Of a stretch of 64,000 nucleotides of DNA, positions 1-64,000 are shown piece after piece (the stretch's first letter is position 1; every line of letters starts with the position of its first letter). The position numbers and the translations under genes were made by a program. Origin of the DNA: Lachnospiraceae bacterium AC2029 (GTDB lineage: Bacteria > Bacillota > Clostridia > Lachnospirales > Lachnospiraceae); assembly GCA_000703065.1 (NCBI GenBank), contig JNLK01000001.1, forward strand, positions 372,001 through 436,000, written 5' to 3'. Under the pieces are notes generated by a model. That model ran no database searches. It had not been told where the DNA came from and saw only the letters and a list, made by a program, of their open reading frames with translations.

Positions 1-458
1 GTCACACGATAGGACGGCAGGGTCTCCGTTTCATAAATCAGAGTTTCTCCCTTTGCCAGGCCTTCCATGGCCTCCTTCTCATATTCCTCTCTCTTATCCG
101 CAGCCACATTTGTATAATCCAGGATCCGTGCCTTGACCTTCATCCTCCCCGCCTTGGACTGGATAGTGAAAATGTCCTCGCAGGTAAGCTCCGTTCCTCC
201 CAGCTGATCCGACAAAGTCCGCCCTTTTCGTGCCCCCGGCTTTTCCGAAGTCTTCTCATTTCCCGGTTCCGTATCCGTATTCTTCTCATTTAAGGCTTCC
301 GTGTCCGTCCTGCCCTCTACGGTCCCGGTTCCTTTCTCCGCTGTGGCCAGCTCCGTACCGTAGCCCGTCACTGCTTCCGCACCCTTGCCGCAGCCCGCGC
401 CGAGGAGCGAAAGGCAGAGACCATATGCCAGGATCCGGATAGATTTCCTCATTTTCAT
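1..458 (-). CDS. lipoprotein, 3' end outside the window
   Basis: The gene starts at 458 (ATG) behind GGAGGAGAATTAG and runs off the left edge, leaving about 152 codons. The N-terminus MKMRKSIRILAYG...LLGAGCGK is a type II signal peptide with an LGAGC lipobox, so the mature protein should be lipid-anchored on the outer face of the membrane. A low-complexity, Thr/Glu/Gly-rich stretch of about 60 residues follows, then the motif RTLSDQLGGTEL. The neighbouring lipoprotein at 613-2160 has the same layout and a nearly identical STLSDQLGGTNL motif, so the two look like tandem paralogs. No known domain is recognised and the function is unknown. The lipoprotein assignment is secure. Confidence 0.85.
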   Translation of the reverse strand, partial: MKMRKSIRILAYGLCLSLLGAGCGKGAEAVTGYGTELATAEKGTGTVEGRTDTEALNEKNTDTEPGNEKTSEKPGARKGRTLSDQLGGTELTCEDIFTIQSKAGRMKVKARILDYTNVAADKREEYEKEAMEGLAKGETLIYETETLPSYRV

Positions 459-612
459 TCTAATTCTCCTCCACCCAAACGCCGGTATGTAACAGAGGGC
501 AAGTCCCTGCGCCATATGAAAATGTGACGCATGCGAATAATCAGGCGGTACATTTCCGTATTATCCGAATCGCCCTCGACTTTTCACCTGCGACTCTCAG
601 ATTCTCCGTCAC

Positions 613-2160
613 CTACTCCATGTAGTTAATGGCAAGGATGCTGCCGTCCATGGCGTTCATCAGCGCCTCACCAATCGGGGCGTTGTTTCCGGAATAGACG
701 GTGAAGTACCATGCCGGAATGTAGGTCAGGTCATCTGCATTCTCCGGCGATGCGACCGGATAATATACAATCTGCGCATCGCGGAACTGAGCGTCGCGCC
801 CCTTCAGCTTCGTGGTGTCGAAATCCTTCTGCACTGCCTCCTGGAAAGCCTCCATGGCCGTCTCGAAGGGAAGGATCGCAACCTGCTCGGAAATGCATTC
901 CTCGAAATTCAGTGACAGGATAAGATAGAAGCCTGCCACATCCTCATTCACCACCTGGAAATTCCCGTAATTGTACCTTACATCATTCCCTCCGAATTCG
1001 GAAATATGACAGGGCTGGTTGCTGATCAGGCCGCTGATCTTCAGAATATAACCGTTGATCTCGGCACCGGACAGGCCCTCCGCCTCCAGTGCATTTGTGG
1101 GATAGAACAGAAGCTTCGAGCCCTGTTCCTCTTCGTTTGCAGCCGCATTTGAATCCTCGTATGCCGAATCATACTGACTGTAGGAGATTCCGTCGTTCTG
1201 GACCTTAACATGAAGCTTTGTCTCCAGGAAGTCCTGCACCTTGGACTTCGCGTCCTCAGCACTGATCTTCGCATGATTTTCCTGATCGGAAATGTCCGAC
1301 ATTTTCTTCAACACATAATCCGATGTAGCAGGGTTCTGGATGTACAGCTCTCCGTCGCCGGACTTTGACATATCCATGATGTACATGGTTTCCGTCCTGC
1401 CGATCACCTCTCCCCAGTTCTTCGGGCCGAGGGCCATGGTGCAGGCATGCTCGTCCTTCAGGTAACAGATACTGAGCTGGCTGTCCACACCGTTATACTT
1501 TCCTTCGTAGGTATGAATCCATGCCTTCTCTCCGTCTGCCCAGGATTCCACCTCCGCCTGGATATTACCCATATCCGGGTCCCCGTCTCCATAATTGAAA
1601 TAGTAATCAAAGCATGCGGTCACCGCCTTATCGGAATCACCGGCCGAAGCGCTGAGCGTCCGCTTTACCTCCTGAGCCGAATCCCCGAAAATCGCCTTCA
1701 CGATCTCATCCTCATGAAACCTGTCCTCCGTAATGGAATGCAGCCGGTAGGATTCCAGGGTTGGCGAATCATTTACCGTATAAGACACATCCAGCTTTGC
1801 GGCAGTCTGACCGATCTGAAAATCCGCCTGATATTCCAGATTGGTGCCTCCCAGCTGATCCGACAGGGTGCTGCCGTTCCGGGATTTCCTGTTCTTTGCG
1901 TCCGCCGCCTTCTCCGTGGAACCGGCCTCCGTTCCCTTGTCAGCCCCTGCCGCACTTCCGGCCCCAGTCCCTGTCGCGCTTCCGGCCCCGGTCCCGTCCG
2001 CGCTTCCCGCCTTGTTTCCTGCCGTGCTTCCGATCTCGGTTGAAATGTTATCTGTCCCACCGGAGCCATAGTCTGTAACCTTCTCTGCATCCTTGGAGCC
2101 ACATCCCGTCACAAGGAGCATCATACCGATCATAAGCGCTGTGATTCTTCTCTTCTTCAT
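613..2160 (-). CDS. large secreted lipoprotein of unknown function
   Basis: I chose ATG 2160 (MKKRRITALMIGMM...) because GGAGACGAA lies just upstream and it places a type II signal peptide with lipobox LVTGC at residues 16-20. A longer frame upstream gives an unlikely N-terminus. The protein has 515 residues. Residues about 20-85 form a Gly/Ser/Ala/Thr linker with imperfect GTGAGSA repeats, presumably spanning the wall. From about residue 90 the motif STLSDQLGGTNL introduces a globular domain rich in beta-strand-like segments with no Cys cluster or catalytic motif I recognise. The C-terminal part (PAWYFTVYSGNNAPIGEAL...DGSILAI) resembles the YcdB/PepSY-type ends of cell-surface lipoproteins, but that is a weak impression. 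It is a paralog of the partial gene at the left edge. Confidence 0.85.
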   Translation of the reverse strand: MKKRRITALMIGMMLLVTGCGSKDAEKVTDYGSGGTDNISTEIGSTAGNKAGSADGTGAGSATGTGAGSAAGADKGTEAGSTEKAADAKNRKSRNGSTLSDQLGGTNLEYQADFQIGQTAAKLDVSYTVNDSPTLESYRLHSITEDRFHEDEIVKAIFGDSAQEVKRTLSASAGDSDKAVTACFDYYFNYGDGDPDMGNIQAEVESWADGEKAWIHTYEGKYNGVDSQLSICYLKDEHACTMALGPKNWGEVIGRTETMYIMDMSKSGDGELYIQNPATSDYVLKKMSDISDQENHAKISAEDAKSKVQDFLETKLHVKVQNDGISYSQYDSAYEDSNAAANEEEQGSKLLFYPTNALEAEGLSGAEINGYILKISGLISNQPCHISEFGGNDVRYNYGNFQVVNEDVAGFYLILSLNFEECISEQVAILPFETAMEAFQEAVQKDFDTTKLKGRDAQFRDAQIVYYPVASPENADDLTYIPAWYFTVYSGNNAPIGEALMNAMDGSILAINYME

Positions 2161-2216
2161 CTTTCGTCTCCATTTACAGACTTTTTTCAAGTACATGCAT
2201 AAAGATGATAAAACAA

Positions 2217-2266
2217 AAATGCATCTGAAATGCATCTAGAATGTATCACAATGCATCACAATGAAA
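2217..2266. repeat. phased AATGCATC direct repeats upstream of the lipoprotein gene
   Basis: ATGCAT, ATGCAT, ATGTAT, ATGCAT and a degenerate ATGAAA begin at 2219, 2230, 2241, 2251 and 2261. The spacing is 11, 11, 10 and 10 bp, close to one helical turn. They lie 60-105 bp upstream of the start codon at 2160. Such phasing is typical of binding sites for a protein that loads on one face of the DNA. No convincing promoter was identified beside it. Confidence 0.55.
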
Positions 2267-2276
2267 ATGGGACACT

Positions 2277-2434
2277 GGTGTCTGACCAGGTCGGTTCCGG
2301 CAAACCGGGGACAGGTCTGATCAGCCAGGGACGGTTCTGATCAAACCAGAACCGTCCCCGATTTGACGGGGACAGGTCTGAACGACCGGGGACGGTTCTG
2401 ATCGAATCAGAACCGTCCCCGATTTGCACTGCAC
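2277..2434. repeat. REP-like hairpin repeat block 1
   Basis: Two palindromic units each contain GGGACGGTTCTGAT and its complement ATCAGAACCGTCCC around a short loop, and each is followed by CCGATTTG. They are separated and preceded by the linker CGGGGACAGGTCTG. The block ends about 10 bp from the stop codon of the symporter gene (2445), on its downstream side. Similar blocks lie at 4097-4257 and 8732-8852. The long GC-rich stems could stop transcription or shield the 3' end of the mRNA, and they resemble REP elements mobilised by Y1 transposases. No such transposase gene is in the window. Confidence 0.85.
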
Positions 2435-2444
2435 TGTATTTTAT

Positions 2445-3989
2445 TTACTGTCCCAGATTTTCAGTCTCCGGTACGACAACTGTCTTGTCATAGCAGGTGA
2501 ACATCTCGTCCACCTTTTCTTTGTTCACCTTCGGTGTGATGGCACTCACGATCGGAACTATGATCAGGCCGGCGATCATGGTGATTGCTCCCGCATTGAT
2601 CGGGGACTGGATGACCGGAACGATCATATTGAAGATCGTGAACCCTACACCAAGGATGTAGCTTGCCCATACAGCCGCCTTGGAAATATTTTTCGAGTAG
2701 AGGCCATACAGGAACGGTGCAAGGAATGCTCCTGCCAGTGCGCCCCAGGAATAACCCATCAGCTGTGCGATGAAGGTCGGCGGGTTAAATGCCAGAACAA
2801 CGGAGATCGCGATGAAGCATACTACGAAGATCTGCATCAGGCGAAGCTGAGTTTTGTCCGACATTTTCTTCTTCTTTAAAGGCTTGATCAGGTCCAGCGT
2901 CAGCGTGGAGCTGGATGTAAGAACCAGTGAAGACAGGGTGGACATGGATGCCGAGAATACCAGCACCACAACGATACCGATCAGGATGTCCGGCAGTGAG
3001 GAAAGCATTGCCGGTACGATGGAGTCGTAAGCCACCTTTCCTGTTGCCTGGTCTACAATACCCTTTACATCTCCGAAGAGACGTCCGAAACCGCCCAGGA
3101 AGTAGCATCCGCCGGCGATCACGATTGCGAAAAATGTGGACACGATGGTTCCGGTCTTTACGGCCTTCTCATCCTTGATGGCATAGAACTTGTGAACCAT
3201 CTGCGGAAGTCCCCAGGTACCCAGGGAGGTGAGGACTACGACGCCCAGCAGAGCCAGCGGATCCGGTCCGAAGAAGGACGCGAAGAGTCCCTGTCCGTCT
3301 GCCAGCGCTTCTGTTGTGACAGTAGGATCCGTAGCCACCTGTGAAAGGGATTTCACTGCTTCCACGAAGCCGCCCTTTCCGGCAAGTACTGCACCGATGA
3401 CAAGGCAGATACCGATCAGCATGATGATACCCTGAATAAAATCGTTCAGTGCCGTTGCCATGTAGCCGCCGATTACAACGTATGCAGCAGTCAGAGCTGC
3501 CATGATGATAACGCAGATCTTGTAGTCAATATCAAAGGCCATACCGAAGAGTCGTGAAAGACCATTGTATACGCCTGCGGTGTACGGAACCAGGAATACG
3601 AAAGCGATGATCGAGCCTGCGATACGAAGGGCCTTGGAATCAAAGCGCTTTCCGAAGTATTCCGGCATCGTCTTTGCATCCAGCTGCTGGGACATCAGTC
3701 TGGTACGACGTCCTAGGATCAGCCATGCAAGAAGACTTCCGATAAATGCATTTCCGAGACCGATCCATGTGGATGCGAGTCCGAATTTCCAACCGAACTG
3801 TCCTGCATAACCGATGAAAACAACTGACGAGAAGTAGGATGTTCCGAAAGCAAATGCAGAGATCCACGGGCCGACTGTACGTCCGCCAAGGACATAATCA
3901 TTAACGTTCTTCGCCTTATTTCTCGAGTATATACCTACACCCAGCATGACAGCAAAGAACACGACCAACAACGACACCTTGAGAACCAT
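2445..3989 (-). CDS. sodium:solute symporter (SSS family)
   Basis: This is a 514-residue integral membrane protein with about 13 hydrophobic segments, the usual length for the SSS family (PutP, PanF and relatives). Family features are visible: an N-terminal YVLGGRTVGPWISAFAFG segment, GYMATALNDFIQGIIM in the middle, and the ASMSTLSSLVLTSSSTL segment in TM8, where the family's Na2-site Ser/Thr residues lie. It should import an organic solute with Na+. The substrate cannot be read from the sequence; proline or a carboxylate are possible. ATG 3989 follows AAGGGGTAATAAC. It is monocistronic, with its own consensus promoter at 4042-4070 and a REP-like block immediately after the stop codon. Confidence 0.9.
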   Translation of the reverse strand: MVLKVSLLVVFFAVMLGVGIYSRNKAKNVNDYVLGGRTVGPWISAFAFGTSYFSSVVFIGYAGQFGWKFGLASTWIGLGNAFIGSLLAWLILGRRTRLMSQQLDAKTMPEYFGKRFDSKALRIAGSIIAFVFLVPYTAGVYNGLSRLFGMAFDIDYKICVIIMAALTAAYVVIGGYMATALNDFIQGIIMLIGICLVIGAVLAGKGGFVEAVKSLSQVATDPTVTTEALADGQGLFASFFGPDPLALLGVVVLTSLGTWGLPQMVHKFYAIKDEKAVKTGTIVSTFFAIVIAGGCYFLGGFGRLFGDVKGIVDQATGKVAYDSIVPAMLSSLPDILIGIVVVLVFSASMSTLSSLVLTSSSTLTLDLIKPLKKKKMSDKTQLRLMQIFVVCFIAISVVLAFNPPTFIAQLMGYSWGALAGAFLAPFLYGLYSKNISKAAVWASYILGVGFTIFNMIVPVIQSPINAGAITMIAGLIIVPIVSAITPKVNKEKVDEMFTCYDKTVVVPETENLGQ

Positions 3990-4016
3990 TGTTATTACCC
4001 CTTTACCACTTTAATG

Positions 4017-4070
4017 TTTTAGCGCTTTAGCGCCATAAAGTATTATAGGAGAATCCCCCCCGGATGTCAA
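4017..4070 (-). promoter_or_regulatory. consensus sigma-A promoter of the symporter gene, with operator-like repeat
   Basis: Read on the minus strand, TTGACA (4070-4065) and TATAAT (4047-4042) are separated by exactly 17 bp, a perfect housekeeping promoter. Transcription should start near 4035. At that point the sequence TTTAGCGC is directly repeated without a gap (4018-4025 and 4026-4033 on the plus strand), forming overlapping GGCGCT/AGCGCT palindromes. A repressor bound there would block the start site. The match to the promoter consensus is direct observation; the operator role is inferred. Confidence 0.8.
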
Positions 4071-4096
4071 CCGAAAATTCCTTACATTTCAAGTGC

Positions 4097-4257
4097 AATC
4101 CGGGGACAGGTCTGATCGGCCAGGGACGGTTCTGATCAAACCAGAACCGTCCCCGATTTGCGGGGACAGGTCTAACGCAAGGTCGGTTCCGTCAAACCGG
4201 GGACAGGTGTGATCGGCCAGGGACGGTTCTGATCAAATCAGAACCGTCCCCGAATTG
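4097..4257. repeat. REP-like hairpin repeat block 2
   Basis: It has the same composition as block 1: two GGGACGGTTCTGAT...ATCAGAACCGTCCC palindromes with CGGGGACAGGT linkers, plus a damaged copy reading AAGGTCGGTTCCGTCAAACC in the middle that also occurs at the start of block 1. It ends 17 bp downstream of the stop codon of the first cysteine peptidase gene and lies on the far side of the symporter promoter. Confidence 0.85.
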
Positions 4258-4274
4258 CACCGCCCCATATTAGT

Positions 4275-7200
4275 TTACTTCCAGTACCCCTTCGCATCAA
4301 AGCTATACTTCTTACCATCGATAATAAAGCTTTCGTTCCGCGCATACCAGCCGGATGCGTCGCCGTACCACCAGCCCTTGCTGTCCTTATGCCAAGAGGC
4401 TTTGTACGGCCAGGTGCAGGCGCCGGTCTTCGTATCCAGCCACCAGCCCTTCACGTACTCTCCCATGGCAAGGTACCCGCTCGCGTGGAAGTAGTACCAT
4501 TTGCCGTCGATCTTCTGCCAGCAGTTCTTGGGATACCACCCGGAGGTGTCGCTGTAGTACCAGCCCTTCTTGTCCTTCTTCCAGCTTGCTGTCGGCTTGT
4601 AGCTCTGGACGCCGTTCTTATCGTACCATTTTCCCTTAACCCACTCATTCGAGTAGGAGGTCTTCGGTGGTGCCGTAACCTTGATCTTCACGGTCACTTC
4701 CGTCTCGCCCGCCTCATGGTTCTTATCTCCGGCGGCGCTCACCTTGATCTTCACGTCGTAGCTGCCCTGCGCCAGGCCCGCGCCCACGGTGATGATACCG
4801 GTCTTGGGATCCACCTTGAGCTTCGCATCCCCGCTCATTTTCGTGTAGGTCTTCGTGCCCTGGCCTGCATCCGAAAATGTGATCGCGTCTTTCAAAGCCA
4901 CCTTCTGCGCCTTATCACTGAACTGCACCGAAGCTGTGCGCCCCTTCGCCTTCAGGGTGTTCTCCGCCGGAAGGATCTCGAAATCAACTGTCTCGCTTCC
5001 GCCGTATTTACCGATTCCCTCGACGGTGACAGTGGCAGTACCGGCATCGACATTATTTTCATAAAAGACCTGATAGTCCACGCCTTCCACGCCATCGTAG
5101 AATTCGTCCTCAAACACTACGCAATAAATCGAAACCGTCTTCTCTTCTCCGTCGTAGTAGATCGGATCCGAGTCATCGATCCAAACGTCCGTCACCTCCG
5201 GCTTTTTCACGATAATGGTGATCAGTCGGGTTCCGTAGCTGTCATCCGGATGACTGCCTCCGTCGAGCAGCTTATCTCCCGCGGTAAGAGTCAGTGTCGT
5301 GACGCCCTCCTTCAGGCCCGTCACTTTGATCTGTCCTTTCCCCATTGTGGCTTCTGTCGAAATGAGTTCCTCATCTCCGATCTCCCAGTTGAACGCCGGA
5401 TTCCAGGATGCCGGCATGTCATGGGCAAGACCGCGGAACTCCGCCGTCAGAAGTTTGGACTGTTCTGTAAAAATCGTAAATGTAGTCCTGCTGTGTTCCT
5501 GCCAGTTAAATACATTCAGGTAACCGTCAAACACCTTCTCCTCTTCCCCGTCCATATAGGTGACGGGTTTCAGATAGGCCTTGATCGGGAAGTTGTCCAT
5601 CTGAATATCGTTGTTATCGTAATACGACTTATGGTATTCATCGAAAAGATTTCTCTTATTGTCTTCCTCGGACATATCCAGCCATTTTCCGGAGCGACAC
5701 ATGTAGCTCTCACCCCGGTTGATCACGCCCACCATGTAAGTGTTCTCGCTGTCCAAATTAACATTCATCTGAATCGGAACGTAATCCTTCCCTTCGACTT
5801 CCTCCTTCACGATCACGGAATACTTCTGACCCTTGCCCAGTACCCGCGGATCCGAAAGTTCGATCCTGTGGTAGCCTCCGAACTCGAAGGATTCTTCCCC
5901 GGAACCGATCAGAACGCCGTCCTTCGGAGTCTCGTATCCGTCTTTCAGAAGATAGATCTCATATGAAACCTTCGCTCCCGGAAGCCCGGTCAGAACGGCA
6001 ATGCTGGTGAGCCGGGCAGTCGCATCCGCCTCGAACACATTTGCCATCTGTACACCCTCTTCATCAAAGAGTTCCGTCCGCATCGCGTTCATGAAATCCA
6101 TCTGATCGATGTACTCATCCCCCGGATCCTCCTCGCAGAAGACGAAGGCCTCCGGATCGGAAATGGAACGATCATAATAGGAGAGCCAGAAATATCCTGT
6201 CGACCGGTTCCCCTCCTTCGGCTTCGCATCCGGATCATAGGGCACAACGTCCTGGCCGTCCAGCAGACCCCAGTGACGGTAACCGTTGTTCGGGAACTCA
6301 TTTAACTCAGAGCCCCAGCTGTTCTTGACGAGAAATGCGCCGTCGCCCTCCGGCATCGCCGGCTTGCCTTCTTCCGTGGTCGAATTGAAATTCTCCCTCG
6401 GATAATCATCATCATATCCCACGATGGTGACCATGTGGTTCGTCACAGAAGCACGATTTGTAAACTGAGCCCATTTGTCGCTCATATATTTCTTCCCCGT
6501 CGTGTCCTGCCCCGGAAGGTAGGACTCGGCGTAGAAGGTGATGCTGACCGCCCTGTGCTCCTCCACCAGCTGCTTCTTGATCGCATCCGCCGCTTCCGGC
6601 CTGAACTTATATTGATAGCGTTCATCCATTCCGGCAGGCGACGGCAGGACCAGAGAATCCTTAATCTTAAAATCCTGCACGAAACGATACTCCTCCGGGA
6701 TGGACCAGTCATCCTGATCACTATACCAGAGAGGCTTGGACTGGTAGGATTCCGGGACGGGATTTCCCTCGTCATCATACTCCGTCGGAACCTCCCAGTA
6801 TGTTTTATCGCCCTTCTTTCCCCTGTAAACAAGGTACTGATTCCGCTCGCTCTGCTCGCCCGGATCGGAAATGTACTCCAGAGCCGGACCCACCCCGCCT
6901 GTAAAGAGCGAGGTTGCCATGAAGGTGGTACCTCCGACACCGTATCTGTAAGAACCGGAAGCCTTCTCGCTCTCCGAAAGATCACGGAAATAAACTCCCT
7001 CGCCGTACTGCGGGCTGTTGGTGTCCGTAATATGAGACGTTGAAAAATACGCCACTTGCTTCTCCGACAGATTCAGAGTGTTCACATCATAGCCCATTTT
7101 CGCCGCGATGCCCGAGGACAGCAGGCTGGACTCCGCAGCCGAGATCGCCGCAAAGCCCCAGCAGGTACCGTAGGGATTCTGCAGACGCACAGGCGTCACG

Positions 7201-7445
7201 TAGGATACCTCCTCATCTCCGACCTTCACATGGCGCAGGTCAAAATAAGAAGGAAAGCTTTCCGCTTCCTCCAGGATATCATTCTTGGCATCTCCCTCCA
7301 CGTACTGGAAAGCATTTCTCATGCCGGGAAGCTCCCCATCATTTTCCTTCTCTTCCGCATGAACCGCTGCCGGGCTCCACACAAGCCCTGCTCCGAGAAC
7401 CGCAGCCAAAGAGAATGTCCAGAGTGTCTTAGTTCCCCTCTTCAA
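4275..7445 (-). CDS. secreted C1-family cysteine peptidase with cell-wall-binding repeats
   Basis: Start choice: a TTG codon at 7445 sits 4 nt after GGGGGTGG and gives a clean signal peptide (MKRGTKTLWTFSL...PAAVHAEE); an upstream in-frame ATG at 7499 has no ribosome site. From the TTG the protein has 1056 residues. The papain-like domain covers about 55-400, with catalytic Cys95 (NPYGTCWGFAA), His337 (VTNHMVTIVGYDDD) and Asn375 (VKNSWG). A lectin-like beta domain of the kind seen in clostridial surface peptidases follows, then Ig-like/MBG-type segments (about 650-930). Five aromatic wall-binding repeats end the chain (WYYSDTSGWYPK, GWWYGDASGWYAR, IDGKWYYF type). It probably digests host or dietary proteins at the cell surface. 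A paralog lies at 12186-14696. Confidence 0.92.
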   Translation of the reverse strand: MKRGTKTLWTFSLAAVLGAGLVWSPAAVHAEEKENDGELPGMRNAFQYVEGDAKNDILEEAESFPSYFDLRHVKVGDEEVSYVTPVRLQNPYGTCWGFAAISAAESSLLSSGIAAKMGYDVNTLNLSEKQVAYFSTSHITDTNSPQYGEGVYFRDLSESEKASGSYRYGVGGTTFMATSLFTGGVGPALEYISDPGEQSERNQYLVYRGKKGDKTYWEVPTEYDDEGNPVPESYQSKPLWYSDQDDWSIPEEYRFVQDFKIKDSLVLPSPAGMDERYQYKFRPEAADAIKKQLVEEHRAVSITFYAESYLPGQDTTGKKYMSDKWAQFTNRASVTNHMVTIVGYDDDYPRENFNSTTEEGKPAMPEGDGAFLVKNSWGSELNEFPNNGYRHWGLLDGQDVVPYDPDAKPKEGNRSTGYFWLSYYDRSISDPEAFVFCEEDPGDEYIDQMDFMNAMRTELFDEEGVQMANVFEADATARLTSIAVLTGLPGAKVSYEIYLLKDGYETPKDGVLIGSGEESFEFGGYHRIELSDPRVLGKGQKYSVIVKEEVEGKDYVPIQMNVNLDSENTYMVGVINRGESYMCRSGKWLDMSEEDNKRNLFDEYHKSYYDNNDIQMDNFPIKAYLKPVTYMDGEEEKVFDGYLNVFNWQEHSRTTFTIFTEQSKLLTAEFRGLAHDMPASWNPAFNWEIGDEELISTEATMGKGQIKVTGLKEGVTTLTLTAGDKLLDGGSHPDDSYGTRLITIIVKKPEVTDVWIDDSDPIYYDGEEKTVSIYCVVFEDEFYDGVEGVDYQVFYENNVDAGTATVTVEGIGKYGGSETVDFEILPAENTLKAKGRTASVQFSDKAQKVALKDAITFSDAGQGTKTYTKMSGDAKLKVDPKTGIITVGAGLAQGSYDVKIKVSAAGDKNHEAGETEVTVKIKVTAPPKTSYSNEWVKGKWYDKNGVQSYKPTASWKKDKKGWYYSDTSGWYPKNCWQKIDGKWYYFHASGYLAMGEYVKGWWLDTKTGACTWPYKASWHKDSKGWWYGDASGWYARNESFIIDGKKYSFDAKGYWK

Positions 7446-7598
7446 TATTCCACCCCCTATAGAAAATATAGCAAAATGTGTCATCGTTTTTTTATTCATC
7501 GGTTATTTATTGGTTATTTTTCGGTTATCCCTCAATTCGGTCACGAATGGTCGCGAATCTTCCGGGTTTGCGCCGGTCATGTTTCGACACCCGAATCC

Positions 7599-7627
7599 AT
7601 TTTACTATAATAATATCGGTTTCACAA
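7599..7627 (-). promoter_or_regulatory. putative sigma-A promoter of the first peptidase gene
   Basis: On the minus strand TTGTGA (7627-7622) and TAAAAT (7604-7599) are 17 bp apart, matching four and five of six consensus bases. This leaves a 5' leader of about 145 nt before the TTG start at 7445. The stretch between contains short GTCGCGAATC/CACGAATGG repeats but no clear hairpin. Confidence 0.45.
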
Positions 7628-7727
7628 CGATTCACGCAAAACTTTCAGGCAAATTATGAGGTTTGGTGTATTCTTTTCGTCTGTTATGTGGTAGCATAAA
7701 TGTAGCGTAGTTATCACAGCGTTGTGG

Positions 7728-7903
7728 CACGGGCTGTGGTGAGGGGCTGCGACACGGGCTGTGGCGTGGACTGCGGTGAGGGGCTGCGACACGGGCTGTG
7801 GTGCAGACTGCGGTGAGGGGCTGCGACACGGGCTGTGGCGTGGACTGCGGTGTGGGGCTGCGACACGGGCTGTGGCGTGGACTGCGGTGAGGGGCTGCGG
7901 CAC
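7728..7903. repeat. 37-bp tandem repeat array
   Basis: A G-rich unit containing GGGGCTGCGACACGGGCTG followed by TGGCGTGGACTGCGGT recurs with equivalent bases at 7742, 7779, 7816, 7853 and 7890, exactly 37 bp apart. One unit reads TGCAGACTG instead of CGTGGACTG, and the outermost units are partial. Because 37 is not a multiple of three, the array is not coding in any constant frame. It fills the gap between the peptidase promoter and the AraC-type gene. Confidence 0.9.
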
Positions 7904-7987
7904 CGGAATCACTGTGCGGATTTAGTGCGATTGCTATGGGATCAGGGCGCGATTGGCGGAAACAATAGAGAGACATCAGAGGTGACT

Positions 7988-8746
7988 ATGGATACAAATA
8001 AGGAAATGTTCTATAAAGAGTTCGTACAGCGCGAGGACGAATTCATCCGCGCGCCCTACAATCCGGAGATCGAGTTCTACAGCAGCATCAAGGCCGGAGA
8101 CGTGGAGCGCGTCACCGAGCTCTGCAAGGATCCGCTGGTAGATAAACCGGGACTTGGCAAGCTGTCGGACGATCCGCTGCAGAACCTGAAATTTCACTTC
8201 GTCATCACCACCGCGCTGGTTGCCAGATACTGCATCCAGGGCGGAATGGAGCTGTCTGCAGCCTACGGCCTCAGCGACTACTACATTCAGAAGGCAGACA
8301 AATGCCGTCGCACCGAGGACATTTCCCGACTTCATCCGAAAATGTGCATCGAGTACGCGACCCGCATGCGGGAGCTCCGGAAGAATACCATCTGCTCCAC
8401 ACAGATCGCACAGTGCGTCGACTACATTTACGACCACCTACATGCACGCATCACCGTCCATGAGTTGGCGGAGCACGTGCACCTGAACGAAAGCTATCTG
8501 TCCCGCCTCTTCAAGAAAGAAGTGGGCACGTCCATCAGCGAATACATCCGGCGCCAGAAGCTGGAGACCGCCAAGAAAATGCTCATTTACTCCGACTATC
8601 AGTCCGCGGAGATCGCATCCATCCTGGCCTTCCCGAGCCAGAGCTACTTCACGGAGATCTTCCACCGCTATACCGGTCTCACCCCCGGCGACTACCGGAA
8701 GCAGTACTTCCGCAAGAGCATGACCGACACACGGGGACAGGTCTGA
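7988..8746 (+). CDS. AraC-family transcriptional regulator
   Basis: ATG 7988 follows AGAGGTGAC. The frame stays open upstream, but only through the 37-bp tandem array, which is not credible coding sequence. The protein has 252 residues. Residues about 1-140 form an uncharacterised helical sensor-like region. Residues about 150-250 are a typical AraC DNA-binding domain with two helix-turn-helix units: ITVHELAEHVHLNESYLSRL and AEIASILAFPSQSYFTEIF, ending in the family motif GLTPGDYRKQ. It is the only plus-strand gene among the surface-protein genes, so it may regulate the divergently placed peptidase gene or the convergent glucanase gene; that is inference. Its last codons (RGQV-stop) are supplied by REP-like block 3. 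Confidence 0.9.
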   Translation: MDTNKEMFYKEFVQREDEFIRAPYNPEIEFYSSIKAGDVERVTELCKDPLVDKPGLGKLSDDPLQNLKFHFVITTALVARYCIQGGMELSAAYGLSDYYIQKADKCRRTEDISRLHPKMCIEYATRMRELRKNTICSTQIAQCVDYIYDHLHARITVHELAEHVHLNESYLSRLFKKEVGTSISEYIRRQKLETAKKMLIYSDYQSAEIASILAFPSQSYFTEIFHRYTGLTPGDYRKQYFRKSMTDTRGQV

Positions 8747-8852
8747 TCAGCCAGGGACGGTTCTGATCAAACCAGAACCGTCCCCGATTTGCGGGGACAG
8801 GTGTGAACGAACGGGGACGGTTCTGATTTGATCAGAACCGTCCCCGATTTGC
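8732..8852. repeat. REP-like hairpin repeat block 3
   Basis: Two GGGACGGTTCTG palindromes with the linker CGGGGACAGGTCTG sit between two convergent genes. The first linker overlaps the last codons of the AraC-type gene and provides its TGA stop. The block ends 10 bp from the stop codon of the glucanase gene, the same offset as block 1 relative to the symporter gene. Confidence 0.85.
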
Positions 8853-8862
8853 AGGTACCGAC

Positions 8863-10191
8863 TTAGTTTGCGGCGTCGATCCAGAAGAGTTCCGGGTCGC
8901 TGCCTTCGTCTTTGTACTGTTCGATATTTGCGGAGTTGCTCTTGCTTCCCCAGGAAACATTCAGGCACTTTCCGCTTGCTTTGTTGATGATCTTGTAGGT
9001 GTTGTTCTTTGCGGAAACGAACTTCCACTCCTGGCTTGCGTTGCCGTAGTAATCCCACTGGCAGATATTTGCGCCGTCCCAGGTTGCGTTGTCCTGTACC
9101 GTAAGAACCTTACCGGTTGATCGGTTCTTAATGATGTAGTAGCCGTTCGACTGCTGCTCGATGGACCATCTCTGGTTGTTCGAGCCTTTGTACTGATACT
9201 GCAGAACGTTTGCGCCGTTGTACTGGCGGTTACCCTCTACGTCTACTGCAAGACCGCTGTTGAAGTTGATGATCTTGTAGGTCTTGTTGCGGTCGAAGTA
9301 TGCGCCGGAGCTGCTGCTCTGCGTATTGTTGCTCTGATTGCTGCTCTGATTGTTGTTCCAGCTGTTATTGTTGTTATTCTGATTATTGTTGCTGCTCCAG
9401 CTGTTGTTATTCTGGTTATTGTTCTGATTGCTGCTCTGATTGCTGCTGCCGGAGGTTGCAGACGGGGAATCATAGGATGCCCAGTCATAATATGCAGTCA
9501 GTCCGGTTCTTCCGTTGAAGGGACGTAACCAGTCATCCACGCCCTTGCCGTTCCATGCATTCATCATGATCTTGCCCGGAGTATTCGGGATATCACGGGT
9601 TGCGGTGTAAACTGCCTTGCCATCCACATACCAGGTGATCGCACCCTGCGACCAGTTGAAGCCGTAGGTGTGGAAGGACTGTGAAGCATCGAATCCGAGG
9701 TTGTACAGGTACTCATGATTTGCCACACCGTTGGTGTAGTAGTTGAACTGCACCTTCGTGGTGTCATAGCCCAGGAACTCGATATCGATCTCATCCCACT
9801 TGGTCCCGTCCGAGGGTCCCGTATAGGTGAAAAATGAGGAAACGACGCCGGGATTCTTGATTGGCTTCATACTTACCTGATACAGGCCGTAGCCGAAATA
9901 TTCCTTCGTCCGATATTCTCCTGCGGTATAACCGCTCCAGTCTCTGTCAATCGTTATCGCCATCTGTCCGCCGTTGAACTTGATATTACCCGGCTTCCAT
10001 GTGCAGTCAAACATATCCCCGTTGGACCAGTTGGACTTCTCAAACTTGCCCGTGTCATCGTAGTCAAAATCCATCCCATAATGCGATCCGTTCCATGCGG
10101 ATGCAGCTTCCGTCTCGACCGGTTTCTCTGCGATCAGCCCGCCGATCAGTGCGAGGGCACAAAAAGCAGAAAGTAACCCCTTCTTTTTCAT
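8863..10191 (-). CDS. secreted GH16 beta-glucanase (licheninase type) with ricin-type lectin domain
   Basis: The protein has 442 residues and ATG 10191 follows AGGATGG. A Sec signal peptide occupies residues 1-30. The GH16 jelly-roll domain covers about 32-245, with the catalytic signature DEIDIEFLG (Glu134 nucleophile, Asp136, Glu138 acid/base) typical of bacterial 1,3-1,4-beta-glucanases. Residues about 248-300 are an Asn/Gln/Ser linker with SNQ/NNN repeats. The last 140 residues form a beta-trefoil (RICIN/CBM13-like) carbohydrate-binding domain with repeated QxW motifs (NNQRWSI, ASQEWKF). It should hydrolyse mixed-linkage glucan such as lichenan or cereal beta-glucan outside the cell. No wall-binding repeats are present, so it is probably released. 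Confidence 0.93.
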
Positions 10192-10488
10192 TTCATTACC
10201 ATCCTTTCGTAATCTGAATACACCCCTTGTTTCTGCAAACCGCTCTGCATGCGCCCCTCCGGACGTGCACTTCCGTCGGGCTTTCTTCCATCATGCCGGG
10301 CAGTTTTCCAAATTACCGGCCAGTAATTATAATACGTGACTAGTTATGATGTAGACATTATAGGATAATAAAAATGGGAATTATATTGTTTTAATTACAT
10401 TATTTTTGTTTTCATTACAAAACGAACAAAATAAGGCGGAAGATTTGTGAATAATCACAATTCTTCCGCAATATTTCGTCTTATATCT
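10192..10488. other. AT-rich intergenic region upstream of the glucanase gene
   Basis: No gene is seen here. The minus strand carries two TATAAT hexamers (near 10330 and 10365) in an AT-rich stretch, at the expected place for the glucanase promoter. One pairs with TCTACA at 18 bp, a weak -35, so I do not call a definite promoter. The leader to the start codon would be about 140 nt. Confidence 0.4.
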
Positions 10489-10782
10489 CCTCTCCGGAAG
10501 GAATCTTCCGGCAGTCGGGGCATTTCCTCTTACCGCGCCTCTCCGGTGGGGCTATTCCGGCGGTTGCTGGTTTTCGTCTTCTGGCCCCTCTCCAGTGGGA
10601 CTATTCCGGCGGTTGCTGGTTTTCGTCTTCTGGCGCCTCTCCGGTGGGACTATTCCGGCGGTTGCTGGTTTTCGTCTTCTGCCTCCTCTCCGGAAGGAAT
10701 CTTCCGGCAGTCGTAGCATTTCCTCCTACGGCTCCTCCCCGGAAGGAATCTTCCGGTAGTTATATGATTTCGTCCGGTCCTT
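10489..10782. repeat. 49-bp tandem array running into a gene end
   Basis: Six units begin at 10489, 10538, 10587, 10636, 10685 and 10734, each 49 bp apart and opening with CCTCTCCGG or CCTCCCCGG. Units 1, 5 and 6 (type A) continue GGAAGGAATCTTCCGG; units 2-4 (type B) continue with TGGG(A/G)CTATTCCGG and end TTTTCGTCTTCTGG. Unit 6 lies inside the end of the phosphoesterase gene and encodes its last residues (RKIPSGEEP) and unit 5 carries its stop codon. The CCGGAAG/CTTCCGG arms could form short hairpins, so the array may also act as a terminator. Confidence 0.9.
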
Positions 10783-12189
10783 CGAGTCGGCTCCGATCCG
10801 GCGCATGACAACCGCTCCCGTCTTTGTGTTCACACTGACCACGGTTACGGCCTGCTCGGACAGTTCATGCCAGACTCTCCCCTGCGACAGATCCAGATAG
10901 TCATTCAGTAAAATGGTCTGATAGAACTTTCCGTTCACCACACTCGTACGATCGAGATGTTCATGTCCGCAGAAATATCCAACGATCTTGCCGTTGGTTT
11001 TGGACAGAGCCGATGCGATCCGGTCCGCCTTGGAGGAGGTATATGGCAGATTCAGGGAGGAATCGATATCGGTATGCCCCAGCACCACCAGATTCCAATC
11101 ATTCCCCGGAAGTACCACGGCCTCATTCCGGATCCAGTTCAGCTCCTCATTTGTCATGGCGTACTGATCCAGCGACACATTGTTCGTATTCAGGACCAGG
11201 TACCTCAGCTTCTTCGCTCTGTCATCAAAGTAATAGTAATAATCCTTCGGATTTCCCTTCAGTCCCGTCCCCATGGATTGAACCTTGTCCTTCATGAACA
11301 TGTCATAGATCACACTGATCCTGCCGGTATCATATTCATTCTTCACGGTCCGCTCATGGTTCCCAAGAGTGACAAACACCTGATCCCGGTTCTGCGTAAG
11401 CTCCCTGAAGTACCGCTTCACTTCCACTCCCGTTCCGTACAAGCGCGCCGAATAATCTCCGATCATGAAGCACCGCTCCGTCTTCGAATGATCCAGCAGG
11501 AAATTCACGACTCCCTGGGAGCACTGGCAATTCCAGCCACCATGCGTATCTGTAACAATCACAAATGACGTCCAGTCCTCTCCCTGTTCCTCCAGGGCTG
11601 CAGTCGTCTTATAGAGAGGATCCCTGTAATACTCCGGAAGCCCATACATGTTCTCGACCGAGGTGGTCATGATCCCGTCCGACCGGAAATAAAAGTCGAT
11701 CCCGTCGATCCGGTACCAGTGTTTCTTCGCCGTCCAGCCCGAGGTATCGCTGTACATCCATTTTCGTCCCTTCAGTTTCCAGGAGGCACGCGGCTTGTAG
11801 GTCCACTGTCCGTTGGCTGATAGCCAGTAGCCGTCCCGATACTCCGAGGAAACCATACTCAGATCCTTGTCAAAAAAATACAATTTTCCGGAGATCCACC
11901 GCCATCCGGAGTGAACCGCATATCCCTTCCGGTCGAAATAATACCATTTTCCTGAGAACTTCTTCCACTGGCTCTTCGCATACCACTTGGAATTCCCGTA
12001 CCACCACTCATTGTTAGATTTATGCCAGGCATAGGGCTCCGTGTCCGCCTCGGCCGTTCCGTTGGATACAAGCAGCGACATTCCGACTGCCAGAAGAAGC
12101 AGGATCAAGGGACGAAGGACACGACATATAAACCAGCGACGCTTTCCCCGCTCCTCTATCTGATGTCGATCTCCAAGCTTTCTTCTCAC
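10726..12189 (-). CDS. cell-wall-anchored metallophosphoesterase
   Basis: GTG 12189 overlaps the TGA stop of the upstream peptidase gene (GTGA), so translation is probably coupled. The protein has 487 residues. A basic N-terminus and a hydrophobic segment (about 23-42) form a signal peptide or anchor. Residues about 52-175 carry five aromatic wall-binding repeats (EWWYGNSKWYAKSQW, GKWYYFDRKGY, WMYSDTSGWTAK). The calcineurin-like phosphoesterase domain covers about 205-470, with metal-ligand motifs DTHG (Asp214, His216), GDYS (Asp245), GNHE (Asn277, His278), GHTD and GHEH. The substrate is unknown; extracellular phosphodiesters or nucleotides are likely. Having the wall-binding module at the N-terminus is the reverse of the neighbouring peptidases. 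The C-terminus is built from the 49-bp repeat. Confidence 0.9.
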   Translation of the reverse strand: MRRKLGDRHQIEERGKRRWFICRVLRPLILLLLAVGMSLLVSNGTAEADTEPYAWHKSNNEWWYGNSKWYAKSQWKKFSGKWYYFDRKGYAVHSGWRWISGKLYFFDKDLSMVSSEYRDGYWLSANGQWTYKPRASWKLKGRKWMYSDTSGWTAKKHWYRIDGIDFYFRSDGIMTTSVENMYGLPEYYRDPLYKTTAALEEQGEDWTSFVIVTDTHGGWNCQCSQGVVNFLLDHSKTERCFMIGDYSARLYGTGVEVKRYFRELTQNRDQVFVTLGNHERTVKNEYDTGRISVIYDMFMKDKVQSMGTGLKGNPKDYYYYFDDRAKKLRYLVLNTNNVSLDQYAMTNEELNWIRNEAVVLPGNDWNLVVLGHTDIDSSLNLPYTSSKADRIASALSKTNGKIVGYFCGHEHLDRTSVVNGKFYQTILLNDYLDLSQGRVWHELSEQAVTVVSVNTKTGAVVMRRIGADSKDRTKSYNYRKIPSGEEP

Positions 12190-14696
12190 TTAATAAACTC
12201 TCCGTCATTACTAAAGGTGTAGGTCTTTCCGTCGATCTCCTGGGTTCCGGTTACGATGTAGCCTGAAGCATTGAAGTAGTACCAATGACTGTCGATCTTC
12301 ATCCACTGCTTCTTCGCATACCATCCGGAGGTATCACCATACCACCAGCCGTTCTTATCCCGCTTCCAGGAGCCCTTCGGTTCGTAGGTCCAGGTTCCGT
12401 TCCTGTTCAGCCAGTATCCGCGGATCCACTCATTTGCGGCCATAATACCGCTCGGCTTAAGGTAATACCAGTCATTTCCGACCTTCTTCCAGCCTGTAGC
12501 CATGGCGCCCGACGGCATCAGGTAATACCAGCTGTTCTTATACTTTACCCATCCGGTCTTCATCACGCCGGTGGTCTCATCCATGTAGTACCACTTTTTC
12601 TCGTATTCGAGCCAGCCGGTCACCTTGGTTCCGTCTTCCGCGTAGTAAACCCACGTTCCGTCTTCCTGCTTCTGCCATCCCACCGGCACTTCACCAACCA
12701 CGGTGAAATCCGCCGCTGAGAGATCTGCCTTCGGGGTTTTTGTGGATATCTTGCTGTTGTAGAGAACCGCCTCATTTCCGGCTTTGTCCTTCGCGGTGAT
12801 CCGCTTCACGTACCACGCACCTGTCGACGTAGCGTCCGTAACCTCGAACGTTCCTACCCACAGATTCGGATCTTCCTCGCTCGCACTGAGATCCAGGATA
12901 CGAACCTCATCCGCACCCTCAGCCTCATACTCAACGGATACCGAATCCATAGCCAGCTCATCCGTTACCTGAACAGAGACGCCTACTTCACTTCCGAAGT
13001 ATACATCACTGCCGGACTCCAGGTCGGTCTTCAGAGAATCCCCGGCGATCTTCGGAGCCGTTTTATCCTCATAGTCATTGGCAAATGCTTTGATCCGGAA
13101 GCATGCATCGTAATCCGCCATATCCTTCCATTTACCGGAGGTTGCGGGGCAGAAGAAGCTCTGGCCCTCATCGATCCTTGCCTGGAAACCCCTGCTGTCT
13201 TCAATCTTGGTCAATTCCGTACCGAAGGCCGTAAAATCCGGGAACCGGAAGACCACCGAATAGCTTTCACCCGGCGCAACCACTGTCTTGAAGTCCAGCT
13301 CGGCGGTCTTGCAGCCAACCGTCGTTGAAGAGATCCTCGTGGTTCCTGCGCAGGTTCCGCTCTCCGGATCCGCAGGATCCGTAAGTCCCGTATAAACAGA
13401 CACATCATAATACGTCTGTCCGTTATTAAATGTGGTATATCCAACAGCACCGACCTCGATAGGGTGACCTGTGGTATTCGTGAATACATTTGCCGCACGT
13501 GTCCCCGGCGTGGTGTAATAATCTCTATATCCGCCGGCTTTATTCCTGTCCGAACTGTCCGCAAGTCCCGCGGTTCCGTCATAATGGAAGTTGTACTTAT
13601 AGGTGTCCGTCGGCTGCATGTCAAATGCTATGGTATAGTTTTTACCGTGCAGTTCCGCGCTTTCATAGGAAATGTAGAAACAGCCCTTTTCATTTGCATC
13701 TATGCCCCAGCTGTTCTGAACGATCAAAGCACCGTTCTCCTTCGGCATCACCGTCTTCGTATCCCCTGTTTTGGAATCCGTAACCTCATGAGCAAAGTTC
13801 TCCTTCGGATACGTATCATCCCAGCCGATCACGGTAACCGCATGATTCAGACCGGTATCATTTTTATAGTTATAGTAGGACCGCCCTGCAACGTACGGTT
13901 CCCCTGTCTCCGGATCGATCTCATCCGGATTGGTATAATTCTTGGAATATGCGATCGCGATCGATACCGCTCCATGCTGCATCACAAGATTCTTTATGAT
14001 ATCCTTGGTTCCACGCATGTATGCGATACTCTCCTGCAGCACAAGTGCATCCTTGTACGCTATGTCCGCAGAGTAGGGATTGATCGATCCGTCCCATTCA
14101 TAATCAACGATATGATCAAATACCTTCTGGATGGGCGCAGTCTCCTCCGATGCCAGTCCGGACCAGCCTGCCAGATGCTGCATTCCAAAGAGCCCATTTC
14201 CGCCCAGGGTCGCCCAGTGCCCCGTCGGATCCACCAGATTCATGTCTCCCTCCGTATTCCCGAGAGGATCCACCACATGAAAATAGTAGAACTGTGCCAA
14301 ATGTCCCGGCGAAAGTTCCTCCGCCGTGGCAACCTTTCCCGTGGTCTCATACAGTTCCTTTGCATAGGAATACTCGCTGGCCGTGGTTGTGGAGAAGGCC
14401 CAGCAAAGACCGCTCTGCTTCTGGTCCTTGACCTTGATGCCCTCCGCCCAGGGCTGCGTATCCGAACGATATTTCTTCTTAAGTTTCTTCGCTGCCTTCA
14501 GCGTCGGAACCGTAGTATCCGACTGTTGCACCTCGTAGAATTCCTTCTCAACCGGAATGAATCCTCCCACGTATTCCTCCGGCTCCGTTCCGCTTTCCTC
14601 CGCGGAAACCACCCCCATATTCATACCGAGCATGGCAATCGCCATACCGGCAATGACCGGGAGACCGTATAGTTTCTTTCTGAAGCTTTTCCTCAT
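12186..14696 (-). CDS. second secreted C1-family cysteine peptidase with cell-wall-binding repeats
   Basis: ATG 14696 has AAGGAGATATCGT directly upstream and begins a standard signal peptide (MRKSFRKKLYGLPVIAG...VVSAEE); ATGs further upstream lack a ribosome site. The protein has 836 residues. The papain-like domain covers about 75-385, with Cys98 (KQSGLCWAFST), His285 (GLNHAVTVIGWDD) and Asn328 (IVQNSWGID). A lectin-like beta domain follows (about 390-560), then an Ig-like domain (about 565-670) and about seven wall-binding repeats from residue 680 (GTWVYYAEDG, NSWYYLMPSG, GWWYGDTSGWYAK). It is co-transcribed with the overlapping phosphoesterase gene. The upstream promoter holds a perfect LexA box, which is unusual for a surface peptidase. 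It resembles the gene at 4275-7445 in layout but is clearly diverged. Confidence 0.92.
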   Translation of the reverse strand: MRKSFRKKLYGLPVIAGMAIAMLGMNMGVVSAEESGTEPEEYVGGFIPVEKEFYEVQQSDTTVPTLKAAKKLKKKYRSDTQPWAEGIKVKDQKQSGLCWAFSTTTASEYSYAKELYETTGKVATAEELSPGHLAQFYYFHVVDPLGNTEGDMNLVDPTGHWATLGGNGLFGMQHLAGWSGLASEETAPIQKVFDHIVDYEWDGSINPYSADIAYKDALVLQESIAYMRGTKDIIKNLVMQHGAVSIAIAYSKNYTNPDEIDPETGEPYVAGRSYYNYKNDTGLNHAVTVIGWDDTYPKENFAHEVTDSKTGDTKTVMPKENGALIVQNSWGIDANEKGCFYISYESAELHGKNYTIAFDMQPTDTYKYNFHYDGTAGLADSSDRNKAGGYRDYYTTPGTRAANVFTNTTGHPIEVGAVGYTTFNNGQTYYDVSVYTGLTDPADPESGTCAGTTRISSTTVGCKTAELDFKTVVAPGESYSVVFRFPDFTAFGTELTKIEDSRGFQARIDEGQSFFCPATSGKWKDMADYDACFRIKAFANDYEDKTAPKIAGDSLKTDLESGSDVYFGSEVGVSVQVTDELAMDSVSVEYEAEGADEVRILDLSASEEDPNLWVGTFEVTDATSTGAWYVKRITAKDKAGNEAVLYNSKISTKTPKADLSAADFTVVGEVPVGWQKQEDGTWVYYAEDGTKVTGWLEYEKKWYYMDETTGVMKTGWVKYKNSWYYLMPSGAMATGWKKVGNDWYYLKPSGIMAANEWIRGYWLNRNGTWTYEPKGSWKRDKNGWWYGDTSGWYAKKQWMKIDSHWYYFNASGYIVTGTQEIDGKTYTFSNDGEFIK

Positions 14697-14774
14697 ACGA
14701 TATCTCCTTCTCACCTGATTTTCAAAATTCATGTGTAACCGCATACCCCACACTTCAGGAAACTATGTGACTCC

Positions 14775-14803
14775 ATTATATCGAACATCCGTTCGATTGT
14801 CAA
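14775..14803 (-). promoter_or_regulatory. consensus sigma-A promoter with LexA (SOS) box in the spacer
   Basis: On the minus strand TTGACA (14803-14798) and TATAAT (14780-14775) are separated by 17 bp. The spacer contains CGAACGGATGTTCG (14795-14782), which fits every position of the Bacillus-type LexA/DinR consensus CGAACRNRYGTTYG. A repressor bound there would cover both hexamers. The predicted start near 14768 leaves a leader of about 72 nt before the peptidase ATG at 14696. The sequence matches are direct observation; SOS control is the inference. Confidence 0.85.
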
Positions 14804-14938
14804 CCCTGAATTGCAGGATCCATCCGATATAATTATACCAATTTCCGGCCGAAAACTCACCCCTTTTTTACTTATCAGACCATCATATTTTATTTTTTCA
14901 TGAAAATGAAGCAGCGCCTCCACCGCCGGTCCATATCC

Positions 14939-15445
14939 TCATTCTTCTTCAATTATGTCAACCAGACGATCATCCAATGCCTGAACTAACTTTTCATACT
15001 CTTCCCTCGTTAAGTCCTTAATTTTAAGAAAACAAATCCTTCCATCTTTGGAATAACCGCAATCCATTTTTTTATCTTCGCAAATCAATGCTACCGGTTC
15101 ATCGCTGAATTTAAATCCAAATTCCTTTTCGTTAAAATAGAATTTAAAATCACTTTCGAAATATTTGACTTTTCCCTCGTCATCCTTTTCCTGTATGACA
15201 ACCGCATCATATATATATTCTGCATCTTCCGCAAATTCGATTTTCATATCACCTTTGATTGCTCCGGTTTGGAGGGATATTAGTGAAAATGATTGAATCG
15301 TACCATCATCATAAGTTGTTATTTCCAAAATATCGCCCGCATAATTTCCAAACTTTACAATTTCCTGCCAAAACCCTGCAGGCATTTCTGAATAATGTAT
15401 TATTGTTTCATACTCATCAATCCTTAATATCACATGTCTTTCCAT
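14939..15445 (-). CDS. small acidic cytoplasmic protein, function unknown
   Basis: The protein has 168 residues and ATG 15445 follows GGAGGAAGATGG. There is no signal peptide or membrane segment. It is strongly acidic (DDGT, EFAEDAEY, EKDDEGK, ending DIIEEE) and beta-rich, with a helical C-terminus (LTREEYEKLVQALDDRL). The composition resembles small cytosolic immunity proteins of polymorphic toxin systems, but no toxin gene is adjacent and I recognise no family. Its codon use is more AT-rich than the neighbouring secreted-protein genes, a possible sign of transfer. It lies downstream of the solute-binding lipoprotein gene and is separated from it by a strong hairpin. Confidence 0.7.
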   Translation of the reverse strand: MERHVILRIDEYETIIHYSEMPAGFWQEIVKFGNYAGDILEITTYDDGTIQSFSLISLQTGAIKGDMKIEFAEDAEYIYDAVVIQEKDDEGKVKYFESDFKFYFNEKEFGFKFSDEPVALICEDKKMDCGYSKDGRICFLKIKDLTREEYEKLVQALDDRLVDIIEEE

Positions 15446-15481
15446 CCATCTTCCTCCCCTCCGAAACCGATAATATCAAGT

Positions 15482-15511
15482 CCGGCGGCATGGTCTCATC
15501 CATGCCGCCGG
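15482..15511. terminator. 12-bp perfect stem-loop between two minus-strand genes
   Basis: CCGGCGGCATGG (15482-15493) pairs perfectly with CCATGCCGCCGG (15500-15511) around the loop TCTCAT. It begins about 50 nt after the stop codon of the solute-binding lipoprotein gene. No T-run follows on either strand, so it may be a weak terminator, a 3'-end stabiliser or an RNA-processing site rather than a classical intrinsic terminator. Confidence 0.6.
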
Positions 15512-15562
15512 CCCTTACCTTTAAGCCTCTTCCAGAGCCTCTCCCAAAGCCCTGCTGACTCT

Positions 15563-16627
15563 TTACTGCAGCTCCTCCTGGAACTTCTTCCGAATCTCAT
15601 CTCTCTGCTTATAACACTTGTTATAATCCACGGGAATGTTCTTCTTCAGCAGATCGCTCAGATTGCCGGAATCATACGGATGCTCCTCCATATCGGTACG
15701 AACGCCGTACATCCAGCCCTTAATGATCAACTTCTGGCCGGCAGGGGAAAGGAAAAATTCCTGCACTGCCTCAGCGGCCTTGATGTTCTTGTTGGCGCTG
15801 TACTGCTCGTCCACGATCATGATCGGGGACGGAACGAGAACGGAACCGTCCTCCGGATAGATCACCTCCAGGGAGGAATTCTCCTCTTCGCGCTTCTTTA
15901 AAATGGACTCCTCCAGGATCATTGCGGAGCGGATCTCGCCGGTCTCCAGCTTTGCCACCGCATTTGATCCGGATTCCAGGGTTACATTCTGGTCGCCCAG
16001 TGCCTTCAGATAAGCGTCTCCGTACTTGTCCATCAGACCCACCATCGCACAGTAGGAGGAACCCGAGGTCAGGGGATCGCTCATGGAAAGATCTCCCTTG
16101 AACTGCGCATCCTCGGCAAATGCCTTCATGGACTGGGGAACCTGGTCCTTACTGTACTTCTCCGGGTTGTACGCCAGAACCATATTCAGCGACCGAACCG
16201 GGTACCAGTAGCCGTCCTTATCATATTCAAAAGCAAGCTTGTCGGCATCCGCGAACTTGTGGGGATGCAGCATTCCCTCCTCCTTCAGCTCCAGTGCATA
16301 GGACTGCTCTGCAACCATCAGGATGTCGCAGCCCAGCTTGCCGGAGGTCTTCTCTGCTGCCACCTTGGACTGCAGAGTCCCGGTACCGCCCTGGAAGAAC
16401 TCCACCTTCAGGTTCGGGAATTCCTTCTTCAGCTCCACCTTCATATTGTCAATGATGTCGTTGTACATGGAAGTATAGATCATGATACTTCCCGTGATGT
16501 CCTCATTGCCGCCGGAACCCTCGGATCCCCCGCCGGTTTCCTCATTTCCGCATGCAGCCATGCTAAATGACATCGTCAGCGCCGTAATTACGGCAAGTCC
16601 CTTTTTCAACCATTTCGTCAAATGCAT
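15563..16627 (-). CDS. ABC transporter solute-binding lipoprotein, ferric-iron type
   Basis: The protein has 354 residues and ATG 16627 follows AGGAGGAAAGAACG. The signal peptide ends in the lipobox SMAAC, and a Gly/Ser/Glu linker follows. The mature part starts SIMIYTSMYNDIIDNM, the classic opening of FbpA/AfuA-type periplasmic-binding folds, and contains VEFFQGGTGTLQSKVAAE, VLAYNPEKYSKDQVP and the C-terminal VQEFFLSPAGQKLI typical of the family. It should capture iron complexes or another anion (phosphonate, thiamine-like) for import. No permease or ATPase gene is adjacent, so its transporter must be encoded elsewhere, or it may have a sensory role. It lies 35 bp downstream of the end of the polysaccharide operon and may be read from it in part. 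Confidence 0.88.
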   Translation of the reverse strand: MHLTKWLKKGLAVITALTMSFSMAACGNEETGGGSEGSGGNEDITGSIMIYTSMYNDIIDNMKVELKKEFPNLKVEFFQGGTGTLQSKVAAEKTSGKLGCDILMVAEQSYALELKEEGMLHPHKFADADKLAFEYDKDGYWYPVRSLNMVLAYNPEKYSKDQVPQSMKAFAEDAQFKGDLSMSDPLTSGSSYCAMVGLMDKYGDAYLKALGDQNVTLESGSNAVAKLETGEIRSAMILEESILKKREEENSSLEVIYPEDGSVLVPSPIMIVDEQYSANKNIKAAEAVQEFFLSPAGQKLIIKGWMYGVRTDMEEHPYDSGNLSDLLKKNIPVDYNKCYKQRDEIRKKFQEELQ

Positions 16628-16662
16628 CGTTCTTTCCTCCTATAATTTGCGCCTCACCATAT

Positions 16663-18180
16663 TTACTCCGCACCTTCTCCTCTCAGAACCACCAGCACCG
16701 TCTTCAGCAGGATCTTGATATCCAGCACGAAGCTCCAGTTCTCCATGTACTCCTGATCCAGGCGCACCACCTCGTTAAAATCCGTGATCTCGCTCCGGCC
16801 GCTCACCTGCCACATGCCGGTGATCCCGGGCTTCATGCCCGCGCGGCTTCTGTGCTCCAGGTTGTACTGCTCCCATTCATTCTTGGTACAGGGTCGCCAG
16901 CCCACCAGCGACATATTTCCGGCAAGGACATTGAAGAACTGCGGGAACTCGTCGATGGAGGTCCTGCGGATGAAATTCCCGATCCCCTTCGGACGCCCGT
17001 TCTTGTCCTTCTTCTCACTTCCGATGATCCGCGGATCATCATCCATCTTGAACATAAGGCCCTGCATCTTGTTCTGCTCCATCAGAGCTGCCTTCCGCTC
17101 CTCCGCATCCATGTACATGCTTCGGAACTTGATGATCTTAAAGGGTTTTCCATTCCTTCCGATCCGTTCCTGCTTAAAGAAGATAGGACCCGGATCCTTG
17201 AGATAGATCATCGGTCCGATAATGAGAGTGAGAAGTAATGTAAAGATACATCCCACCAATCCTCCAATAATATCTATGATTCTTTTGATTGCGAGCCATC
17301 CGGTAGAGATGAATTTCACACTACTGGTAAGCACCTTATATCCGCCAAGTTTCTGAATATCCACTGCCGGCCATCGAGGATCATCCAATGCTGACATGCT
17401 GTAATACATGGTGATCCCCATTTTGATAAGACCATCCATCAAAGCCTTCGGGAATGCCTGTTCAACCGGTTGCAGAACGAAGACTCCGTCTACCCATTCA
17501 TGACTGATCCACTCCAACGCGTCCTGAGAAAGAGGCATTACAGGGCAATCCTGATTAAGACCATTAAACACGTTTTTATCGGTTTCTACATAAAGCCTGC
17601 TCGTCTTTCCGGTTTTTCCAAGCTCTTTTAATGGATCCACATTATCCATAAGTACTACTGCAACAATTCGGATATTTCTAGTTATGTTTTGATTTAATTT
17701 CTTTATCGCTTCTTCTACATGTTTCCGGGAAGTTACAAGCACAAGCCGCCTCTGTTTACTTTCCTTCTTCAGCGACCTTAAAATTCTCTTTTTATTCAAC
17801 TGCTTGGCGATAAAATCGACGATCCAGAACATCCCCGTCGTAACAAAAATCTGCAATCTGGAAAAACCTGACGATTTTTTTATGGCAAAAAGGAACACCA
17901 ACGTTACAGACATGAACTCTACGGAGAAGACCAAGTCCATCAAAAGCTCATTGATCCAATTCCTGCCCAGGATACTCCTATAGTGCGACGAGAAAAGTAT
18001 CACAATCAGTTGGGACGCCCCCATAAGCATTATCAGATTTTGATTGATATCATCTTCATATGGATTTGATATTCCGCGTAATATCCAATAAGTCAGGACA
18101 TAACATATCTGCAGAAGAATGATATCTATAACGATGAAGTCTCCATGCTTCAACCATCCTTTTGTATGTTTTCGGTTCAT
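16663..18180 (-). CDS. undecaprenyl-phosphate sugar phosphotransferase (initiating transferase)
   Basis: This enzyme should start lipid-linked repeat-unit synthesis by moving a sugar-1-phosphate onto undecaprenyl phosphate at the membrane. I chose ATG 18180 (MNRKHTKGWLKHGDF), with GAGG 11 nt upstream; a GTG at 18240 would add 20 residues not seen in the family. The protein has about 505 residues: four N-terminal membrane helices, a CoA-binding-like cytoplasmic domain, a fifth helix (RIIDIIGGLVGCIFTLLL), then the catalytic bacterial sugar transferase domain with DPGPIFFKQERIG, FKIIKFRSM, RRTSIDEFPQFFNVL and MSLVGWRP. The architecture is that of WbaP/CpsE. It is the last large gene of the polysaccharide operon. 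Confidence 0.93.
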   Translation of the reverse strand: MNRKHTKGWLKHGDFIVIDIILLQICYVLTYWILRGISNPYEDDINQNLIMLMGASQLIVILFSSHYRSILGRNWINELLMDLVFSVEFMSVTLVFLFAIKKSSGFSRLQIFVTTGMFWIVDFIAKQLNKKRILRSLKKESKQRRLVLVTSRKHVEEAIKKLNQNITRNIRIVAVVLMDNVDPLKELGKTGKTSRLYVETDKNVFNGLNQDCPVMPLSQDALEWISHEWVDGVFVLQPVEQAFPKALMDGLIKMGITMYYSMSALDDPRWPAVDIQKLGGYKVLTSSVKFISTGWLAIKRIIDIIGGLVGCIFTLLLTLIIGPMIYLKDPGPIFFKQERIGRNGKPFKIIKFRSMYMDAEERKAALMEQNKMQGLMFKMDDDPRIIGSEKKDKNGRPKGIGNFIRRTSIDEFPQFFNVLAGNMSLVGWRPCTKNEWEQYNLEHRSRAGMKPGITGMWQVSGRSEITDFNEVVRLDQEYMENWSFVLDIKILLKTVLVVLRGEGAE

Positions 18181-18394
18181 AAATTGTTCGTCCTCATTCC
18201 TGCTATCTTGAACCGTAGGAAGCTGCAAAAAATACATCACCTACGCACCAACTGCTCAACTTTGATTTATCTGATTGAATAACCGCTGCCTTCTTCGGTG
18301 GATAATCACGGAAGTTCCTGCCATGAACAAGGAAGGTCACTATCTGCCCCGGAATATCTCAAAGATCCGATGAATCGACTTATTGTCCATAGCG

Positions 18395-18544
18395 CTATCC
18401 CTCTTCCCTCGTTTGTACCTGAAGATCCGCGGATCTGACCGGACGATAACCGAATACGCTGATGCCGGTGATGATGGTAAGTGCCAAAAAAAGAGCGAGG
18501 GGTACTAAGATCGCTATGAACTTCCCGGATCTATGTTTCTTCAT
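18395..18544 (-). CDS. 49-residue single-pass membrane protein
   Basis: A short frame starts at ATG 18544 behind AAGGGGAACC and ends in TAG at 18397-18395. The product begins MKKHRSGKFIAILVPLALF, contains one hydrophobic helix (about 9-31) and ends in a polar tail (RPVRSADLQVQTREEG). The stop codon of the acyltransferase gene lies 21 bp before it, so it sits inside the polysaccharide operon. It could be a real small membrane protein or the remnant of a chain-length regulator, whose N-terminal helix has a similar layout. The good ribosome site favours expression. Confidence 0.6.
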   Translation of the reverse strand: MKKHRSGKFIAILVPLALFLALTIITGISVFGYRPVRSADLQVQTREEG

Positions 18545-18565
18545 GGTTCCCCTTAAATGATCTTC

Positions 18566-19642
18566 TCAGATTTTTTTCAGTTTCCCGGTAACAAACTTAG
18601 AATCCAACAGATAAAAAAGCACTCCGAATACGAGGGATACAGTGAGATCGATCGTTATATCGACAAACCATCCGAGCGAAAGGATATTGAATACCTTTTC
18701 ATCAAAATCCGGTCTGAAAGTATAATAGATCATCTGTACGTACAGAATGTGGTATGACGCCCTGCCGATCAGTTCGGCAAGCTTTCCAAACCGCCCGGTA
18801 TTTTCATATTTTTTATCATAAAACAGGTATAATACCAGGAGGAAGATCGGAAAGAAATACAATGCCGTGACCATGGAGGTTCTTCCCCAGGGATTCTGTT
18901 TAAAAAACTGATACTTGTAACCAAAGTGCGGTGCTATCTTATATGCGAATCCGATGCAGAAACCGACTACGAGCAGTACCTTGGTAAGCGTATTGATCTT
19001 CTTTTTCTTTTTGCTGTTGATCAGCTGAACCGTATACATCCCCAATGCGATCATCGTAAGATATCGGAAAACGATCACCCGGTATGTAGCCGTACTCAGC
19101 CCGATCAGATTACATCCCAGCTGATACAGTAAATTGATCCCGACAACAATGAGAACACCCTTAAATCTCATACGCCGGATAAGTGCATACACCAGCGGAG
19201 CAATCAGCATAAATCCGATCATCATAGCATAATAATATCCGCCATCTCCGAACTTTCCCAGGATCAATGTCTTGATCGCTGAGGAAAAAGAAAAAGTATG
19301 ATTCAGCACTTCACGAAGCTCATAAAAAAGGAAAGCGATCAGCATGGGGAATGTAAACCGCACAAAGCTTTTAAGCAGCCCTTTTAATGCATACATTTCC
19401 TTTATACTTCGTTCTCCGCTTCTAAGCGCGAAAGTATATCCGCTTAAGATCATGAATCCGGGAACACATATTTCAATGACCAGGATATGAAGCAGATTTG
19501 TTGCTCTGGTTTCGTGGGTGTACAGTTCCGAATGACTGATAATAGGCATAAGGATCAAAAATGCCTTCATCCAGTCAATGATCACAATTCTATTTCTTAC
19601 ATTACTCATACAGTGACCATCTACTTCCTTTGATACGATCAT
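18566..19642 (-). CDS. acyltransferase family 3 membrane protein
   Basis: The protein has up to 358 residues with about ten hydrophobic segments and belongs to the acyltransferase-3 (OafA/NodX-type) family. It carries the early motif IVIIDWMKAFLILMPIISHSE (family pattern with RxxxIDxxK and H at the end of TM1) and VPGFMILSGYTFALRS after TM2. It should transfer an acetyl or similar acyl group to a sugar hydroxyl of the lipid-linked polysaccharide at the membrane. The start is uncertain: ATG 19642 lacks a ribosome site, and ATG 19609 (MSNVRNRIV) gives a more typical N-terminus with AAGGAAG 14 nt upstream. Confidence 0.85.
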   Translation of the reverse strand: MIVSKEVDGHCMSNVRNRIVIIDWMKAFLILMPIISHSELYTHETRATNLLHILVIEICVPGFMILSGYTFALRSGERSIKEMYALKGLLKSFVRFTFPMLIAFLFYELREVLNHTFSFSSAIKTLILGKFGDGGYYYAMMIGFMLIAPLVYALIRRMRFKGVLIVVGINLLYQLGCNLIGLSTATYRVIVFRYLTMIALGMYTVQLINSKKKKKINTLTKVLLVVGFCIGFAYKIAPHFGYKYQFFKQNPWGRTSMVTALYFFPIFLLVLYLFYDKKYENTGRFGKLAELIGRASYHILYVQMIYYTFRPDFDEKVFNILSLGWFVDITIDLTVSLVFGVLFYLLDSKFVTGKLKKI

Positions 19643-19664
19643 TATTCATGCAGCCATTCGATTC

Positions 19665-20726
19665 TTAAACTTTAAAGAGCCGACGCTTCATATAGTTCAG
19701 TTTATTCTTTTTCCCCGGTATACTTTTCAGCGGCGAACGTTCGCCGGCGATCTTGTCTGACCATCCTTCATAGATACCGTGGATCTTATTCGGCGCATAA
19801 GAAGGTGCGTTAATACACTCTTGCAGGCATTTTTCGATCGCCTCTTCTATATCGGTGTAATCCGTCCCGCAGATCCTCTCCTGTTTACTGTTGTCAAACT
19901 GTCTTGAATACAGTCTGTCATAAATGATCTGATATTTACTCCAGACCTTTTGCAGTCCAAAGGAGTCCTCTTCGTAAATAAGCTTCATGTGCCTGCCCGT
20001 CAGTGAAAAAAGGCACTTGTCGTATAAGTCCAGGACTTCCTGCCACAACATACTCCTGGGATTGGTAATATGATAGACCTGCCCGACGGACTCTTTGCTG
20101 AGGGCAAGATTTGCGATCCTCTTGGCGACATCATCACCAAATGTGATGGTTGTCCTCTTGCTCATAATGTCTTTCGGAACAACGACGGTATGCCCTGCAA
20201 GAAAACGTCTCAGCCAGTTTTCTTTCTCATATACTCCCAGCTGCAGCCGCTGTGAATTGAACGTGATGTAAGGTCTTATGACGGTCCAGCCACTGTTGTT
20301 CTTCTCTTTCAGGATATTTTCACACCGTGCTTTGGAAAGCGCATATTCATCTGTCGCCAGATACTCCTCGTCTGTACAGACATCCAGGTGCCTGGGATCT
20401 TCCTCTGTGATAAGTCCGTTCTTATCGGCATATACACGGCTGGAACTCAAAAACACGTAATGCCCGGTTCTTCCCAGTAGAAGGTCCACTTTATTCCTGA
20501 ATTCTTCCGTACGATAGGTCATAAAGTCAATGATCACATCATAATCACGAATCAGGACCTCATTTCGCATAAAGTCTTCGGAATGTGCGTTTCCCGCGAT
20601 ATAATGTACATTCGCCGTGTCATCGTGCTGTTTTCTGCTTGTTACATAAACCTCTGCGTATTTTGAGCAGAGATCAACAACCGGTACTCCCATCGCGCCG
20701 GTTCCGCCAAGAACAAGAATCTGCAT
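19665..20726 (-). CDS. NAD(P)-dependent SDR-family sugar-nucleotide dehydratase/epimerase-like protein
   Basis: The protein has 353 residues. The N-terminus MQILVLGGTGAMGVPVV is an extended-SDR dinucleotide-binding motif (GGTGAMG). FLSSSRVYAD and YALSKARCE provide the catalytic Ser and YxxxK pair. The C-terminal half is adapted for sugar-nucleotide substrates in this family, but no residue pattern tells which. It lies directly downstream of the MenD-like ThDP enzyme gene, so the two probably act in succession on one unusual sugar or keto-acid derivative. Confidence 0.85.
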   Translation of the reverse strand: MQILVLGGTGAMGVPVVDLCSKYAEVYVTSRKQHDDTANVHYIAGNAHSEDFMRNEVLIRDYDVIIDFMTYRTEEFRNKVDLLLGRTGHYVFLSSSRVYADKNGLITEEDPRHLDVCTDEEYLATDEYALSKARCENILKEKNNSGWTVIRPYITFNSQRLQLGVYEKENWLRRFLAGHTVVVPKDIMSKRTTITFGDDVAKRIANLALSKESVGQVYHITNPRSMLWQEVLDLYDKCLFSLTGRHMKLIYEEDSFGLQKVWSKYQIIYDRLYSRQFDNSKQERICGTDYTDIEEAIEKCLQECINAPSYAPNKIHGIYEGWSDKIAGERSPLKSIPGKKNKLNYMKRRLFKV

Positions 20727-20803
20727 GGTTCCCCCCCTTCAAAACCCGGATCATGTCTGCTTCTTCAACTCACCTGATGCCATCCGTCTCTCACTTTGAT
20801 ACT

Positions 20804-22549
20804 TTATTTTTTATGGAGGATGCTTTTGATCTTCTTTACACCTTTATCCCCCAGGATCGTCTTCGCAAGATTTTTCGTTCCCGACATTTTATTACTGTCA
20901 AGATTGTTGATCATCTTGATGGCATTACTGTCTTCACTGTAATCCGTAAATACCTCGAATACTGCCTTGTGTGTGCTGTTTATAAATGCATCGATCGTCT
21001 TTGCGTATTCTTCTTTTGAGTCGGCCGTATAATACTCAAATCCCAGATCTTCCGCAAAATGCTTTACCAGATCCGGCGACTGACTGCCGAAATGGCCGCC
21101 CGCTGCCATGAACCAGTCGGCATCATCGCCGAAAGCGCTTCCCGGGTGATTGTACTTTCTGAATTCCGCACCCCTGCCGTTATTTACCAGCAGGATCTTG
21201 ATGTTATCGGGCACGTGCCGGTTACCAAGGGAATTCATATCATAAAAGAATGCCAGGTCTCCGATAAAACAGAAATGAGGTCTCTCCGGGTTTGCCAGAG
21301 CTCCGCCGATCGCAGAGGAGATCCCTCCGTCGATCCCGAATCCGCCGGTATTCGAATACCCCGGGAATGGGTTCTCCGAATCAACGTAATCCCATGACCG
21401 AAGCGAATTTAAGATCCCCATATGGATCACACTTTGATCCGGTAATCTCTTCATCGTCTGCTGCGCGATCCATATATTTGAGAAGGGCAGTTCCGGAAGG
21501 TTCGATTCAAAACGCGCCACTTCCGCAGCCCATTTCTGATAGTAATCGTCCTGATCCGCTCTGCCTTCCGCGGCCTTTGCGTAACTGTCAAAGAAACACT
21601 TCTCGTCCAGTTCAAAAACCGCACTGAGTTTTTTATAGGTATCTCTGATCTCTCCGTCCGGATTCACTCTCCATACCTTCTTCGGCTTCAGCCGGAACTG
21701 ATCGCCGGACACATTTCCGATATGGATCAGAAGATCGATATCGGCCACTTCGCTTTTGTAGGAATCCTGCTTGATGACAAGAGACGGGAGGATCCTGTAT
21801 TTACCGAAATAGTTGCTGGTTCTGCCGCAAAGCACCACTGCGTTATACTTAGCGCAGAATTTTGTGATACTGTCCTGCAGCTCCTCAGACATCTCCTCGT
21901 GGTTTCCAATATAGATCGCCACTTTACCCTCACTTACCTTTGGCAATGCGCCAAGATCCGTGTAAGTATAATAATCGATCTTCCTGGTATCCGGGAGTTC
22001 ACTCTCCGTGAATTTTCTTCCGGTTGTGGATTCAAGATTGATGTGTACCGGTCCTCCGCCATGACGTCTCGCAGCGATCAGAGCCTTGTTGATGTTTATC
22101 TCACAGCCCCAGCGGTCATCATCGTTGTCGATCGGCGGCAGATGCGTACTGAAGCAAACCATATCATTCAGCTGGTTCCTTCTGTCGATCACCTGCTCCA
22201 CATTTTGCCCGATGGCATTCTGAGAACCGCAGGATGTGATGGCGATCACAGGGAGTTTTCTGTAATACGCTTCCGTAAGACCGGGTATGTAATTTCTGGA
22301 TGCCGTAGCTCCCGTACAGCTGAGGCATACCGGTTCTTTCGTCTCCGCTGCCATCCCACATGCCATATAGGCCGCCGACCGTTCGTCGGAAACCGAGTAT
22401 ATCTCAAAGAAATCATCATACTGAATACTGCCGATAAAGCTGATATTCTTTGTACCGGGACTTGCGATCACACGCTTGATATTGTATTTCTTGAGCAGCG
22501 CGATCAGCATTCTCACATTCTCTTCGGCTGTATACATTCCCTTCGCCAT
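20804..22549 (-). CDS. MenD-like thiamine-diphosphate-dependent enzyme in a glycan locus
   Basis: The protein has 581 residues and ATG 22549 follows GGAGGTAGATCCGG. It has the three-domain layout of ThDP-dependent decarboxylases and carboligases. The N-terminal pyrimidine-binding domain carries the cofactor-activating Glu56 (SDERSAAYMACGMA) and a MenD-like opening (ASPGTKN). The C-terminal pyrophosphate-binding domain has the GDxxx...NN motif as GDLAFFYDMNSLGNR...LLVNN. No other menaquinone genes are near and it sits between a flippase and an SDR gene, so a role in making a branched or keto-acid-modified sugar is more likely than menaquinone synthesis. ThDP enzymes that build branched-chain sugars (YerE type) are a precedent. 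The substrate is unknown. Confidence 0.85.
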   Translation of the reverse strand: MAKGMYTAEENVRMLIALLKKYNIKRVIASPGTKNISFIGSIQYDDFFEIYSVSDERSAAYMACGMAAETKEPVCLSCTGATASRNYIPGLTEAYYRKLPVIAITSCGSQNAIGQNVEQVIDRRNQLNDMVCFSTHLPPIDNDDDRWGCEININKALIAARRHGGGPVHINLESTTGRKFTESELPDTRKIDYYTYTDLGALPKVSEGKVAIYIGNHEEMSEELQDSITKFCAKYNAVVLCGRTSNYFGKYRILPSLVIKQDSYKSEVADIDLLIHIGNVSGDQFRLKPKKVWRVNPDGEIRDTYKKLSAVFELDEKCFFDSYAKAAEGRADQDDYYQKWAAEVARFESNLPELPFSNIWIAQQTMKRLPDQSVIHMGILNSLRSWDYVDSENPFPGYSNTGGFGIDGGISSAIGGALANPERPHFCFIGDLAFFYDMNSLGNRHVPDNIKILLVNNGRGAEFRKYNHPGSAFGDDADWFMAAGGHFGSQSPDLVKHFAEDLGFEYYTADSKEEYAKTIDAFINSTHKAVFEVFTDYSEDSNAIKMINNLDSNKMSGTKNLAKTILGDKGVKKIKSILHKK

Positions 22550-22555
22550 CCGGAT

Positions 22556-23965
22556 CTACCTCCTTCGGAACTTCTTTCTAATCTTACCTATAACCGTCTG
22601 GATCAGTTCTTTGTTCATCACACAGAACACCACGATACCCAGCGCCATATTGATCACATCTAAATACCATACCCTGAGGAAGCACATGATCAGCATTCCC
22701 ACAATGATGGCAAAGCAGTAGATCTGTGTCCGCATATTTACCTTCATGGGCTGGAATTTTTTCAGATCGTACATTCTGTAAAAATAGAGGAACATATATG
22801 CAGCAAGGGTTGATATGGACCCTGCTGTGATTCCTATCAGTTTAACAAAGATCAGATCGATGACCAGATTGATGATAGCCGCCAGTACGGTCGTGATACC
22901 GATGCTTTTGGTCCTTTTGTGAGCCACATAGATCCCGCTTTGAAATGCGGACATGACAAAGAAGAACATCGCCAGTACAAGGATCGGCATCTGAACATAT
23001 GCGTCATCGTAGTCGCCCTTGATAAAAAGAATGAAAAGGACCGGAGTAAATGCGATCAGAAGTGCCGTCGCACCTGCCATCATACGAAGCATCTTATCAA
23101 ACATTTTGGTGTAATACTCTGACGCGTCCTTATCCTTCACCGCAATGGTGGCATTTTCCTGCCACGCCATGATGATAACGGTATGGGCGATGGAAAGCAG
23201 ATTCGGTATCTTATTCGCTACCGCGTATACGGCGTTTGCTTCCACTCCGATAAGACCTGTGATCACGAAACGGTCCGACAGCTTAAGGATCCAGTTGGAC
23301 AGGGCGTTCGGAACGATCGGCCAGGAATAGGAAAGCAGTTTTTTGACCACAGAACCCGCTATCTTGGCGGGATTGATCAGCGTCCAGATCTTCGTCTGGA
23401 TCGACAGATAGATGAACCCGGCAACATTTGCAATGGCCATGGACCACACGACGCCCAAAAGACCGGCGTTGTTCAGCTTCAGGGCCACAACGATCCCCAC
23501 GGCGTTCACGACGGAAAGCACTATGGAGCTGACGGCGAATGCCTTGATCTTCCCCAGACCTCTTGCGACCTGCGCCAGCGTACTCTCTGTGCTGTCAAAG
23601 AAAAAGTACACAGCCACCGCGAGGCGGGTCATGGAATCCAGTCCCGGCATGAAGATGAACACTCCAACCGAAACCACGAAAGAGATCGGAATAACGACTA
23701 CGGCAATGTTCGTTACGATCTCGGCGGCTCCTTCATGATCCTTACGATACTCGATCAGGAAGCGAAATGCCGCTGCCTGAATCTGCAGCGTGGCAAAGGG
23801 CATCAGAAGAGCAACCAATGTCGTGATGAGATCGTAAGATCCGTATTGACTTTTCGTAAAGCACGCTGTCAGGATCGGCAGCGTGATCAAAGAGACAAAT
23901 TTCGGAAGAAGTTTTCCGAGTCCGATCACGGCTGTGCTTTTTACTAATTCCTTCTCCCTGCTCAT
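22556..23965 (-). CDS. polysaccharide flippase (Wzx/MOP family)
   Basis: The protein has 469 residues with about 12-14 membrane helices and opens with VKSTAVIGLGKLLPKFVSLITLPILTACFTKSQYGSYDLI, cut here to the typical Wzx pattern of a charged start followed by a long helix and YGxYDL. It should flip undecaprenyl-linked oligosaccharide units to the outer leaflet. ATG 23965 overlaps the stop codon of the upstream pyruvyl-transferase-like gene (ATGA), implying coupled translation. A Lys/Arg-rich C-terminus (GKIRKKFRRR) faces the cytoplasm. Confidence 0.9.
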   Translation of the reverse strand: MSREKELVKSTAVIGLGKLLPKFVSLITLPILTACFTKSQYGSYDLITTLVALLMPFATLQIQAAAFRFLIEYRKDHEGAAEIVTNIAVVVIPISFVVSVGVFIFMPGLDSMTRLAVAVYFFFDSTESTLAQVARGLGKIKAFAVSSIVLSVVNAVGIVVALKLNNAGLLGVVWSMAIANVAGFIYLSIQTKIWTLINPAKIAGSVVKKLLSYSWPIVPNALSNWILKLSDRFVITGLIGVEANAVYAVANKIPNLLSIAHTVIIMAWQENATIAVKDKDASEYYTKMFDKMLRMMAGATALLIAFTPVLFILFIKGDYDDAYVQMPILVLAMFFFVMSAFQSGIYVAHKRTKSIGITTVLAAIINLVIDLIFVKLIGITAGSISTLAAYMFLYFYRMYDLKKFQPMKVNMRTQIYCFAIIVGMLIMCFLRVWYLDVINMALGIVVFCVMNKELIQTVIGKIRKKFRRR

Positions 23966-25092
23966 TGATTCTGTGAAGTATCCTTTCTCAGCAGTTTCAC
24001 ATATTCTTCAAAGCTGCTTCTTTTGCCCTGGACAAATTTCTGATATCCGCTGACATCCAGAGATATCTCTTCGATCTTCGCCTGAAGATCCATTCCCGCA
24101 AGCTGTTCTCCCGGAACGTAGCAGTTCCAAAGTTCGGTCCCCTGCAGAAGATCCTCTAATTTATGTTTCTTCCCCTTGGCTCCAACGGCAAGGACCGGCG
24201 TATCGTTGCAGATTCCGAAACACACACCGTGGAAGAAACATGAGATAACAAAATCCGCTTCCGAGATGATCTTTAACCAACAGAAGGGGTCCACGTCCAC
24301 CATACTGATAAAGCCCTTCTGCTCTCTGAACAGAGATACAAGGTTGTACTTTCCCTTCAGCTGTTCCCGAATGACATCTGCCGAGCTTTCGTCAAGCATG
24401 ACCGCAACGGTCTTCTTACTCGGATCTATTCTCACGGAACCGTCTTTAAGAGGGTTCCTGCTGTTTTGTATTTCCTCTTTGAAATCATATAAAAATGACG
24501 GATCACAGGAGATCATCACTTGTTTCCCGATCTTATTACCGCAAAGGTAGTCATATCCGATGCGGTCCCGGACAGATATCGCTTCAAAATCATTCAGGAA
24601 GCTCTGCATCTTCTTTTCATTCTCTCCGGCCACGTTGACAGACTTTCCGAAAGAAGCTGCGTAGGAGAACTTTCTGCATCCCATGTCCCCGGGCAGAAAA
24701 TAAGGATTCGGAAAGCTTCTCACATGATTCACCTTCCAAACCTCATCACTGCCGACGATTATGGCATCATAACGGGAGCCGAAGAGTTTTCTGAATTCCT
24801 CCGTGTCGTCTGAGATCAGCATATCCTTCGAGAACACGCCTCTGTTCCTCTCTACCGCTTCGTTAAATGTAGCGAGCTGCTTTTTTTTGAAGCTCAGCTG
24901 CCCGAAGGATTTCAGTTTCTTTTTCAGATTCCACTTACTGACATCATAGTAATTCCACGCTGACTGCATGGAATAATCGATTACCTCGGCCTTTATGCCG
25001 GACTGCTGATTTAATGCCCTGCAAAGGCTGTATGATTGAAGGAACGCTCCGTAATTGACCGCTCTGTGATATGTAAGTATCCCTATATTCAT
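23962..25092 (-). CDS. polysaccharide pyruvyl transferase family protein (copy 3)
   Basis: The protein has 376 residues with the GT-B-like fold of this family. The N-terminus MNIGILTYHRAVNYGAFLQ carries the NYGAxLQ motif and the middle shows IIVGSDEVWKVNH, the copy-specific form of the GSDQxW signature. The family transfers pyruvate from phosphoenolpyruvate to glycan hydroxyls, but many members in capsule loci are uncharacterised. The next gene upstream in the operon (25160-26149) encodes an FrhB-like iron-sulfur protein, the same pairing as at 32294-34579. It overlaps the flippase gene by four bases. Confidence 0.87.
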   Translation of the reverse strand: MNIGILTYHRAVNYGAFLQSYSLCRALNQQSGIKAEVIDYSMQSAWNYYDVSKWNLKKKLKSFGQLSFKKKQLATFNEAVERNRGVFSKDMLISDDTEEFRKLFGSRYDAIIVGSDEVWKVNHVRSFPNPYFLPGDMGCRKFSYAASFGKSVNVAGENEKKMQSFLNDFEAISVRDRIGYDYLCGNKIGKQVMISCDPSFLYDFKEEIQNSRNPLKDGSVRIDPSKKTVAVMLDESSADVIREQLKGKYNLVSLFREQKGFISMVDVDPFCWLKIISEADFVISCFFHGVCFGICNDTPVLAVGAKGKKHKLEDLLQGTELWNCYVPGEQLAGMDLQAKIEEISLDVSGYQKFVQGKRSSFEEYVKLLRKDTSQNQ

Positions 25093-25159
25093 CCTGTTGC
25101 AACCTTTCCGATCATTTTCGCCTCAAAGAAAGATCCCGGGGCACTCCGGGCACTCCCCC

Positions 25160-26149
25160 TTATCTGGAGCTATTTTTATCTTTGCCCATCATATGCCGTA
25201 TTTTTCTCTTTATCTTATTCATGATCCCATAGCCGCCATATTCTTTGGCTATTTTCCCGAACTTCATCGTACTGTGATCCGACCAGAACTGATCTCTTTT
25301 TTCCGGAGATTTAAATGGTGCTTCCAAAGGCGGCTGCATACTGTCTTCGATCCGCGTTTTCACGATGGTAAGGTTCTCCTGTACCGCTTCAAGAACGGCA
25401 CGCCCCCTGTCGTTATTGACCAGCACCAGGCTGACACCTTTATTATCATTAAATCCGGGCACAGCCTCATCGATCCCCCAGTAATCAGCGATCGTGATAT
25501 CTCCGGGGTGAATGATATCTTTATACGGACACCGGTAGCAGCTGGGCCGAAGGATCATATGTCCGTAGAACAGTGTCGTAAAGACGCGGCTGTCGATCTC
25601 TTTCCCCTTTGCCAGATGCAGCGTCTCTACATGCGCTCTCCATCCGTAGCGCTTTTTATTTCGAAAATCAACCGCCTTGACTTTACTGTGTTTTTTTCCT
25701 TCCAGCCACCGGAGATATTCTTTCCAGACCATGGGGCTTGGGACTCCGTGACACACGATATCCACACAGAGAAGCTCATCATACTCTTTGACGAGAAAGC
25801 CCCGTAAACCTGCAACCTGACACGAGGTACCTGAAAAAAGGACCTTCTTACCGTCCTCCAGATCACGCTTCACCGCGGCGAACATATCCTTCATCTCGCT
25901 CTGGATATACTTTGATCCGCGCATGCGGTCTCTGTCTTCTTTGCTGACCGCCCTTATATGAACCGCAGATAAAGATTCATCCAGCGCACACCCATAGACA
26001 ATACCGCCGTCCTTTAACACTTTATCGCTCAGCGCCGTAAAGATACCACCGGACCGGGAAGCCATCCGTGTCGATTCGTCCTTATGTTTGACCGCATACG
26101 TTATCGGTTTGTCATATTTTCCATGTTTATAATCATTAGGCACACTCAT
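25160..26149 (-). CDS. coenzyme F420 hydrogenase/dehydrogenase beta-subunit-like protein, lacking its own ferredoxin part
   Basis: The protein has 329 residues and ATG 26149 follows GGAGGTTTGTGGC. It contains the FrhB/FdhB N- and C-terminal domains: GSKYIQSEMKDMF, GTSCQVAGLRGF, VDIVCHGVPSPMVW and the Cys-containing CYRCPYKDIIHPGDITIADYWG. In the family these proteins bind flavin and iron-sulfur clusters and move electrons from F420 or ferredoxin. In polysaccharide loci they accompany pyruvyl-transferase-family proteins. Here the ferredoxin part that is fused at the N-terminus of the paralog (32294-33454) is a separate upstream gene in the same frame, divided by one TGA and ten codons. Confidence 0.85.
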   Translation of the reverse strand: MSVPNDYKHGKYDKPITYAVKHKDESTRMASRSGGIFTALSDKVLKDGGIVYGCALDESLSAVHIRAVSKEDRDRMRGSKYIQSEMKDMFAAVKRDLEDGKKVLFSGTSCQVAGLRGFLVKEYDELLCVDIVCHGVPSPMVWKEYLRWLEGKKHSKVKAVDFRNKKRYGWRAHVETLHLAKGKEIDSRVFTTLFYGHMILRPSCYRCPYKDIIHPGDITIADYWGIDEAVPGFNDNKGVSLVLVNNDRGRAVLEAVQENLTIVKTRIEDSMQPPLEAPFKSPEKRDQFWSDHSTMKFGKIAKEYGGYGIMNKIKRKIRHMMGKDKNSSR

Positions 26150-26179
26150 GCCACAAACCTCCGATAATGGATTGAAGGG

Positions 26180-26461
26180 TCATAACTCCCCGTCAAGATA
26201 ACCTCGCATTTTCTGATCAACCTTAAAAGCACAAACCGAGATACACTTATAACACCGGATGCATTTCTCTGCATCCACGGTGGGATAGAGAAATCCTTCC
26301 TCGTCCGGCTCCATGGAGATCGCTTTGGCCGGGCATATCGCATAACATGCGGAGCAGCCACAGCAGTTTTCCCTCTTTTCATAGATCTCCGGAAGTGCTT
26401 TTTCGCCCTTAGTTTCTTTCCTGTTTTTATATCTGGTTGATTTATGAGGACTGAATCCCAT
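26180..26461 (-). CDS. small 2x[4Fe-4S] ferredoxin, split-off domain of the FrhB-like protein
   Basis: The protein has 93 residues and ATG 26461 follows GGAGGGGATAC. Two cluster-binding motifs are visible: CCGCSACYAICPAKA and CIRCYKCISVCAF. It ends at a TGA (26182-26180), and the same frame continues without another stop into the FrhB-like gene. The paralog at 32294-33454 has the two parts fused, so this protein should hand electrons to the FrhB-like product. Whether the stop is an old, functional division or a recent mutation is unclear; the strong ribosome site of the second gene favours a functional division. Confidence 0.87.
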   Translation of the reverse strand: MGFSPHKSTRYKNRKETKGEKALPEIYEKRENCCGCSACYAICPAKAISMEPDEEGFLYPTVDAEKCIRCYKCISVCAFKVDQKMRGYLDGEL

Positions 26462-26478
26462 GTATCCCCTCCGAATAG

Positions 26479-27570
26479 TTATCTTTTGAAAAGCCCGGCC
26501 ACAAACAATACCACATACGGCTTTGCCCGATCGATAAAGGATCTCTTTTTTGCGCGATTCTCGTTCAGCTTCAGATACGCCTTCTTCATGCCTTCAAATG
26601 AGGTGCGTCTGTAACACCACATTCTCAGCCTGAGGCGCTTGTTTCCGAAATAACGGAGTGGTTTTTCGCGAAACAACCACTCCGACTCATATCTGCCGTG
26701 AAAGGCGTTATAGGCCTCCCTGCAGGCCGCATCATCATTTACAACTTTGGAGATCGTATTAAAAAAGGCATCTGCGCATCTGCTGTCGATGCTTTTCTGC
26801 CAGGCCTCATCATTTTTGTACAGGTCAAATACATTCTTCCTTGCCTGATCATGTGCTTCAAGTGCGCAGAGCGGATATTTAACGACCTTATCCTGGGTGC
26901 TTATGCCCGTTCCGACCCTGTAGCGTACCAGTTTCTCTTTTACAAAGCATACAGTCCCGGCTGCCGCTATGGTAGAGCACACAAAAGCAACGTCATTACA
27001 GAGACGGATGCTTTGAAACTCATATGGATTCTGCTGAACAAATGAATGCCGAAACATCTTGTTCCAGCAAGCCACACCCATTAACTTAAAATAGCCATCC
27101 ACCAGATCATTTGTCTGATATGCCTTCCCTTCTTCAAACTTCTGATAGGCATACCACTTATTTATACTTTGACCACTTTCGGAATTAAAATTATCTCTCT
27201 CGCATATACAAAAATCCGCTTTGGTCTTATCCAGAGCTTCCACCATTCTTTTCAGAAAATCCGGCGTATAGAGATCATCTCCGTCCAGAAAGGAGATGTA
27301 CTCTCCTTTTGCCAGGCTGAGCCCGTGATTACGCGCAGGACCCGCACCGGAATTCTCCTGAAAAATGTAATGAAACCGGTTGTCTGATGCCTCAAATTCC
27401 CGGATGATCTTGGCAGAATCGTCCTTGCTTCCATCATCAATGCAAAGCACCTCATAGTCCGTAAAGTTTTGTTCTTTTAAGCTGTTCAGAGTTTCTCTTA
27501 AAAACTTCTCGTTATTATAGATCGGCATGATGACCGATACTTTAGGACCAACGCCTGTTTCGATATCCAC
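26479..27570 (-). CDS. glycosyltransferase family 2
   Basis: The protein has 363 residues. GTG 27570 follows AAGGAGG. The GT-A domain is plain: KVSVIMPIYNNEKFLRETL at the start, VLCIDDGSKDDS, NHGLSLAKGEYISFLDGDDLY with the metal-binding DGDD motif. The C-terminal 130 residues are helical and basic (NRAKKRSFIDRAKPYVVLF), suggesting association with the membrane face. It should add one sugar to the lipid-linked repeat unit. Donor and acceptor cannot be read from the sequence. Confidence 0.9.
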   Translation of the reverse strand: MDIETGVGPKVSVIMPIYNNEKFLRETLNSLKEQNFTDYEVLCIDDGSKDDSAKIIREFEASDNRFHYIFQENSGAGPARNHGLSLAKGEYISFLDGDDLYTPDFLKRMVEALDKTKADFCICERDNFNSESGQSINKWYAYQKFEEGKAYQTNDLVDGYFKLMGVACWNKMFRHSFVQQNPYEFQSIRLCNDVAFVCSTIAAAGTVCFVKEKLVRYRVGTGISTQDKVVKYPLCALEAHDQARKNVFDLYKNDEAWQKSIDSRCADAFFNTISKVVNDDAACREAYNAFHGRYESEWLFREKPLRYFGNKRLRLRMWCYRRTSFEGMKKAYLKLNENRAKKRSFIDRAKPYVVLFVAGLFKR

Positions 27571-27655
27571 TCAAATATCCTCCTTATTAACCGGACAATT
27601 CAGATTCTGTTAATCCCTTTCATCGTACTCTGCCAGATACTTCTGTATATATTCA

Positions 27656-28993
27656 TCATTCCACCTCTTGATCATTTATGCTACTTTGAATTTGTCCTAT
27701 GCTGCTGCTTTGAAGCTGTCCAATGCTGCCGCTTTGAATCTGCTCTATGCTGTTACTTTCAATGATATCCGCCTCGTAGGACTTGGCTTTTTTGCGCCTG
27801 GAGATCGTAGGAACCAGCATGGCAAGATAGAAATAAAACCAACTGGTATCAACATAACTGTTCTGTAAAAACAGTGTACTAAACAGTACAAATGCCAGAA
27901 GAAAGAGTGCCATCTTACTTGTATTTAAATGATTCTGTCTGATAAAGCGAATCGGTCCAAAGACAGACAAGTACAAAAGGAGCGCGATTCCGAGAATCAA
28001 TCCAAAGTGCAGCAGCATCTCGACATGGATCCCATGGGGATATCCGTGATTGATCATATGATCAAAGTGTTCCAGATAAAGATGCCTTTCTCCCACAAGT
28101 CCATACCCAAAGAGTGCCGAACTAAGAGAAGATCCTAAGAGATCAAGCCCGTACTGCCACTGATCAAACCGATAGGAATCATCTGTGACATTTCCCATAA
28201 GAATTCTAAGAAGAATTCTGGGTCTTACTCCAAATGACTTTATCACATCATACAAGTATTCGATCAACGGCCTCCACATGAAGAGCAGGAATACCCCAAG
28301 GATCAAAGCCGCTATGATCAGCTTATACTTTTTCTTTATAATACAAATGATAAAAGCGAGCAGCAGGAGCGAAACAAGGGAGCTTCTTCTGCCGCAGGTT
28401 GCGATCAGAAAGAAACTGATCATCGCGGCAACCGCATTCCATTTTTTTCCGTCGTTATACAACCATTCGATCAGATAGACTCCGGCAATTACGATCACAC
28501 AGTTTGAAAACGTTTTGTAATTCTCCCGGCTTCCTACATTTGCAAAGAAGAAGGAGGCTATCATCAGTAACAAAGAAATATGGGAGAAGATCATCAACAT
28601 TCTCCAGAATCTCTGATAGTTTCTGACTAATCGGGTTGAAAAATATATGGGTAACGCTATCAGGAAAACTTCTGAGATGATTCCCTGTCTCTCGACTTCA
28701 TACAATGTATCACTGTTTATCATGGAAAAGAGGAGCAGCAAAAGAATACTGATCGGCAGGATGATCATATCTAATTTGATCCGGTCCAGATGCAGGAGGA
28801 TCGACAAAAGCAAAAACGCCAGACCGGTTCCATAAAATAACGTGATAAACAAATTTCCTTCCGACGTAGTCCCGCTCGAAAAGATCCAGCGCACTGCATT
28901 TCCAAAAATGCCCGAACATAACATGATACACAAAGAAAACTCCGGCAAAAGATCAAGGTTTATTCCATTTTTCTTTTTTGTTCTAACTATCAT
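27656..28993 (-). CDS. O-antigen-polymerase-like membrane protein (Wzy type) with C-terminal Gln/Ser repeats
   Basis: The protein has 445 residues with about 11 hydrophobic segments and a large extracytoplasmic loop containing YGYPHGIHVEMLLHFGL-like sequence (NHGYPHGIHVEMLLHFG), the H-x-x-x-L-E-like motif of O-antigen ligases and polymerases. It should join lipid-linked repeat units outside the membrane. The last 35 residues are a degenerate 8-residue repeat (SIEQIQSG, SIGQLQSS, SIGQIQSS), encoded by a 24-bp tandem repeat at about 27668-27765; I know of no Wzy with such a tail. The start at 28993 lies inside the end of the upstream pyruvyl-transferase-like gene (11-bp overlap). Confidence 0.85.
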   Translation of the reverse strand: MIVRTKKKNGINLDLLPEFSLCIMLCSGIFGNAVRWIFSSGTTSEGNLFITLFYGTGLAFLLLSILLHLDRIKLDMIILPISILLLLLFSMINSDTLYEVERQGIISEVFLIALPIYFSTRLVRNYQRFWRMLMIFSHISLLLMIASFFFANVGSRENYKTFSNCVIVIAGVYLIEWLYNDGKKWNAVAAMISFFLIATCGRRSSLVSLLLLAFIICIIKKKYKLIIAALILGVFLLFMWRPLIEYLYDVIKSFGVRPRILLRILMGNVTDDSYRFDQWQYGLDLLGSSLSSALFGYGLVGERHLYLEHFDHMINHGYPHGIHVEMLLHFGLILGIALLLYLSVFGPIRFIRQNHLNTSKMALFLLAFVLFSTLFLQNSYVDTSWFYFYLAMLVPTISRRKKAKSYEADIIESNSIEQIQSGSIGQLQSSSIGQIQSSINDQEVE

Positions 28994-30053
28994 TACGCGA
29001 AATCATTTTTAGATAATCCATTGATCGGTTCCTCAGATCCGTCAACAGACGATCTACCCTTTCCCATTCATCTTCGCCAATATGTGACCAGTTCTTCTCT
29101 ATCTGTCGGTCCCGGATCTCCAGCAATGAGATAAGATCCATGCTTCTCTGATTCTTCCCGCGATTCGACTCCGCTTCGATATAAAAATCCTTTTGGAGAT
29201 TTATTGAAAAAGCCGTCCCGTGGAAGGAGTTCGTAAACACACACTCTGCATTTGCAAACCATCCTACAAATTCTTCCGGACTTGCGTTCTGCACTTTTTT
29301 TATTCCTTTATACTTTTCCCTTCCGTTATGCAGATATATCAGATCACAGCCGTTCTTCTCCGCATAGAGCTTTGCCTTCTCGATCAGATGCACCGGTGCG
29401 GCAACGGTATAGATCAATACATACGGACGTCCGTGATCCGGAAGGGCCGCTTCCCTGATCCACTCATCCTTTGTGAGGAGGAAGGTGGGATCAAGATCTG
29501 CCCGGCATTCTTTTCCCACGATAGCCTGAATCGGTTCCACGGAAGAACTTTCACGAAGCGAGATCGCTTTGATCGAGTTTGAATACTTCTTCAGTGTGTC
29601 GCGGAATTTCGGGGAATCCAGATTATCTCCGGCGCTCACCGCATATGTATAACAACCTTTCCCCCGGAAGAAATTCATAAAATAAACAGGATCCATGCCG
29701 GAAAACTTCTCACACCACAGCTGATCCGATCCGGCAATGACCGCATCAAGATCCGAAGCGGTCTCCGTGATCGTTTTTCTGTTTACGGGTTCTGTCAGAT
29801 TCAGTTTTCTTTTTCGAAATGCATCGAAAAGCCGGTACTTACTTGCTTTTCTGGGCAGTCGAAGCAAACCCTTTACTTTCTTATCCTTCAAAAAAGGCCC
29901 CGGCGTATGCGCCTTTTCAACCGTATTGCAGCGATAGTCGATGATTTTTACATCTGCACCCAGTCTCTGCAAAACCGTCTGCAGGGCGTAAGCCTGCAAT
30001 ACCGCTCCATAGTTTGAAGCCCGATGAAAGGTAAGAATGCCTATTTTTTTCAT
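28983..30053 (-). CDS. polysaccharide pyruvyl transferase family protein (copy 2)
   Basis: The protein has 356 residues and ATG 30053 follows GGAGATAAGATCAT. It shares the family opening (MKKIGILTFHRASNYGAVLQAYAL) in short form, the signature VIAGSDQLWCEKF and FTNSFHGTAFSI near the C-terminus, where the family His-containing motif lies. Unlike copies 1 and 3 it has no FrhB-like partner beside it and lies between a Stealth-type transferase and the polymerase. It is likely to pyruvylate or otherwise modify a sugar in the repeat unit. Confidence 0.87.
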   Translation of the reverse strand: MKKIGILTFHRASNYGAVLQAYALQTVLQRLGADVKIIDYRCNTVEKAHTPGPFLKDKKVKGLLRLPRKASKYRLFDAFRKRKLNLTEPVNRKTITETASDLDAVIAGSDQLWCEKFSGMDPVYFMNFFRGKGCYTYAVSAGDNLDSPKFRDTLKKYSNSIKAISLRESSSVEPIQAIVGKECRADLDPTFLLTKDEWIREAALPDHGRPYVLIYTVAAPVHLIEKAKLYAEKNGCDLIYLHNGREKYKGIKKVQNASPEEFVGWFANAECVFTNSFHGTAFSINLQKDFYIEAESNRGKNQRSMDLISLLEIRDRQIEKNWSHIGEDEWERVDRLLTDLRNRSMDYLKMISRNDS

Positions 30054-30069
30054 ATGATCTTATCTCCAA

Positions 30070-31098
30070 TCAAACCTCAAAACCGGATTTTTCGGGAAGT
30101 ATCTTCTCAAAAGCCTGAATAAAGCGGTTCTTCTCTCTCTCAAACTCTTCGTCCGTGGTTCTGCCCATATCATTCAGGCACACCATCGGGTATCTTTGAT
30201 TCTCGATGATATCGAGCAGGCTTTTGTTCTCCGCCTGGATCGTGATCTTCACGCCCAGCTTGCTCTCTTTGATGGGAACAAAGTTTCCTCCTGCCAGCTG
30301 CCAGTACCGGAACATATACTGACTCACATCTCTTTCATCCCGGAAACGGTGACTGCAGGTCTCATCGAGCAGTTGATACTCATCCTGCCATACTTTTTCT
30401 ATGGTCTTTTTTAAGATCGGCACCGGAAGATGTTCATTTCCTATCCCCGGGAACTGTTCGTAATTTGCATTGTATATATTGCCGATCACATCTCTCATCC
30501 CGACAGCAAAGGGGTTAAACCATTTTTTCATATTTGATTTCAGACACTTGTGAAAATCAAAATGACGGTTCAGTGCAGAGATCATATTCACATAAATGTG
30601 CGGCATGACGCCGCCGTCATTTCGAGGCAGAACGCCGTGGATCCTTGCCGGATGCACCGGTTTCATGCCCTGAAAGAAAAGCCCCTTATTTACCGGACGG
30701 ATCAGGAACATATCGTCATTAAAGTAGATAAAACGTTGGGACAATCCTTTGATCCGGTGCAGATTCAATTCTATCGGATGCGAGCTGAAGGTGGGAAGAT
30801 ACTTTTCCGGGATATAATCCGAATGCTTTACATGGACCAGCTTTTCACAGTCCAGATTCAGCCATTCCGGTACATGCCCGCAGGTCACAAAATATACCTT
30901 ATGGACCCAGGGTGCGAACTTCTCCACTCCGCGGAACCAGTACCGAAGATTATCCCAGTCCTTGTATCTGCCTTCGCTTGCATCAACATTGCTGATGCCG
31001 AGCTCCTGAGCCTGATATTTATTCTTCTCTTTTCGCCATTCCGGATCAGCGCCATCCACCCATATCATTACGATATCGATATTTTTTTTATTCTCCAT
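30070..31098 (-). CDS. Stealth-family sugar-phosphate transferase
   Basis: The protein has 342 residues with the conserved regions of the Stealth family: CR1 DIVMIWVDGADPEWRK, CR2 DNLRYWFRGVEKFAPWVHKVY with FIYFNDDMFLIRPV, and later CR3/CR4-like segments (HLPVPILKKTIEKVW, NDM). These enzymes transfer hexose-1-phosphate to make phosphodiester-linked polysaccharides, as in several bacterial capsules. Its position next to a TagF/TagB-like gene suggests the final polymer carries more than one type of phosphodiester link. Confidence 0.92.
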   Translation of the reverse strand: MENKKNIDIVMIWVDGADPEWRKEKNKYQAQELGISNVDASEGRYKDWDNLRYWFRGVEKFAPWVHKVYFVTCGHVPEWLNLDCEKLVHVKHSDYIPEKYLPTFSSHPIELNLHRIKGLSQRFIYFNDDMFLIRPVNKGLFFQGMKPVHPARIHGVLPRNDGGVMPHIYVNMISALNRHFDFHKCLKSNMKKWFNPFAVGMRDVIGNIYNANYEQFPGIGNEHLPVPILKKTIEKVWQDEYQLLDETCSHRFRDERDVSQYMFRYWQLAGGNFVPIKESKLGVKITIQAENKSLLDIIENQRYPMVCLNDMGRTTDEEFEREKNRFIQAFEKILPEKSGFEV

Positions 31099-31112
31099 CC
31101 CTGTATCCTTCT

Positions 31113-32273
31113 TTATTGAATCCGGCTTATGATCTCCTGAATCACCTTTTCTGTGGCAGCACCCGCATGCGGGGTGAATCTCCGATGGAACTTTTCGGCT
31201 TTTTGGATCTCTTCCTTTTCGTTCATTGTCTTGATATGCCGGATCACTTCATCCTCTGTCCGGTCGACACTGAACGGCATCATTTTCTCAAAATCAAGTT
31301 CAAAGCCTCTCCACTCATTGTATTCATCAAAGTCATACCCGAAGCAGAACATCGGTCTCTGCAAGATGGAATAGTCGATATATGAACTTGAATAATCCGA
31401 GATCATCACATCCGCCACAGCATAGAGGTCATTCAGTTCCTCATAATCCGTAGCATTGATCACAAAACCATCATCGGGTATATCGATCATCTTTTCGATC
31501 AGGTAGTGGAACCGGACAACCAGGACATACTTGTCTCCGAGTTCCGCCTTCCACTTAAGGAAATCCATAGGCGGGACAAAGAAATTCTCATGCTTGCTGT
31601 CAACGTTGTAGTCCCGATAGGTCGGCATATAGAGCAGTACCTTCTTGTCTTCGGGAATCCCCAGTTTGCTCCTGATTCCGGTTATATCTTCCTTTGAATA
31701 CCGTAAAAGCGCATCATTTCTCGGCAGATCCACGGGCAGAAGATTCTTTCTCTTTACACAAAACAGACGAAGGAATATCTCCCGGTCCATCTTGTTCTGG
31801 CAGCACCCGATATCGATCCGTTCCTTGAATCTTGGATCAGGATCCAGAGAATATCCCATCTTTTTCAGCGGTGATCCGTGCCAGGTGTTTACACATATGG
31901 TATTCTTTTTCTTGAACTGCAGCCCACGGCATATGGAAGTATTCGTTACCCATATTTTCGAGGACAGTGCATATATAAAATACTTTGGCGAATCGACTTT
32001 GACCACCTTGCAGCCGATATCCCGATGCTCGTCCGGTCGTTCGAAGGCCCATATCATTTCATAATCCTGAAAGAAAGGATTCTTCTTCATCCCTTCATAG
32101 ACGGCTCTCGGGCTGTCTGAGTACTGTCTTCCCCCAAAGGACAGGAATAATACCCTCTTTCGTTTAACCGGCACAAAAACGCCCAGGAAGATCAGCAGAA
32201 AGCTTCCTACACGCCGGAAAGCCATACGCACCCATTTATTGTATTTAATGATATTCTTTATCTTATTCTTCAT
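31113..32273 (-). CDS. CDP-glycerol:glycan glycerophosphotransferase (TagF/TagB-like)
   Basis: The protein has 386 residues and ATG 32273 follows AAGGCAAG. The GT-B transferase motifs of the family are present: LSFGGRQYSDSPRAVYEG, VNTWHGSPLKKMGYS with the catalytic-type His, and MISDYSSSYIDYSILQRP, which binds CDP-glycerol. A basic N-terminus and a hydrophobic segment (about 18-35) should anchor it to the membrane. It should add glycerol-phosphate to the polysaccharide or a teichoic-acid-like chain. tagD, which makes the donor CDP-glycerol, is in the same operon at 34610-35011, which strongly supports this reading. Confidence 0.92.
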   Translation of the reverse strand: MKNKIKNIIKYNKWVRMAFRRVGSFLLIFLGVFVPVKRKRVLFLSFGGRQYSDSPRAVYEGMKKNPFFQDYEMIWAFERPDEHRDIGCKVVKVDSPKYFIYALSSKIWVTNTSICRGLQFKKKNTICVNTWHGSPLKKMGYSLDPDPRFKERIDIGCCQNKMDREIFLRLFCVKRKNLLPVDLPRNDALLRYSKEDITGIRSKLGIPEDKKVLLYMPTYRDYNVDSKHENFFVPPMDFLKWKAELGDKYVLVVRFHYLIEKMIDIPDDGFVINATDYEELNDLYAVADVMISDYSSSYIDYSILQRPMFCFGYDFDEYNEWRGFELDFEKMMPFSVDRTEDEVIRHIKTMNEKEEIQKAEKFHRRFTPHAGAATEKVIQEIISRIQ

Positions 32274-32293
32274 CTTGCCTTCACGTCTTATAT

Positions 32294-33454
32294 TTAAAGA
32301 GGTTTCTTTGTTATCGACTTTATCTTTTTCTTTAGATCCTTTGGCAGCAGATTTTTTACAACATCCGAGCAGGTCCGTCGGAACAGTCCATTGACTTTTA
32401 CGCTGTCATCCCTTACGTCATACCGGTTCAACCGGCTTCTTTCCTTCGGCCGTCTCTCCGGACGTTTAAGATTCTTCTTTACCGGTTCCTTCGCCAGTTC
32501 ACAGGGCTCGATCTTGCCTTTCAGCTCCTTTAAGAGTTCTTCTCCCCGGTCCGTATTCACACAGACCAGGCTTATGCCCTTTGACCTTTTGATGGAATCC
32601 GGAATCCCGCTTTCTGCAAGATAATCTCCCAGGGAGAGAAGCCCTGTCCTGCATTTATTTGCATAAGAACACCGAAAACAGCTTTCTCTCAAAAATCTGC
32701 CGGAACTGAATCCTGTATAGTACGCATCCTTCATTTCGGCCCGGTCATAGGTTTTCGATCCCGACGCCAGGGTCATATGATAGGTATCGGGGTAGATCCT
32801 TCTTTCTTTACTGCGAAAGTATATCTGATCGATCTTACCCTTCAGCTTCTTTTCTTTTATTTTGAGATATCGACGGAGAACCCCGGGGCTGCCTACGCCG
32901 TGACAGATCAGGTCCACCGCGATCAGCTTCTCATGATCCTTGCAGTACCGACGCATCGCCGCAACCTGACAGGGTGTTCCGATAAACAAAACCCGGATAT
33001 TCTGGTTCAGCTTTGCCTCGATCTCACGGAAAATCTCCTTGTCCAGGTCGCTCTGTACATACTTGGAGCCCTGCATCTTTTTTACCACCTCTATATCATT
33101 GGTGATAACATGACGTGCATGGAGATTTTCATCGAATATACATCCTGCCACATATCCTCCGCTATGAAGGAGCTGCTTTGCAAGAACATAGGAGAATCCG
33201 CCGGAAGAGCTTCTTTTCAGCTCGCTGGCATTCTGATTCTGACATATGCAGAATCTACGTATGTCACCGGTTTCGATCTTCTTTCGCTCCGGACAGTTCA
33301 CGACACACTTCTGACATGAAACGCACTTGCTATTATCAATTACCGGATATCGGAATCCATCCGGTGCTGTTTCCATAGAGATGGCATCCACCGGGCAAAC
33401 AGCCGAACACAGTCCACATCCCGTGCATCGATCCCCAGAAACCGGCGTTTTCAT
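32294..33454 (-). CDS. ferredoxin-FrhB fusion protein (F420 hydrogenase/dehydrogenase beta-subunit family)
   Basis: The protein has 386 residues and ATG 33454 follows AGGAGATTAATTT. Residues about 8-55 hold two [4Fe-4S] motifs (CTGCGLCSAVCPVDA, CVSCQKCVVNCPE). The rest has the FrhB N- and C-terminal domains: SSSGGFSYVLAKQLL, GSKYVQSDL, GTPCQVAAMRRY, CHGVGSPGVL and a further Cys group (CFRCSYANKC). These proteins likely provide a flavin/iron-sulfur electron-transfer step in glycan modification. Its stop codon side faces TagF, and the next gene upstream is pyruvyl-transferase copy 1, only 3 bp away. Its C-terminus is very basic (LLPKDLKKKIKSITKK). Confidence 0.88.
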   Translation of the reverse strand: MKTPVSGDRCTGCGLCSAVCPVDAISMETAPDGFRYPVIDNSKCVSCQKCVVNCPERKKIETGDIRRFCICQNQNASELKRSSSGGFSYVLAKQLLHSGGYVAGCIFDENLHARHVITNDIEVVKKMQGSKYVQSDLDKEIFREIEAKLNQNIRVLFIGTPCQVAAMRRYCKDHEKLIAVDLICHGVGSPGVLRRYLKIKEKKLKGKIDQIYFRSKERRIYPDTYHMTLASGSKTYDRAEMKDAYYTGFSSGRFLRESCFRCSYANKCRTGLLSLGDYLAESGIPDSIKRSKGISLVCVNTDRGEELLKELKGKIEPCELAKEPVKKNLKRPERRPKERSRLNRYDVRDDSVKVNGLFRRTCSDVVKNLLPKDLKKKIKSITKKPL

Positions 33455-33457
33455 AAA

Positions 33458-34579
33458 TTAATCTCCTATCGCATTCTTCAGATAATTTACTGAATGTTCT
33501 TTTCTTTCCTGTAATTTATCAGTCATCTTTTTGAAACTGCAGTCCATCAGAACGTCTGCGTCCACATCATCGTCCGGGAACATGAACCGGTCTGTCAGAT
33601 CAAAAAGCTCCAGCAACGTCTTCTTTCGTCCGTCCGTCCCCATTCCCGGGCTCTGGATCACGGAGAAAGGTCTTTCAAACATATATGAAAAAACGGTGGC
33701 ATGGAAAGAGTTCGTGCAGACATATGCACTGTGGCGGATCAGATTCAGGAACTCTCTCGGTCCGCAGCGATATACATTCAGAAATCCGGCTCTCGCAAGC
33801 TGTGGTGTCATCAAAGCATTTACGACCGGGATTCCCATCTTCGCCGACAGATTTCTTGCAGCAGTCACCAGATCCTGCACTCTCTGGTATGCACTGTCAA
33901 ATCCATACAGAAAGATATACGGCTGATTGATCACGGGTTTTTGTCCCGCCATTTTTAACCATTCCTGCTGATCAAGAAGCAGGGTGGGATCCAATGTGAT
34001 CTGTGAATCGATGCCCTGTTCTTTCAGAAATTCATATCCATCGGCTTCACGAACCGATATATGCGAAAACTTCCTGATGTTATCCAGGTTTTCTATGATC
34101 TCAGGTCTCTTTTTTAAAAGCCCGTCACCAAAGGAAATGGCATACGCTATGGATTTTGCCTCATACGGAAAATTCAGCATATATGCCCCGTTTTCCATAT
34201 CCTTCAGATTCAGATTCCAAAGCTGGTCGCTTCCCGTGCATACGACATCGTATCGATCCACCGCTTCTGAAAGTCCGGCATATCCCACGGACTGCTCCGG
34301 CTGGGGGCTAAGATAACCTGACCGAAATTTCGATATTCTTTCCGACCTGTTCCGATAGGCGTCGTAATGAGCGACCGCCAGCATGGCCTTTGATACGAAG
34401 CCTTTCCTCTTCGTAACAAACTGGATCGGATTCTTTTTTGAATTCTGCATATCCGGCACATAGTTGATAATATCGCATTGATGTCCGATTTTGCGGATGC
34501 TCTCCTTTATGGCGTAGGCCTGCAGCATTCCCCCAAAATTCAGACTCGCATGTGTGGTAAGTACCCCAACCTTTTTCAT
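33458..34579 (-). CDS. polysaccharide pyruvyl transferase family protein (copy 1)
   Basis: I chose ATG 34579 (MKKVGVLTTHASLNFGG), preceded by AAAGGAATGCT; an upstream GTG in frame would add nine unrelated residues. The protein has 373 residues. Family marks are NFGGMLQAYAI, VVCTGSDQLWNLNL, LDPTLLLDQQEWLKM and CTNSFHATVFSYMF. It lies 3 bp upstream of the ferredoxin-FrhB fusion gene, so the two are almost certainly made together. In this operon the pairing of a pyruvyl-transferase-like gene and an FrhB-like gene occurs twice. Confidence 0.88.
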   Translation of the reverse strand: MKKVGVLTTHASLNFGGMLQAYAIKESIRKIGHQCDIINYVPDMQNSKKNPIQFVTKRKGFVSKAMLAVAHYDAYRNRSERISKFRSGYLSPQPEQSVGYAGLSEAVDRYDVVCTGSDQLWNLNLKDMENGAYMLNFPYEAKSIAYAISFGDGLLKKRPEIIENLDNIRKFSHISVREADGYEFLKEQGIDSQITLDPTLLLDQQEWLKMAGQKPVINQPYIFLYGFDSAYQRVQDLVTAARNLSAKMGIPVVNALMTPQLARAGFLNVYRCGPREFLNLIRHSAYVCTNSFHATVFSYMFERPFSVIQSPGMGTDGRKKTLLELFDLTDRFMFPDDDVDADVLMDCSFKKMTDKLQERKEHSVNYLKNAIGD

Positions 34580-34609
34580 AGCATTCCTTTCGATCTGATC
34601 GATCACACT

Positions 34610-35011
34610 CTATGACTCCTCCATATGAAGGTCATTCTTTATCTGTGTTGTACTTATTTCCGGCGTTCTCGGAAGATATACGACCTCCACGCCTTCTTCC
34701 TTCAGGAAATCAAATTTCCCTTTCCAGTCATCCCCGATCACAAAGGTATCGATGTGATACTCATGCACATCACTTCTTTTCTGTTCCCAGTTTTCCTCCG
34801 GGATCACCAGATCCACATATCGTATGGACTCCACCAGAGCTTTTCTCTGTTCATATGTGAAATAACATTTCTTCTTTTTTTCATTCCAGTTAAATTCATC
34901 TGTCGATATCACAACGATCAGATAATCCCCTAAAGCCTTTGCCCGTTTGAGAAGATTAATGTGTCCGTAATGCAACAGATCAAATGTTCCATATGTTATT
35001 ACCCGTTTCAT
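34610..35011 (-). CDS. tagD: glycerol-3-phosphate cytidylyltransferase
   Basis: The protein has 133 residues, the usual TagD length. It carries the nucleotidyltransferase motifs VITYGTFDLLHYGHINLL (HxGH as HYGH), VIGDDWKGKFDFL and RTPEISTTQIK. It makes CDP-glycerol from CTP and glycerol 3-phosphate in the cytoplasm, the donor for the TagF/TagB-like transferase encoded at 31113-32273. No other teichoic-acid genes are in the window, so the glycerol-phosphate is probably used to decorate this polysaccharide. Confidence 0.96.
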   Translation of the reverse strand: MKRVITYGTFDLLHYGHINLLKRAKALGDYLIVVISTDEFNWNEKKKKCYFTYEQRKALVESIRYVDLVIPEENWEQKRSDVHEYHIDTFVIGDDWKGKFDFLKEEGVEVVYLPRTPEISTTQIKNDLHMEES

Positions 35012-35065
35012 GCAGTCCCCCGTTCTATCCTTTTATCACAGCAAGCTGTAAGTCTGTAAGCGCCA

Positions 35066-36079
35066 TCACAGTACGTATTTCTTTAAAGGCTTGATCAGGC
35101 TCAGGAGCCATGAAAATGCGAAGGAAAGAATAACAAAAACCGCGCCGAAACAAATGATAGCTAAAATGTTACCGTCGAATTTGATCGGCGTGAACTTAAA
35201 CCATTTATATACCAGATTAATGAAGAAGGGATGAACAAGATAAACGCCAAAACAGAGCCTGTCAATCTTCCAGATTCTTTCGTTATTCTTTACGGTCGTT
35301 CCCTTGACCAGACTGTAAAAGCCTACCGTAATGCAGATATTCAAAAGGTCTTTTACCGCTTCCATTCCGCTCCAATCCGTAAAGCTGAGAATAATGAGCA
35401 CCAGGAAGCCAACGGCGATCATAGCCACACTCAATGCCTTGTTCAGCTTTATATCGTACCGTCCAAAATAGCAGCCGAGCAGCACATAGAACACAAAATT
35501 GGAGGTAAGCGGGAATACGAACGCTACCGTAAGACCGGACAGATTGATCACAGGCACAACAAATGTGAATATCCCGCAAACGATTACCGAATACAGCAGT
35601 GCCTCTTTGCTGCAGTGATCTGTGAAAACCTTAAGCAGCGGCAGCAGCAGATACACACCAAGCAGGGCATACAAATACCAAAGATGCCCCCAGCTCTTCC
35701 CGTTGATCACGTTTATGAAGGCCTGCCATAACATATTGACCTTGAACGTCTTCTCATGCATCACCATTTCCATTATGGAATATGGTATGCCAAACAGGAA
35801 CAAGGCGAGCAGGATACGCTTGCAGTTTTTCAACAGCACGTCTTTAATCGTCAGATTTCGATCCTGTCTTAATAAAAGTATTCCGGTGATCATCATAAAC
35901 GCCGGAACGGTCCAATGAAAAACGATGTGACAAGCTGTATAATAATGAAACTGTGACTCTGTAAGGCTGAACCCCTTCGGATTCGCCGTCAGTGTGTTAC
36001 ATGTATGGCCAAAAACCACACCCATTGTGGCTATAATACGTAGAATAGAGAGGTCAGCCCTCCCACCTTTTTTTCCCAA
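35066..36079 (-). CDS. acyltransferase family 3 membrane protein
   Basis: The protein has 337 residues with about ten hydrophobic segments. It begins at TTG 36079 with CAGGTG about 9 nt upstream. The family motif is clear: ADLSILRIIATMGVVFGHTCN, with R and H placed as in acyltransferase-3 enzymes, and WTVPAFMMITGILLLRQDR. It should O-acylate a sugar of the polysaccharide. It is a second, different acyltransferase besides 18566-19642, so at least two positions or two acyl groups are probably modified. Confidence 0.88.
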   Translation of the reverse strand: MGKKGGRADLSILRIIATMGVVFGHTCNTLTANPKGFSLTESQFHYYTACHIVFHWTVPAFMMITGILLLRQDRNLTIKDVLLKNCKRILLALFLFGIPYSIMEMVMHEKTFKVNMLWQAFINVINGKSWGHLWYLYALLGVYLLLPLLKVFTDHCSKEALLYSVIVCGIFTFVVPVINLSGLTVAFVFPLTSNFVFYVLLGCYFGRYDIKLNKALSVAMIAVGFLVLIILSFTDWSGMEAVKDLLNICITVGFYSLVKGTTVKNNERIWKIDRLCFGVYLVHPFFINLVYKWFKFTPIKFDGNILAIICFGAVFVILSFAFSWLLSLIKPLKKYVL

Positions 36080-36284
36080 TTCGGTTTCACCTGTCTTTCG
36101 AATTATTTCTGTCCGCCTCTATGCATGTTCGATCTGTCAAGGCGCTTCCCCTGCCTGAAAATGGCAGCATAAAACGTCCCATTTTCTTCGCCGCATTCCT
36201 GCGACACAAGATTTTAACCTTCCGAATACTATATGTCAATCTTTTTCAGGAAGGTCCGGGTTCTCCCGCAAAACGCAGGATCAT

Positions 36285-37457
36285 CTATTTTCCCTTCCCT
36301 CGTTTTACCATACGCCGGAACAGTTCGGAATGTTTTTCAGCCATATGCACGGCGTCAAACAGTTTTATGCGCCGACTGCCTTCCTCAACCAGTTTCTTTC
36401 CGATCTTCGGATGATCTATGATCTCGCAGATCTTTGATGTGATCATATCAACATCATCCACATCCGCGATCATTCCGGCCTTCCCTACGACCTCCGGGAT
36501 CGCATCTGCATTCGTAGCAACGATCGGCTTTCCCATCATCATATATTCAGGAAGTACGAGGCCAAAGCCTTCCCATCGGCTTAACAATACTGCCACATCA
36601 AAATCCGCAGCATATTCAAGGGGGTCATCCACCCATCCGGTGATGCGAAAACGCTCGGAAAGCTCCATTTGATCGATGAGCTTCTGTGTCTCATCCCGAA
36701 GCGATCCGTCTCCGACCATGACAAAGTATACGTTATCATGATTCCTGCTTATCTCCTTCGCCACGCGGACAAATGTGTCCGGACTTTTCTGCTCTGAGAG
36801 CCGTCCGATCGTGCCCACAATCACGGCGTCTTTCGGAATCCCGAGCGCCTCCCGGCAGGATCTCTTCTCCGCAGGCGTCTCTGCCTGCTTCGTATGGAGT
36901 TCTGCCTGTTCCAGCTCTATACCGCTTCGGATCACTGTGAGCTTATTTGCCTTACAGATCTTATTTTCCAACGCACTGTTTTTTTCATATTTGGATATAC
37001 ATATGATACGATCGGCTAACGGCGCCAGCAGCTTTTCCACCAGAACATAAAAAAGTCTTTTCATCTTTCCGATGGACCGCATGTTAAAGCTCCAGCCGTG
37101 CGCATTATAGATCTTGATATTTTTGAATCCGAAATCGGCTATCCTGCCGACCGCGCCTGCTTTTGAGCTGTGGAAATAAACTATGTCGGGGTTCTGATCC
37201 CGGATCACCTTTCGAATATCACGAATAGCGGCAATGTCCTGCTTTGGTCGAATCTCATGTTGAAGTTCTTTAATACATATACAGGCGTTGGCAATTCCTG
37301 AAAATTTCTTCGTGTCAAAATTCTCCGGGCACACCAAAACGTGCTCAAATTCTCTGTTACCGGAAAGCTTTCTCAAAAGAGTGACCAGATATCTTTCAAC
37401 ACCGCCCGCCGCCTCTGAAATATGGAGAACCTTTATTTTTTTGTCTGAATGAGTCAT
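36285..37457 (-). CDS. glycosyltransferase family 4
   Basis: The protein has 390 residues and ATG 37457 follows AGGGACCGAAAAT. It has the GT-B fold: the acceptor-side motif VLHISEAAGGVERYLVTL, and the donor-side VIVGTIGRLSEQKSPDTFV with LLSRWEGFGLVLPEYMMMGKPIVAT, where Glu of the EGFGL...E pattern contacts the nucleotide sugar. It is the first gene of the polysaccharide operon. A 205-bp gap separates it from the next gene, longer than elsewhere in the operon, but no terminator was seen there. Confidence 0.92.
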   Translation of the reverse strand: MTHSDKKIKVLHISEAAGGVERYLVTLLRKLSGNREFEHVLVCPENFDTKKFSGIANACICIKELQHEIRPKQDIAAIRDIRKVIRDQNPDIVYFHSSKAGAVGRIADFGFKNIKIYNAHGWSFNMRSIGKMKRLFYVLVEKLLAPLADRIICISKYEKNSALENKICKANKLTVIRSGIELEQAELHTKQAETPAEKRSCREALGIPKDAVIVGTIGRLSEQKSPDTFVRVAKEISRNHDNVYFVMVGDGSLRDETQKLIDQMELSERFRITGWVDDPLEYAADFDVAVLLSRWEGFGLVLPEYMMMGKPIVATNADAIPEVVGKAGMIADVDDVDMITSKICEIIDHPKIGKKLVEEGSRRIKLFDAVHMAEKHSELFRRMVKRGKGK

Positions 37458-37884
37458 ATTTTCGGTCCCTGGTTCTTTTTGTTTCTCTCATATCTTCCTT
37501 ATACATTAAGGAAGTGATCATCCAACTCGAATCGGTCTGCTTTTACATTAAGTAAGAAACCGTCAGTCTGCAATTTAGCGCTATTATTATACAGATGGCC
37601 GGTTGAAATTGCAAGCGCAACACTTCGTTAATAGGTTAAAAGATGCTGATTTTGCCGCTCCTGCAGCCGGTTGTCCGGCCGGAACATTTGTTTTCACAGA
37701 ATATCTCAGGCAAAAAGAAGCCCGAAGTCCCTCAAATGTGGAGTCCCGGGCTTCCCGTATCCTCTGTTGCATTTTTTACATCATACCGTACAATTCCTAC
37801 ACTCTCTTCCCATTCCCCCACACTCATGATAGAATCATTCTTAGCAATAATGACGCACCATGCAAACAGAGAGGAGGCTGCACA
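37458..37884. other. divergent intergenic region between the polysaccharide operon and a wall-protein gene
   Basis: This 427-bp region must hold the promoters of the leftward polysaccharide operon and of the rightward gene at 37885. No credible gene is seen; an open frame on the plus strand continues the downstream coding frame upstream without a ribosome site. The region contains the hairpin listed at 37712-37754. For the rightward gene an extended -10-like TGATAGAAT lies near 37827. No convincing -35 was found for either side. Confidence 0.45.
37712..37754 (-). terminator. intrinsic terminator or attenuator reading leftwards
   Basis: GAAGCCCG (37717-37724) and CGGGCTTC (37747-37754) form an 8-bp stem around a 22-nt loop, and on the minus strand it is followed at once by TTTTT (37716-37712). 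No minus-strand gene lies upstream of it. It therefore either ends stray transcription or acts as a leader attenuator for the polysaccharide operon, whose first start codon is 255 bp downstream. Confidence 0.6.
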
Positions 37885-40206
37885 ATGAAAAAAGTTAAAG
37901 CTTTCGCCACGTTACTATCCATCATTCTATTATCTCTATCCCTGTCCTTTTCAGCATCTGCGGAGGAAACACCCGATGCTCTGGAGGAATACGGATATCA
38001 CAGGATCTACGGGGACGCCGATGAAGTCCTGTCGGATCACACCGGATGGATCTTCGCCGCACTCGATATTTCCCAAGGGTATTTATACTATTACGAAAAA
38101 GGAGTCCGGCTGACGGACTGCATTAAGAGGGTTCCGAAGCCTGTCTTCGGGGTAACCTCCGAGAATTACAGCAGCTTTCTCACCGCACTCGATAAGGTAA
38201 CAAATACCACCGGGATCAAATACTATACCGTAGACGCAGTTACCGACACCGAGCTCTACTTCTTCAAGGATGACAGCGACTGTCTCCTCCGCGACTATGG
38301 TCGGATCGAGCCCTGTCACTGGGGCTGGGGCGAGAACTGGATTGCTTACGGCGGTGAGAACATGCTCCGTCCCACCTTCGGAGCGGAAACAGACGACTTT
38401 GGAATCCTGTACTCCGTAACGGGAGCTACTCCGGGATGCCCTCTTACAGATATGATGATCGTAAACACCGGCTGGCAGGAGTACAAGACCAAGGACAAAG
38501 CCGGAAATGCACGAAGCTCCCTGCATTACTTCTACGAGGACGGTACCGTCCCGGCGGACGGGATACATCTCATCGATGGAAAATACTATTATTTCCAGGA
38601 CGGCATGGCATTTCAGAACGCCTGGGCGTATGTGAACACCGGTTACACCGACGGCTATGTCACCCTGGACGATGGGAATGACACCCGCTTCTATTTCGGA
38701 ATGAATGCCACCGATTACTCACCGGAGCTTCTTCTGGATGAAAATGGGAAGAACCGCGAAGGATGGAGCAATTATTTCGGCCCGGACGGCAGCATGCAGA
38801 CCAACTGCTGGGCAACCATCGCCGGAACAACCGATTCCAAATGCTACCTGGATTCCCACGGCTACCCGTGTACCGGCTGGAAAACCATCGGCGGAAAGAC
38901 CTACTATTTCCGGAAGGCGTGGTCCTACTGTGATGCTTTTGGATGGACCGAAAGCTGCTATGTAACCATGCAGACAGGCCTCACCTATATCGACCCACAG
39001 AGCGACCGTTTCCTCAAGCCATATCCCACTTATTTAGATCCCGACTACCAGGCTAAGGGCCATTACTATTATTTCAATAAGAACGGTGAGCTGCTGACCG
39101 GCTGGATCACGACCAAGGCCGGCACCTACTACGCAGATGCCAAGGGCGTCCTGGCCTCTCCCGGCCTGCATATCATAGGCGGGAAGACCTACATTTTCGA
39201 TAAGGAAATGCACCTCACCACCGGCTTCCATGTAGAAGGTAAGGGCTCCGGGCGCAAATCCTACTACCTGAACGACAAGGGCGTTCTTCAGACCGGACAG
39301 TTCACGGTACAGGGCCTCACCCTCTACGCCGACGACAAGGGCGTACTGCAAAACGGCTGGCAAAATGCGAACGGCAAATGGTATTACTACGAGGACGGTA
39401 GCAGATTCACCGGTTGGAATACCATCAGTAAAAAGAAATACCATTTTGACGCCACAGGCGCGATGCAGACCGGGTGGCAGTACATTTCCGGAAAATGGTT
39501 CTATATGGGCACAAATGGGATCATGACTACCGGCTGGAAGCAGATCAGTGGAAAATGGTACTATTTCGACAAAGACGGAATCATGGCTTCCAACGAATAT
39601 GTAGACGGATACTGGATCCGAAAGAACGGAACCTGGGATGGGCGGTCAAAGAAAGCCGGCTGGCAGAAGGATAATACCGGCTGGTGGTACCGCGACAGCA
39701 GTGGCTGGTATCCCAAAGCCGCCTGGTACTGGATCGACGGAAAATGCTACTATTTCAACAAGACCGGTTACCTGGTAACCTCCTCTACGATCCAGGGGTA
39801 TAAGGTGGATAAGAACGGTGCCTGCCTGAACGGGTCCGGTGGTATCTACACCAAAAAAGACAGCCTGAAGGCGGAGAAGAAGGCCTCCCGGATCCGGTTC
39901 AGCATCACGCAAACGAAGAAGCATCCGGATACGGTTCAGGTCTACTATGACTACTCCTCTCAGGTAACAAATACGCAGTTTGCCGACGCCTCCAAAGAAC
40001 CCTGTGGACGACTGAACTCAGAACCCAACAACGACTACGCCAATTGGGAGAAGTTAGAATGCTGCTACAGAAGCCGGGGTGCTTTTGTCGCCACCTACAT
40101 CGACTTTCCCAAGTACGGCAGCAAACGGCTCAACACCCTGGACAACATCCTGATCAAAGGGTGGTATGAAGACATCTACAAAGCGACAGTGGTGACAAGC
40201 GAATAG
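37885..40206 (+). CDS. secreted cell-wall-binding repeat protein
   Basis: ATG 37885 has AGAGAGGAGGCTGCAC upstream and starts a standard signal peptide (MKKVKAFATLLSIILLSLSL, cleavage after SASA). The protein has 773 residues. Residues about 30-210 are a domain I do not recognise (RIYGDADEVLSDHTG...). From about 215 to 680 there are some 20 aromatic wall-binding repeats (GKYYYFQDG, GKTYYFRK, GKWYYYEDG, GWWYRDSSGWYPK, GKCYYFNKTGY). The last 90 residues form a beta-rich domain (RIRFSITQTKKHPDTVQVYYDY) without catalytic signature. It could be an adhesin or a wall-modifying protein. It shares the GWWYxDxSGWYxK repeat type with the peptidases of region 1. Confidence 0.88.
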   Translation: MKKVKAFATLLSIILLSLSLSFSASAEETPDALEEYGYHRIYGDADEVLSDHTGWIFAALDISQGYLYYYEKGVRLTDCIKRVPKPVFGVTSENYSSFLTALDKVTNTTGIKYYTVDAVTDTELYFFKDDSDCLLRDYGRIEPCHWGWGENWIAYGGENMLRPTFGAETDDFGILYSVTGATPGCPLTDMMIVNTGWQEYKTKDKAGNARSSLHYFYEDGTVPADGIHLIDGKYYYFQDGMAFQNAWAYVNTGYTDGYVTLDDGNDTRFYFGMNATDYSPELLLDENGKNREGWSNYFGPDGSMQTNCWATIAGTTDSKCYLDSHGYPCTGWKTIGGKTYYFRKAWSYCDAFGWTESCYVTMQTGLTYIDPQSDRFLKPYPTYLDPDYQAKGHYYYFNKNGELLTGWITTKAGTYYADAKGVLASPGLHIIGGKTYIFDKEMHLTTGFHVEGKGSGRKSYYLNDKGVLQTGQFTVQGLTLYADDKGVLQNGWQNANGKWYYYEDGSRFTGWNTISKKKYHFDATGAMQTGWQYISGKWFYMGTNGIMTTGWKQISGKWYYFDKDGIMASNEYVDGYWIRKNGTWDGRSKKAGWQKDNTGWWYRDSSGWYPKAAWYWIDGKCYYFNKTGYLVTSSTIQGYKVDKNGACLNGSGGIYTKKDSLKAEKKASRIRFSITQTKKHPDTVQVYYDYSSQVTNTQFADASKEPCGRLNSEPNNDYANWEKLECCYRSRGAFVATYIDFPKYGSKRLNTLDNILIKGWYEDIYKATVVTSE

Positions 40207-40358
40207 CGCGTAATTGGGGATGGGGGGATCCTCAACGGGAAGAAGAACGTTCCAAACGCCTTTACCGTCTTGCAGAAGGTACAGATGATACAAGTATCAC
40301 CTCCCTATCACTTCCGATTCAAGGAAAATCAGTTTCTTTCGCACCTCCCGACAGTATG

Positions 40359-40390
40359 AACTGTATAAATTTTGTCATTTTTATACAGTT
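40359..40390. promoter_or_regulatory. inverted-repeat operator upstream of the fic gene
   Basis: AACTGTATAAA (40359-40369) and TTTATACAGTT (40380-40390) are perfect 11-bp arms around a 10-bp centre. The right arm ends 4 bp before the -35 hexamer of the fic promoter. The size and position are typical of an operator for a dimeric regulator. The Fic protein has a C-terminal helix-turn-helix-like segment, so self-regulation is possible; that is inference. Confidence 0.75.
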
Positions 40391-40394
40391 CGGT

Positions 40395-40423
40395 TTGACT
40401 TTTCCCATCATGAAGTATAAAAT
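40395..40423 (+). promoter_or_regulatory. sigma-A promoter of the fic gene
   Basis: TTGACT (40395-40400) and TAAAAT (40418-40423) are 17 bp apart, each matching five of six consensus bases. The ribosome site AAGGAGGTGG follows at 40431-40440, only 8 bp after the -10, so the transcript would start at or just before the ribosome site and have almost no leader. If so, translation depends on a very short 5' end. Confidence 0.65.
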
Positions 40424-40443
40424 CAATAAAAAGGAGGTGGATC

Positions 40444-41643
40444 ATGGAAAAATACATCGATATGCGTATATTTTCGTTAAATCATGGTGGTATTTCTTCC
40501 CAGGCAGTGAAAGATGAGTACGAAAAACGCTATAACGGGATATCAACGATCCGGCTGCCCTTTAAGATCAACGATGTGAATGCATTCGTGGTCTACACCA
40601 ACGAAATAGTAAACATCATTTCATCCATTTATCAGCAGAGTGCCAGGATCACATCCGAACTGCAGAGTGTTCCGGTTGAAGCCTATAAGGAATACATCAT
40701 TCAGTCCCTGATAGAGGAAATCCAACAGTCAAATGAATTTGAGAACGTGGAAAGCACCCGACAGGAAATCCAAAAAGCGTACGATAACAAAGAGAAGAAA
40801 TCTCTCCGTTTCAACGGAATGGTAACCAAATACAATCTTCTACTGTCAAAAACCGACATCCGCCTGATGACAAGCTCCGACATCCGGCAGTTGTATGATG
40901 ACTTTATACTGGACGAGGTTGTTCGGGAAAATCCGGAAGACCGTCCGGACGGCGATATCTTCAGAAAAGGGCCCGTGCATGTATATGGAAAGTCCATAGA
41001 TTCCATTCATGATGGCCTGTATCCGGAATCCCGGATCATTGAGGCTATGGACCAGGCACTTCACGTGCTGCATGATGACGATCTGAATCTGCTGATCCGG
41101 ACTGCTATCTTTCATTTCATGTTCGGATATATTCACCCGTTCTATAACGGAAATGGCAGAATGTCACGATTCATAAGCAGCTATATGCTGTCAAAAAGTC
41201 TGGAGCAGGCAATCTGCCTCAGACTCTCCTATGTGATCAAAGAAAAAAAGAACAAATATCTGAAAATGTTCAAGGATACCGAAGATGCAAGAAGCATGGG
41301 CGATCTGACCGGATTTGTGACCGATTTCCTCAAGTTGATCGAATCCGCCTGCCATGATGCATACTTGGATATCCGGGAGCGAAACGATACCTATCAGGCA
41401 TTAAAAACCAAGTTGGACGAATACCTTCATGATCCGAAACGGGACATAGCACAAAAGTATCATAAGGTATTCTACTATATCCTGGAGAAAACCATCTTCA
41501 TCGGCAACGGAGCCAGCTATGAAGACATCACACAAAACACCGGTGTCACCAAAGCCACAGTTTACAAACTATTAGCCAAGGCCGATTCCTTCGTGTATAA
41601 AAGCAAGGAAGGGCGAGAATATCGCTGGTTTATAAAACTGTAA
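40444..41643 (+). CDS. Fic-domain protein (nucleotidyl/phosphotransferase)
   Basis: The protein has 399 residues and ATG 40444 follows a perfect AAGGAGGTGG. The Fic core motif HPFYNGNGRMSR starts at His231. The position that binds Mg2+ in the canonical HPFx(D/E)GNGR is Asn here, which could alter activity. An N-terminal helical region (about 60-150) precedes the core. The C-terminus (about 330-399) resembles a winged helix (ITQNTGVTKATVYKLLAKAD), common in Fic proteins that bind DNA. Fic enzymes AMPylate or otherwise modify target proteins. I did not find the inhibitory (S/T)xxxE(G/N) helix. The upstream operator and single-gene arrangement suggest autoregulation. Confidence 0.9.
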   Translation: MEKYIDMRIFSLNHGGISSQAVKDEYEKRYNGISTIRLPFKINDVNAFVVYTNEIVNIISSIYQQSARITSELQSVPVEAYKEYIIQSLIEEIQQSNEFENVESTRQEIQKAYDNKEKKSLRFNGMVTKYNLLLSKTDIRLMTSSDIRQLYDDFILDEVVRENPEDRPDGDIFRKGPVHVYGKSIDSIHDGLYPESRIIEAMDQALHVLHDDDLNLLIRTAIFHFMFGYIHPFYNGNGRMSRFISSYMLSKSLEQAICLRLSYVIKEKKNKYLKMFKDTEDARSMGDLTGFVTDFLKLIESACHDAYLDIRERNDTYQALKTKLDEYLHDPKRDIAQKYHKVFYYILEKTIFIGNGASYEDITQNTGVTKATVYKLLAKADSFVYKSKEGREYRWFIKL

Positions 41644-41656
41644 TACTTAGTTGAGA

Positions 41657-41690
41657 ATAGCCCTGCGTGCGCTACAGCACACAGGGCTAT
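41657..41690. terminator. bidirectional terminator between convergent genes
   Basis: ATAGCCCTG (41657-41665) pairs with CAGGGCTAT (41682-41690), extended inside by GTGC/GCAC. It starts 14 bp after the fic stop codon and about 50 bp downstream of the RNase III-like gene on the other strand. The T-run is short on both sides, so efficiency is uncertain. Confidence 0.75.
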
Positions 41691-41741
41691 ATTTACCGGA
41701 CGTGCCAGAACCGAATTATCATTTCTCAAAACACATCTAAG

Positions 41742-43151
41742 TCACAGATCCATGGTCTCCCACATCTCCTTCTTCCACTCATCCTTACAGATCCCGGCGC
41801 TCTTCATCAACCTCACCAGAACCATGAAGGCTGCCTTCTTCTTGGCTTTCGTCTTTCCGACCTCGATTCCATAGCCGTTCACACCGCTGCAGGTACAGCT
41901 GCAGTACCATTCATCATCTACCAGGAGAGGATCCGTCTCCTTATCATGGAATTCATAGACCGGTGCCTCCACATACTTGTTCTGATAGAGCTCCTGCAAT
42001 TGATTGATGGCATCCTCCAGCCGTGGTTCGATCCCGGCGTCAGCGAGCCGGATCCAGAGACCATGATCCATGACGAAACAATACGCCCGCTCTGCAGCCT
42101 TCTCTCTTGCCCTGCTCCTGGTTTCCTCTTCAGAGCCAACCATCTGCGCTGTCTGCACTCCGATATCATTCTCCGGGACAAAGTAGCGTAGCGTACAGAA
42201 GTACCGCTTCTTACCCGGTCTACCCCCGGTCATTTCAGTTAATTCATATTCCGGCATCTGCCCAAAATGCTTCTGATGCCAGGCATTAAACAGTTCAAAA
42301 TGTGTCGCCTTCAGAAACTCATCCGACCGCATCAGCTGAACCTCGACCAGGCGATCAACCACATCCTCCAGAACCCGCCAGTTCCAGCCGGAGTCTGCAG
42401 CCACTGCACCGATCAGCGCCTCCATCATATCCTCCCTGGCTGCTTCCGACGGTTCTTCCCCGGAGCCATACAGAATAAACTGATCCAGCCCAAGGAGCAT
42501 CGCACGCTCACTCAGATACTCCCGACAGATGAAATGCTCCCGGATCCTGCTCAGTTCCCCTTCGTCATGTACGGAACGGAACGGTCCGTCCGTATGGTCT
42601 GCATCCACCTCTGTCAGCTGCCGGGATATCTCCTGCGTAACACAGAGATTCAGAACGGAATCCCCGAAGAATTCCAGCTGCTCACAGTCAGAGATACCGT
42701 ACTCCACAGCAAAGGCCCTTCTGGTAAAGGCCTGACGGAGCAGATTCTCATTCACAAACTCATACCCGATGATCTGTACAATATCTGACACTGGGGACGG
42801 AAGAGGCAGCTTCAGCAGATTTAAATGGGACGCCATGTCCTCCTCCCAGCCTTCGATGTCAAACCCATCATCCCAATAGTCCAGGCCCTTCTCAGGGACA
42901 TATGCGCCGTCTGAATCCTCACATTCCAGATCAGGATTCAGGCTATAGTCAGGAAGCAACCTTCCCTCATCCACCAGGCCATCCATGTACTCCTTGATGT
43001 CCAGCAGTTCCTCCACCTTCTCATCGCCGGCAAGCATATCAGCATCCTCTGCTTCCCAGTAGTCATCCTGCCCGTCCATCACAGGTTCCGGCCAGGGGCA
43101 GCTGTCCGGCCACGGTTTCATTGCAACGTTTCGATTCACTCTTTTCGACAT
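41742..43151 (-). CDS. atypical ribonuclease III with acidic N-terminal extension
   Basis: I chose ATG 43151 (MSKRVNRNVAMKPW), which has GGAGGTTTTTTT upstream. The protein has 469 residues, about twice the usual RNase III length. Residues 1-115 are a very acidic extension of unknown role. The RNase III domain covers about 120-275 and keeps all four catalytic acids: CEQLEFFGDSVLN (Glu160, Asp164) and EDMMEALIGAV (Asp241, Glu244). Two segments resembling double-stranded-RNA-binding domains follow, about 282-365 (HFELFNAWHQKHFGQMPEYEL...AREKAAERAY) and 380-460 (AINQLQELYQNK...GKTKAKKKAAFMVL). It probably cleaves structured or double-stranded RNA. Its place in a defence-like region hints at a role against foreign RNA; that is inference. 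Confidence 0.88.
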   Translation of the reverse strand: MSKRVNRNVAMKPWPDSCPWPEPVMDGQDDYWEAEDADMLAGDEKVEELLDIKEYMDGLVDEGRLLPDYSLNPDLECEDSDGAYVPEKGLDYWDDGFDIEGWEEDMASHLNLLKLPLPSPVSDIVQIIGYEFVNENLLRQAFTRRAFAVEYGISDCEQLEFFGDSVLNLCVTQEISRQLTEVDADHTDGPFRSVHDEGELSRIREHFICREYLSERAMLLGLDQFILYGSGEEPSEAAREDMMEALIGAVAADSGWNWRVLEDVVDRLVEVQLMRSDEFLKATHFELFNAWHQKHFGQMPEYELTEMTGGRPGKKRYFCTLRYFVPENDIGVQTAQMVGSEEETRSRAREKAAERAYCFVMDHGLWIRLADAGIEPRLEDAINQLQELYQNKYVEAPVYEFHDKETDPLLVDDEWYCSCTCSGVNGYGIEVGKTKAKKKAAFMVLVRLMKSAGICKDEWKKEMWETMDL

Positions 43152-43528
43152 AAAAAAACCTCCATGCATTTTCCCGGCACATCCGGCCGGTTATTATTAC
43201 ATGAAGGGCATGATTTCTGTTCACTTTTCACCCGCACCATATGATGACCGCACCACTGCAGCCGAAGGAGGTCAGGCTACAGTACTGCCGCGATATTCAT
43301 ACAGTTTGAGCACCGATCCCATATCCACATCTATCTCCCTGCTACCTCTCTGCCCGAAAGCCCCGGCGCGTCACCGCCAAAACTGTCGACCAGGATGATA
43401 CGCACTGAGCCAAATGCCTCATGCCATCCATGCAAGGATTATTATAGGGGAAATGGGATGGATTTACAAGGGATTCTTTATTACAGGGCTTATTGCTGGT
43501 TGAGATTCTTCTGTGATCATTACTCTTA
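43152..43528. other. intergenic region without recognisable gene
   Basis: Short open frames on both strands lack ribosome sites and coding character. GC content is higher at 43330-43400 than in the flanks. The minus strand near 43185-43200 (GTAATAATAACC) may contain the -10 of the RNase III gene, without a clear -35. I see no repeats or hairpins of note. Confidence 0.3.
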
Positions 43529-43957
43529 TCAAAAGGCACTCTCCAGCGTAAATGTTGTTATTTCATCCTTTTTCGTACTAACAAGTTCTCGTATATCATC
43601 CTGCGACAGGAGTAATCCCGTCGGATTCCTTCCGATGATCACATACTGATTCTCCGAATCCATAACGATATACTGTCGCAGATTATCATCAAGAAGAATA
43701 TCAGCATTGTCTATGATAAATATCTTTCCCTTTGACTTTCTGATAGCCGTTTTATACCCCTTATTATGATCCAGATAATTTAGGCATCTCACCCGCTTAT
43801 CCTCAGATGAATACTCCAACAAAAAAGAATACACCGCTGATTTTCCGGTTCCGGAATCACCGGTAATAAATGTCACATTTGAATCAAGTTGAAAATCCAC
43901 AATATAGTTCGTATGCCTTGTCTGTATTCTATCAAGAATGACCGGTTTAATTTTCAT
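43529..43957 (-). CDS. very small P-loop ATPase of a three-gene unit
   Basis: The protein has 142 residues. Residues 29-41 carry a Walker A motif (TFITGDSGTGKSA, P-loop 33-40) and residues 79-85 a Walker B-like strand (IFIIDNAD). A later strand (NQYVIIGRNP) fits the sensor position of ABC/AAA-type ATPases. It lacks the long helical insertions of SMC/OLD ATPases, so it is near the minimal P-loop size. The start ATG overlaps the end of the DUF4869-like gene by 11 bp, so translation is likely coupled. It is the last gene of a unit with 43947-44387 and 44388-45074. Function unknown. Confidence 0.85.
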   Translation of the reverse strand: MKIKPVILDRIQTRHTNYIVDFQLDSNVTFITGDSGTGKSAVYSFLLEYSSEDKRVRCLNYLDHNKGYKTAIRKSKGKIFIIDNADILLDDNLRQYIVMDSENQYVIIGRNPTGLLLSQDDIRELVSTKKDEITTFTLESAF

Positions 43958-44387
43958 CTTTCCACCACTCTCTTAATTCTTCATAATCTTTAAACACATG
44001 AAGCCCCCGGGAATCAACCGCCTCCACCTCTTTCATGGTAAAAGCAATCATCGGATAATCACAGTACACCTTCCCGGATTCCATAGCATATATTGCTTCA
44101 AGTGCATTTTCTCCGCACTCTGCAATATCAAATATCAAATCGGGGTTATACATAATATTCAGTGCTGTCTTACACCCCGTAGAAAGCTTATCAATGTTGA
44201 GCCTTGTCCCATCAAACCTCGAAGCGATGGAATACTGATCAAGCATTTGGGAATTGTCTATCCGACTGATCACATCGCCGGCCCTCTGATCCAGCATTCC
44301 AACTGTATTCTTATTGAAATATACATCGTTGATCCGCACAACTTCCATAGTTTTCGGAACTGTTTTTTTCTTATATACTGTTATCAT
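43947..44387 (-). CDS. DUF4869-like protein
   Basis: The protein has 146 residues, no signal peptide, acidic. The pattern VYFNKNTVGML...VISRIDNSQML, then LNIDKLSTGCKTALNIMYNPDLIFDIAECGENALEAI matches what I recall of DUF4869 (a VYFDN strand, an IDKSE motif, LSGGVKTLILM and NxxxCGDNC), cut here into pieces. The molecular function of that family is not known to me. The upstream stop codon abuts this start directly (44388/44387) and the next gene overlaps it by 11 bp, so the three genes form one tightly coupled transcription unit. Confidence 0.75.
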   Translation of the reverse strand: MITVYKKKTVPKTMEVVRINDVYFNKNTVGMLDQRAGDVISRIDNSQMLDQYSIASRFDGTRLNIDKLSTGCKTALNIMYNPDLIFDIAECGENALEAIYAMESGKVYCDYPMIAFTMKEVEAVDSRGLHVFKDYEELREWWKDEN

Positions 44388-45074
44388 CTATAAACCTGCT
44401 TTCGCAAAAGAATCCCTTAGAACGGAATAATCAAATATCGTCTTTATCTTATCATTCGATGCTAATCGTTTCTGATCAAGACCACAAATATCGTCTGCCG
44501 CTCTGGTTTTCCAATCACAACAATCGATTATGAAACATTCACCAAGCTTGCCCTTTGTCGTTTCAAACCCAGTATTTCTGGTTATTTCAAATAACATCTT
44601 CGCTGACAACTGTTCCGTGTTCAGTTTCTTTGAATAACCAAGTGTTTCCTTTAACACGGACAAACGATCAGCGTCACCCCCATTACGGATTAGATCCACA
44701 AATTCAGATTTTAACTCTAGCAATTTCATACGCTTGTCCTTCAATTCATCTTCCTCAGCAAATATCCAATCCTCAAGCAATTGAAATGATAAAAGCACAA
44801 ACTCAAATGAATGAATCTTGATCACAGCCACATTGTTTTTGCCTTTCACCACAGAATAAAGCCGCTGTGTTTCTCTAAGGACATCCGGATTGTCAATCGC
44901 ATAGTCCATCAGAACATAATACCTGTCATCACTATTCAGTTTAGAAACCGCTTTACACAGCTCGGTATTATTTCTTTTGGACTCGACAACAAATCCATCG
45001 AATAATGTGTCGAAGATCATTTTCCAAAATTCGAAACCGGAGCCTGTATCTTCACACCATATGTATGTATTCAA
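44388..45074 (-). CDS. TOPRIM-like protein, first gene of a three-gene unit
   Basis: The start is TTG 45074 with GAGGGATGTTAC upstream. The protein has 228 residues. It opens NTYIWCEDTGSGFEFWKMIF, an acidic residue after a beta-strand followed by a helix, and continues with YYVLMDYAIDN, an acidic strand end. This order (E, then D...D) resembles TOPRIM nuclease folds such as in OLD and DUF4435 proteins, though the spacing is not the canonical DxD. A Glu-rich helical middle (about 105-165) and a basic C-terminus follow. The gene pairs with a DUF4869-like gene and a mini P-loop ATPase, which suggests a split ATPase/nuclease-like system. The TOPRIM reading is tentative. Confidence 0.6.
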   Translation of the reverse strand: MNTYIWCEDTGSGFEFWKMIFDTLFDGFVVESKRNNTELCKAVSKLNSDDRYYVLMDYAIDNPDVLRETQRLYSVVKGKNNVAVIKIHSFEFVLLSFQLLEDWIFAEEDELKDKRMKLLELKSEFVDLIRNGGDADRLSVLKETLGYSKKLNTEQLSAKMLFEITRNTGFETTKGKLGECFIIDCCDWKTRAADDICGLDQKRLASNDKIKTIFDYSVLRDSFAKAGL

Positions 45075-45425
45075 GTAACATCCCTCTTTTCATCATTTTC
45101 ATTATGCCATAACATTGCCCAGCACCTCAACACTTACCAGTTAAACACGAAAGAAATCACTACTTCTATCAAAACACTAGAGCTATTGATTCGTAATCAA
45201 TATACCTATTCTTTAATTCCCATTAGTTTATTGTTGAATCAATGCTTTTTTAAACTAGTTTTACGAGTTTTTTAGAGTCTATCAAAATCCGGGTTATCTT
45301 GGAAGGCGAGTGATTTGACGTTTACGCATCATCTAAGCAGACGATGCCCGTTCGTTATACGTGTTTAGCCAGGTGCTTATTTCTGTTCATTGTGACTTGA
45401 GTCATCACGATTCCTTTCTATACAT
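45075..45425. other. intergenic region with a tRNA-Thr(CGT)-like fragment
   Basis: This 350-bp AT-rich region holds no recognisable gene. Positions 45185-45201 form a perfect anticodon arm: stem ATTGA/TCAAT around the loop TTCGTAA, with T33, anticodon CGT and A37 as in tRNA-Thr. TAGAGCT just upstream resembles the 3' side of a D-arm. No acceptor stem or T-arm follows, so this is at most a fragment, possibly left by an integration event. On the minus strand TTGAGG and CATAAT, 18 bp apart near 45115-45145, may be the promoter of the three-gene unit. Confidence 0.45.
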
Positions 45426-46037
45426 TCACTCCATACGCTGAATTCCTCTTCTTATCTTTTTTACAACATCACACAACTCTCTTACAAAGGAATCACCATC
45501 TATGGCTAACGGAGTGATTTCCTCCTCATATTCCTCCTGTGTCAACGCATCATCTCCCGCGGCATGCATCCAATGATTACGTTCTTCTACCCATTTCTTA
45601 ATCTGGTTTAAAAGCGGATTGTCAATCTGACCATATTTAGATATGAGGTTCCCGCTTTTTTTACTTCTTTCGACATTAATGATTGTCCGGGGAACATGGA
45701 TACAATCATTAACCATCTTCTTCGGATAGTTTACCTTTTTTATGGATTTCAATACTTCTTTAGAAGCAGGCGGAATACCAACATCCAACAATTCCCACTG
45801 GGCTATGGTCTGATTCTTCTTTGCCAGTTTGACTTCATCAATCAACTGACCCAGCATTTTAGGTTTCCCATCCGGATTCTTCAGATCTAAACCTGCCATT
45901 TTCGCAAGAGTCTTCATTCTGTCATCAATGATCATATATTCAATAAACACCGCTTCGAAATAGTACTTATCATCAATGGCCGCGTCCATTTTATTAATCA
46001 ACAATTTATACCAACTTCCCTTATTTCCTGAACCCAT
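45426..46037 (-). CDS. HEPN-motif protein (putative RNase)
   Basis: I chose ATG 46037 (MGSGNKGSWYKLL), which has AAGGAGATGTAGT upstream. The protein has 203 residues and is mostly helical, with no signal peptide. Near the end WVEERNHWMHAAG contains R-x4-H (Arg153, His158), the catalytic signature of HEPN ribonucleases, in the usual helix context (ERNxxxH). An early helix (YYFEAVFIEYMIIDDRMKTLAK) is typical of the first HEPN helix. HEPN proteins act in toxin-antitoxin and abortive-infection systems. The upstream neighbour, 28 bp away, is a truncated FRG-like fragment. The family is inferred from the motif and helical layout. Confidence 0.7.
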   Translation of the reverse strand: MGSGNKGSWYKLLINKMDAAIDDKYYFEAVFIEYMIIDDRMKTLAKMAGLDLKNPDGKPKMLGQLIDEVKLAKKNQTIAQWELLDVGIPPASKEVLKSIKKVNYPKKMVNDCIHVPRTIINVERSKKSGNLISKYGQIDNPLLNQIKKWVEERNHWMHAAGDDALTQEEYEEEITPLAIDGDSFVRELCDVVKKIRRGIQRME

Positions 46038-46065
46038 ACTACATCTCCTTTTTTCTATTTTTAAT

Positions 46066-46557
46066 CTACAATGACTCCATACTAATCGATTCTTTAATCC
46101 CATCACATACTATTTCTGTATTATCAGGAAACAAGAATTCTTTTGTTATTCCCACGAGTTTCAATTGTTCGCGAATCCTCTCTTTCTTATTATTGGGAAT
46201 TGTAATAATTGTTTGCACTAATTCAGAAACTTTATCAAGCGATACAAGTTCATTTGTAATGATTGATTTATTATCTTTGTTTTTATGTATACGATTTGGA
46301 AAAATGATAAATTTACCGTCCTGATTTATCTGTCTGCGATTAACTGCTCCAACATCGACTATCATGGGCTTTAGCAAAGAATCAATATATGGATCATTAT
46401 CTGTTTCTTTTTCCCAATCGGGATAGATAAGCGACACCGCATAGTGTTGATGATAAAACGAATATCTGTAGTTTTTAATCGAAGTGATAGCATTGTTAGT
46501 CAAGCGATATGTATCAGCAATGATATTTGCAAATGGATTATACGCAGATACAGGCAT
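46066..46557 (-). pseudogene. 5'-truncated FRG-domain-like gene fragment
   Basis: An open frame of 163 codons begins exactly where homology to rfbB stops (46558/46559) and has no ribosome site. Its C-terminal two thirds, NRRQINQDGKFIIFPNR then EQLKLVGITKEFLFPDN, fit the C-terminal half of FRG domains (RxxxQxGxF..., then LGI...LFPD), which occur in phage-defence proteins. The N-terminal (F/Y)RG part is missing. The original gene was probably cut when it was joined to the rfbB fragment. It might still be expressed with the HEPN gene downstream, but I regard it as a remnant. The FRG assignment is moderately supported. Confidence 0.5.
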
Positions 46558-46558
46558 T

Positions 46559-47085
46559 CCATAACCAGCAGGTCAGCCCCGGCCTTGGAGCTGGAATAGG
46601 GGGGAGCTGGTATGGATCGGTGTAGTCTCCGTGAAGAAGAGATCCGGCCGGTCCAGAGGCAGATCCCCGTACACCTCATCCGTGGAAACCTGATGATAAC
46701 GGATATTGCCGAACTTCCGGCAGGCATCCATCATCACTTGGGTTCCGATGATATTTGTCTCCAGGAAAATGCCGGGGTTCTCTATGGAACGGTCCACATG
46801 GGACTCCGCTGCGAAGTTCACAACAATGTCCGGCTTCTCCTCTTCGAATACCTTCTCCACTGCCTCGCGGTCGCAAATGTCTACCTTGTAGAAGCGGAAA
46901 TGTGCAGCCTTCGCCACGTCATAGTCCGGGTTCTGCTCGTCCAGTAACGGAGCAAGCGTGGACAGATTCCCCGCATAGGTCAGCTTGTCAATGCAGACGA
47001 TCCGGTAGTCCGGATGTGCGTCCAGCATGTGGTATACAAAGTTACTTCCAATAAATCCGGCACCGCTGGTTACGATAATGATCAT
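46559..47085 (-). pseudogene. decayed 5' fragment of an rfbB-like gene
   Basis: From ATG 47085 the reading frame matches the first 175 residues of the intact dTDP-glucose 4,6-dehydratase encoded at 57380-58429, at clearly high but not complete identity. Three defects are visible. The dinucleotide motif reads TSGAGFIGS instead of TGGAGFIGS. An extra C in a C-run near 46600 shifts the frame after SSP, so the original frame ends LFQLQGRG-stop, while PYSSSKAGADLLVM continues in another frame. Finally homology ends abruptly at about 46559, where the FRG-like fragment begins. The divergence from the intact copy means it is not a very recent duplication. Confidence 0.85.
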
Positions 47086-47251
47086 GAAACAATCCTCACT
47101 TTATTTCCATTGCTCCTCTTTTCTGAAGTACTATCGTAAATATACCACAGAAGATGACGATTTCGCAATCTGCAAGACACTGATGCCATAATGCGTCTGC
47201 TGCGCCGAAAGATGTAATCACGCAATAGTAATTCATCTCCTCAGCACACAT

Positions 47252-48901
47252 TCAGATACTTCTGAAACTCCTCAACAAATTGCCCGATGTGCAGCCCATT
47301 AAATTTGGCACTACGGACATAATCCGGAACTCCTCCTCATATCGGAAATGCACCTCAATCCTCTTCTCATCCCAGATTTTGATGTGATCGATCAGTTTTA
47401 CCACTGTTTCCCGGTCAAGCTTCGTGATATTACGATACTCGGCAAAATGCAGCATCCAAACGAAAGTCTTCCCTTCTCCACTGATCAAGTCAGTTTTCTG
47501 CTGTTCTATCCGCCGGATGCTATCCTCCATCTCCTCGATCCGCCTCACATAATTCTTCCGAAGGACCTCACACTCTTTCGTTCTGATGGTGCCATCCCGC
47601 AGACTTTCATCCAGTTTTCGCATAAAGCACTGTATTTTATCGCATTCCTGCCTCTTCTCAGAAACCAGCCGATCATATCGCATGATATACTCACATTCCG
47701 GCGTGATCTCTCCAAAGGCCCGGAGCTTACCAAGCAGATCACCAACTGCCACCGCTTTTTCGCGAATTGCCTCGATCACCAGTGCTTCGAGGTCCTCCTC
47801 TCTGATCGTGTGGCTGGTACAGCCACACCCCGTATGAAACGTAACACAACGGTAATAACAGTAACGTATCCCATGATCACTAACTGCCTTCCGGATCATA
47901 TTCTGTCCGCAGTTCGGACAGGTCAGATATCCGGAAAAAGGATAAGCACAGGTTCTTCCCTTCGGCGTCAGGATTGACTTTTTCAACTGATCCTGAACAG
48001 CCCAAAAGATATATTCATCAATGATCGGTTCGTGCGTTCCTTCCACTCTGATCCAATCATCCCGCCTTTTAGGAATGCTTCTTTGGGCCTTATGACTCGG
48101 CATCATCGTCTTCCCCTGCACCAAAACCCCAATATACACCTCATCCTCCAGGATACGTCTTACTGCCGGATACGCCCAGTGTGCCATTTTTCCGGATCGG
48201 AAACTTGTCGAAGCCCAAATACCTTTGGAAATCTTATACTCCAACGGACTAAGCACATCTTCCCGATTCAATTTACTCACAATTCTGCCGATGCTCATTC
48301 CCTGCAGATACCATTGAAAGATAGAACGTACAATGTCTGCCGCATCAGGATCCGGAATCAGATGATAATGATTCTTCGGATCCTTGCTGTAACCATACAC
48401 AGGATTCGTACCTGTATACTTCCCATGCTGCCTCTTCATCTTCTGCTGCGCCCTCTGCTTTAGGGAAAGATCCATACAATACGCCTCATTGATCAGATTC
48501 TTCATCGGCACTAACCAGGAAGCCTGATCCTGTTTCTCCATGCTGTCATAATTATCGTTGATGGCAATAAAGCGGACTCCCATAATCGGAAATACCTGTT
48601 CCTGATATATCCCGACATCGATATAATTTCTCCCGAACCTGGACAAATCCTTCACGATAATACAATTCACTCTGCCCGCCCGAACTTCCCCCATCATCTC
48701 CAAAAAACCCGGCCGGTTAAAATCCGTTCCCGAATAACCATCATCCGCTTTCTCCGAGACGATTTCAATGTCCGGGTGACAGGCAACATACTCACGCATG
48801 ATCAGTTTCTGGCTCACAATACTATCACTTTCCGTCCTGTCTCCATCCGCTTGTGACAACCGGGAATACAGGCACGCCCTGCTCTTTTTTATCTCATACA
48901 T
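47252..48901 (-). CDS. large serine recombinase C
   Basis: I chose ATG 48901 (MYEIKKSRACLYSRLS), which has AGGAGGAAAACGTCT upstream; a TTG further upstream has none. The protein has 549 residues. The resolvase domain (about 1-150) has the catalytic Ser16 in YSRLS and the motifs DDGYSGTDFNRPGF and VKDLSRFGRNY. The recombinase domain follows, with a zinc ribbon (CPNCGQNM...CYYRC) and a C-terminal coiled coil (RLVSEKRQECDKIQCFMRK). Such enzymes integrate and excise mobile elements at att sites. It is the last of three recombinase genes in one operon. Downstream of it the next recognisable gene is the decayed rfbB. Confidence 0.92.
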   Translation of the reverse strand: MYEIKKSRACLYSRLSQADGDRTESDSIVSQKLIMREYVACHPDIEIVSEKADDGYSGTDFNRPGFLEMMGEVRAGRVNCIIVKDLSRFGRNYIDVGIYQEQVFPIMGVRFIAINDNYDSMEKQDQASWLVPMKNLINEAYCMDLSLKQRAQQKMKRQHGKYTGTNPVYGYSKDPKNHYHLIPDPDAADIVRSIFQWYLQGMSIGRIVSKLNREDVLSPLEYKISKGIWASTSFRSGKMAHWAYPAVRRILEDEVYIGVLVQGKTMMPSHKAQRSIPKRRDDWIRVEGTHEPIIDEYIFWAVQDQLKKSILTPKGRTCAYPFSGYLTCPNCGQNMIRKAVSDHGIRYCYYRCVTFHTGCGCTSHTIREEDLEALVIEAIREKAVAVGDLLGKLRAFGEITPECEYIMRYDRLVSEKRQECDKIQCFMRKLDESLRDGTIRTKECEVLRKNYVRRIEEMEDSIRRIEQQKTDLISGEGKTFVWMLHFAEYRNITKLDRETVVKLIDHIKIWDEKRIEVHFRYEEEFRIMSVVPNLMGCTSGNLLRSFRSI

Positions 48902-48926
48902 AGACGTTTTCCTCCTCTTCCTCAAT

Positions 48927-50309
48927 CTAAATGAACCCGATCATTTTAAAAAACGCCTCTGAGAATTTCCACTTTAGCTCCACATGATCTTTATCATGGA
49001 AAACCACTTTTTCCAAAGCAATATCCGCAACCTCCCTTGTGAATTCAATGGCATTCGAACTTTTCCGAATCCTCTCAAGATCTTCATAAAGCTCTGCCTT
49101 CTGCATACTGTCCACTTCCATCGTTTTCACCAACCCGATCATCCTCTGCAGCTCATCCCAAATCAGTCTGTGCAGTTCTTCTTCCCTGATCACATCCTGC
49201 GAACAGCGTATCTCCCCCGTCTGACTTCTGGCATAGGAACAAAAGAAAACCATATGCGGATCACTTCTCGGGTTTCGCACATCATATCTGCAGCTTCTGC
49301 CGCAGACGCCACATCTCACCTTCTTGAATAACGGGTAATTCCCATTGATTTTCACCCTATGCTCTGTTTTACGAAACTTTCCCTGTGCCCTCTCATACTC
49401 CTCTTTTGAAACAATAGCTTCATGCATTCCCTCAACAACGATCCATTCCTCTTCCGGGATAGGCGTGCTCTTGGAACTATGCAGGAAAAAGTGTTCAGAT
49501 GTATGCGAAACAACCGCACCGGTATAGGTTCTGTTCTGCAAGATCCGCTTGATCATTGTCCCATCCCAGCAGCTCATTTTAGAAATGTTCATAAACAATC
49601 CCTGCTTCGGATGCTTCCGTTTGTAGTAAGAAGCCGGCGTATCATACCCTCGATCATTCAGCAGTACAGCGATATGATTCGGTCGCATACCGGACAGAAA
49701 CCGATCAAATATCTCCCTCACCACCTTAGCCGTTTCCGGATCCCGGATCATCCTGCCATGATCCTTCGGATCCTTCTGATACCCATACGGAACCATACCA
49801 TTTACCAACACACCCTGCTTCATTTTGGCAAACTTTGCCGTTTTAACTTTGACAGAAAGATCCCGACTGTAAAAATCATTGACGATATTTTTCACCGCAA
49901 GTTCCAGACTTACATTTGCCCCATAAATGTTGCCACTGTCATAATGGTCATTGATCGAGATAAAACGAACTCCCGTGATCGGGAAGAAGCGGTCCATATA
50001 CTTACTCGTCTCAATATAATCCCGTCCCAGACGGGAAAAATCCTTTACGATCACACAGGTTATCTCTCCGTTCCGGATCTTCTCAATCATCCTCTCAAAT
50101 CCCGGCCTGTTAAAATTCGTTCCCGTAAAGCCATCATCATAGAATTCCTCCTGCTCACATACTGCAAGATCCTCAGAATTTCCGATATAGTCCTCAATCA
50201 GATTCCTCTGATGGGAAATGCTTTCGCTTTCTTTTTTTCCCGACTTTTCGTTCAGATCCCTGTCTGCCTGTGATACCCGATAGTACTTGGCAATTCTCAT
50301 CTTCTTCAT
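48927..50309 (-). CDS. large serine recombinase B
   Basis: The protein has 460 residues and ATG 50309 overlaps the stop of recombinase A (ATGA), with GGAGGAGCATACGT upstream. The catalytic Ser13 lies in YYRVS; DDGFTGTNFNRPGF and VKDFSRLGRDYIE follow. The zinc ribbon reads CGVCGRSCRYD...FFCSY. The C-terminal coiled coil is shorter than in its two neighbours. It is about 90-100 residues shorter than A and C. Three serine recombinases in a row are known from some integrative elements of Bacillota, where more than one is needed for excision; I do not know whether that applies here. Confidence 0.92.
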   Translation of the reverse strand: MKKMRIAKYYRVSQADRDLNEKSGKKESESISHQRNLIEDYIGNSEDLAVCEQEEFYDDGFTGTNFNRPGFERMIEKIRNGEITCVIVKDFSRLGRDYIETSKYMDRFFPITGVRFISINDHYDSGNIYGANVSLELAVKNIVNDFYSRDLSVKVKTAKFAKMKQGVLVNGMVPYGYQKDPKDHGRMIRDPETAKVVREIFDRFLSGMRPNHIAVLLNDRGYDTPASYYKRKHPKQGLFMNISKMSCWDGTMIKRILQNRTYTGAVVSHTSEHFFLHSSKSTPIPEEEWIVVEGMHEAIVSKEEYERAQGKFRKTEHRVKINGNYPLFKKVRCGVCGRSCRYDVRNPRSDPHMVFFCSYARSQTGEIRCSQDVIREEELHRLIWDELQRMIGLVKTMEVDSMQKAELYEDLERIRKSSNAIEFTREVADIALEKVVFHDKDHVELKWKFSEAFFKMIGFI

Positions 50310-52000
50310 ACGTATGCTCCTCCTTCCTCGATCAACTCTCCATATAATGCCTCCAGCCGTTTTCGTTCTTCCACATATTTCAGACGGATTTCCATCCTCC
50401 CGTCCTCAAATATCTGCACGCTTTCGATCATTGATCCCACAAGCTCCGGAGTCAGTCCGGACTGCTTTCGCGAATCTCTGACCGCCCGGATCCACACACC
50501 TGCACCATCCGTAACAGACAGACAATCCTCACGTCTTCTTTTCAACTCCTTTAGCTCCGCTTCCAATTCATCGTAACGATCATTCAAAGGCGCCTTCTTA
50601 GCTGTATACTCCCCTGCATCCATCCGCTTCTCCACATATGCCTCAAACAGGCTTTCCTGCTGTTTTGCAACACTTTTCAAGCTTTCCGTAACAGAACGAA
50701 CCTCTGTACTAAAGGATCTTTCGAGTTGCGACCCCACCTTAACTCTGGCCTTCTCATATCGTTCAATACACCTCCGCTGTTCCTTTATCAGATTCAGTGC
50801 AGACCATTCAACCTCCTCAACCGGAATAGAATGCCTGGAGCATTTCTCATTCTGACTGTCAAGATACCGTGCGCATACATATCTGGATCTACAACGACCG
50901 GTTCCCGTATCATGTGCCTTGATAAAGCGCATCTTTCCACCGCAATCTCCGCAGAATATCCGTCCCTTGAACCGATCAATGATCTTTGCTCTGTGTTTCT
51001 GCCCTACCTTATGCTTTCGTTTCATCTCCGCCGATTTCCTGTCCAATATCTTCTGCACTTCATCGAACTGTTCCTGTGTCACAAGCGCTTCATGCATATT
51101 GGGGAAAACCAGCCACTCATCCGGTTTTGTCCGGTGTTTCAATACTCCCTCCGCCAGATTCTTTGGCATCCTTCCGTACACGATACTTCCCGTATAAATA
51201 GGATTCCGCAGCAAATCGTTTAGTGTTTTCGTATTCCACCGGCTCACTGCATATTTTTCATTATGCCATATCCCCAGTTCATACTTCCTTGCCGCAGGAG
51301 TCGGAGCATCCAACCCATCCAGCAACCGGATAATCTCACACCACCTTTTCCCTTCGATAGTCCAGGCGAAGATCCGTTTCACATAAGGAGCCGTCTCTTC
51401 GTCAATCTCATAACGATATGCCACACTCTTCGATTTCACATACCCATACGGCCCGAAGGAAGGCAGGATCTGGCACTTTCTTTGCCTCTCCTGAAAAGTC
51501 GAATTGATCTTCCGAGATATATCCTTTGCGTACTCAGCGTTCAGCAAATTCTTCATTGCTATCATAAAGCCGGCTCCGGAGGCATCCATCGAAAAGCTGT
51601 CAAAATTATCCGCGATCGAGATAAAACGTACACCCAGAAAAGGAAAAACATTTTCCAGATAAATACCGGCATCCAGATAGTTCCTGCTGAACCGCGACAA
51701 GTCCTTAACGATGACACATTTTACTCTTCCGTTTTGGATATCTTCCAGCATCCGGTTCAGCGCCGGCCGATCCATATCTGTTCCCGATCTTCCATTATCC
51801 TCATACACGTCATACAATTCCAGTTCGTCATGCTTCTGCAGAAAATCCATGCATATCTTCTTCTGGTTTTCCATCGACATGCCGTCATCGTCCTTCCCGC
51901 TGTTTTCCGCCGAAAGCCGTAGATAGACCGCTGTAGATATACCCCGATCAAACTCCGATCCTACTGCATCAAACGGAAGGTTTCGCCTTTTTCTCGCCAT
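50306..52000 (-). CDS. large serine recombinase A
   Basis: The protein has 564 residues and ATG 52000 follows AAGGAGGTGAAACC. An N-terminal extension of about 20 residues precedes the resolvase domain, with catalytic Ser30 in YLRLS and motifs EDNGRSGTDMDRPAL and VKDLSRFSRNY. The zinc ribbon reads FCGDCGGKMRF...RYVCARY, and a long coiled coil follows (QLERSFSTEVRSVTESLKS region). It is the first gene of the recombinase operon, transcribed away from the divergent istA gene. Confidence 0.92.
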   Translation of the reverse strand: MARKRRNLPFDAVGSEFDRGISTAVYLRLSAENSGKDDDGMSMENQKKICMDFLQKHDELELYDVYEDNGRSGTDMDRPALNRMLEDIQNGRVKCVIVKDLSRFSRNYLDAGIYLENVFPFLGVRFISIADNFDSFSMDASGAGFMIAMKNLLNAEYAKDISRKINSTFQERQRKCQILPSFGPYGYVKSKSVAYRYEIDEETAPYVKRIFAWTIEGKRWCEIIRLLDGLDAPTPAARKYELGIWHNEKYAVSRWNTKTLNDLLRNPIYTGSIVYGRMPKNLAEGVLKHRTKPDEWLVFPNMHEALVTQEQFDEVQKILDRKSAEMKRKHKVGQKHRAKIIDRFKGRIFCGDCGGKMRFIKAHDTGTGRCRSRYVCARYLDSQNEKCSRHSIPVEEVEWSALNLIKEQRRCIERYEKARVKVGSQLERSFSTEVRSVTESLKSVAKQQESLFEAYVEKRMDAGEYTAKKAPLNDRYDELEAELKELKRRREDCLSVTDGAGVWIRAVRDSRKQSGLTPELVGSMIESVQIFEDGRMEIRLKYVEERKRLEALYGELIEEGGAYV

Positions 52001-52086
52001 GGTTTCACCTCCTTTTATCCCCTGTTCCCAGCGAGAACAATTAGAAACTTCGGTAAATCCATTTGTAAATGTTTGATTGTATATGA

Positions 52087-52109
52087 AAAACTATTAAAAA
52101 TATAGTTTT
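52087..52109. promoter_or_regulatory. 8-bp inverted repeat between recombinase and istA genes
   Basis: AAAACTAT (52087-52094) and ATAGTTTT (52102-52109) are perfect arms around TAAAAAT, in the AT-rich divergent region between recombinase A and istA. It could be an operator, a transposase binding site or part of the IS end. A second, shorter pair (TGTTC/GAACA) lies near 52025-52042. I could not define IS21 terminal repeats. Confidence 0.4.
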
Positions 52110-52177
52110 GATTTAAGGAATTAAATATGATATTGTTTCACCTGCGCGCCAAAAACATAAGAAAAGAGGAATGTATT

Positions 52178-53431
52178 ATGTTAACCACTGAAGCTCCTGA
52201 AATACGGGCCGACTATTCTACCGGCTTGTATACGATAGCCGCACTGGCAAAAAAGTACGGATGCCATAGGGATACCATACGTGCCGTATTAAAACGATCC
52301 GAGGATAAGGACGTCTATATCCGCACCTCAAATCCAAAAAATCCACTGATTCTCCCCTATGTGGATTTCATTCGGGATCTTCTACAAAAGGGCGATCCGT
52401 CCGTCACATCCATCCACAGAGCGATTCGGAACAAAGGCGCTAACATCTCGTACTCCACGGTCAAAAGTGCGGTGAAACGAATAAAAAGAGAACTGGATTT
52501 TGATACCATACGCTATGAAACAAAACCAGGTCAACAGGGGCAGGCCGATTGGGCAGAATTCCCCGGTTTTTCAGTAACGATTGATGGTAAAGAGCTAGAA
52601 CTCTATGCATTTTTTCTCATCCTCGGGTATTCCAGGATGCGTTATGTGGAATTCGTCACTGAGATGAAAACATCAACGCTGATCCAATGCATCGAACACG
52701 CCTTTCAATACTTCAACGGAAGCCCAAGAGAAATGCTTTTCGACAACATGCCGCAGGTAGTTAATCGCTGTATCAATCCAAAGAAGCCCGGAAAAACCGA
52801 ACGAGAACTCGTCCCGGAATTCACTGCATTCGCAGACTACTACGATTTCCAGATCACGCTGGCACGCATTCGACGGCCACAGGAAAAAGGGAAGGTTGAA
52901 CGTTTTGTAGAATACTTTAAAGGTGACTTCATGCCGATGCTGGACAGAAAAACCGGGCATGATCTGGCAGAACTTAATCGGAAAGCAATTCTCTGGTGTG
53001 ATACTGTAAACAACGATGTACACCAAACCACAGAAGAGATTCCCTACAAACGACTCCCGAACGAAGGGTTAAATGCACTCCCGGAAATCCCCTACTACGA
53101 ATACAGAACCGTCACGGTTACAAGAGACGGCTGCGTCTTCTATCGCGGACAGGTTTACCATGTGGACGAAAGCCTTGCCGGTTGTGAAGGAGAGATCATC
53201 GATCTGGAGAACACGATATTCGCCCTGATTGACGGACAGTATTACATTCTTGGCAGGCGTAAGCTTCCGGTATATATCCGCAAGAGCTACTCCAAAACTA
53301 AACAGGAAATCATACAGCATAAACGAAAGAAGCAGAAAAAGACGGACGACTTCCGTCGTTGGCTGCCTGAACAGAGAGAAATCTTAATCGACTGGAGGAA
53401 AGTAATTAATGAGCACTGTAGCAATGTCTGA
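52178..53431 (+). CDS. istA: IS21-family transposase IstA
   Basis: I chose ATG 52178 (MLTTEAPEIRADYSTG), which has AGAGGAATGTATT upstream, giving 417 residues. An N-terminal helix-turn-helix (IAALAKKYGCHRDTIRAVLK) is followed by the DDE integrase core: Asp in QGQADWAEFPG, Asp in MLFDNMPQVV and Glu in KGKVERFVEYF. All three catalytic acids are present, so the transposase itself looks intact. The C-terminal beta domain (VTVTRDGCVFYRGQVYHVD) fits the family. It overlaps istB by 23 bp. Confidence 0.92.
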   Translation: MLTTEAPEIRADYSTGLYTIAALAKKYGCHRDTIRAVLKRSEDKDVYIRTSNPKNPLILPYVDFIRDLLQKGDPSVTSIHRAIRNKGANISYSTVKSAVKRIKRELDFDTIRYETKPGQQGQADWAEFPGFSVTIDGKELELYAFFLILGYSRMRYVEFVTEMKTSTLIQCIEHAFQYFNGSPREMLFDNMPQVVNRCINPKKPGKTERELVPEFTAFADYYDFQITLARIRRPQEKGKVERFVEYFKGDFMPMLDRKTGHDLAELNRKAILWCDTVNNDVHQTTEEIPYKRLPNEGLNALPEIPYYEYRTVTVTRDGCVFYRGQVYHVDESLAGCEGEIIDLENTIFALIDGQYYILGRRKLPVYIRKSYSKTKQEIIQHKRKKQKKTDDFRRWLPEQREILIDWRKVINEHCSNV

Positions 53432-54248
53432 AAACACGAATAACAAAATGCTGGTTCAGCTTGAACTTACAAAGATGATGTCCTTTTCCAAGGACCGTTA
53501 TCTTAAGAGTCTGATCGTCCAGGTTGTACAAAACCATCCCAATCTCGGTGTTGAAATAAAAAAGATATTACAGGATACTCAGATCAACCGCGAAACAGAT
53601 CAGATCACTAAGCTGCTTGAGGATGCAAAGTTTCCGAACTATCCGGATCACAAAACTCTGGCTGAATTTGATCGATCACAACTGTCCGGTGATAATCTCT
53701 CCCTGTATGAGGAAATCATCACGCTCAACTTTCTGACAGATTCCAATCCCAATCTGGTCTTTTATGGTATCCCGGAACAGGGAATGGAAACGCTTGCCAT
53801 TGGGCTCGGCGATCTTATCTGCCGGGCGGGACACAGCGTACGATACATCGACTTTTATGAACTAATGAACGTTTTTAATTTCAAAACGAAAGATGCAAAG
53901 AAAAATGTACTGTATAATGAACTCATGAAGACAAACTGTCTGATCATCAACGATTTCGCAGGCCCTCTCATCTACGATCCCGATCTGATCAGTGAATTGC
54001 TCCTCCTGCTCCAAGCACGATCAAAAGCACACGGAGAAGCCTTTGTCGCCCATAAACATAACCCCGGAAGGAAAATGTCTCCCTTCTCCACCATTGTCAC
54101 CTCCTGCTTTGCACCGATCCAATGGACAAAACGGTTGGTCGGCGACGAACCCGTGAGAACCCTTCACATCATCAATCAGATTCTCGGCAAAGGGCAGCAA
54201 CTGACGCTGAATATTGATACCGCAGAAACGACCACAACTGCTCAATAA
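53409..54248 (+). CDS. istB: IstB-like transposition helper with degenerate P-loop
   Basis: The protein has 279 residues and ATG 53409 lies after GGAGGAAAGTAATTA within the end of istA. Length, order and the segments NLVFYGIPEQGMETLAIGL and LISELLLLLQARS identify it as IstB. The Walker A motif, normally GxPGTGKTHLA, reads GIPEQGMETLA and lacks the invariant Lys. The Walker B region reads LIINDFAG. The protein may therefore not hydrolyse ATP. An extended N-terminal part (about 1-100) precedes the AAA core. Confidence 0.85.
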   Translation: MSTVAMSENTNNKMLVQLELTKMMSFSKDRYLKSLIVQVVQNHPNLGVEIKKILQDTQINRETDQITKLLEDAKFPNYPDHKTLAEFDRSQLSGDNLSLYEEIITLNFLTDSNPNLVFYGIPEQGMETLAIGLGDLICRAGHSVRYIDFYELMNVFNFKTKDAKKNVLYNELMKTNCLIINDFAGPLIYDPDLISELLLLLQARSKAHGEAFVAHKHNPGRKMSPFSTIVTSCFAPIQWTKRLVGDEPVRTLHIINQILGKGQQLTLNIDTAETTTTAQ

Positions 54249-54301
54249 CATTCTACCATGCTTTACCCTCAAAAAAAAGCACCACCACCTTATAACCCGG
54301 G

Positions 54302-54330
54302 TTGACTCACAGGGTAGAATCGATTATCCT
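54302..54330 (+). promoter_or_regulatory. putative promoter of the AAA-ATPase gene
   Basis: TTGACT (54302-54307) and TATCCT (54325-54330) are 17 bp apart, with five and four of six consensus bases. The start would be near 54337, giving a leader of about 35 nt with GGAGG 8 nt before ATG 54372. Confidence 0.5.
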
Positions 54331-54371
54331 ATAAGGTAGTAATATCATTCCTGTATGTGGAGGACTGGGAA

Positions 54372-55979
54372 ATGGGAACATATCTGGATCCCGGAAATCA
54401 GGGTTTTTCCAGAATCGCAAATAAGGAATATGTTGATAAGACCGGATTGATCAGCTTCATTAACCAGAAAATTGGTTCATCGAACAACCTGATCTGCATC
54501 AGCAGACCCCGGCGCTTCGGGAAATCTTATGCCGCAAAAATGTTATGCGCGTACTATGACAAATCCTGCGATTCGCATGAGTTGTTCAGGAATTACGCGA
54601 TTGCAAAGGCTACGGATTACGAATCACACATCAACCATTATCATGTGATCAGCCTGGACATTTCGGGTTTTATTTCTGATGCCAAAATGCATAAGATTCC
54701 CTTTGGCGACATCCCTTCGATCATCGTTCGCTCCATTCAAACAGATATCTGTAAGTCATATCCGGAGCTGGAAGATATAGATACTCTGAACGAGTGCCTT
54801 CTTGAACTTGTCAGAAGGACCGGTACGCAGATTGTTTTTATCATTGATGAATGGGATTCCCTGATCCGGGAAGCAAAGGACGATTTCGATGCTCAAGACA
54901 TCTATCTGAATCTGCTCAGAGGCTGGTTTAAGAATAACAACTTCACACCGGAAGCAGTTGCTGCTGCCTATATGACCGGTATCCTCCCCATAAAGAAGGA
55001 CGGATCGCAATCCGCCATCTCCGATTTCAGAGAATACACCATGGTGAAGCCCAGGCAGTTCGGTAAATATGTGGGATTTACAGAAGAAGAAGTACGGAAT
55101 CTCTGCAAACAGCATAACTGCAGCTTTGATTCCATGAAACGATGGTATGATGGATATGAATTCAAAGATGTAGGAGCAGTATACAATCCCAACTCAGTCA
55201 TTCAGTCGATTGAGAATAAGGATTTTGATTCCTACTGGACGGAGACCTCCGCTGCTGAGGGCCTGATGGAATATATCAGCAAGCCCTATAATGGTCTCAC
55301 AAAAACCATTGCAGAACTGATCGGTGGCGTAGATGTCAATGTAAACACCACCGGCTTTGCCAATGATCTGGTTACCTTCCGCGGAAAGGACGATGTACTC
55401 ACGCTGATGATTCATTTGGGATACCTGGCTTACGATTCCGACACTAAGACAGTTCATATTCCTAATGAAGAGATCAAACTGGAATTCCAAAAGGCAATCC
55501 GTGAAGTGAATCACGAAGCAACTCTCCAACGTCTGAACGAAAGTGACAAATTATTCCTTGACACCATTCACATGAATGAGGAAGCCGTAGCGGCACAGAT
55601 CGAAAAGATTCATCGGGAAGAAACCGCTCCGCTCCACTATAACAAAGAAGACAGCCTTCGCAGTGTGATCAAGCTCGCTTACTACACCTACCGCGACTAC
55701 TATCTTCAATGGGAGGAGCTACCAACCGGAGATGGATACGCCGATGTCGTCTATCTACCCAGGCGCGATTCCGACTGGCCTGCTCTTGTAATTGAATTAA
55801 AATGGAACAAAAGTGCCGAGGGTGCCATCCATCAGATTTTGGACAAGCACTATCCTGACCAGTTGAAGGATTACGGAAGCCGGCTCCTTCTGGTGGGGAT
55901 CAACTACGACAAGGATGCGCCTGCCGGGAAACGGAAGCACACCTGTAAGATTGTGGAATTCACGCCACATAACTCCTGA
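54372..55979 (+). CDS. AAA-ATPase-like / PD-(D/E)XK nuclease-domain protein
   Basis: ATG 54372 (MGTYLDPGNQGF) has GGAGGACTGGGAA upstream; a GTG at 54357 is the longer alternative. The protein has 535 residues. Residues about 1-280 are the AAA-ATPase-like domain, with RPRRFGKSYAAKML as Walker A and IVFIIDEWDSLI as Walker B. The C-terminal 90 residues are a PD-(D/E)XK nuclease-like domain (GDGYADVVYLPRR...ALVIELKW, then Gln/Lys-rich helices). This architecture (PF09820/PF08011 type) is abundant and multi-copy in gut Bacillota and Bacteroidota; the biological role is not established, with defence or mobile-element functions suspected. It forms a single-gene unit with its own promoter and terminator. 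Confidence 0.9.
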   Translation: MGTYLDPGNQGFSRIANKEYVDKTGLISFINQKIGSSNNLICISRPRRFGKSYAAKMLCAYYDKSCDSHELFRNYAIAKATDYESHINHYHVISLDISGFISDAKMHKIPFGDIPSIIVRSIQTDICKSYPELEDIDTLNECLLELVRRTGTQIVFIIDEWDSLIREAKDDFDAQDIYLNLLRGWFKNNNFTPEAVAAAYMTGILPIKKDGSQSAISDFREYTMVKPRQFGKYVGFTEEEVRNLCKQHNCSFDSMKRWYDGYEFKDVGAVYNPNSVIQSIENKDFDSYWTETSAAEGLMEYISKPYNGLTKTIAELIGGVDVNVNTTGFANDLVTFRGKDDVLTLMIHLGYLAYDSDTKTVHIPNEEIKLEFQKAIREVNHEATLQRLNESDKLFLDTIHMNEEAVAAQIEKIHREETAPLHYNKEDSLRSVIKLAYYTYRDYYLQWEELPTGDGYADVVYLPRRDSDWPALVIELKWNKSAEGAIHQILDKHYPDQLKDYGSRLLLVGINYDKDAPAGKRKHTCKIVEFTPHNS

Positions 55980-56045
55980 CAAATACTTCGACCACTGCCG
56001 AAATTTCAATTATCAAAATCGAATACTACCATCCACATTTATTGC

Positions 56046-56072
56046 AAAAAGCGGTCTCCGACCGCTTTTTTT
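56046..56072 (+). terminator. intrinsic terminator of the AAA-ATPase gene
   Basis: AGCGGTC (56050-56056) and GACCGCT (56060-56066) form a stem with the loop TCC, flanked by AAAAA on the left and TTTTTTT on the right. It works on both strands in principle. It lies 67 bp after the stop codon. Confidence 0.9.
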
Positions 56073-56162
56073 GCGTCCAGCAGCCGTCAGCAGAATGCCG
56101 ATTTTTCCTTGCCAAAAATAACGAATTTTTGATTGTTACTGACAAACAATAATCCAAACCAG

Positions 56163-56316
56163 TCCTCCTGTCCCGATGGGACAGCGGCATAGTGTAACAA
56201 CAATCTCCAAGCCGGTCCTCCTGTCCCGTCGGGACAGCGGCAAAGGTCTGTCAAATCACGTATACAGATCATCTTTATAGCAGCTCCACAAAACATTCTC
56301 CTGTCCCGTTTCGAGG
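56163..56316. repeat. palindromic CTGTCCCG(A/T)(T/C)GGGACAG repeats
   Basis: Two copies of TCCTCCTGTCCCG..GGGACAGCGGCA are spaced about 55 bp apart (near 56163-56193 and 56217-56241), each forming a perfect hairpin, with a half copy (CTCCTGTCCCG) near 56297. Two further hairpins follow before the next gene (GTGTAGG/CCTACAC near 56350 and CTGGGG/CCCCAG near 56375). The rest of this 430-bp region has no gene. The repeats differ in sequence from the REP-like blocks of region 1. Confidence 0.7.
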
Positions 56317-56418
56317 TCCGCTCCGTTTGGTCGATTTCTTACAAGCAACGTGTAGGGTGAACCTACACTGCCTGCTGGGGGCTCTCCGTCCCCAGTCCCC
56401 TGGTTAATATCTATCAAC

Positions 56419-57312
56419 TCAATAAGATTGCAAATCAGAATACAAGTCTTTCTGATAAACGCCCATCTCGATTAGCTTTCTAAAACTATTTACAACCGCC
56501 TGCTTGTCCTCTTTATAAGTAACTCCAAACCACTGATCATCCGTCGAAAGAACAGAAAACTCCACGCCATTCTTCAACATGCCATCAGCGATAATAGGAA
56601 GAAGGTATTCATCCGTGAGAGGATTCTTCATTCCGGCCAAAAACTCCGGAAATCCCTTTTTCAAAATATCCATAAACTCCGCGGGATAGCACCAGAAGTT
56701 CATAGACACAAGCGAATCCGTATCGACCGGTTGACCATTTACCTCTGCACCAGCTGATGTCTTGATGATATTCTTCGTCTCATTAATTCCGACAAGCTTA
56801 CCATCTTCAACATCACAAATGCCTCTTGTCACCGAACCATTATCAGAAAGTGTTTTCCCCAGAACATAGCCAACCAGTCCATATCCCTTCCCAAGAAACT
56901 CAGTCGCTTTCACGAATCCATTCTTCCCATAATAGTCATCAGCATTAATGACCGCAAATGGTCCATCCAACAGTCCATCACACGCAAGAATCGCATGACC
57001 GGTTCCCCAAGGTTTTGTGCGTCCCTCAGGAACAACACCAGAAATATCTGTTATCTCCTGAAAAGCATAACTCACTTCAACGCCAAAAGGCGCCACTTCA
57101 CTGGCAATCCTATTACCAATCACTTCATAAAAATCGGACTCAATGTCATGCCGTATGATAAAGACAATGTGGTCAAATCCTGCCATAATAGCATCATGGA
57201 CACTATAATCAATTATAATATGGCCATAATCATCAATCGGTTCAAGTTGTTTTATGCCAGCACCAAAACGGGATCCAATTCCCGCCGCAAGAATAACAAG
57301 CGTTTTTTTCAT
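56419..57312 (-). CDS. sugar-1-phosphate nucleotidyltransferase family protein
   Basis: The protein has 297 residues. It begins TLVILAAGIGSRFGAGIKQLEP, a variant of the GxGxRxxxxxxKxxxP nucleotide-binding motif, and has FAVINADDYYG for metal and nucleotide binding. Unlike RmlA it lacks the usual KPK pattern (IKQLEPID instead), and it is common in Bacillota as a generic nucleotidyltransferase next to glycan genes. It should activate a sugar phosphate or phosphocholine-type compound for surface-glycan synthesis. It lies 67 bp downstream of rfbB and is probably co-transcribed. Confidence 0.85.
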   Translation of the reverse strand: MKKTLVILAAGIGSRFGAGIKQLEPIDDYGHIIIDYSVHDAIMAGFDHIVFIIRHDIESDFYEVIGNRIASEVAPFGVEVSYAFQEITDISGVVPEGRTKPWGTGHAILACDGLLDGPFAVINADDYYGKNGFVKATEFLGKGYGLVGYVLGKTLSDNGSVTRGICDVEDGKLVGINETKNIIKTSAGAEVNGQPVDTDSLVSMNFWCYPAEFMDILKKGFPEFLAGMKNPLTDEYLLPIIADGMLKNGVEFSVLSTDDQWFGVTYKEDKQAVVNSFRKLIEMGVYQKDLYSDLQSY

Positions 57313-57379
57313 AATCTCCTCATTAATTCAGATTAAAACAGCAAAGAAATCCCAAAACGGAACTTAACCGATATATCGA

Positions 57380-58429
57380 TTATCTGTTTGAGTACATTTT
57401 CTCATAATACTTCTGATACTCCCCGGAAATGATTTCTTCCCACCAATCCCTGTTATCGAGATACCACTGAATCGTTTTCTTAATACCATCCGCAAACTTC
57501 GTCTCCGGTAGCCAACCCAGCTCCTCATGAATCTTCGTCGGATCGATGGCATAACGCAGATCATGGCCCTTACGATCCGTAACATACGTAATCAGCTCCT
57601 CGCTCTTCCCAAGCTCCTTAATGATCAGTTTTACGATGTCGATGTTCGCCATCTCGTTATGGCCGCCGACATTATATACTTCCCCGATCCGTCCCTTGTG
57701 GATGATTAAGTCGATTGCCTTGCAATGATCCTCCACATAGAGCCAGTCACGGACATTCTTCCCCTCACCGTATACCGGGAGCGGTTTGTCAGCAAGACAA
57801 TTCGCTATCATCAGCGGAATCAGCTTCTCCGGGAAATGATACGGCCCATAGTTATTAGAACACCTGGAAATGGTCACCGGCAGACCATAGGTTCTGTAGT
57901 ATGCCATTACCAGCAGATCCGCCCCCGCCTTGGAACTGGAATAGGGAGAACTGGTATGGATGGGCGTAGACTCAGTAAAGAAAAGATCCGGTCGATCTAG
58001 CGGAAGGTCACCATATACCTCGTCTGTGGAAACCTGATGATAGCGAATATTGCCGAACTTCCGGCAAGCATCCATCATGACCTGGGTTCCCATAATATTT
58101 GTCTCCAGGAAAATGCCGGGATTCTCGATGGAACGATCCACGTGGGACTCTGCCGCAAAGTTTACAACAATGTCCGGTTTCTCCTCCTCGAACACCCTCT
58201 CCACCGCTTCGCGGTCGCAGATGTCTACTTTGCAGAAGCGGAATCGAGCAGCTTTCGATGCGTCAAAGCCTGAATTCTTCTCGTCCAGAAGAGGAGCAAG
58301 TGTAGAAAGGTTGCCTGCATAGGTCAGCTTGTCAATGCAAACGATCCGATTATCCGGATGCTCATCAAGCATGTGGTATACAAAGTTACTTCCGATAAAT
58401 CCGGCACCTCCGGTAACGATAATTGTCAT
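57380..58429 (-). CDS. rfbB: dTDP-glucose 4,6-dehydratase
   Basis: The protein has 349 residues, the standard length. The dinucleotide motif TGGAGFIGSNFVYHML is intact, and the catalytic motifs are present: STDEVYGDLP, YSSSKAGADLLV (YxxxK) and SRCSNNYGPYHFPEKLIP. It converts dTDP-glucose to dTDP-4-keto-6-deoxyglucose on the route to dTDP-rhamnose or amino-deoxy sugars. rmlA, rmlC and rmlD are not in the window. A decayed 5' fragment of a related copy lies at 46559-47085, about 10 kb away across the mobile region. Confidence 0.95.
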   Translation of the reverse strand: MTIIVTGGAGFIGSNFVYHMLDEHPDNRIVCIDKLTYAGNLSTLAPLLDEKNSGFDASKAARFRFCKVDICDREAVERVFEEEKPDIVVNFAAESHVDRSIENPGIFLETNIMGTQVMMDACRKFGNIRYHQVSTDEVYGDLPLDRPDLFFTESTPIHTSSPYSSSKAGADLLVMAYYRTYGLPVTISRCSNNYGPYHFPEKLIPLMIANCLADKPLPVYGEGKNVRDWLYVEDHCKAIDLIIHKGRIGEVYNVGGHNEMANIDIVKLIIKELGKSEELITYVTDRKGHDLRYAIDPTKIHEELGWLPETKFADGIKKTIQWYLDNRDWWEEIISGEYQKYYEKMYSNR

Positions 58430-58556
58430 TTTTTCATCCTCCGATTATTTGTGAACTACATTAAGTTCTGTATTGCACATAGTGATTCCCCGTTATGAAA
58501 TATTGCCGTTCGATAAAGCCATCTAACCCATATTATACCTATTCCGAAAGCCACTC

Positions 58557-58757
58557 TTAACAACAAATATCTAAATAATCTACCTTTCCAGAAACCTTAC
58601 ACTGGCAACTTCCCGCAGGGATAAATATGGTATCACCCTTAGAAAATACCAACTTCTCATCTCCACATGTTATCTCGCCATTACCTTCAATACACAAAAG
58701 TGTATCCAGTTGATGATGTTCTGGCTCATACCCCATCGACTCATAGCTCTCCCTCAT
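58557..58757 (-). pseudogene. remnant of a mannose-6-phosphate isomerase (cupin C-terminus)
   Basis: This short frame of 66 codons reads DTLLCIEGNGEITCGDEKL then VFSKGDTIFIPAG, the C-terminal cupin strand pattern of class I mannose-6-phosphate isomerases (ManA, about 310 residues). The preceding 240 residues are absent, and a stop codon lies immediately upstream in frame. No good ribosome site precedes it. It is most likely a decayed gene left in the intergenic region between rfbB and a glycosyltransferase gene. Confidence 0.65.
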
Positions 58758-58935
58758 TTCTTAACATTAAGCCATATAACTCCACCCCTATTATACTGAC
58801 AATATCCCTTGCTCTCAACAGGAAATGTGAAGGAAAGAACCACCTCAGAACCAATCAAGGCCGAAACGCTTTATAACTAACCCTATCAATTGCGTGCTAT
58901 GTCATCGGTTTACTAATCCGAAAAGCCAATCGTTC

Positions 58936-59901
58936 CTATTGCCCCGTTCGAGACAATATTCGTCGTATTATATCCTTTAACTTCAATAACAATATAAGCA
59001 TTCCCGGACAACATCGAAACATCAAATACTTGATTATGCTCTTTTTTCCCCAAGTCTTCGTACTCTGGATTTGTCGCAGCATCCACTTCCTCAGTTTCTT
59101 CCCACGTGCAGTATCCGCTTTCCTCACAACCAACCAATGTGGGATCTTTTGGCTAAACCGCCATTCCATAAAGTGTTCGTACTCCGTTTTCGACAACAGT
59201 GTCGGCACCTTTTTCATCACAAATCCCTCATACTCCCGACATGCTCGGAAGAACTCCATGGAGTTTTCATATGCCTTCGTCTGCACTATGCTTCCGGGAC
59301 GTGTCCGATGAAACATCAGGCAATCTGGAACCTGTTCGATCCGCTTTGCCTTCTCAAGCAGCTTGTATGTCGTTCGTGTTCCTTCGTAGATATGCCCTTC
59401 CGGGAACCGGACTCCATCCCAGATCTTCTTTTTATAGATTTTATTCCAAACCGCCAGTTCCATTTTCCCGTTGATCATTACTCTCAACGCTTCGGAGGAA
59501 TCATATGTCTTACGTTCCAAATGGCATGTTCTGTCATCCCATAGAAAATCGCAAATCACAATATCTGCATCGGTTTCAGCCATTACCCCAAACATATTAG
59601 CAATCATTTCCGGGCAAAAAGCATCATCCGAATCCAAGAATGCCACTATATCCCCAGTCATTGCATCAAGGCCGGCATTTCTCGCTCCACTTAGCCCCCT
59701 GTTCTTCTGATGGATCACCTTTACCCGCGGATCCGTTACATATTCATCACAGGTCGTTCCAGATCCGTCGGTAGATCCGTCATCCACAACGATAATCTCC
59801 AGATTACTGTATGTCTGGCCAATAACACTTTCGATTGCCTCTCTTATAAATGGGGCAACATTATAAACCGGAACAATCACACTAACCAACGGCTCTGTCA
59901 T
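58936..59901 (-). CDS. glycosyltransferase family 2
   Basis: The protein has 321 residues. It shows the GT-A motifs VSVIVPVYNVAPFIREAI, EIIVVDDGSTDGSG, RNAGLDAMTGDIVAFLDSDD and a long C-terminal helical region ending in a hydrophobic, basic segment (GMLILLLKLKDIIRRIL) that should sit at the membrane. It starts 5 bp after the GNAT-RraA gene, so it belongs to the operon that includes the ATP-grasp gene. It should add a sugar to a lipid-linked glycan. Confidence 0.9.
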   Translation of the reverse strand: MTEPLVSVIVPVYNVAPFIREAIESVIGQTYSNLEIIVVDDGSTDGSGTTCDEYVTDPRVKVIHQKNRGLSGARNAGLDAMTGDIVAFLDSDDAFCPEMIANMFGVMAETDADIVICDFLWDDRTCHLERKTYDSSEALRVMINGKMELAVWNKIYKKKIWDGVRFPEGHIYEGTRTTYKLLEKAKRIEQVPDCLMFHRTRPGSIVQTKAYENSMEFFRACREYEGFVMKKVPTLLSKTEYEHFMEWRFSQKIPHWLVVRKADTARGKKLRKWMLRQIQSTKTWGKKSIIKYLMFRCCPGMLILLLKLKDIIRRILSRTGQ

Positions 59902-59906
59902 ACAAA

Positions 59907-61049
59907 CTATACCTCTTTCTCAGCCCTTATTATTTTTGACATGTAATTCTCATCGTCCAAATACGCCTTCTTGCATACGATATCAAATGTGTTTTCATTA
60001 TGGTGATCCAGCCTATCGAACCAGATTTCTTCCTGTTTTACAATATGCTGAAGCTTCTCCAAAAGCAAGCTGTTCAGTTGACTCTTTGGAATCACAACTA
60101 CCCCACAGTCATCACAGATAGCTACCGCTCCATCATATTTCTGAAAATGCTCCTCCGCCCAAGCTTCATCCACATATTCCTCCGGCAATGTATTAAAGCA
60201 TCCAATCGGAGTATACCCCATACACCATATGGGCCACTTTTCACGAATTAATGCAGCCGCATCTCTCAATTTTCCTTGTACAACAATCGCCTCAGAGCGG
60301 CAATACAACAAAAGATATTTGCTTACCAGTTGGCCAAAGACAGCTCTATCACCACATTTCCACGTATCTACGAAAATGACATTTCCTTCCTTGATATCCT
60401 TAATCTGCTCGTGAAGTGACCAATTTGATTCATTATGTGCATACACCCACTTTACCTTACCAACCTTATGACAACCGGTTGTACAAGGAAACAGCCCGGG
60501 AATTACTCCATCTTTTCCCAAGCAATCTGAAACTTCCGTGGTACTGACTATGTTTCTTTTTATAAAGTCAATAATTTTGTCTTCCATATTCATTTCCGTC
60601 ATACCTTGTCTTCCGGAACACAACCCGATCTCAAGAATCATCTTCTCCTGATCCTTTTTCAAAATCCGGAAACCCTGTTTCGTATAAAATGCGATAGCCT
60701 GACAATTCCGGCACGCAACCTCTAGACGAATGTTGCGAATTCTCTTATCTATGCAACGATGAATCACTTCTTGGAGTATTTTCGTTCCATATCCCTGATG
60801 GTGCACACTCCTATCAATCACCAACATTGATATGAATGCGCACTCAACATAATTGTCATAATATGCACATAGTCCAACAACCATTCCATCCGATAACAAA
60901 GCGAGCACATGGGCGTGCTCATTATATTTCCTTGCCAGTGCCTCTAATACTTCTACCTGATTCACCCTCTGATCAAAAAGGCTGTTTCCAACAAATTCCA
61001 GCGCCTTTGCTATATCTTCCTTAGTACGTAATTCTTCAACAACTATCAT
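59907..61049 (-). CDS. GNAT acetyltransferase fused to an RraA-like domain
   Basis: The protein has 380 residues. Residues about 1-145 are a GNAT domain: SMLVIDRSVHHQGYGTKIL provides the acetyl-CoA-binding R/Q-x-x-G-x-G/A loop as HHQGYGT, and NCQAIAFYTKQGF is the family C-terminal motif. Residues about 160-365 are RraA-like: GNVIFVDTWKCGDRAVFGQLV and VVQGKLRDAAAL, which keeps the Arg-Asp pair used by HMG/CHA aldolases of this fold for substrate and metal. The fusion is unusual. Placed between an ATP-grasp ligase and a glycosyltransferase, it may make and acetylate a small building block; that is inference. Confidence 0.83.
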   Translation of the reverse strand: MIVVEELRTKEDIAKALEFVGNSLFDQRVNQVEVLEALARKYNEHAHVLALLSDGMVVGLCAYYDNYVECAFISMLVIDRSVHHQGYGTKILQEVIHRCIDKRIRNIRLEVACRNCQAIAFYTKQGFRILKKDQEKMILEIGLCSGRQGMTEMNMEDKIIDFIKRNIVSTTEVSDCLGKDGVIPGLFPCTTGCHKVGKVKWVYAHNESNWSLHEQIKDIKEGNVIFVDTWKCGDRAVFGQLVSKYLLLYCRSEAIVVQGKLRDAAALIREKWPIWCMGYTPIGCFNTLPEEYVDEAWAEEHFQKYDGAVAICDDCGVVVIPKSQLNSLLLEKLQHIVKQEEIWFDRLDHHNENTFDIVCKKAYLDDENYMSKIIRAEKEV

Positions 61050-61052
61050 AGA

Positions 61053-62258
61053 TTATTCCACAACAATCCGAAACCGCTCCTCAACCTGTTTCATAATCTG
61101 TCTCAGTCTCTCTTCATTTTCAGAGCAGGCTATATAGTATCCGATCCTTTCCGAATCGTTCTTTACCGCTCCGATTCGATCCCCCTTCGAAAAACGGATA
61201 GAGAAATCCAAGATATCCTTCTCTTTTTCCATATAATCCAGTCCGAAAATATCCTTTACCTCACCTCCATCCGCCGAAGTATCAAAAAACCTCAGAACTG
61301 CAGCTCTTCTTTTGCAGTCTTCCCTGATTCGAAAGTCAGCATTTGGGTGCTCTCCAAGTGAACAGTTAATCAGATATTCGTAGGGGTCATGCCCGGACAT
61401 GAATGGTGCTATTAAAGATGAAATCCGATTACCACCACCACGTGCACCAATCTCAATCAAATAAAACTCACCATCTTCGTACTTATACTCAGCATGAGTG
61501 AGTCCGAATTCCAATGGTGAATTCATTACAAACAAATCATTGACTGCCGTCAATTTTATGTAATCATATTTCGGATTCGTATGGGTAAAGAACAGTTCCT
61601 TTGCAATATTGGAATTATACTGATAGTGTTTCTTCTCACTAATCGCCAGCGTGTAGTGATGATCTGGTGTCTTCACTCCATCAATCGTAAACTCTGTTCC
61701 AAAAATGTATCGCTCGACTATAATCGCCTTTTCAGATCTTGAATATGACAAACACTCCTCAAAATACTCCTGCATCTCTCTTTCACTATCCACTCTGAAT
61801 ACACCATGGCTGGCATTACTATCCAAGGGTTTAATGATTACTGGTTTGTCAATATCATTCAGAAACCTCACAGCTTCATCAACCGATTTACAGACTCGGT
61901 ATTCTACTGTTTTCATACCACTCTTTTTGCAAAATTCTCGCATCATCGCTTTATTTGTAAACAATGCTGCTACTTCACAAGAAAGGGTGGGTACATTCAA
62001 TCTTCTTCCAAGTTCCGCCACCACAGGCATCGCAATATCACATTCATCTGACATCACTGCATCCATGCGATTCCCTCTAGCAAATGCTTCAATCCGATCA
62101 ATATCAAAGATATCAGAAGTCAAAAAATGATCACCTGATTCATACACACCGGGATTCTTCACAGGGTTAACTAGAAAAACCTCATGCTGCAGCTGTTGCA
62201 TCTTTTGAATAAGCGGTTTCTGCCATATTGTACCTGGCAATACCAGGATTTTACTCAT
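61053..62258 (-). CDS. ATP-grasp ligase
   Basis: The protein has 401 residues and ATG 62258 follows GGACAGGAATAAAC. The N-terminal Rossmann-like domain (MSKILVLPGTIWQKPLIQKM) precedes the ATP-grasp core: KPVIIKPLDSNASHGVFRV with the ATP-binding Lys and Gly-rich-type loop, AIIVERYIFGTEFTIDGV, and YLIEIGARGGGNRISSLI with the Mg2+-binding Glu and Asn. It is related to carboxylate-amine/thiol ligases such as L-amino-acid ligases and biotin-carboxylase-like enzymes. The next gene, 3 bp away, encodes the GNAT-RraA fusion. They probably cooperate in making an amino-acid or peptide-like compound. Confidence 0.88.
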   Translation of the reverse strand: MSKILVLPGTIWQKPLIQKMQQLQHEVFLVNPVKNPGVYESGDHFLTSDIFDIDRIEAFARGNRMDAVMSDECDIAMPVVAELGRRLNVPTLSCEVAALFTNKAMMREFCKKSGMKTVEYRVCKSVDEAVRFLNDIDKPVIIKPLDSNASHGVFRVDSEREMQEYFEECLSYSRSEKAIIVERYIFGTEFTIDGVKTPDHHYTLAISEKKHYQYNSNIAKELFFTHTNPKYDYIKLTAVNDLFVMNSPLEFGLTHAEYKYEDGEFYLIEIGARGGGNRISSLIAPFMSGHDPYEYLINCSLGEHPNADFRIREDCKRRAAVLRFFDTSADGGEVKDIFGLDYMEKEKDILDFSIRFSKGDRIGAVKNDSERIGYYIACSENEERLRQIMKQVEERFRIVVE

Positions 62259-62384
62259 GTTTATTCCTGTCCCCGTTCATAATAATGAAAAGCACTTATC
62301 CTATCACAATCTTATCATCTAACACTGCCCTTTAATGCTCGCCATGGTTCCCATAATACTCATTCACTTATCACTAACTAAACA

Positions 62385-63791
62385 TTATACTTCAACTTTC
62401 CCAAACTGCTCATTATAGTGTTTTTTACAAAGTACATAGAAAAAGACACCGAGCAATGTCCATCCACCAACAATAACCATCTCTTGAATGGTCAATGTGC
62501 TTCCCGATCCAGGGATTAGATACAACATTACCATCATCCCAGATAAAAGTGCGGCTGTTATTCCTACAAATTTATAATGCTTTACTTTATACGGTCTATG
62601 TAAATCAGGTTCTTTCTTCCGCAAAATCACAAATGACAGGGAAACCATACAGTAAGCAAGACAGCAAGCAAAACTAGCGGCATCGGAGATCCATACAAGC
62701 ATGGTTCTTCCAAAAAAAGGAGCTGCTAAGGAAAGTACTCCGATAAGAATCAGCGCATTAACAGGCGTCTTACGTTTAGAGTGAAGTTTTGCAAACCTGC
62801 CAGGAATCATCTTAGACTCGGCCATAGAGAAGATAGCACGACTTCCACCAATCAAGAATGAATTCCAACTTGTTATAACTCCGCAAAGTCCTCCGACAAT
62901 CAGTACCTTTGCCATAACAGTACTATTAAATACTTTTTCCATTGCTGTTGCAGTTACAAGCCCAGACCCTTCCATTGCTGTAGCAATATCAGTCGAGTTC
63001 ATAGCATAACCTACTGCAAAAACGACCAGTCCATAAAAACTGACTGCACAAATAATAGAAAGCAGTAACACTTTTGCTATCTTCTTCAGCGGAATATTGA
63101 TTTCCTCTGCAACCTGAGGAATCACGTCAAATCCGAATAGGAAGAATGGTGCGACAACGGCGACAGACATAATATTCTTAATTGAGCCAACACCATCACC
63201 GATAATAACCTGTCCTTCAAGATTTGATGGATCGCCATTAATAGCAGAAGCAATAACAAGAATTACTCCTACCGCTGCTATGGCAACAGTAAGAACTGTC
63301 TGTAATATTGACGCTGCTTTAATACCAAGAATATTGATTATAATAATTCCGATTGTAAATAGCGACGCAATAATCACCCCGGTCAGATACACATCAGAGC
63401 CAGCAACCGAGTACAGGTAAACTTGATTGAAAGTCGGAAAGATATATGAAACAATAGTCGGAAGGGAAACTGCCTCAAAACACACAACACCAATATAACT
63501 CAGAATCAATGCCCATGTACATATGTATGAACCTGTTGGGCCAAAAGCCTTATAACTAAAAACATGTTCTCCACCGACTTTCGGCATTGCAGGAGTTAGC
63601 TCTGCATATGTCATACCGACAAAATAAATCATAATACCGCCAATGATGAACCCTATAACAGTTCCTATTGTACCCGCATTCTGAATCCAACCGCCAGAAG
63701 AGACCACCCACCCCCATCCGATCATAGCGCCAAATGCGACCACAAGCAAGTCCATCGAATTAAGCACTTTATCAAAACCTCTGTTCCTCAT
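62385..63791 (-). CDS. APC-family amino acid permease
   Basis: The protein has 468 residues with 12 predicted membrane helices. The N-terminal helix carries the APC signature (VVAFGAMIGWGWVVSSGGWI), and VGGEHVFSYKAFGPTGSYICTW and RKTPVNALILIG fit the family. It should import an amino acid or amine. It is 126 bp upstream of the ATP-grasp gene and in the same direction, so it may supply the substrate of that enzyme. ATG 63791 follows GGAGATTAGTT. The substrate is unknown. Confidence 0.9.
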   Translation of the reverse strand: MRNRGFDKVLNSMDLLVVAFGAMIGWGWVVSSGGWIQNAGTIGTVIGFIIGGIMIYFVGMTYAELTPAMPKVGGEHVFSYKAFGPTGSYICTWALILSYIGVVCFEAVSLPTIVSYIFPTFNQVYLYSVAGSDVYLTGVIIASLFTIGIIIINILGIKAASILQTVLTVAIAAVGVILVIASAINGDPSNLEGQVIIGDGVGSIKNIMSVAVVAPFFLFGFDVIPQVAEEINIPLKKIAKVLLLSIICAVSFYGLVVFAVGYAMNSTDIATAMEGSGLVTATAMEKVFNSTVMAKVLIVGGLCGVITSWNSFLIGGSRAIFSMAESKMIPGRFAKLHSKRKTPVNALILIGVLSLAAPFFGRTMLVWISDAASFACCLAYCMVSLSFVILRKKEPDLHRPYKVKHYKFVGITAALLSGMMVMLYLIPGSGSTLTIQEMVIVGGWTLLGVFFYVLCKKHYNEQFGKVEV

Positions 63792-63866
63792 AACTAATCT
63801 CCAATTCTTCAGTTTGTATTAGATCGCACAAACTCATAACAAACTACACAATAAATAATTAAATAT

Positions 63867-64000
63867 CTATTTATTTATATATAGCTTATGAAAGTCAGTA
63901 AAGCGAATAACAGCATCTTCATCGTTCACCTCAATTTTAACTACCTTATTGATCATCTGAATAGTTTTGACTAGTTCATCAACATTTGCTGAATCAATAA
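63867..64000 (-). CDS. 3' end of a gene that continues past the right edge
   Basis: On the minus strand a frame enters from the edge and ends in TAG at 63869-63867. The visible 43 residues (IDSANVDELVKTIQMINKV...EVNDEDAVIRFTDFHKLYINK) are charged and helical, then beta-like. No family is recognised. It lies 75 bp upstream of the permease gene in the same direction. Confidence 0.6.
   Translation of the reverse strand, partial: IDSANVDELVKTIQMINKVVKIEVNDEDAVIRFTDFHKLYINK

Follow-up and report, generated by a model that had tools for sequence, protein, structure and literature searches.

In the PARIS system, an ATPase (AriA) and a TOPRIM protein (AriB) are encoded separately or as a fusion, and AriB stays sequestered by AriA up to the arrival of a phage trigger (PMC12409363). 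A review lists PARIS as a proposed Class 4 of the OLD family with its components in separate genes (PMC10568477). In E. coli YbjD, the anti-phage phenotype comes from the ATPase part by itself, and the Toprim part can be dispensed with (PMC13261556).

The window analysed here, 64,000 nucleotides of Lachnospiraceae bacterium AC2029 (contig JNLK01000001.1, positions 372,001 to 436,000 of the forward strand), carries a compact unit of three small genes. It belongs to a cassette family that, like PARIS, has adjacent or fused genes for a TOPRIM-like candidate effector and a P-loop ATPase. Its features are as follows.

44388..45074, minus strand: gene A, a TOPRIM-like protein of 228 amino acids with a TTG start, the likely effector.
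43947..44387, minus strand: gene B, a DUF4869 (PF16163) protein of 146 amino acids, read as a degenerate signature half of an ABC ATPase.
43529..43957, minus strand: gene C, a minimal P-loop NTPase of 142 amino acids with the Walker A motif GDSGTGKS and a Walker-B-like IIDNAD.
43947..43957, minus strand: the 11-bp overlap of B and C, from the ORF coordinates.

The resemblance to PARIS has clear limits. Neither AriA nor AriB is found among the PADLOC matches of A, B and C at E up to 1, and there is no DUF4435; C is just 142 amino acids long, the unit includes an extra protein (DUF4869), and A bears a four-cysteine tail.

According to the preliminary description, the three genes abut or overlap and act together. 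The coordinates bear this out, with A and B meeting at 44388/44387 according to the ORF coordinates and the overlap of B and C falling at 43947-43957, and so do the conserved gene order, overlaps and fusions of the relatives. The 11-bp overlap between B and C is found in 67 of 78 tallied loci (77 measured, one not resolved), and in 39 of 43 A and B abut or share 4 bp. Median dN/dS, taken from pairs with dS of 0.1-1.2 that share members, is 0.105 for A (20 pairs), 0.108 for B (32) and 0.124 for C (58), and intact A is under purifying selection. Since the A-B-C unit recurs with matching overlaps and dN/dS lies near 0.1, chance or mis-called ORFs can be rejected: A, B and C are real genes, conserved as one unit.

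The search for B in 99 relatives gave matches in 11 genomes at E<=0.001 and in four at E<1e-40. These four are the window's own genome and three others, which hold four loci with the A-B-C cassette; one of the loci (L003, also listed as L044 and L085) lacks the start of A. Across the order, DUF4869 occurs in 42 of 392 genomes, some with several copies, and A in 11 of 392. All 12 A matches in these genomes adjoin B and C, counting the divergent A of L052, which is known by its motifs, and the fused copy of L172. When B was searched for in 84,980 species genomes, 192 relatives came up, and the best 80 of the 192 come nearly all from Lachnospiraceae, Oscillospiraceae, Ruminococcus and other Clostridia. 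Two of the 80 are labelled Bacteroidales MAGs (L148 and L161), labels that may be binning errors. The A-B-C unit is common to many gut and rumen Clostridia. Five locus pairs are duplicates (L043/L084, L044/L085, L045/L145, L054/L105 and L059/L141), and the motif counts below were accordingly made on distinct proteins.

The architecture of the unit was annotated in 60 regions. The A-B-C order of the window recurs among the relatives, the order B-C-A occurs in L055, L056, L057 and L058, and L052 and L053 share that order with a divergent A. A fused C-A gene stands beside B in 21 of the 60 loci (23 ORFs of at least 300 amino acids), with the fused gene first in L068 and L072, and in one case (L269, 368 amino acids) B is fused to C. 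The partners thus stay together while the gene order changes, which argues for a shared complex. Under a strict motif rule, a P-loop neighbour accompanies 52 of 64 B ORFs. Among the 12 that fail the rule, two have an adjacent profile match (L270 and L273), two have a damaged C (L065 and L283), one lies at a contig end (L050) and seven have no P-loop gene nearby (two each in L080 and L082, and one each in L276, L277 and L278). A universal pairing of B with C is ruled out by these seven of 64; pairing is nonetheless common.

Some loci depart further from the usual plan. Ten DUF4869 copies (L269-L276 and L080) sit in the 8.8-Mb assembly G309, which is 76% complete and 2% contaminated; some have no P-loop gene nearby and one is fused to a P-loop gene. 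In L057, L083 and L108, a single locus brings together two different types of the unit, whole or in part, next to each other. A 738-amino-acid ORF at L147:3788-6004 joins A to an upstream part that by eye resembles an ABC-transporter membrane domain, and is probably a rearrangement.

Sequence searches place A in no described family: with E up to 1 allowed, Pfam, NCBIfam and PADLOC all give nothing for it, which extends to DUF4435, AriB and OLD-like_TOPRIM in Pfam and PADLOC, and the sequence search for solved relatives found none that is credible (best E 2). The AlphaFold2 model, built from 50 sequences, is confident (pLDDT 91.5, pTM 0.89) and shows a beta-alpha-beta-alpha-beta-alpha-beta core followed by helices, the beta-alpha order of TOPRIM. 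In the PDB, Foldseek yields a single match at E<0.001, which is also the best one: Xanthomonas OLD in its C-terminal region (6njv, E 3.4e-4, prob 1.00), with a TMq of only 0.38 and an rmsd of 8.2. The next PDB matches, at E>0.01, are arginine decarboxylase chains, many response-regulator receivers and other folds. Against viral structure models nothing was found at E<0.001, and the weak matches include topoisomerase, RloB-like and Toprim-like entries; a literature search on RloA/RloB with TOPRIM found no paper. In hhalign, the profile of A scores 14.2 against 14 OLD-type proteins, below the reversed control (16.2). The same method shows A and the C-terminal half of the fused proteins to be homologues across the greater part of their length (prob 96.6, E 4.9e-10, 147 columns). 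By its model, then, A is predicted to have a TOPRIM-like fold whose nearest solved structure is the C-terminal region of an OLD nuclease.

The conserved residues of A were compared with the OLD active site as given in PMC7049728. E8 and D9 are present in all 54 distinct near-full-length split A proteins (two further rows are gapped), and D57, D61, E91 and four cysteines in all 56. The acids fall at TOPRIM positions: E8 follows strand 1, D57 closes strand 3 and E91 follows strand 4. Despite the invariant E8 and D57, the canonical TOPRIM centre of Glu and DxD is not kept: the second aspartate of DxD lies at +4 (D61) in split A and is absent from the 16 fused forms, which read [AV]DG. Two divergent relatives have a VEG-type motif, VEGKEY in L052 and VEGPN in L275. 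From its sequence, the acidic cluster of A probably binds metal, and the C-terminal cysteine motif (GEC-x4-CC-x10-C) would bind zinc. The VEG-bearing divergent A, of 280 amino acids, is encoded at L052:7036-7878 and L053:7264-8106, and its bigger C-terminal cysteine cluster is possibly a zinc ribbon.

The loss of the DxD pattern bears on whether A is an enzyme at all. It could be a non-catalytic Rossmann module of TOPRIM- or receiver-like type, acting in sensing or binding, with the enzyme activity of the unit confined to C. The displaced or missing second aspartate and the many receiver-domain matches ranked below OLD would fit such a role, whereas the invariance of E8, D57 and E91 in near-full-length split forms and the VEG-type motifs of the two divergent relatives speak against it; a non-catalytic A seems unlikely. 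The TOPRIM protein of the preliminary description therefore survives as a predicted TOPRIM-like fold matching OLD 6njv, for which a canonical nuclease centre is not supported, the second aspartate of DxD being shifted or missing.

C is, judged from its motifs, a minimal P-loop NTPase, and its Walker A sequence agrees with the 142-residue P-loop protein proposed at the outset. Within Pfam it comes closest to nSTAND3 (E 1.9e-5), at 24.8 bits, below the gathering score of 27.2, and there are weak AAA matches in addition. Among 76 rows chosen independently of any motif, 75 keep K39, 76 keep D83 and 75 keep R110; a set of 122 distinct proteins, some of which had been selected through their P-loop, gives 121, 119 and 120 for the three residues. 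The near-invariant Arg110 follows the fourth core strand, a placement that we take to be STAND sensor-like. C has this arginine and its best Pfam match in common with STAND proteins, and differs from them in scoring below the gathering threshold, in being an NTPase core only and in having a partner that is ABC-signature-like. Lamassu provides the best PADLOC match (LmuB, E 1e-6), which joins residues 1-79 of C to positions 3-57 of a 611-position model and so covers a small part of it, and no LmuA is found among the seven window proteins scanned. Other P-loop matches in PADLOC include a weak one to GajA (E 0.017).

B belongs to DUF4869 (PF16163) at 37.8 bits over a cut-off of 28.9, as the preliminary description had supposed for the middle gene. 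That description knew of no system of this composition, and a literature search likewise found no paper naming DUF4869 or PF16163. The AlphaFold2 model of B, from 65 sequences, has a pLDDT of 95.1 and a pTM of 0.90. No PDB structure matches it in Foldseek at E<0.001 (best E 2.2e-3), with TMq of 0.25-0.41 among the 50 matches listed, and the sequence search for solved relatives found none that is credible (best E 0.43). All 50 of the listed PDB matches are ABC-type ATPases, as we judge from their titles or from what the entries are known to be (ABCF1, cohesin SMC, Rad50 and ABC transporters). When the B profile (112 rows, 105 distinct) is aligned by hhalign with 17 ABC domains of the same genome, LSTGCK falls on LSGGQ. 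This alignment scores 24.7; 60 column shuffles average 13.5 and reach at most 22.2, reversed profiles give 14.1 and 14.4, and HHalign's own probability is just 6%. The motif stretch scores 24.0 against AAA_21 proteins (reversed, 11.3 and 12.2), and the B profile scores 18.1 against OLD-type proteins, below its reversed control of 21.2.

The LSxGxKT segment of B reads LSTGCKT and starts helix 70-80 of the model, and S69, G71, C91, G92 and N94 are present in all 105 distinct proteins. B has no Walker A or P-loop, and the position of the Walker B strand reads LIFDIAEC, with no DE pair. Past the motif, helix, strand, helix, strand, hairpin and helix follow one another, an order that we take to be that of the C-terminal half of an ABC domain. 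Two methods thus agree, with weak scores, in suggesting that B is like the half of an ABC ATPase that bears the signature. The signature of ABC proteins works in trans (PMC7049728), and the natural reading of B would therefore be that it closes over the nucleotide held by C. DUF4869, a family to which no function had been assigned, in this way gains a structural identity that can be tested, together with its partners.

The comparison with OLD nucleases (Class 1, and Class 2, which includes GajA) gives a mixed picture. Shared features are the order of ATPase then TOPRIM in the fused relatives, the OLD C-terminal region as the best solved match of A, and the likeness of B to the C-terminal half of an ABC domain. 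Unlike OLD, the ATPase of the cassette is split into two polypeptides and a single ATPase-TOPRIM chain occurs only in relatives; A has no OLD-like_TOPRIM match in Pfam and does not keep DxD. C, again unlike OLD, has an arginine where we would expect the H-loop histidine of ABC proteins. Gabija differs in that no GajB helicase adjoins the unit, which is flanked by a 226-amino-acid protein with no Pfam match and by an RNase III-like protein. The split OLD-like ATPase and nuclease first suggested for the locus fits the predicted folds and the ABC-signature likeness of B; profile comparison links neither A nor B to OLD proteins.

How might the three proteins work together? We give an even chance to a nucleotide-switched effector system, working along the lines of PARIS or of a dismantled OLD nuclease. 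A would be the effector, with its probable metal-binding acidic cluster. C would bind and probably hydrolyse ATP, and the LSxGxKT segment of B would close over that nucleotide in trans, making the pair a two-protein NTPase sensor. At rest, B-C would keep A inactive. A trigger, most plausibly a protein of an invader or a damage signal, would alter the nucleotide state and free or activate A, which would then cut or block nucleic acid, so that growth stops. The anatomy of the cassette is well supported, and its function is read from comparison: complex formation, the trans role of B, the restraint of A, the trigger, the substrate of A and the benefit to the host are all put forward as what such a switch would involve. 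If so, the OLD/PARIS group would gain a three-protein form whose ATPase could be separated into two reagents, a nucleotide-binding part and a signature part.

The pattern of gene decay sets A apart. A gene was counted as intact at 90% or more of its profile; four of the 80 loci lie at contig ends and were set aside, and the resulting count of 76 is unaffected by the five duplicate locus pairs. All three genes are intact in 52 of the 76. A is broken or missing beside intact B and C in 20, A and C are both broken in four, and C is broken with A intact in none. Three of the 20 are borderline (L115, L131 and L136, with A coverage of 0.76-0.87), leaving 17 without them. Corrected for the greater length of A compared with C, the chance of 20:0 is about 6e-5 and that of 17:0 about 3e-4, assuming independent loci, which these are not (L099 and L100, for example, are near-copies). 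As the loci were collected through B, the decay of B is not comparable and the contrast is between A and C. A is thus the part that preferentially decays while B and C stay intact. On a B-C tree made by a quick method, in which 21 of the 76 inner branches are starred, the broken-A state changes 21 times (18 without the borderline rows), and at least 11 of the changes are forced by starred branches. Broken A is as scattered on the tree as in shuffles (mean 20.6), so the losses look recent and repeated. In five fused relatives (L069, L070, L076, L077 and L078) the chain, as judged by eye, breaks off inside the TOPRIM half or shortly ahead of it.

A more specific proposal, offered tentatively, is that the unit is an undescribed OLD/PARIS-like immune switch of gut Clostridia, its ATPase divided between a minimal STAND-like C that would bind ATP and a relic ABC half (DUF4869) that would supply the signature segment in trans, the two holding a zinc-tailed TOPRIM effector whose cost would drive its repeated loss while the B-C restraint is kept. 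If the repeated loss of A does reflect toxicity, these loci would amount to a natural experiment on how costly a TOPRIM effector is to common gut bacteria. The same decay, with the dense overlaps and a standalone placement, could also be produced by a toxin-antitoxin-like addiction or stabilisation cassette, in which A is the toxin, B-C acts as its ATP-dependent antitoxin, and addiction instead of defence maintains the unit. This explanation overlaps in part with the mechanism of the switch. A two-protein NTPase antitoxin would be unusual in our judgement, however, and the strong purifying selection on intact A and the C-A fusions better suit an enzyme with built-in control, which makes an addiction cassette distinctly improbable.

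The preliminary description had also placed the unit in a defence-like setting, and here the relatives do not follow it. Around the 80 loci, 297 neighbour proteins fall into 253 clusters, and neighbours on both sides are shared in only five locus pairs, which are near-copies. Since the neighbours differ at nearly every locus, the unit appears to be a standalone accessory cassette. For the PADLOC comparison, 146 of 284 selected neighbour proteins were used (150 taken at random, minus four DUF4869 or P-loop genes), against 145 of 179 ORFs from 20 hand-picked stretches of four one- or two-contig assemblies (G000, G004, G306 and G439). Among the matches listed, type I restriction-modification specificity and mad5 lead in the neighbours, with three proteins each, and mad3 (four proteins) and AriA (two) were found in the controls. 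The neighbours match 150 PADLOC models and the controls 50, the neighbour figure being inflated by redundant specificity models. No clear difference in defence families appears between the 146 neighbours and the 145 controls among the 25 families listed for each. As these are the 25 commonest families, listed with no per-protein counts, enrichment is neither shown nor strictly excluded. Pfam, run on the neighbours only, most often returned acetyltransferases (four proteins), Methylase_S (three), AAA_21 (two) and KptA (two). A defence island, as read from the neighbours, is thus not clearly supported by PADLOC when controls are considered.

The cassette is rare in the phage and plasmid records searched. 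The 118 pattern matches in viral contigs include no confirmed relative. Annotated phages gave one record for A and five for a fused relative, all of them unannotated human faecal 'Bacteriophage sp.' contigs, and plasmids none for B and three for a fused relative.

This rarity in phage and plasmid records, the lack of a clear defence context and the 20 of 76 loci in which B-C stands without an intact A would also suit a regulatory or maintenance module of the host, with B-C as an NTPase switch of its own, A as an optional TOPRIM-like adaptor for DNA or RNA, and no role in immunity. Members of the OLD family can be housekeeping proteins, as with archaeal Cran1, which acts in cell-cycle progression (PMC12796447). 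The patchy spread of the genes (42 and 11 of 392 genomes), their varied neighbours and their multiple copies are unlike a core function, and we consider a maintenance role rather doubtful. B-C may nevertheless do something of its own, as it can persist without A, and the YbjD ATPase, which acts alone (PMC13261556), is a reason for caution in the same direction.

The evidence on the nucleotide-switched effector thus runs both ways. The conserved A-B-C unit with its translational overlaps, the fusions, the adjacency of A to B and C, dN/dS near 0.1 and the one-sided decay of A argue for it, as do the predicted fold of A near OLD, the VEG motifs in two relatives, the ABC-like B and the precedent of PARIS. 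The points against it are the lack of clear defence enrichment, an A with no OLD or AriB sequence match, the DxD that is not kept, low TM-scores, a score of B against OLD below the reversed control, the seven of 64 B ORFs with no P-loop gene and the persistence of B-C without A. On two matters the preliminary description had left itself open to refutation, and both came out on its side: structure prediction returned a TOPRIM-like fold for A, and the three genes are conserved together.

In the window itself, genes for a Fic protein, for an RNase III-like protein and for a PDC-S15-like fragment are among those around the unit. The RNase III-like protein (41742-43169) has 475 amino acids with a long N-terminal extension and matches TIGR02191 at 116.8 bits, under the equivalog cut-off of 166.25. 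On the other side, a 163-amino-acid protein (46066-46557) matches the C-terminal half of the PADLOC candidate PDC-S15 (E 2.3e-26). Its gene overlaps the 226-amino-acid gene at 45426-46106, which has no family match in Pfam, NCBIfam or PADLOC, and the two are perhaps a broken or split candidate defence gene. Farther out lies an N-terminal fragment of 170 amino acids (46573-47085) that by eye resembles dTDP-glucose dehydratase (RmlB), followed by three proteins at 47252-52000 that by eye are serine-recombinase-like. The fragment is 86% identical over 300 nt to a full-length copy 11 kb away (57380-58429), and the position of the serine-recombinase-like genes between the two suggests an insertion or duplication.
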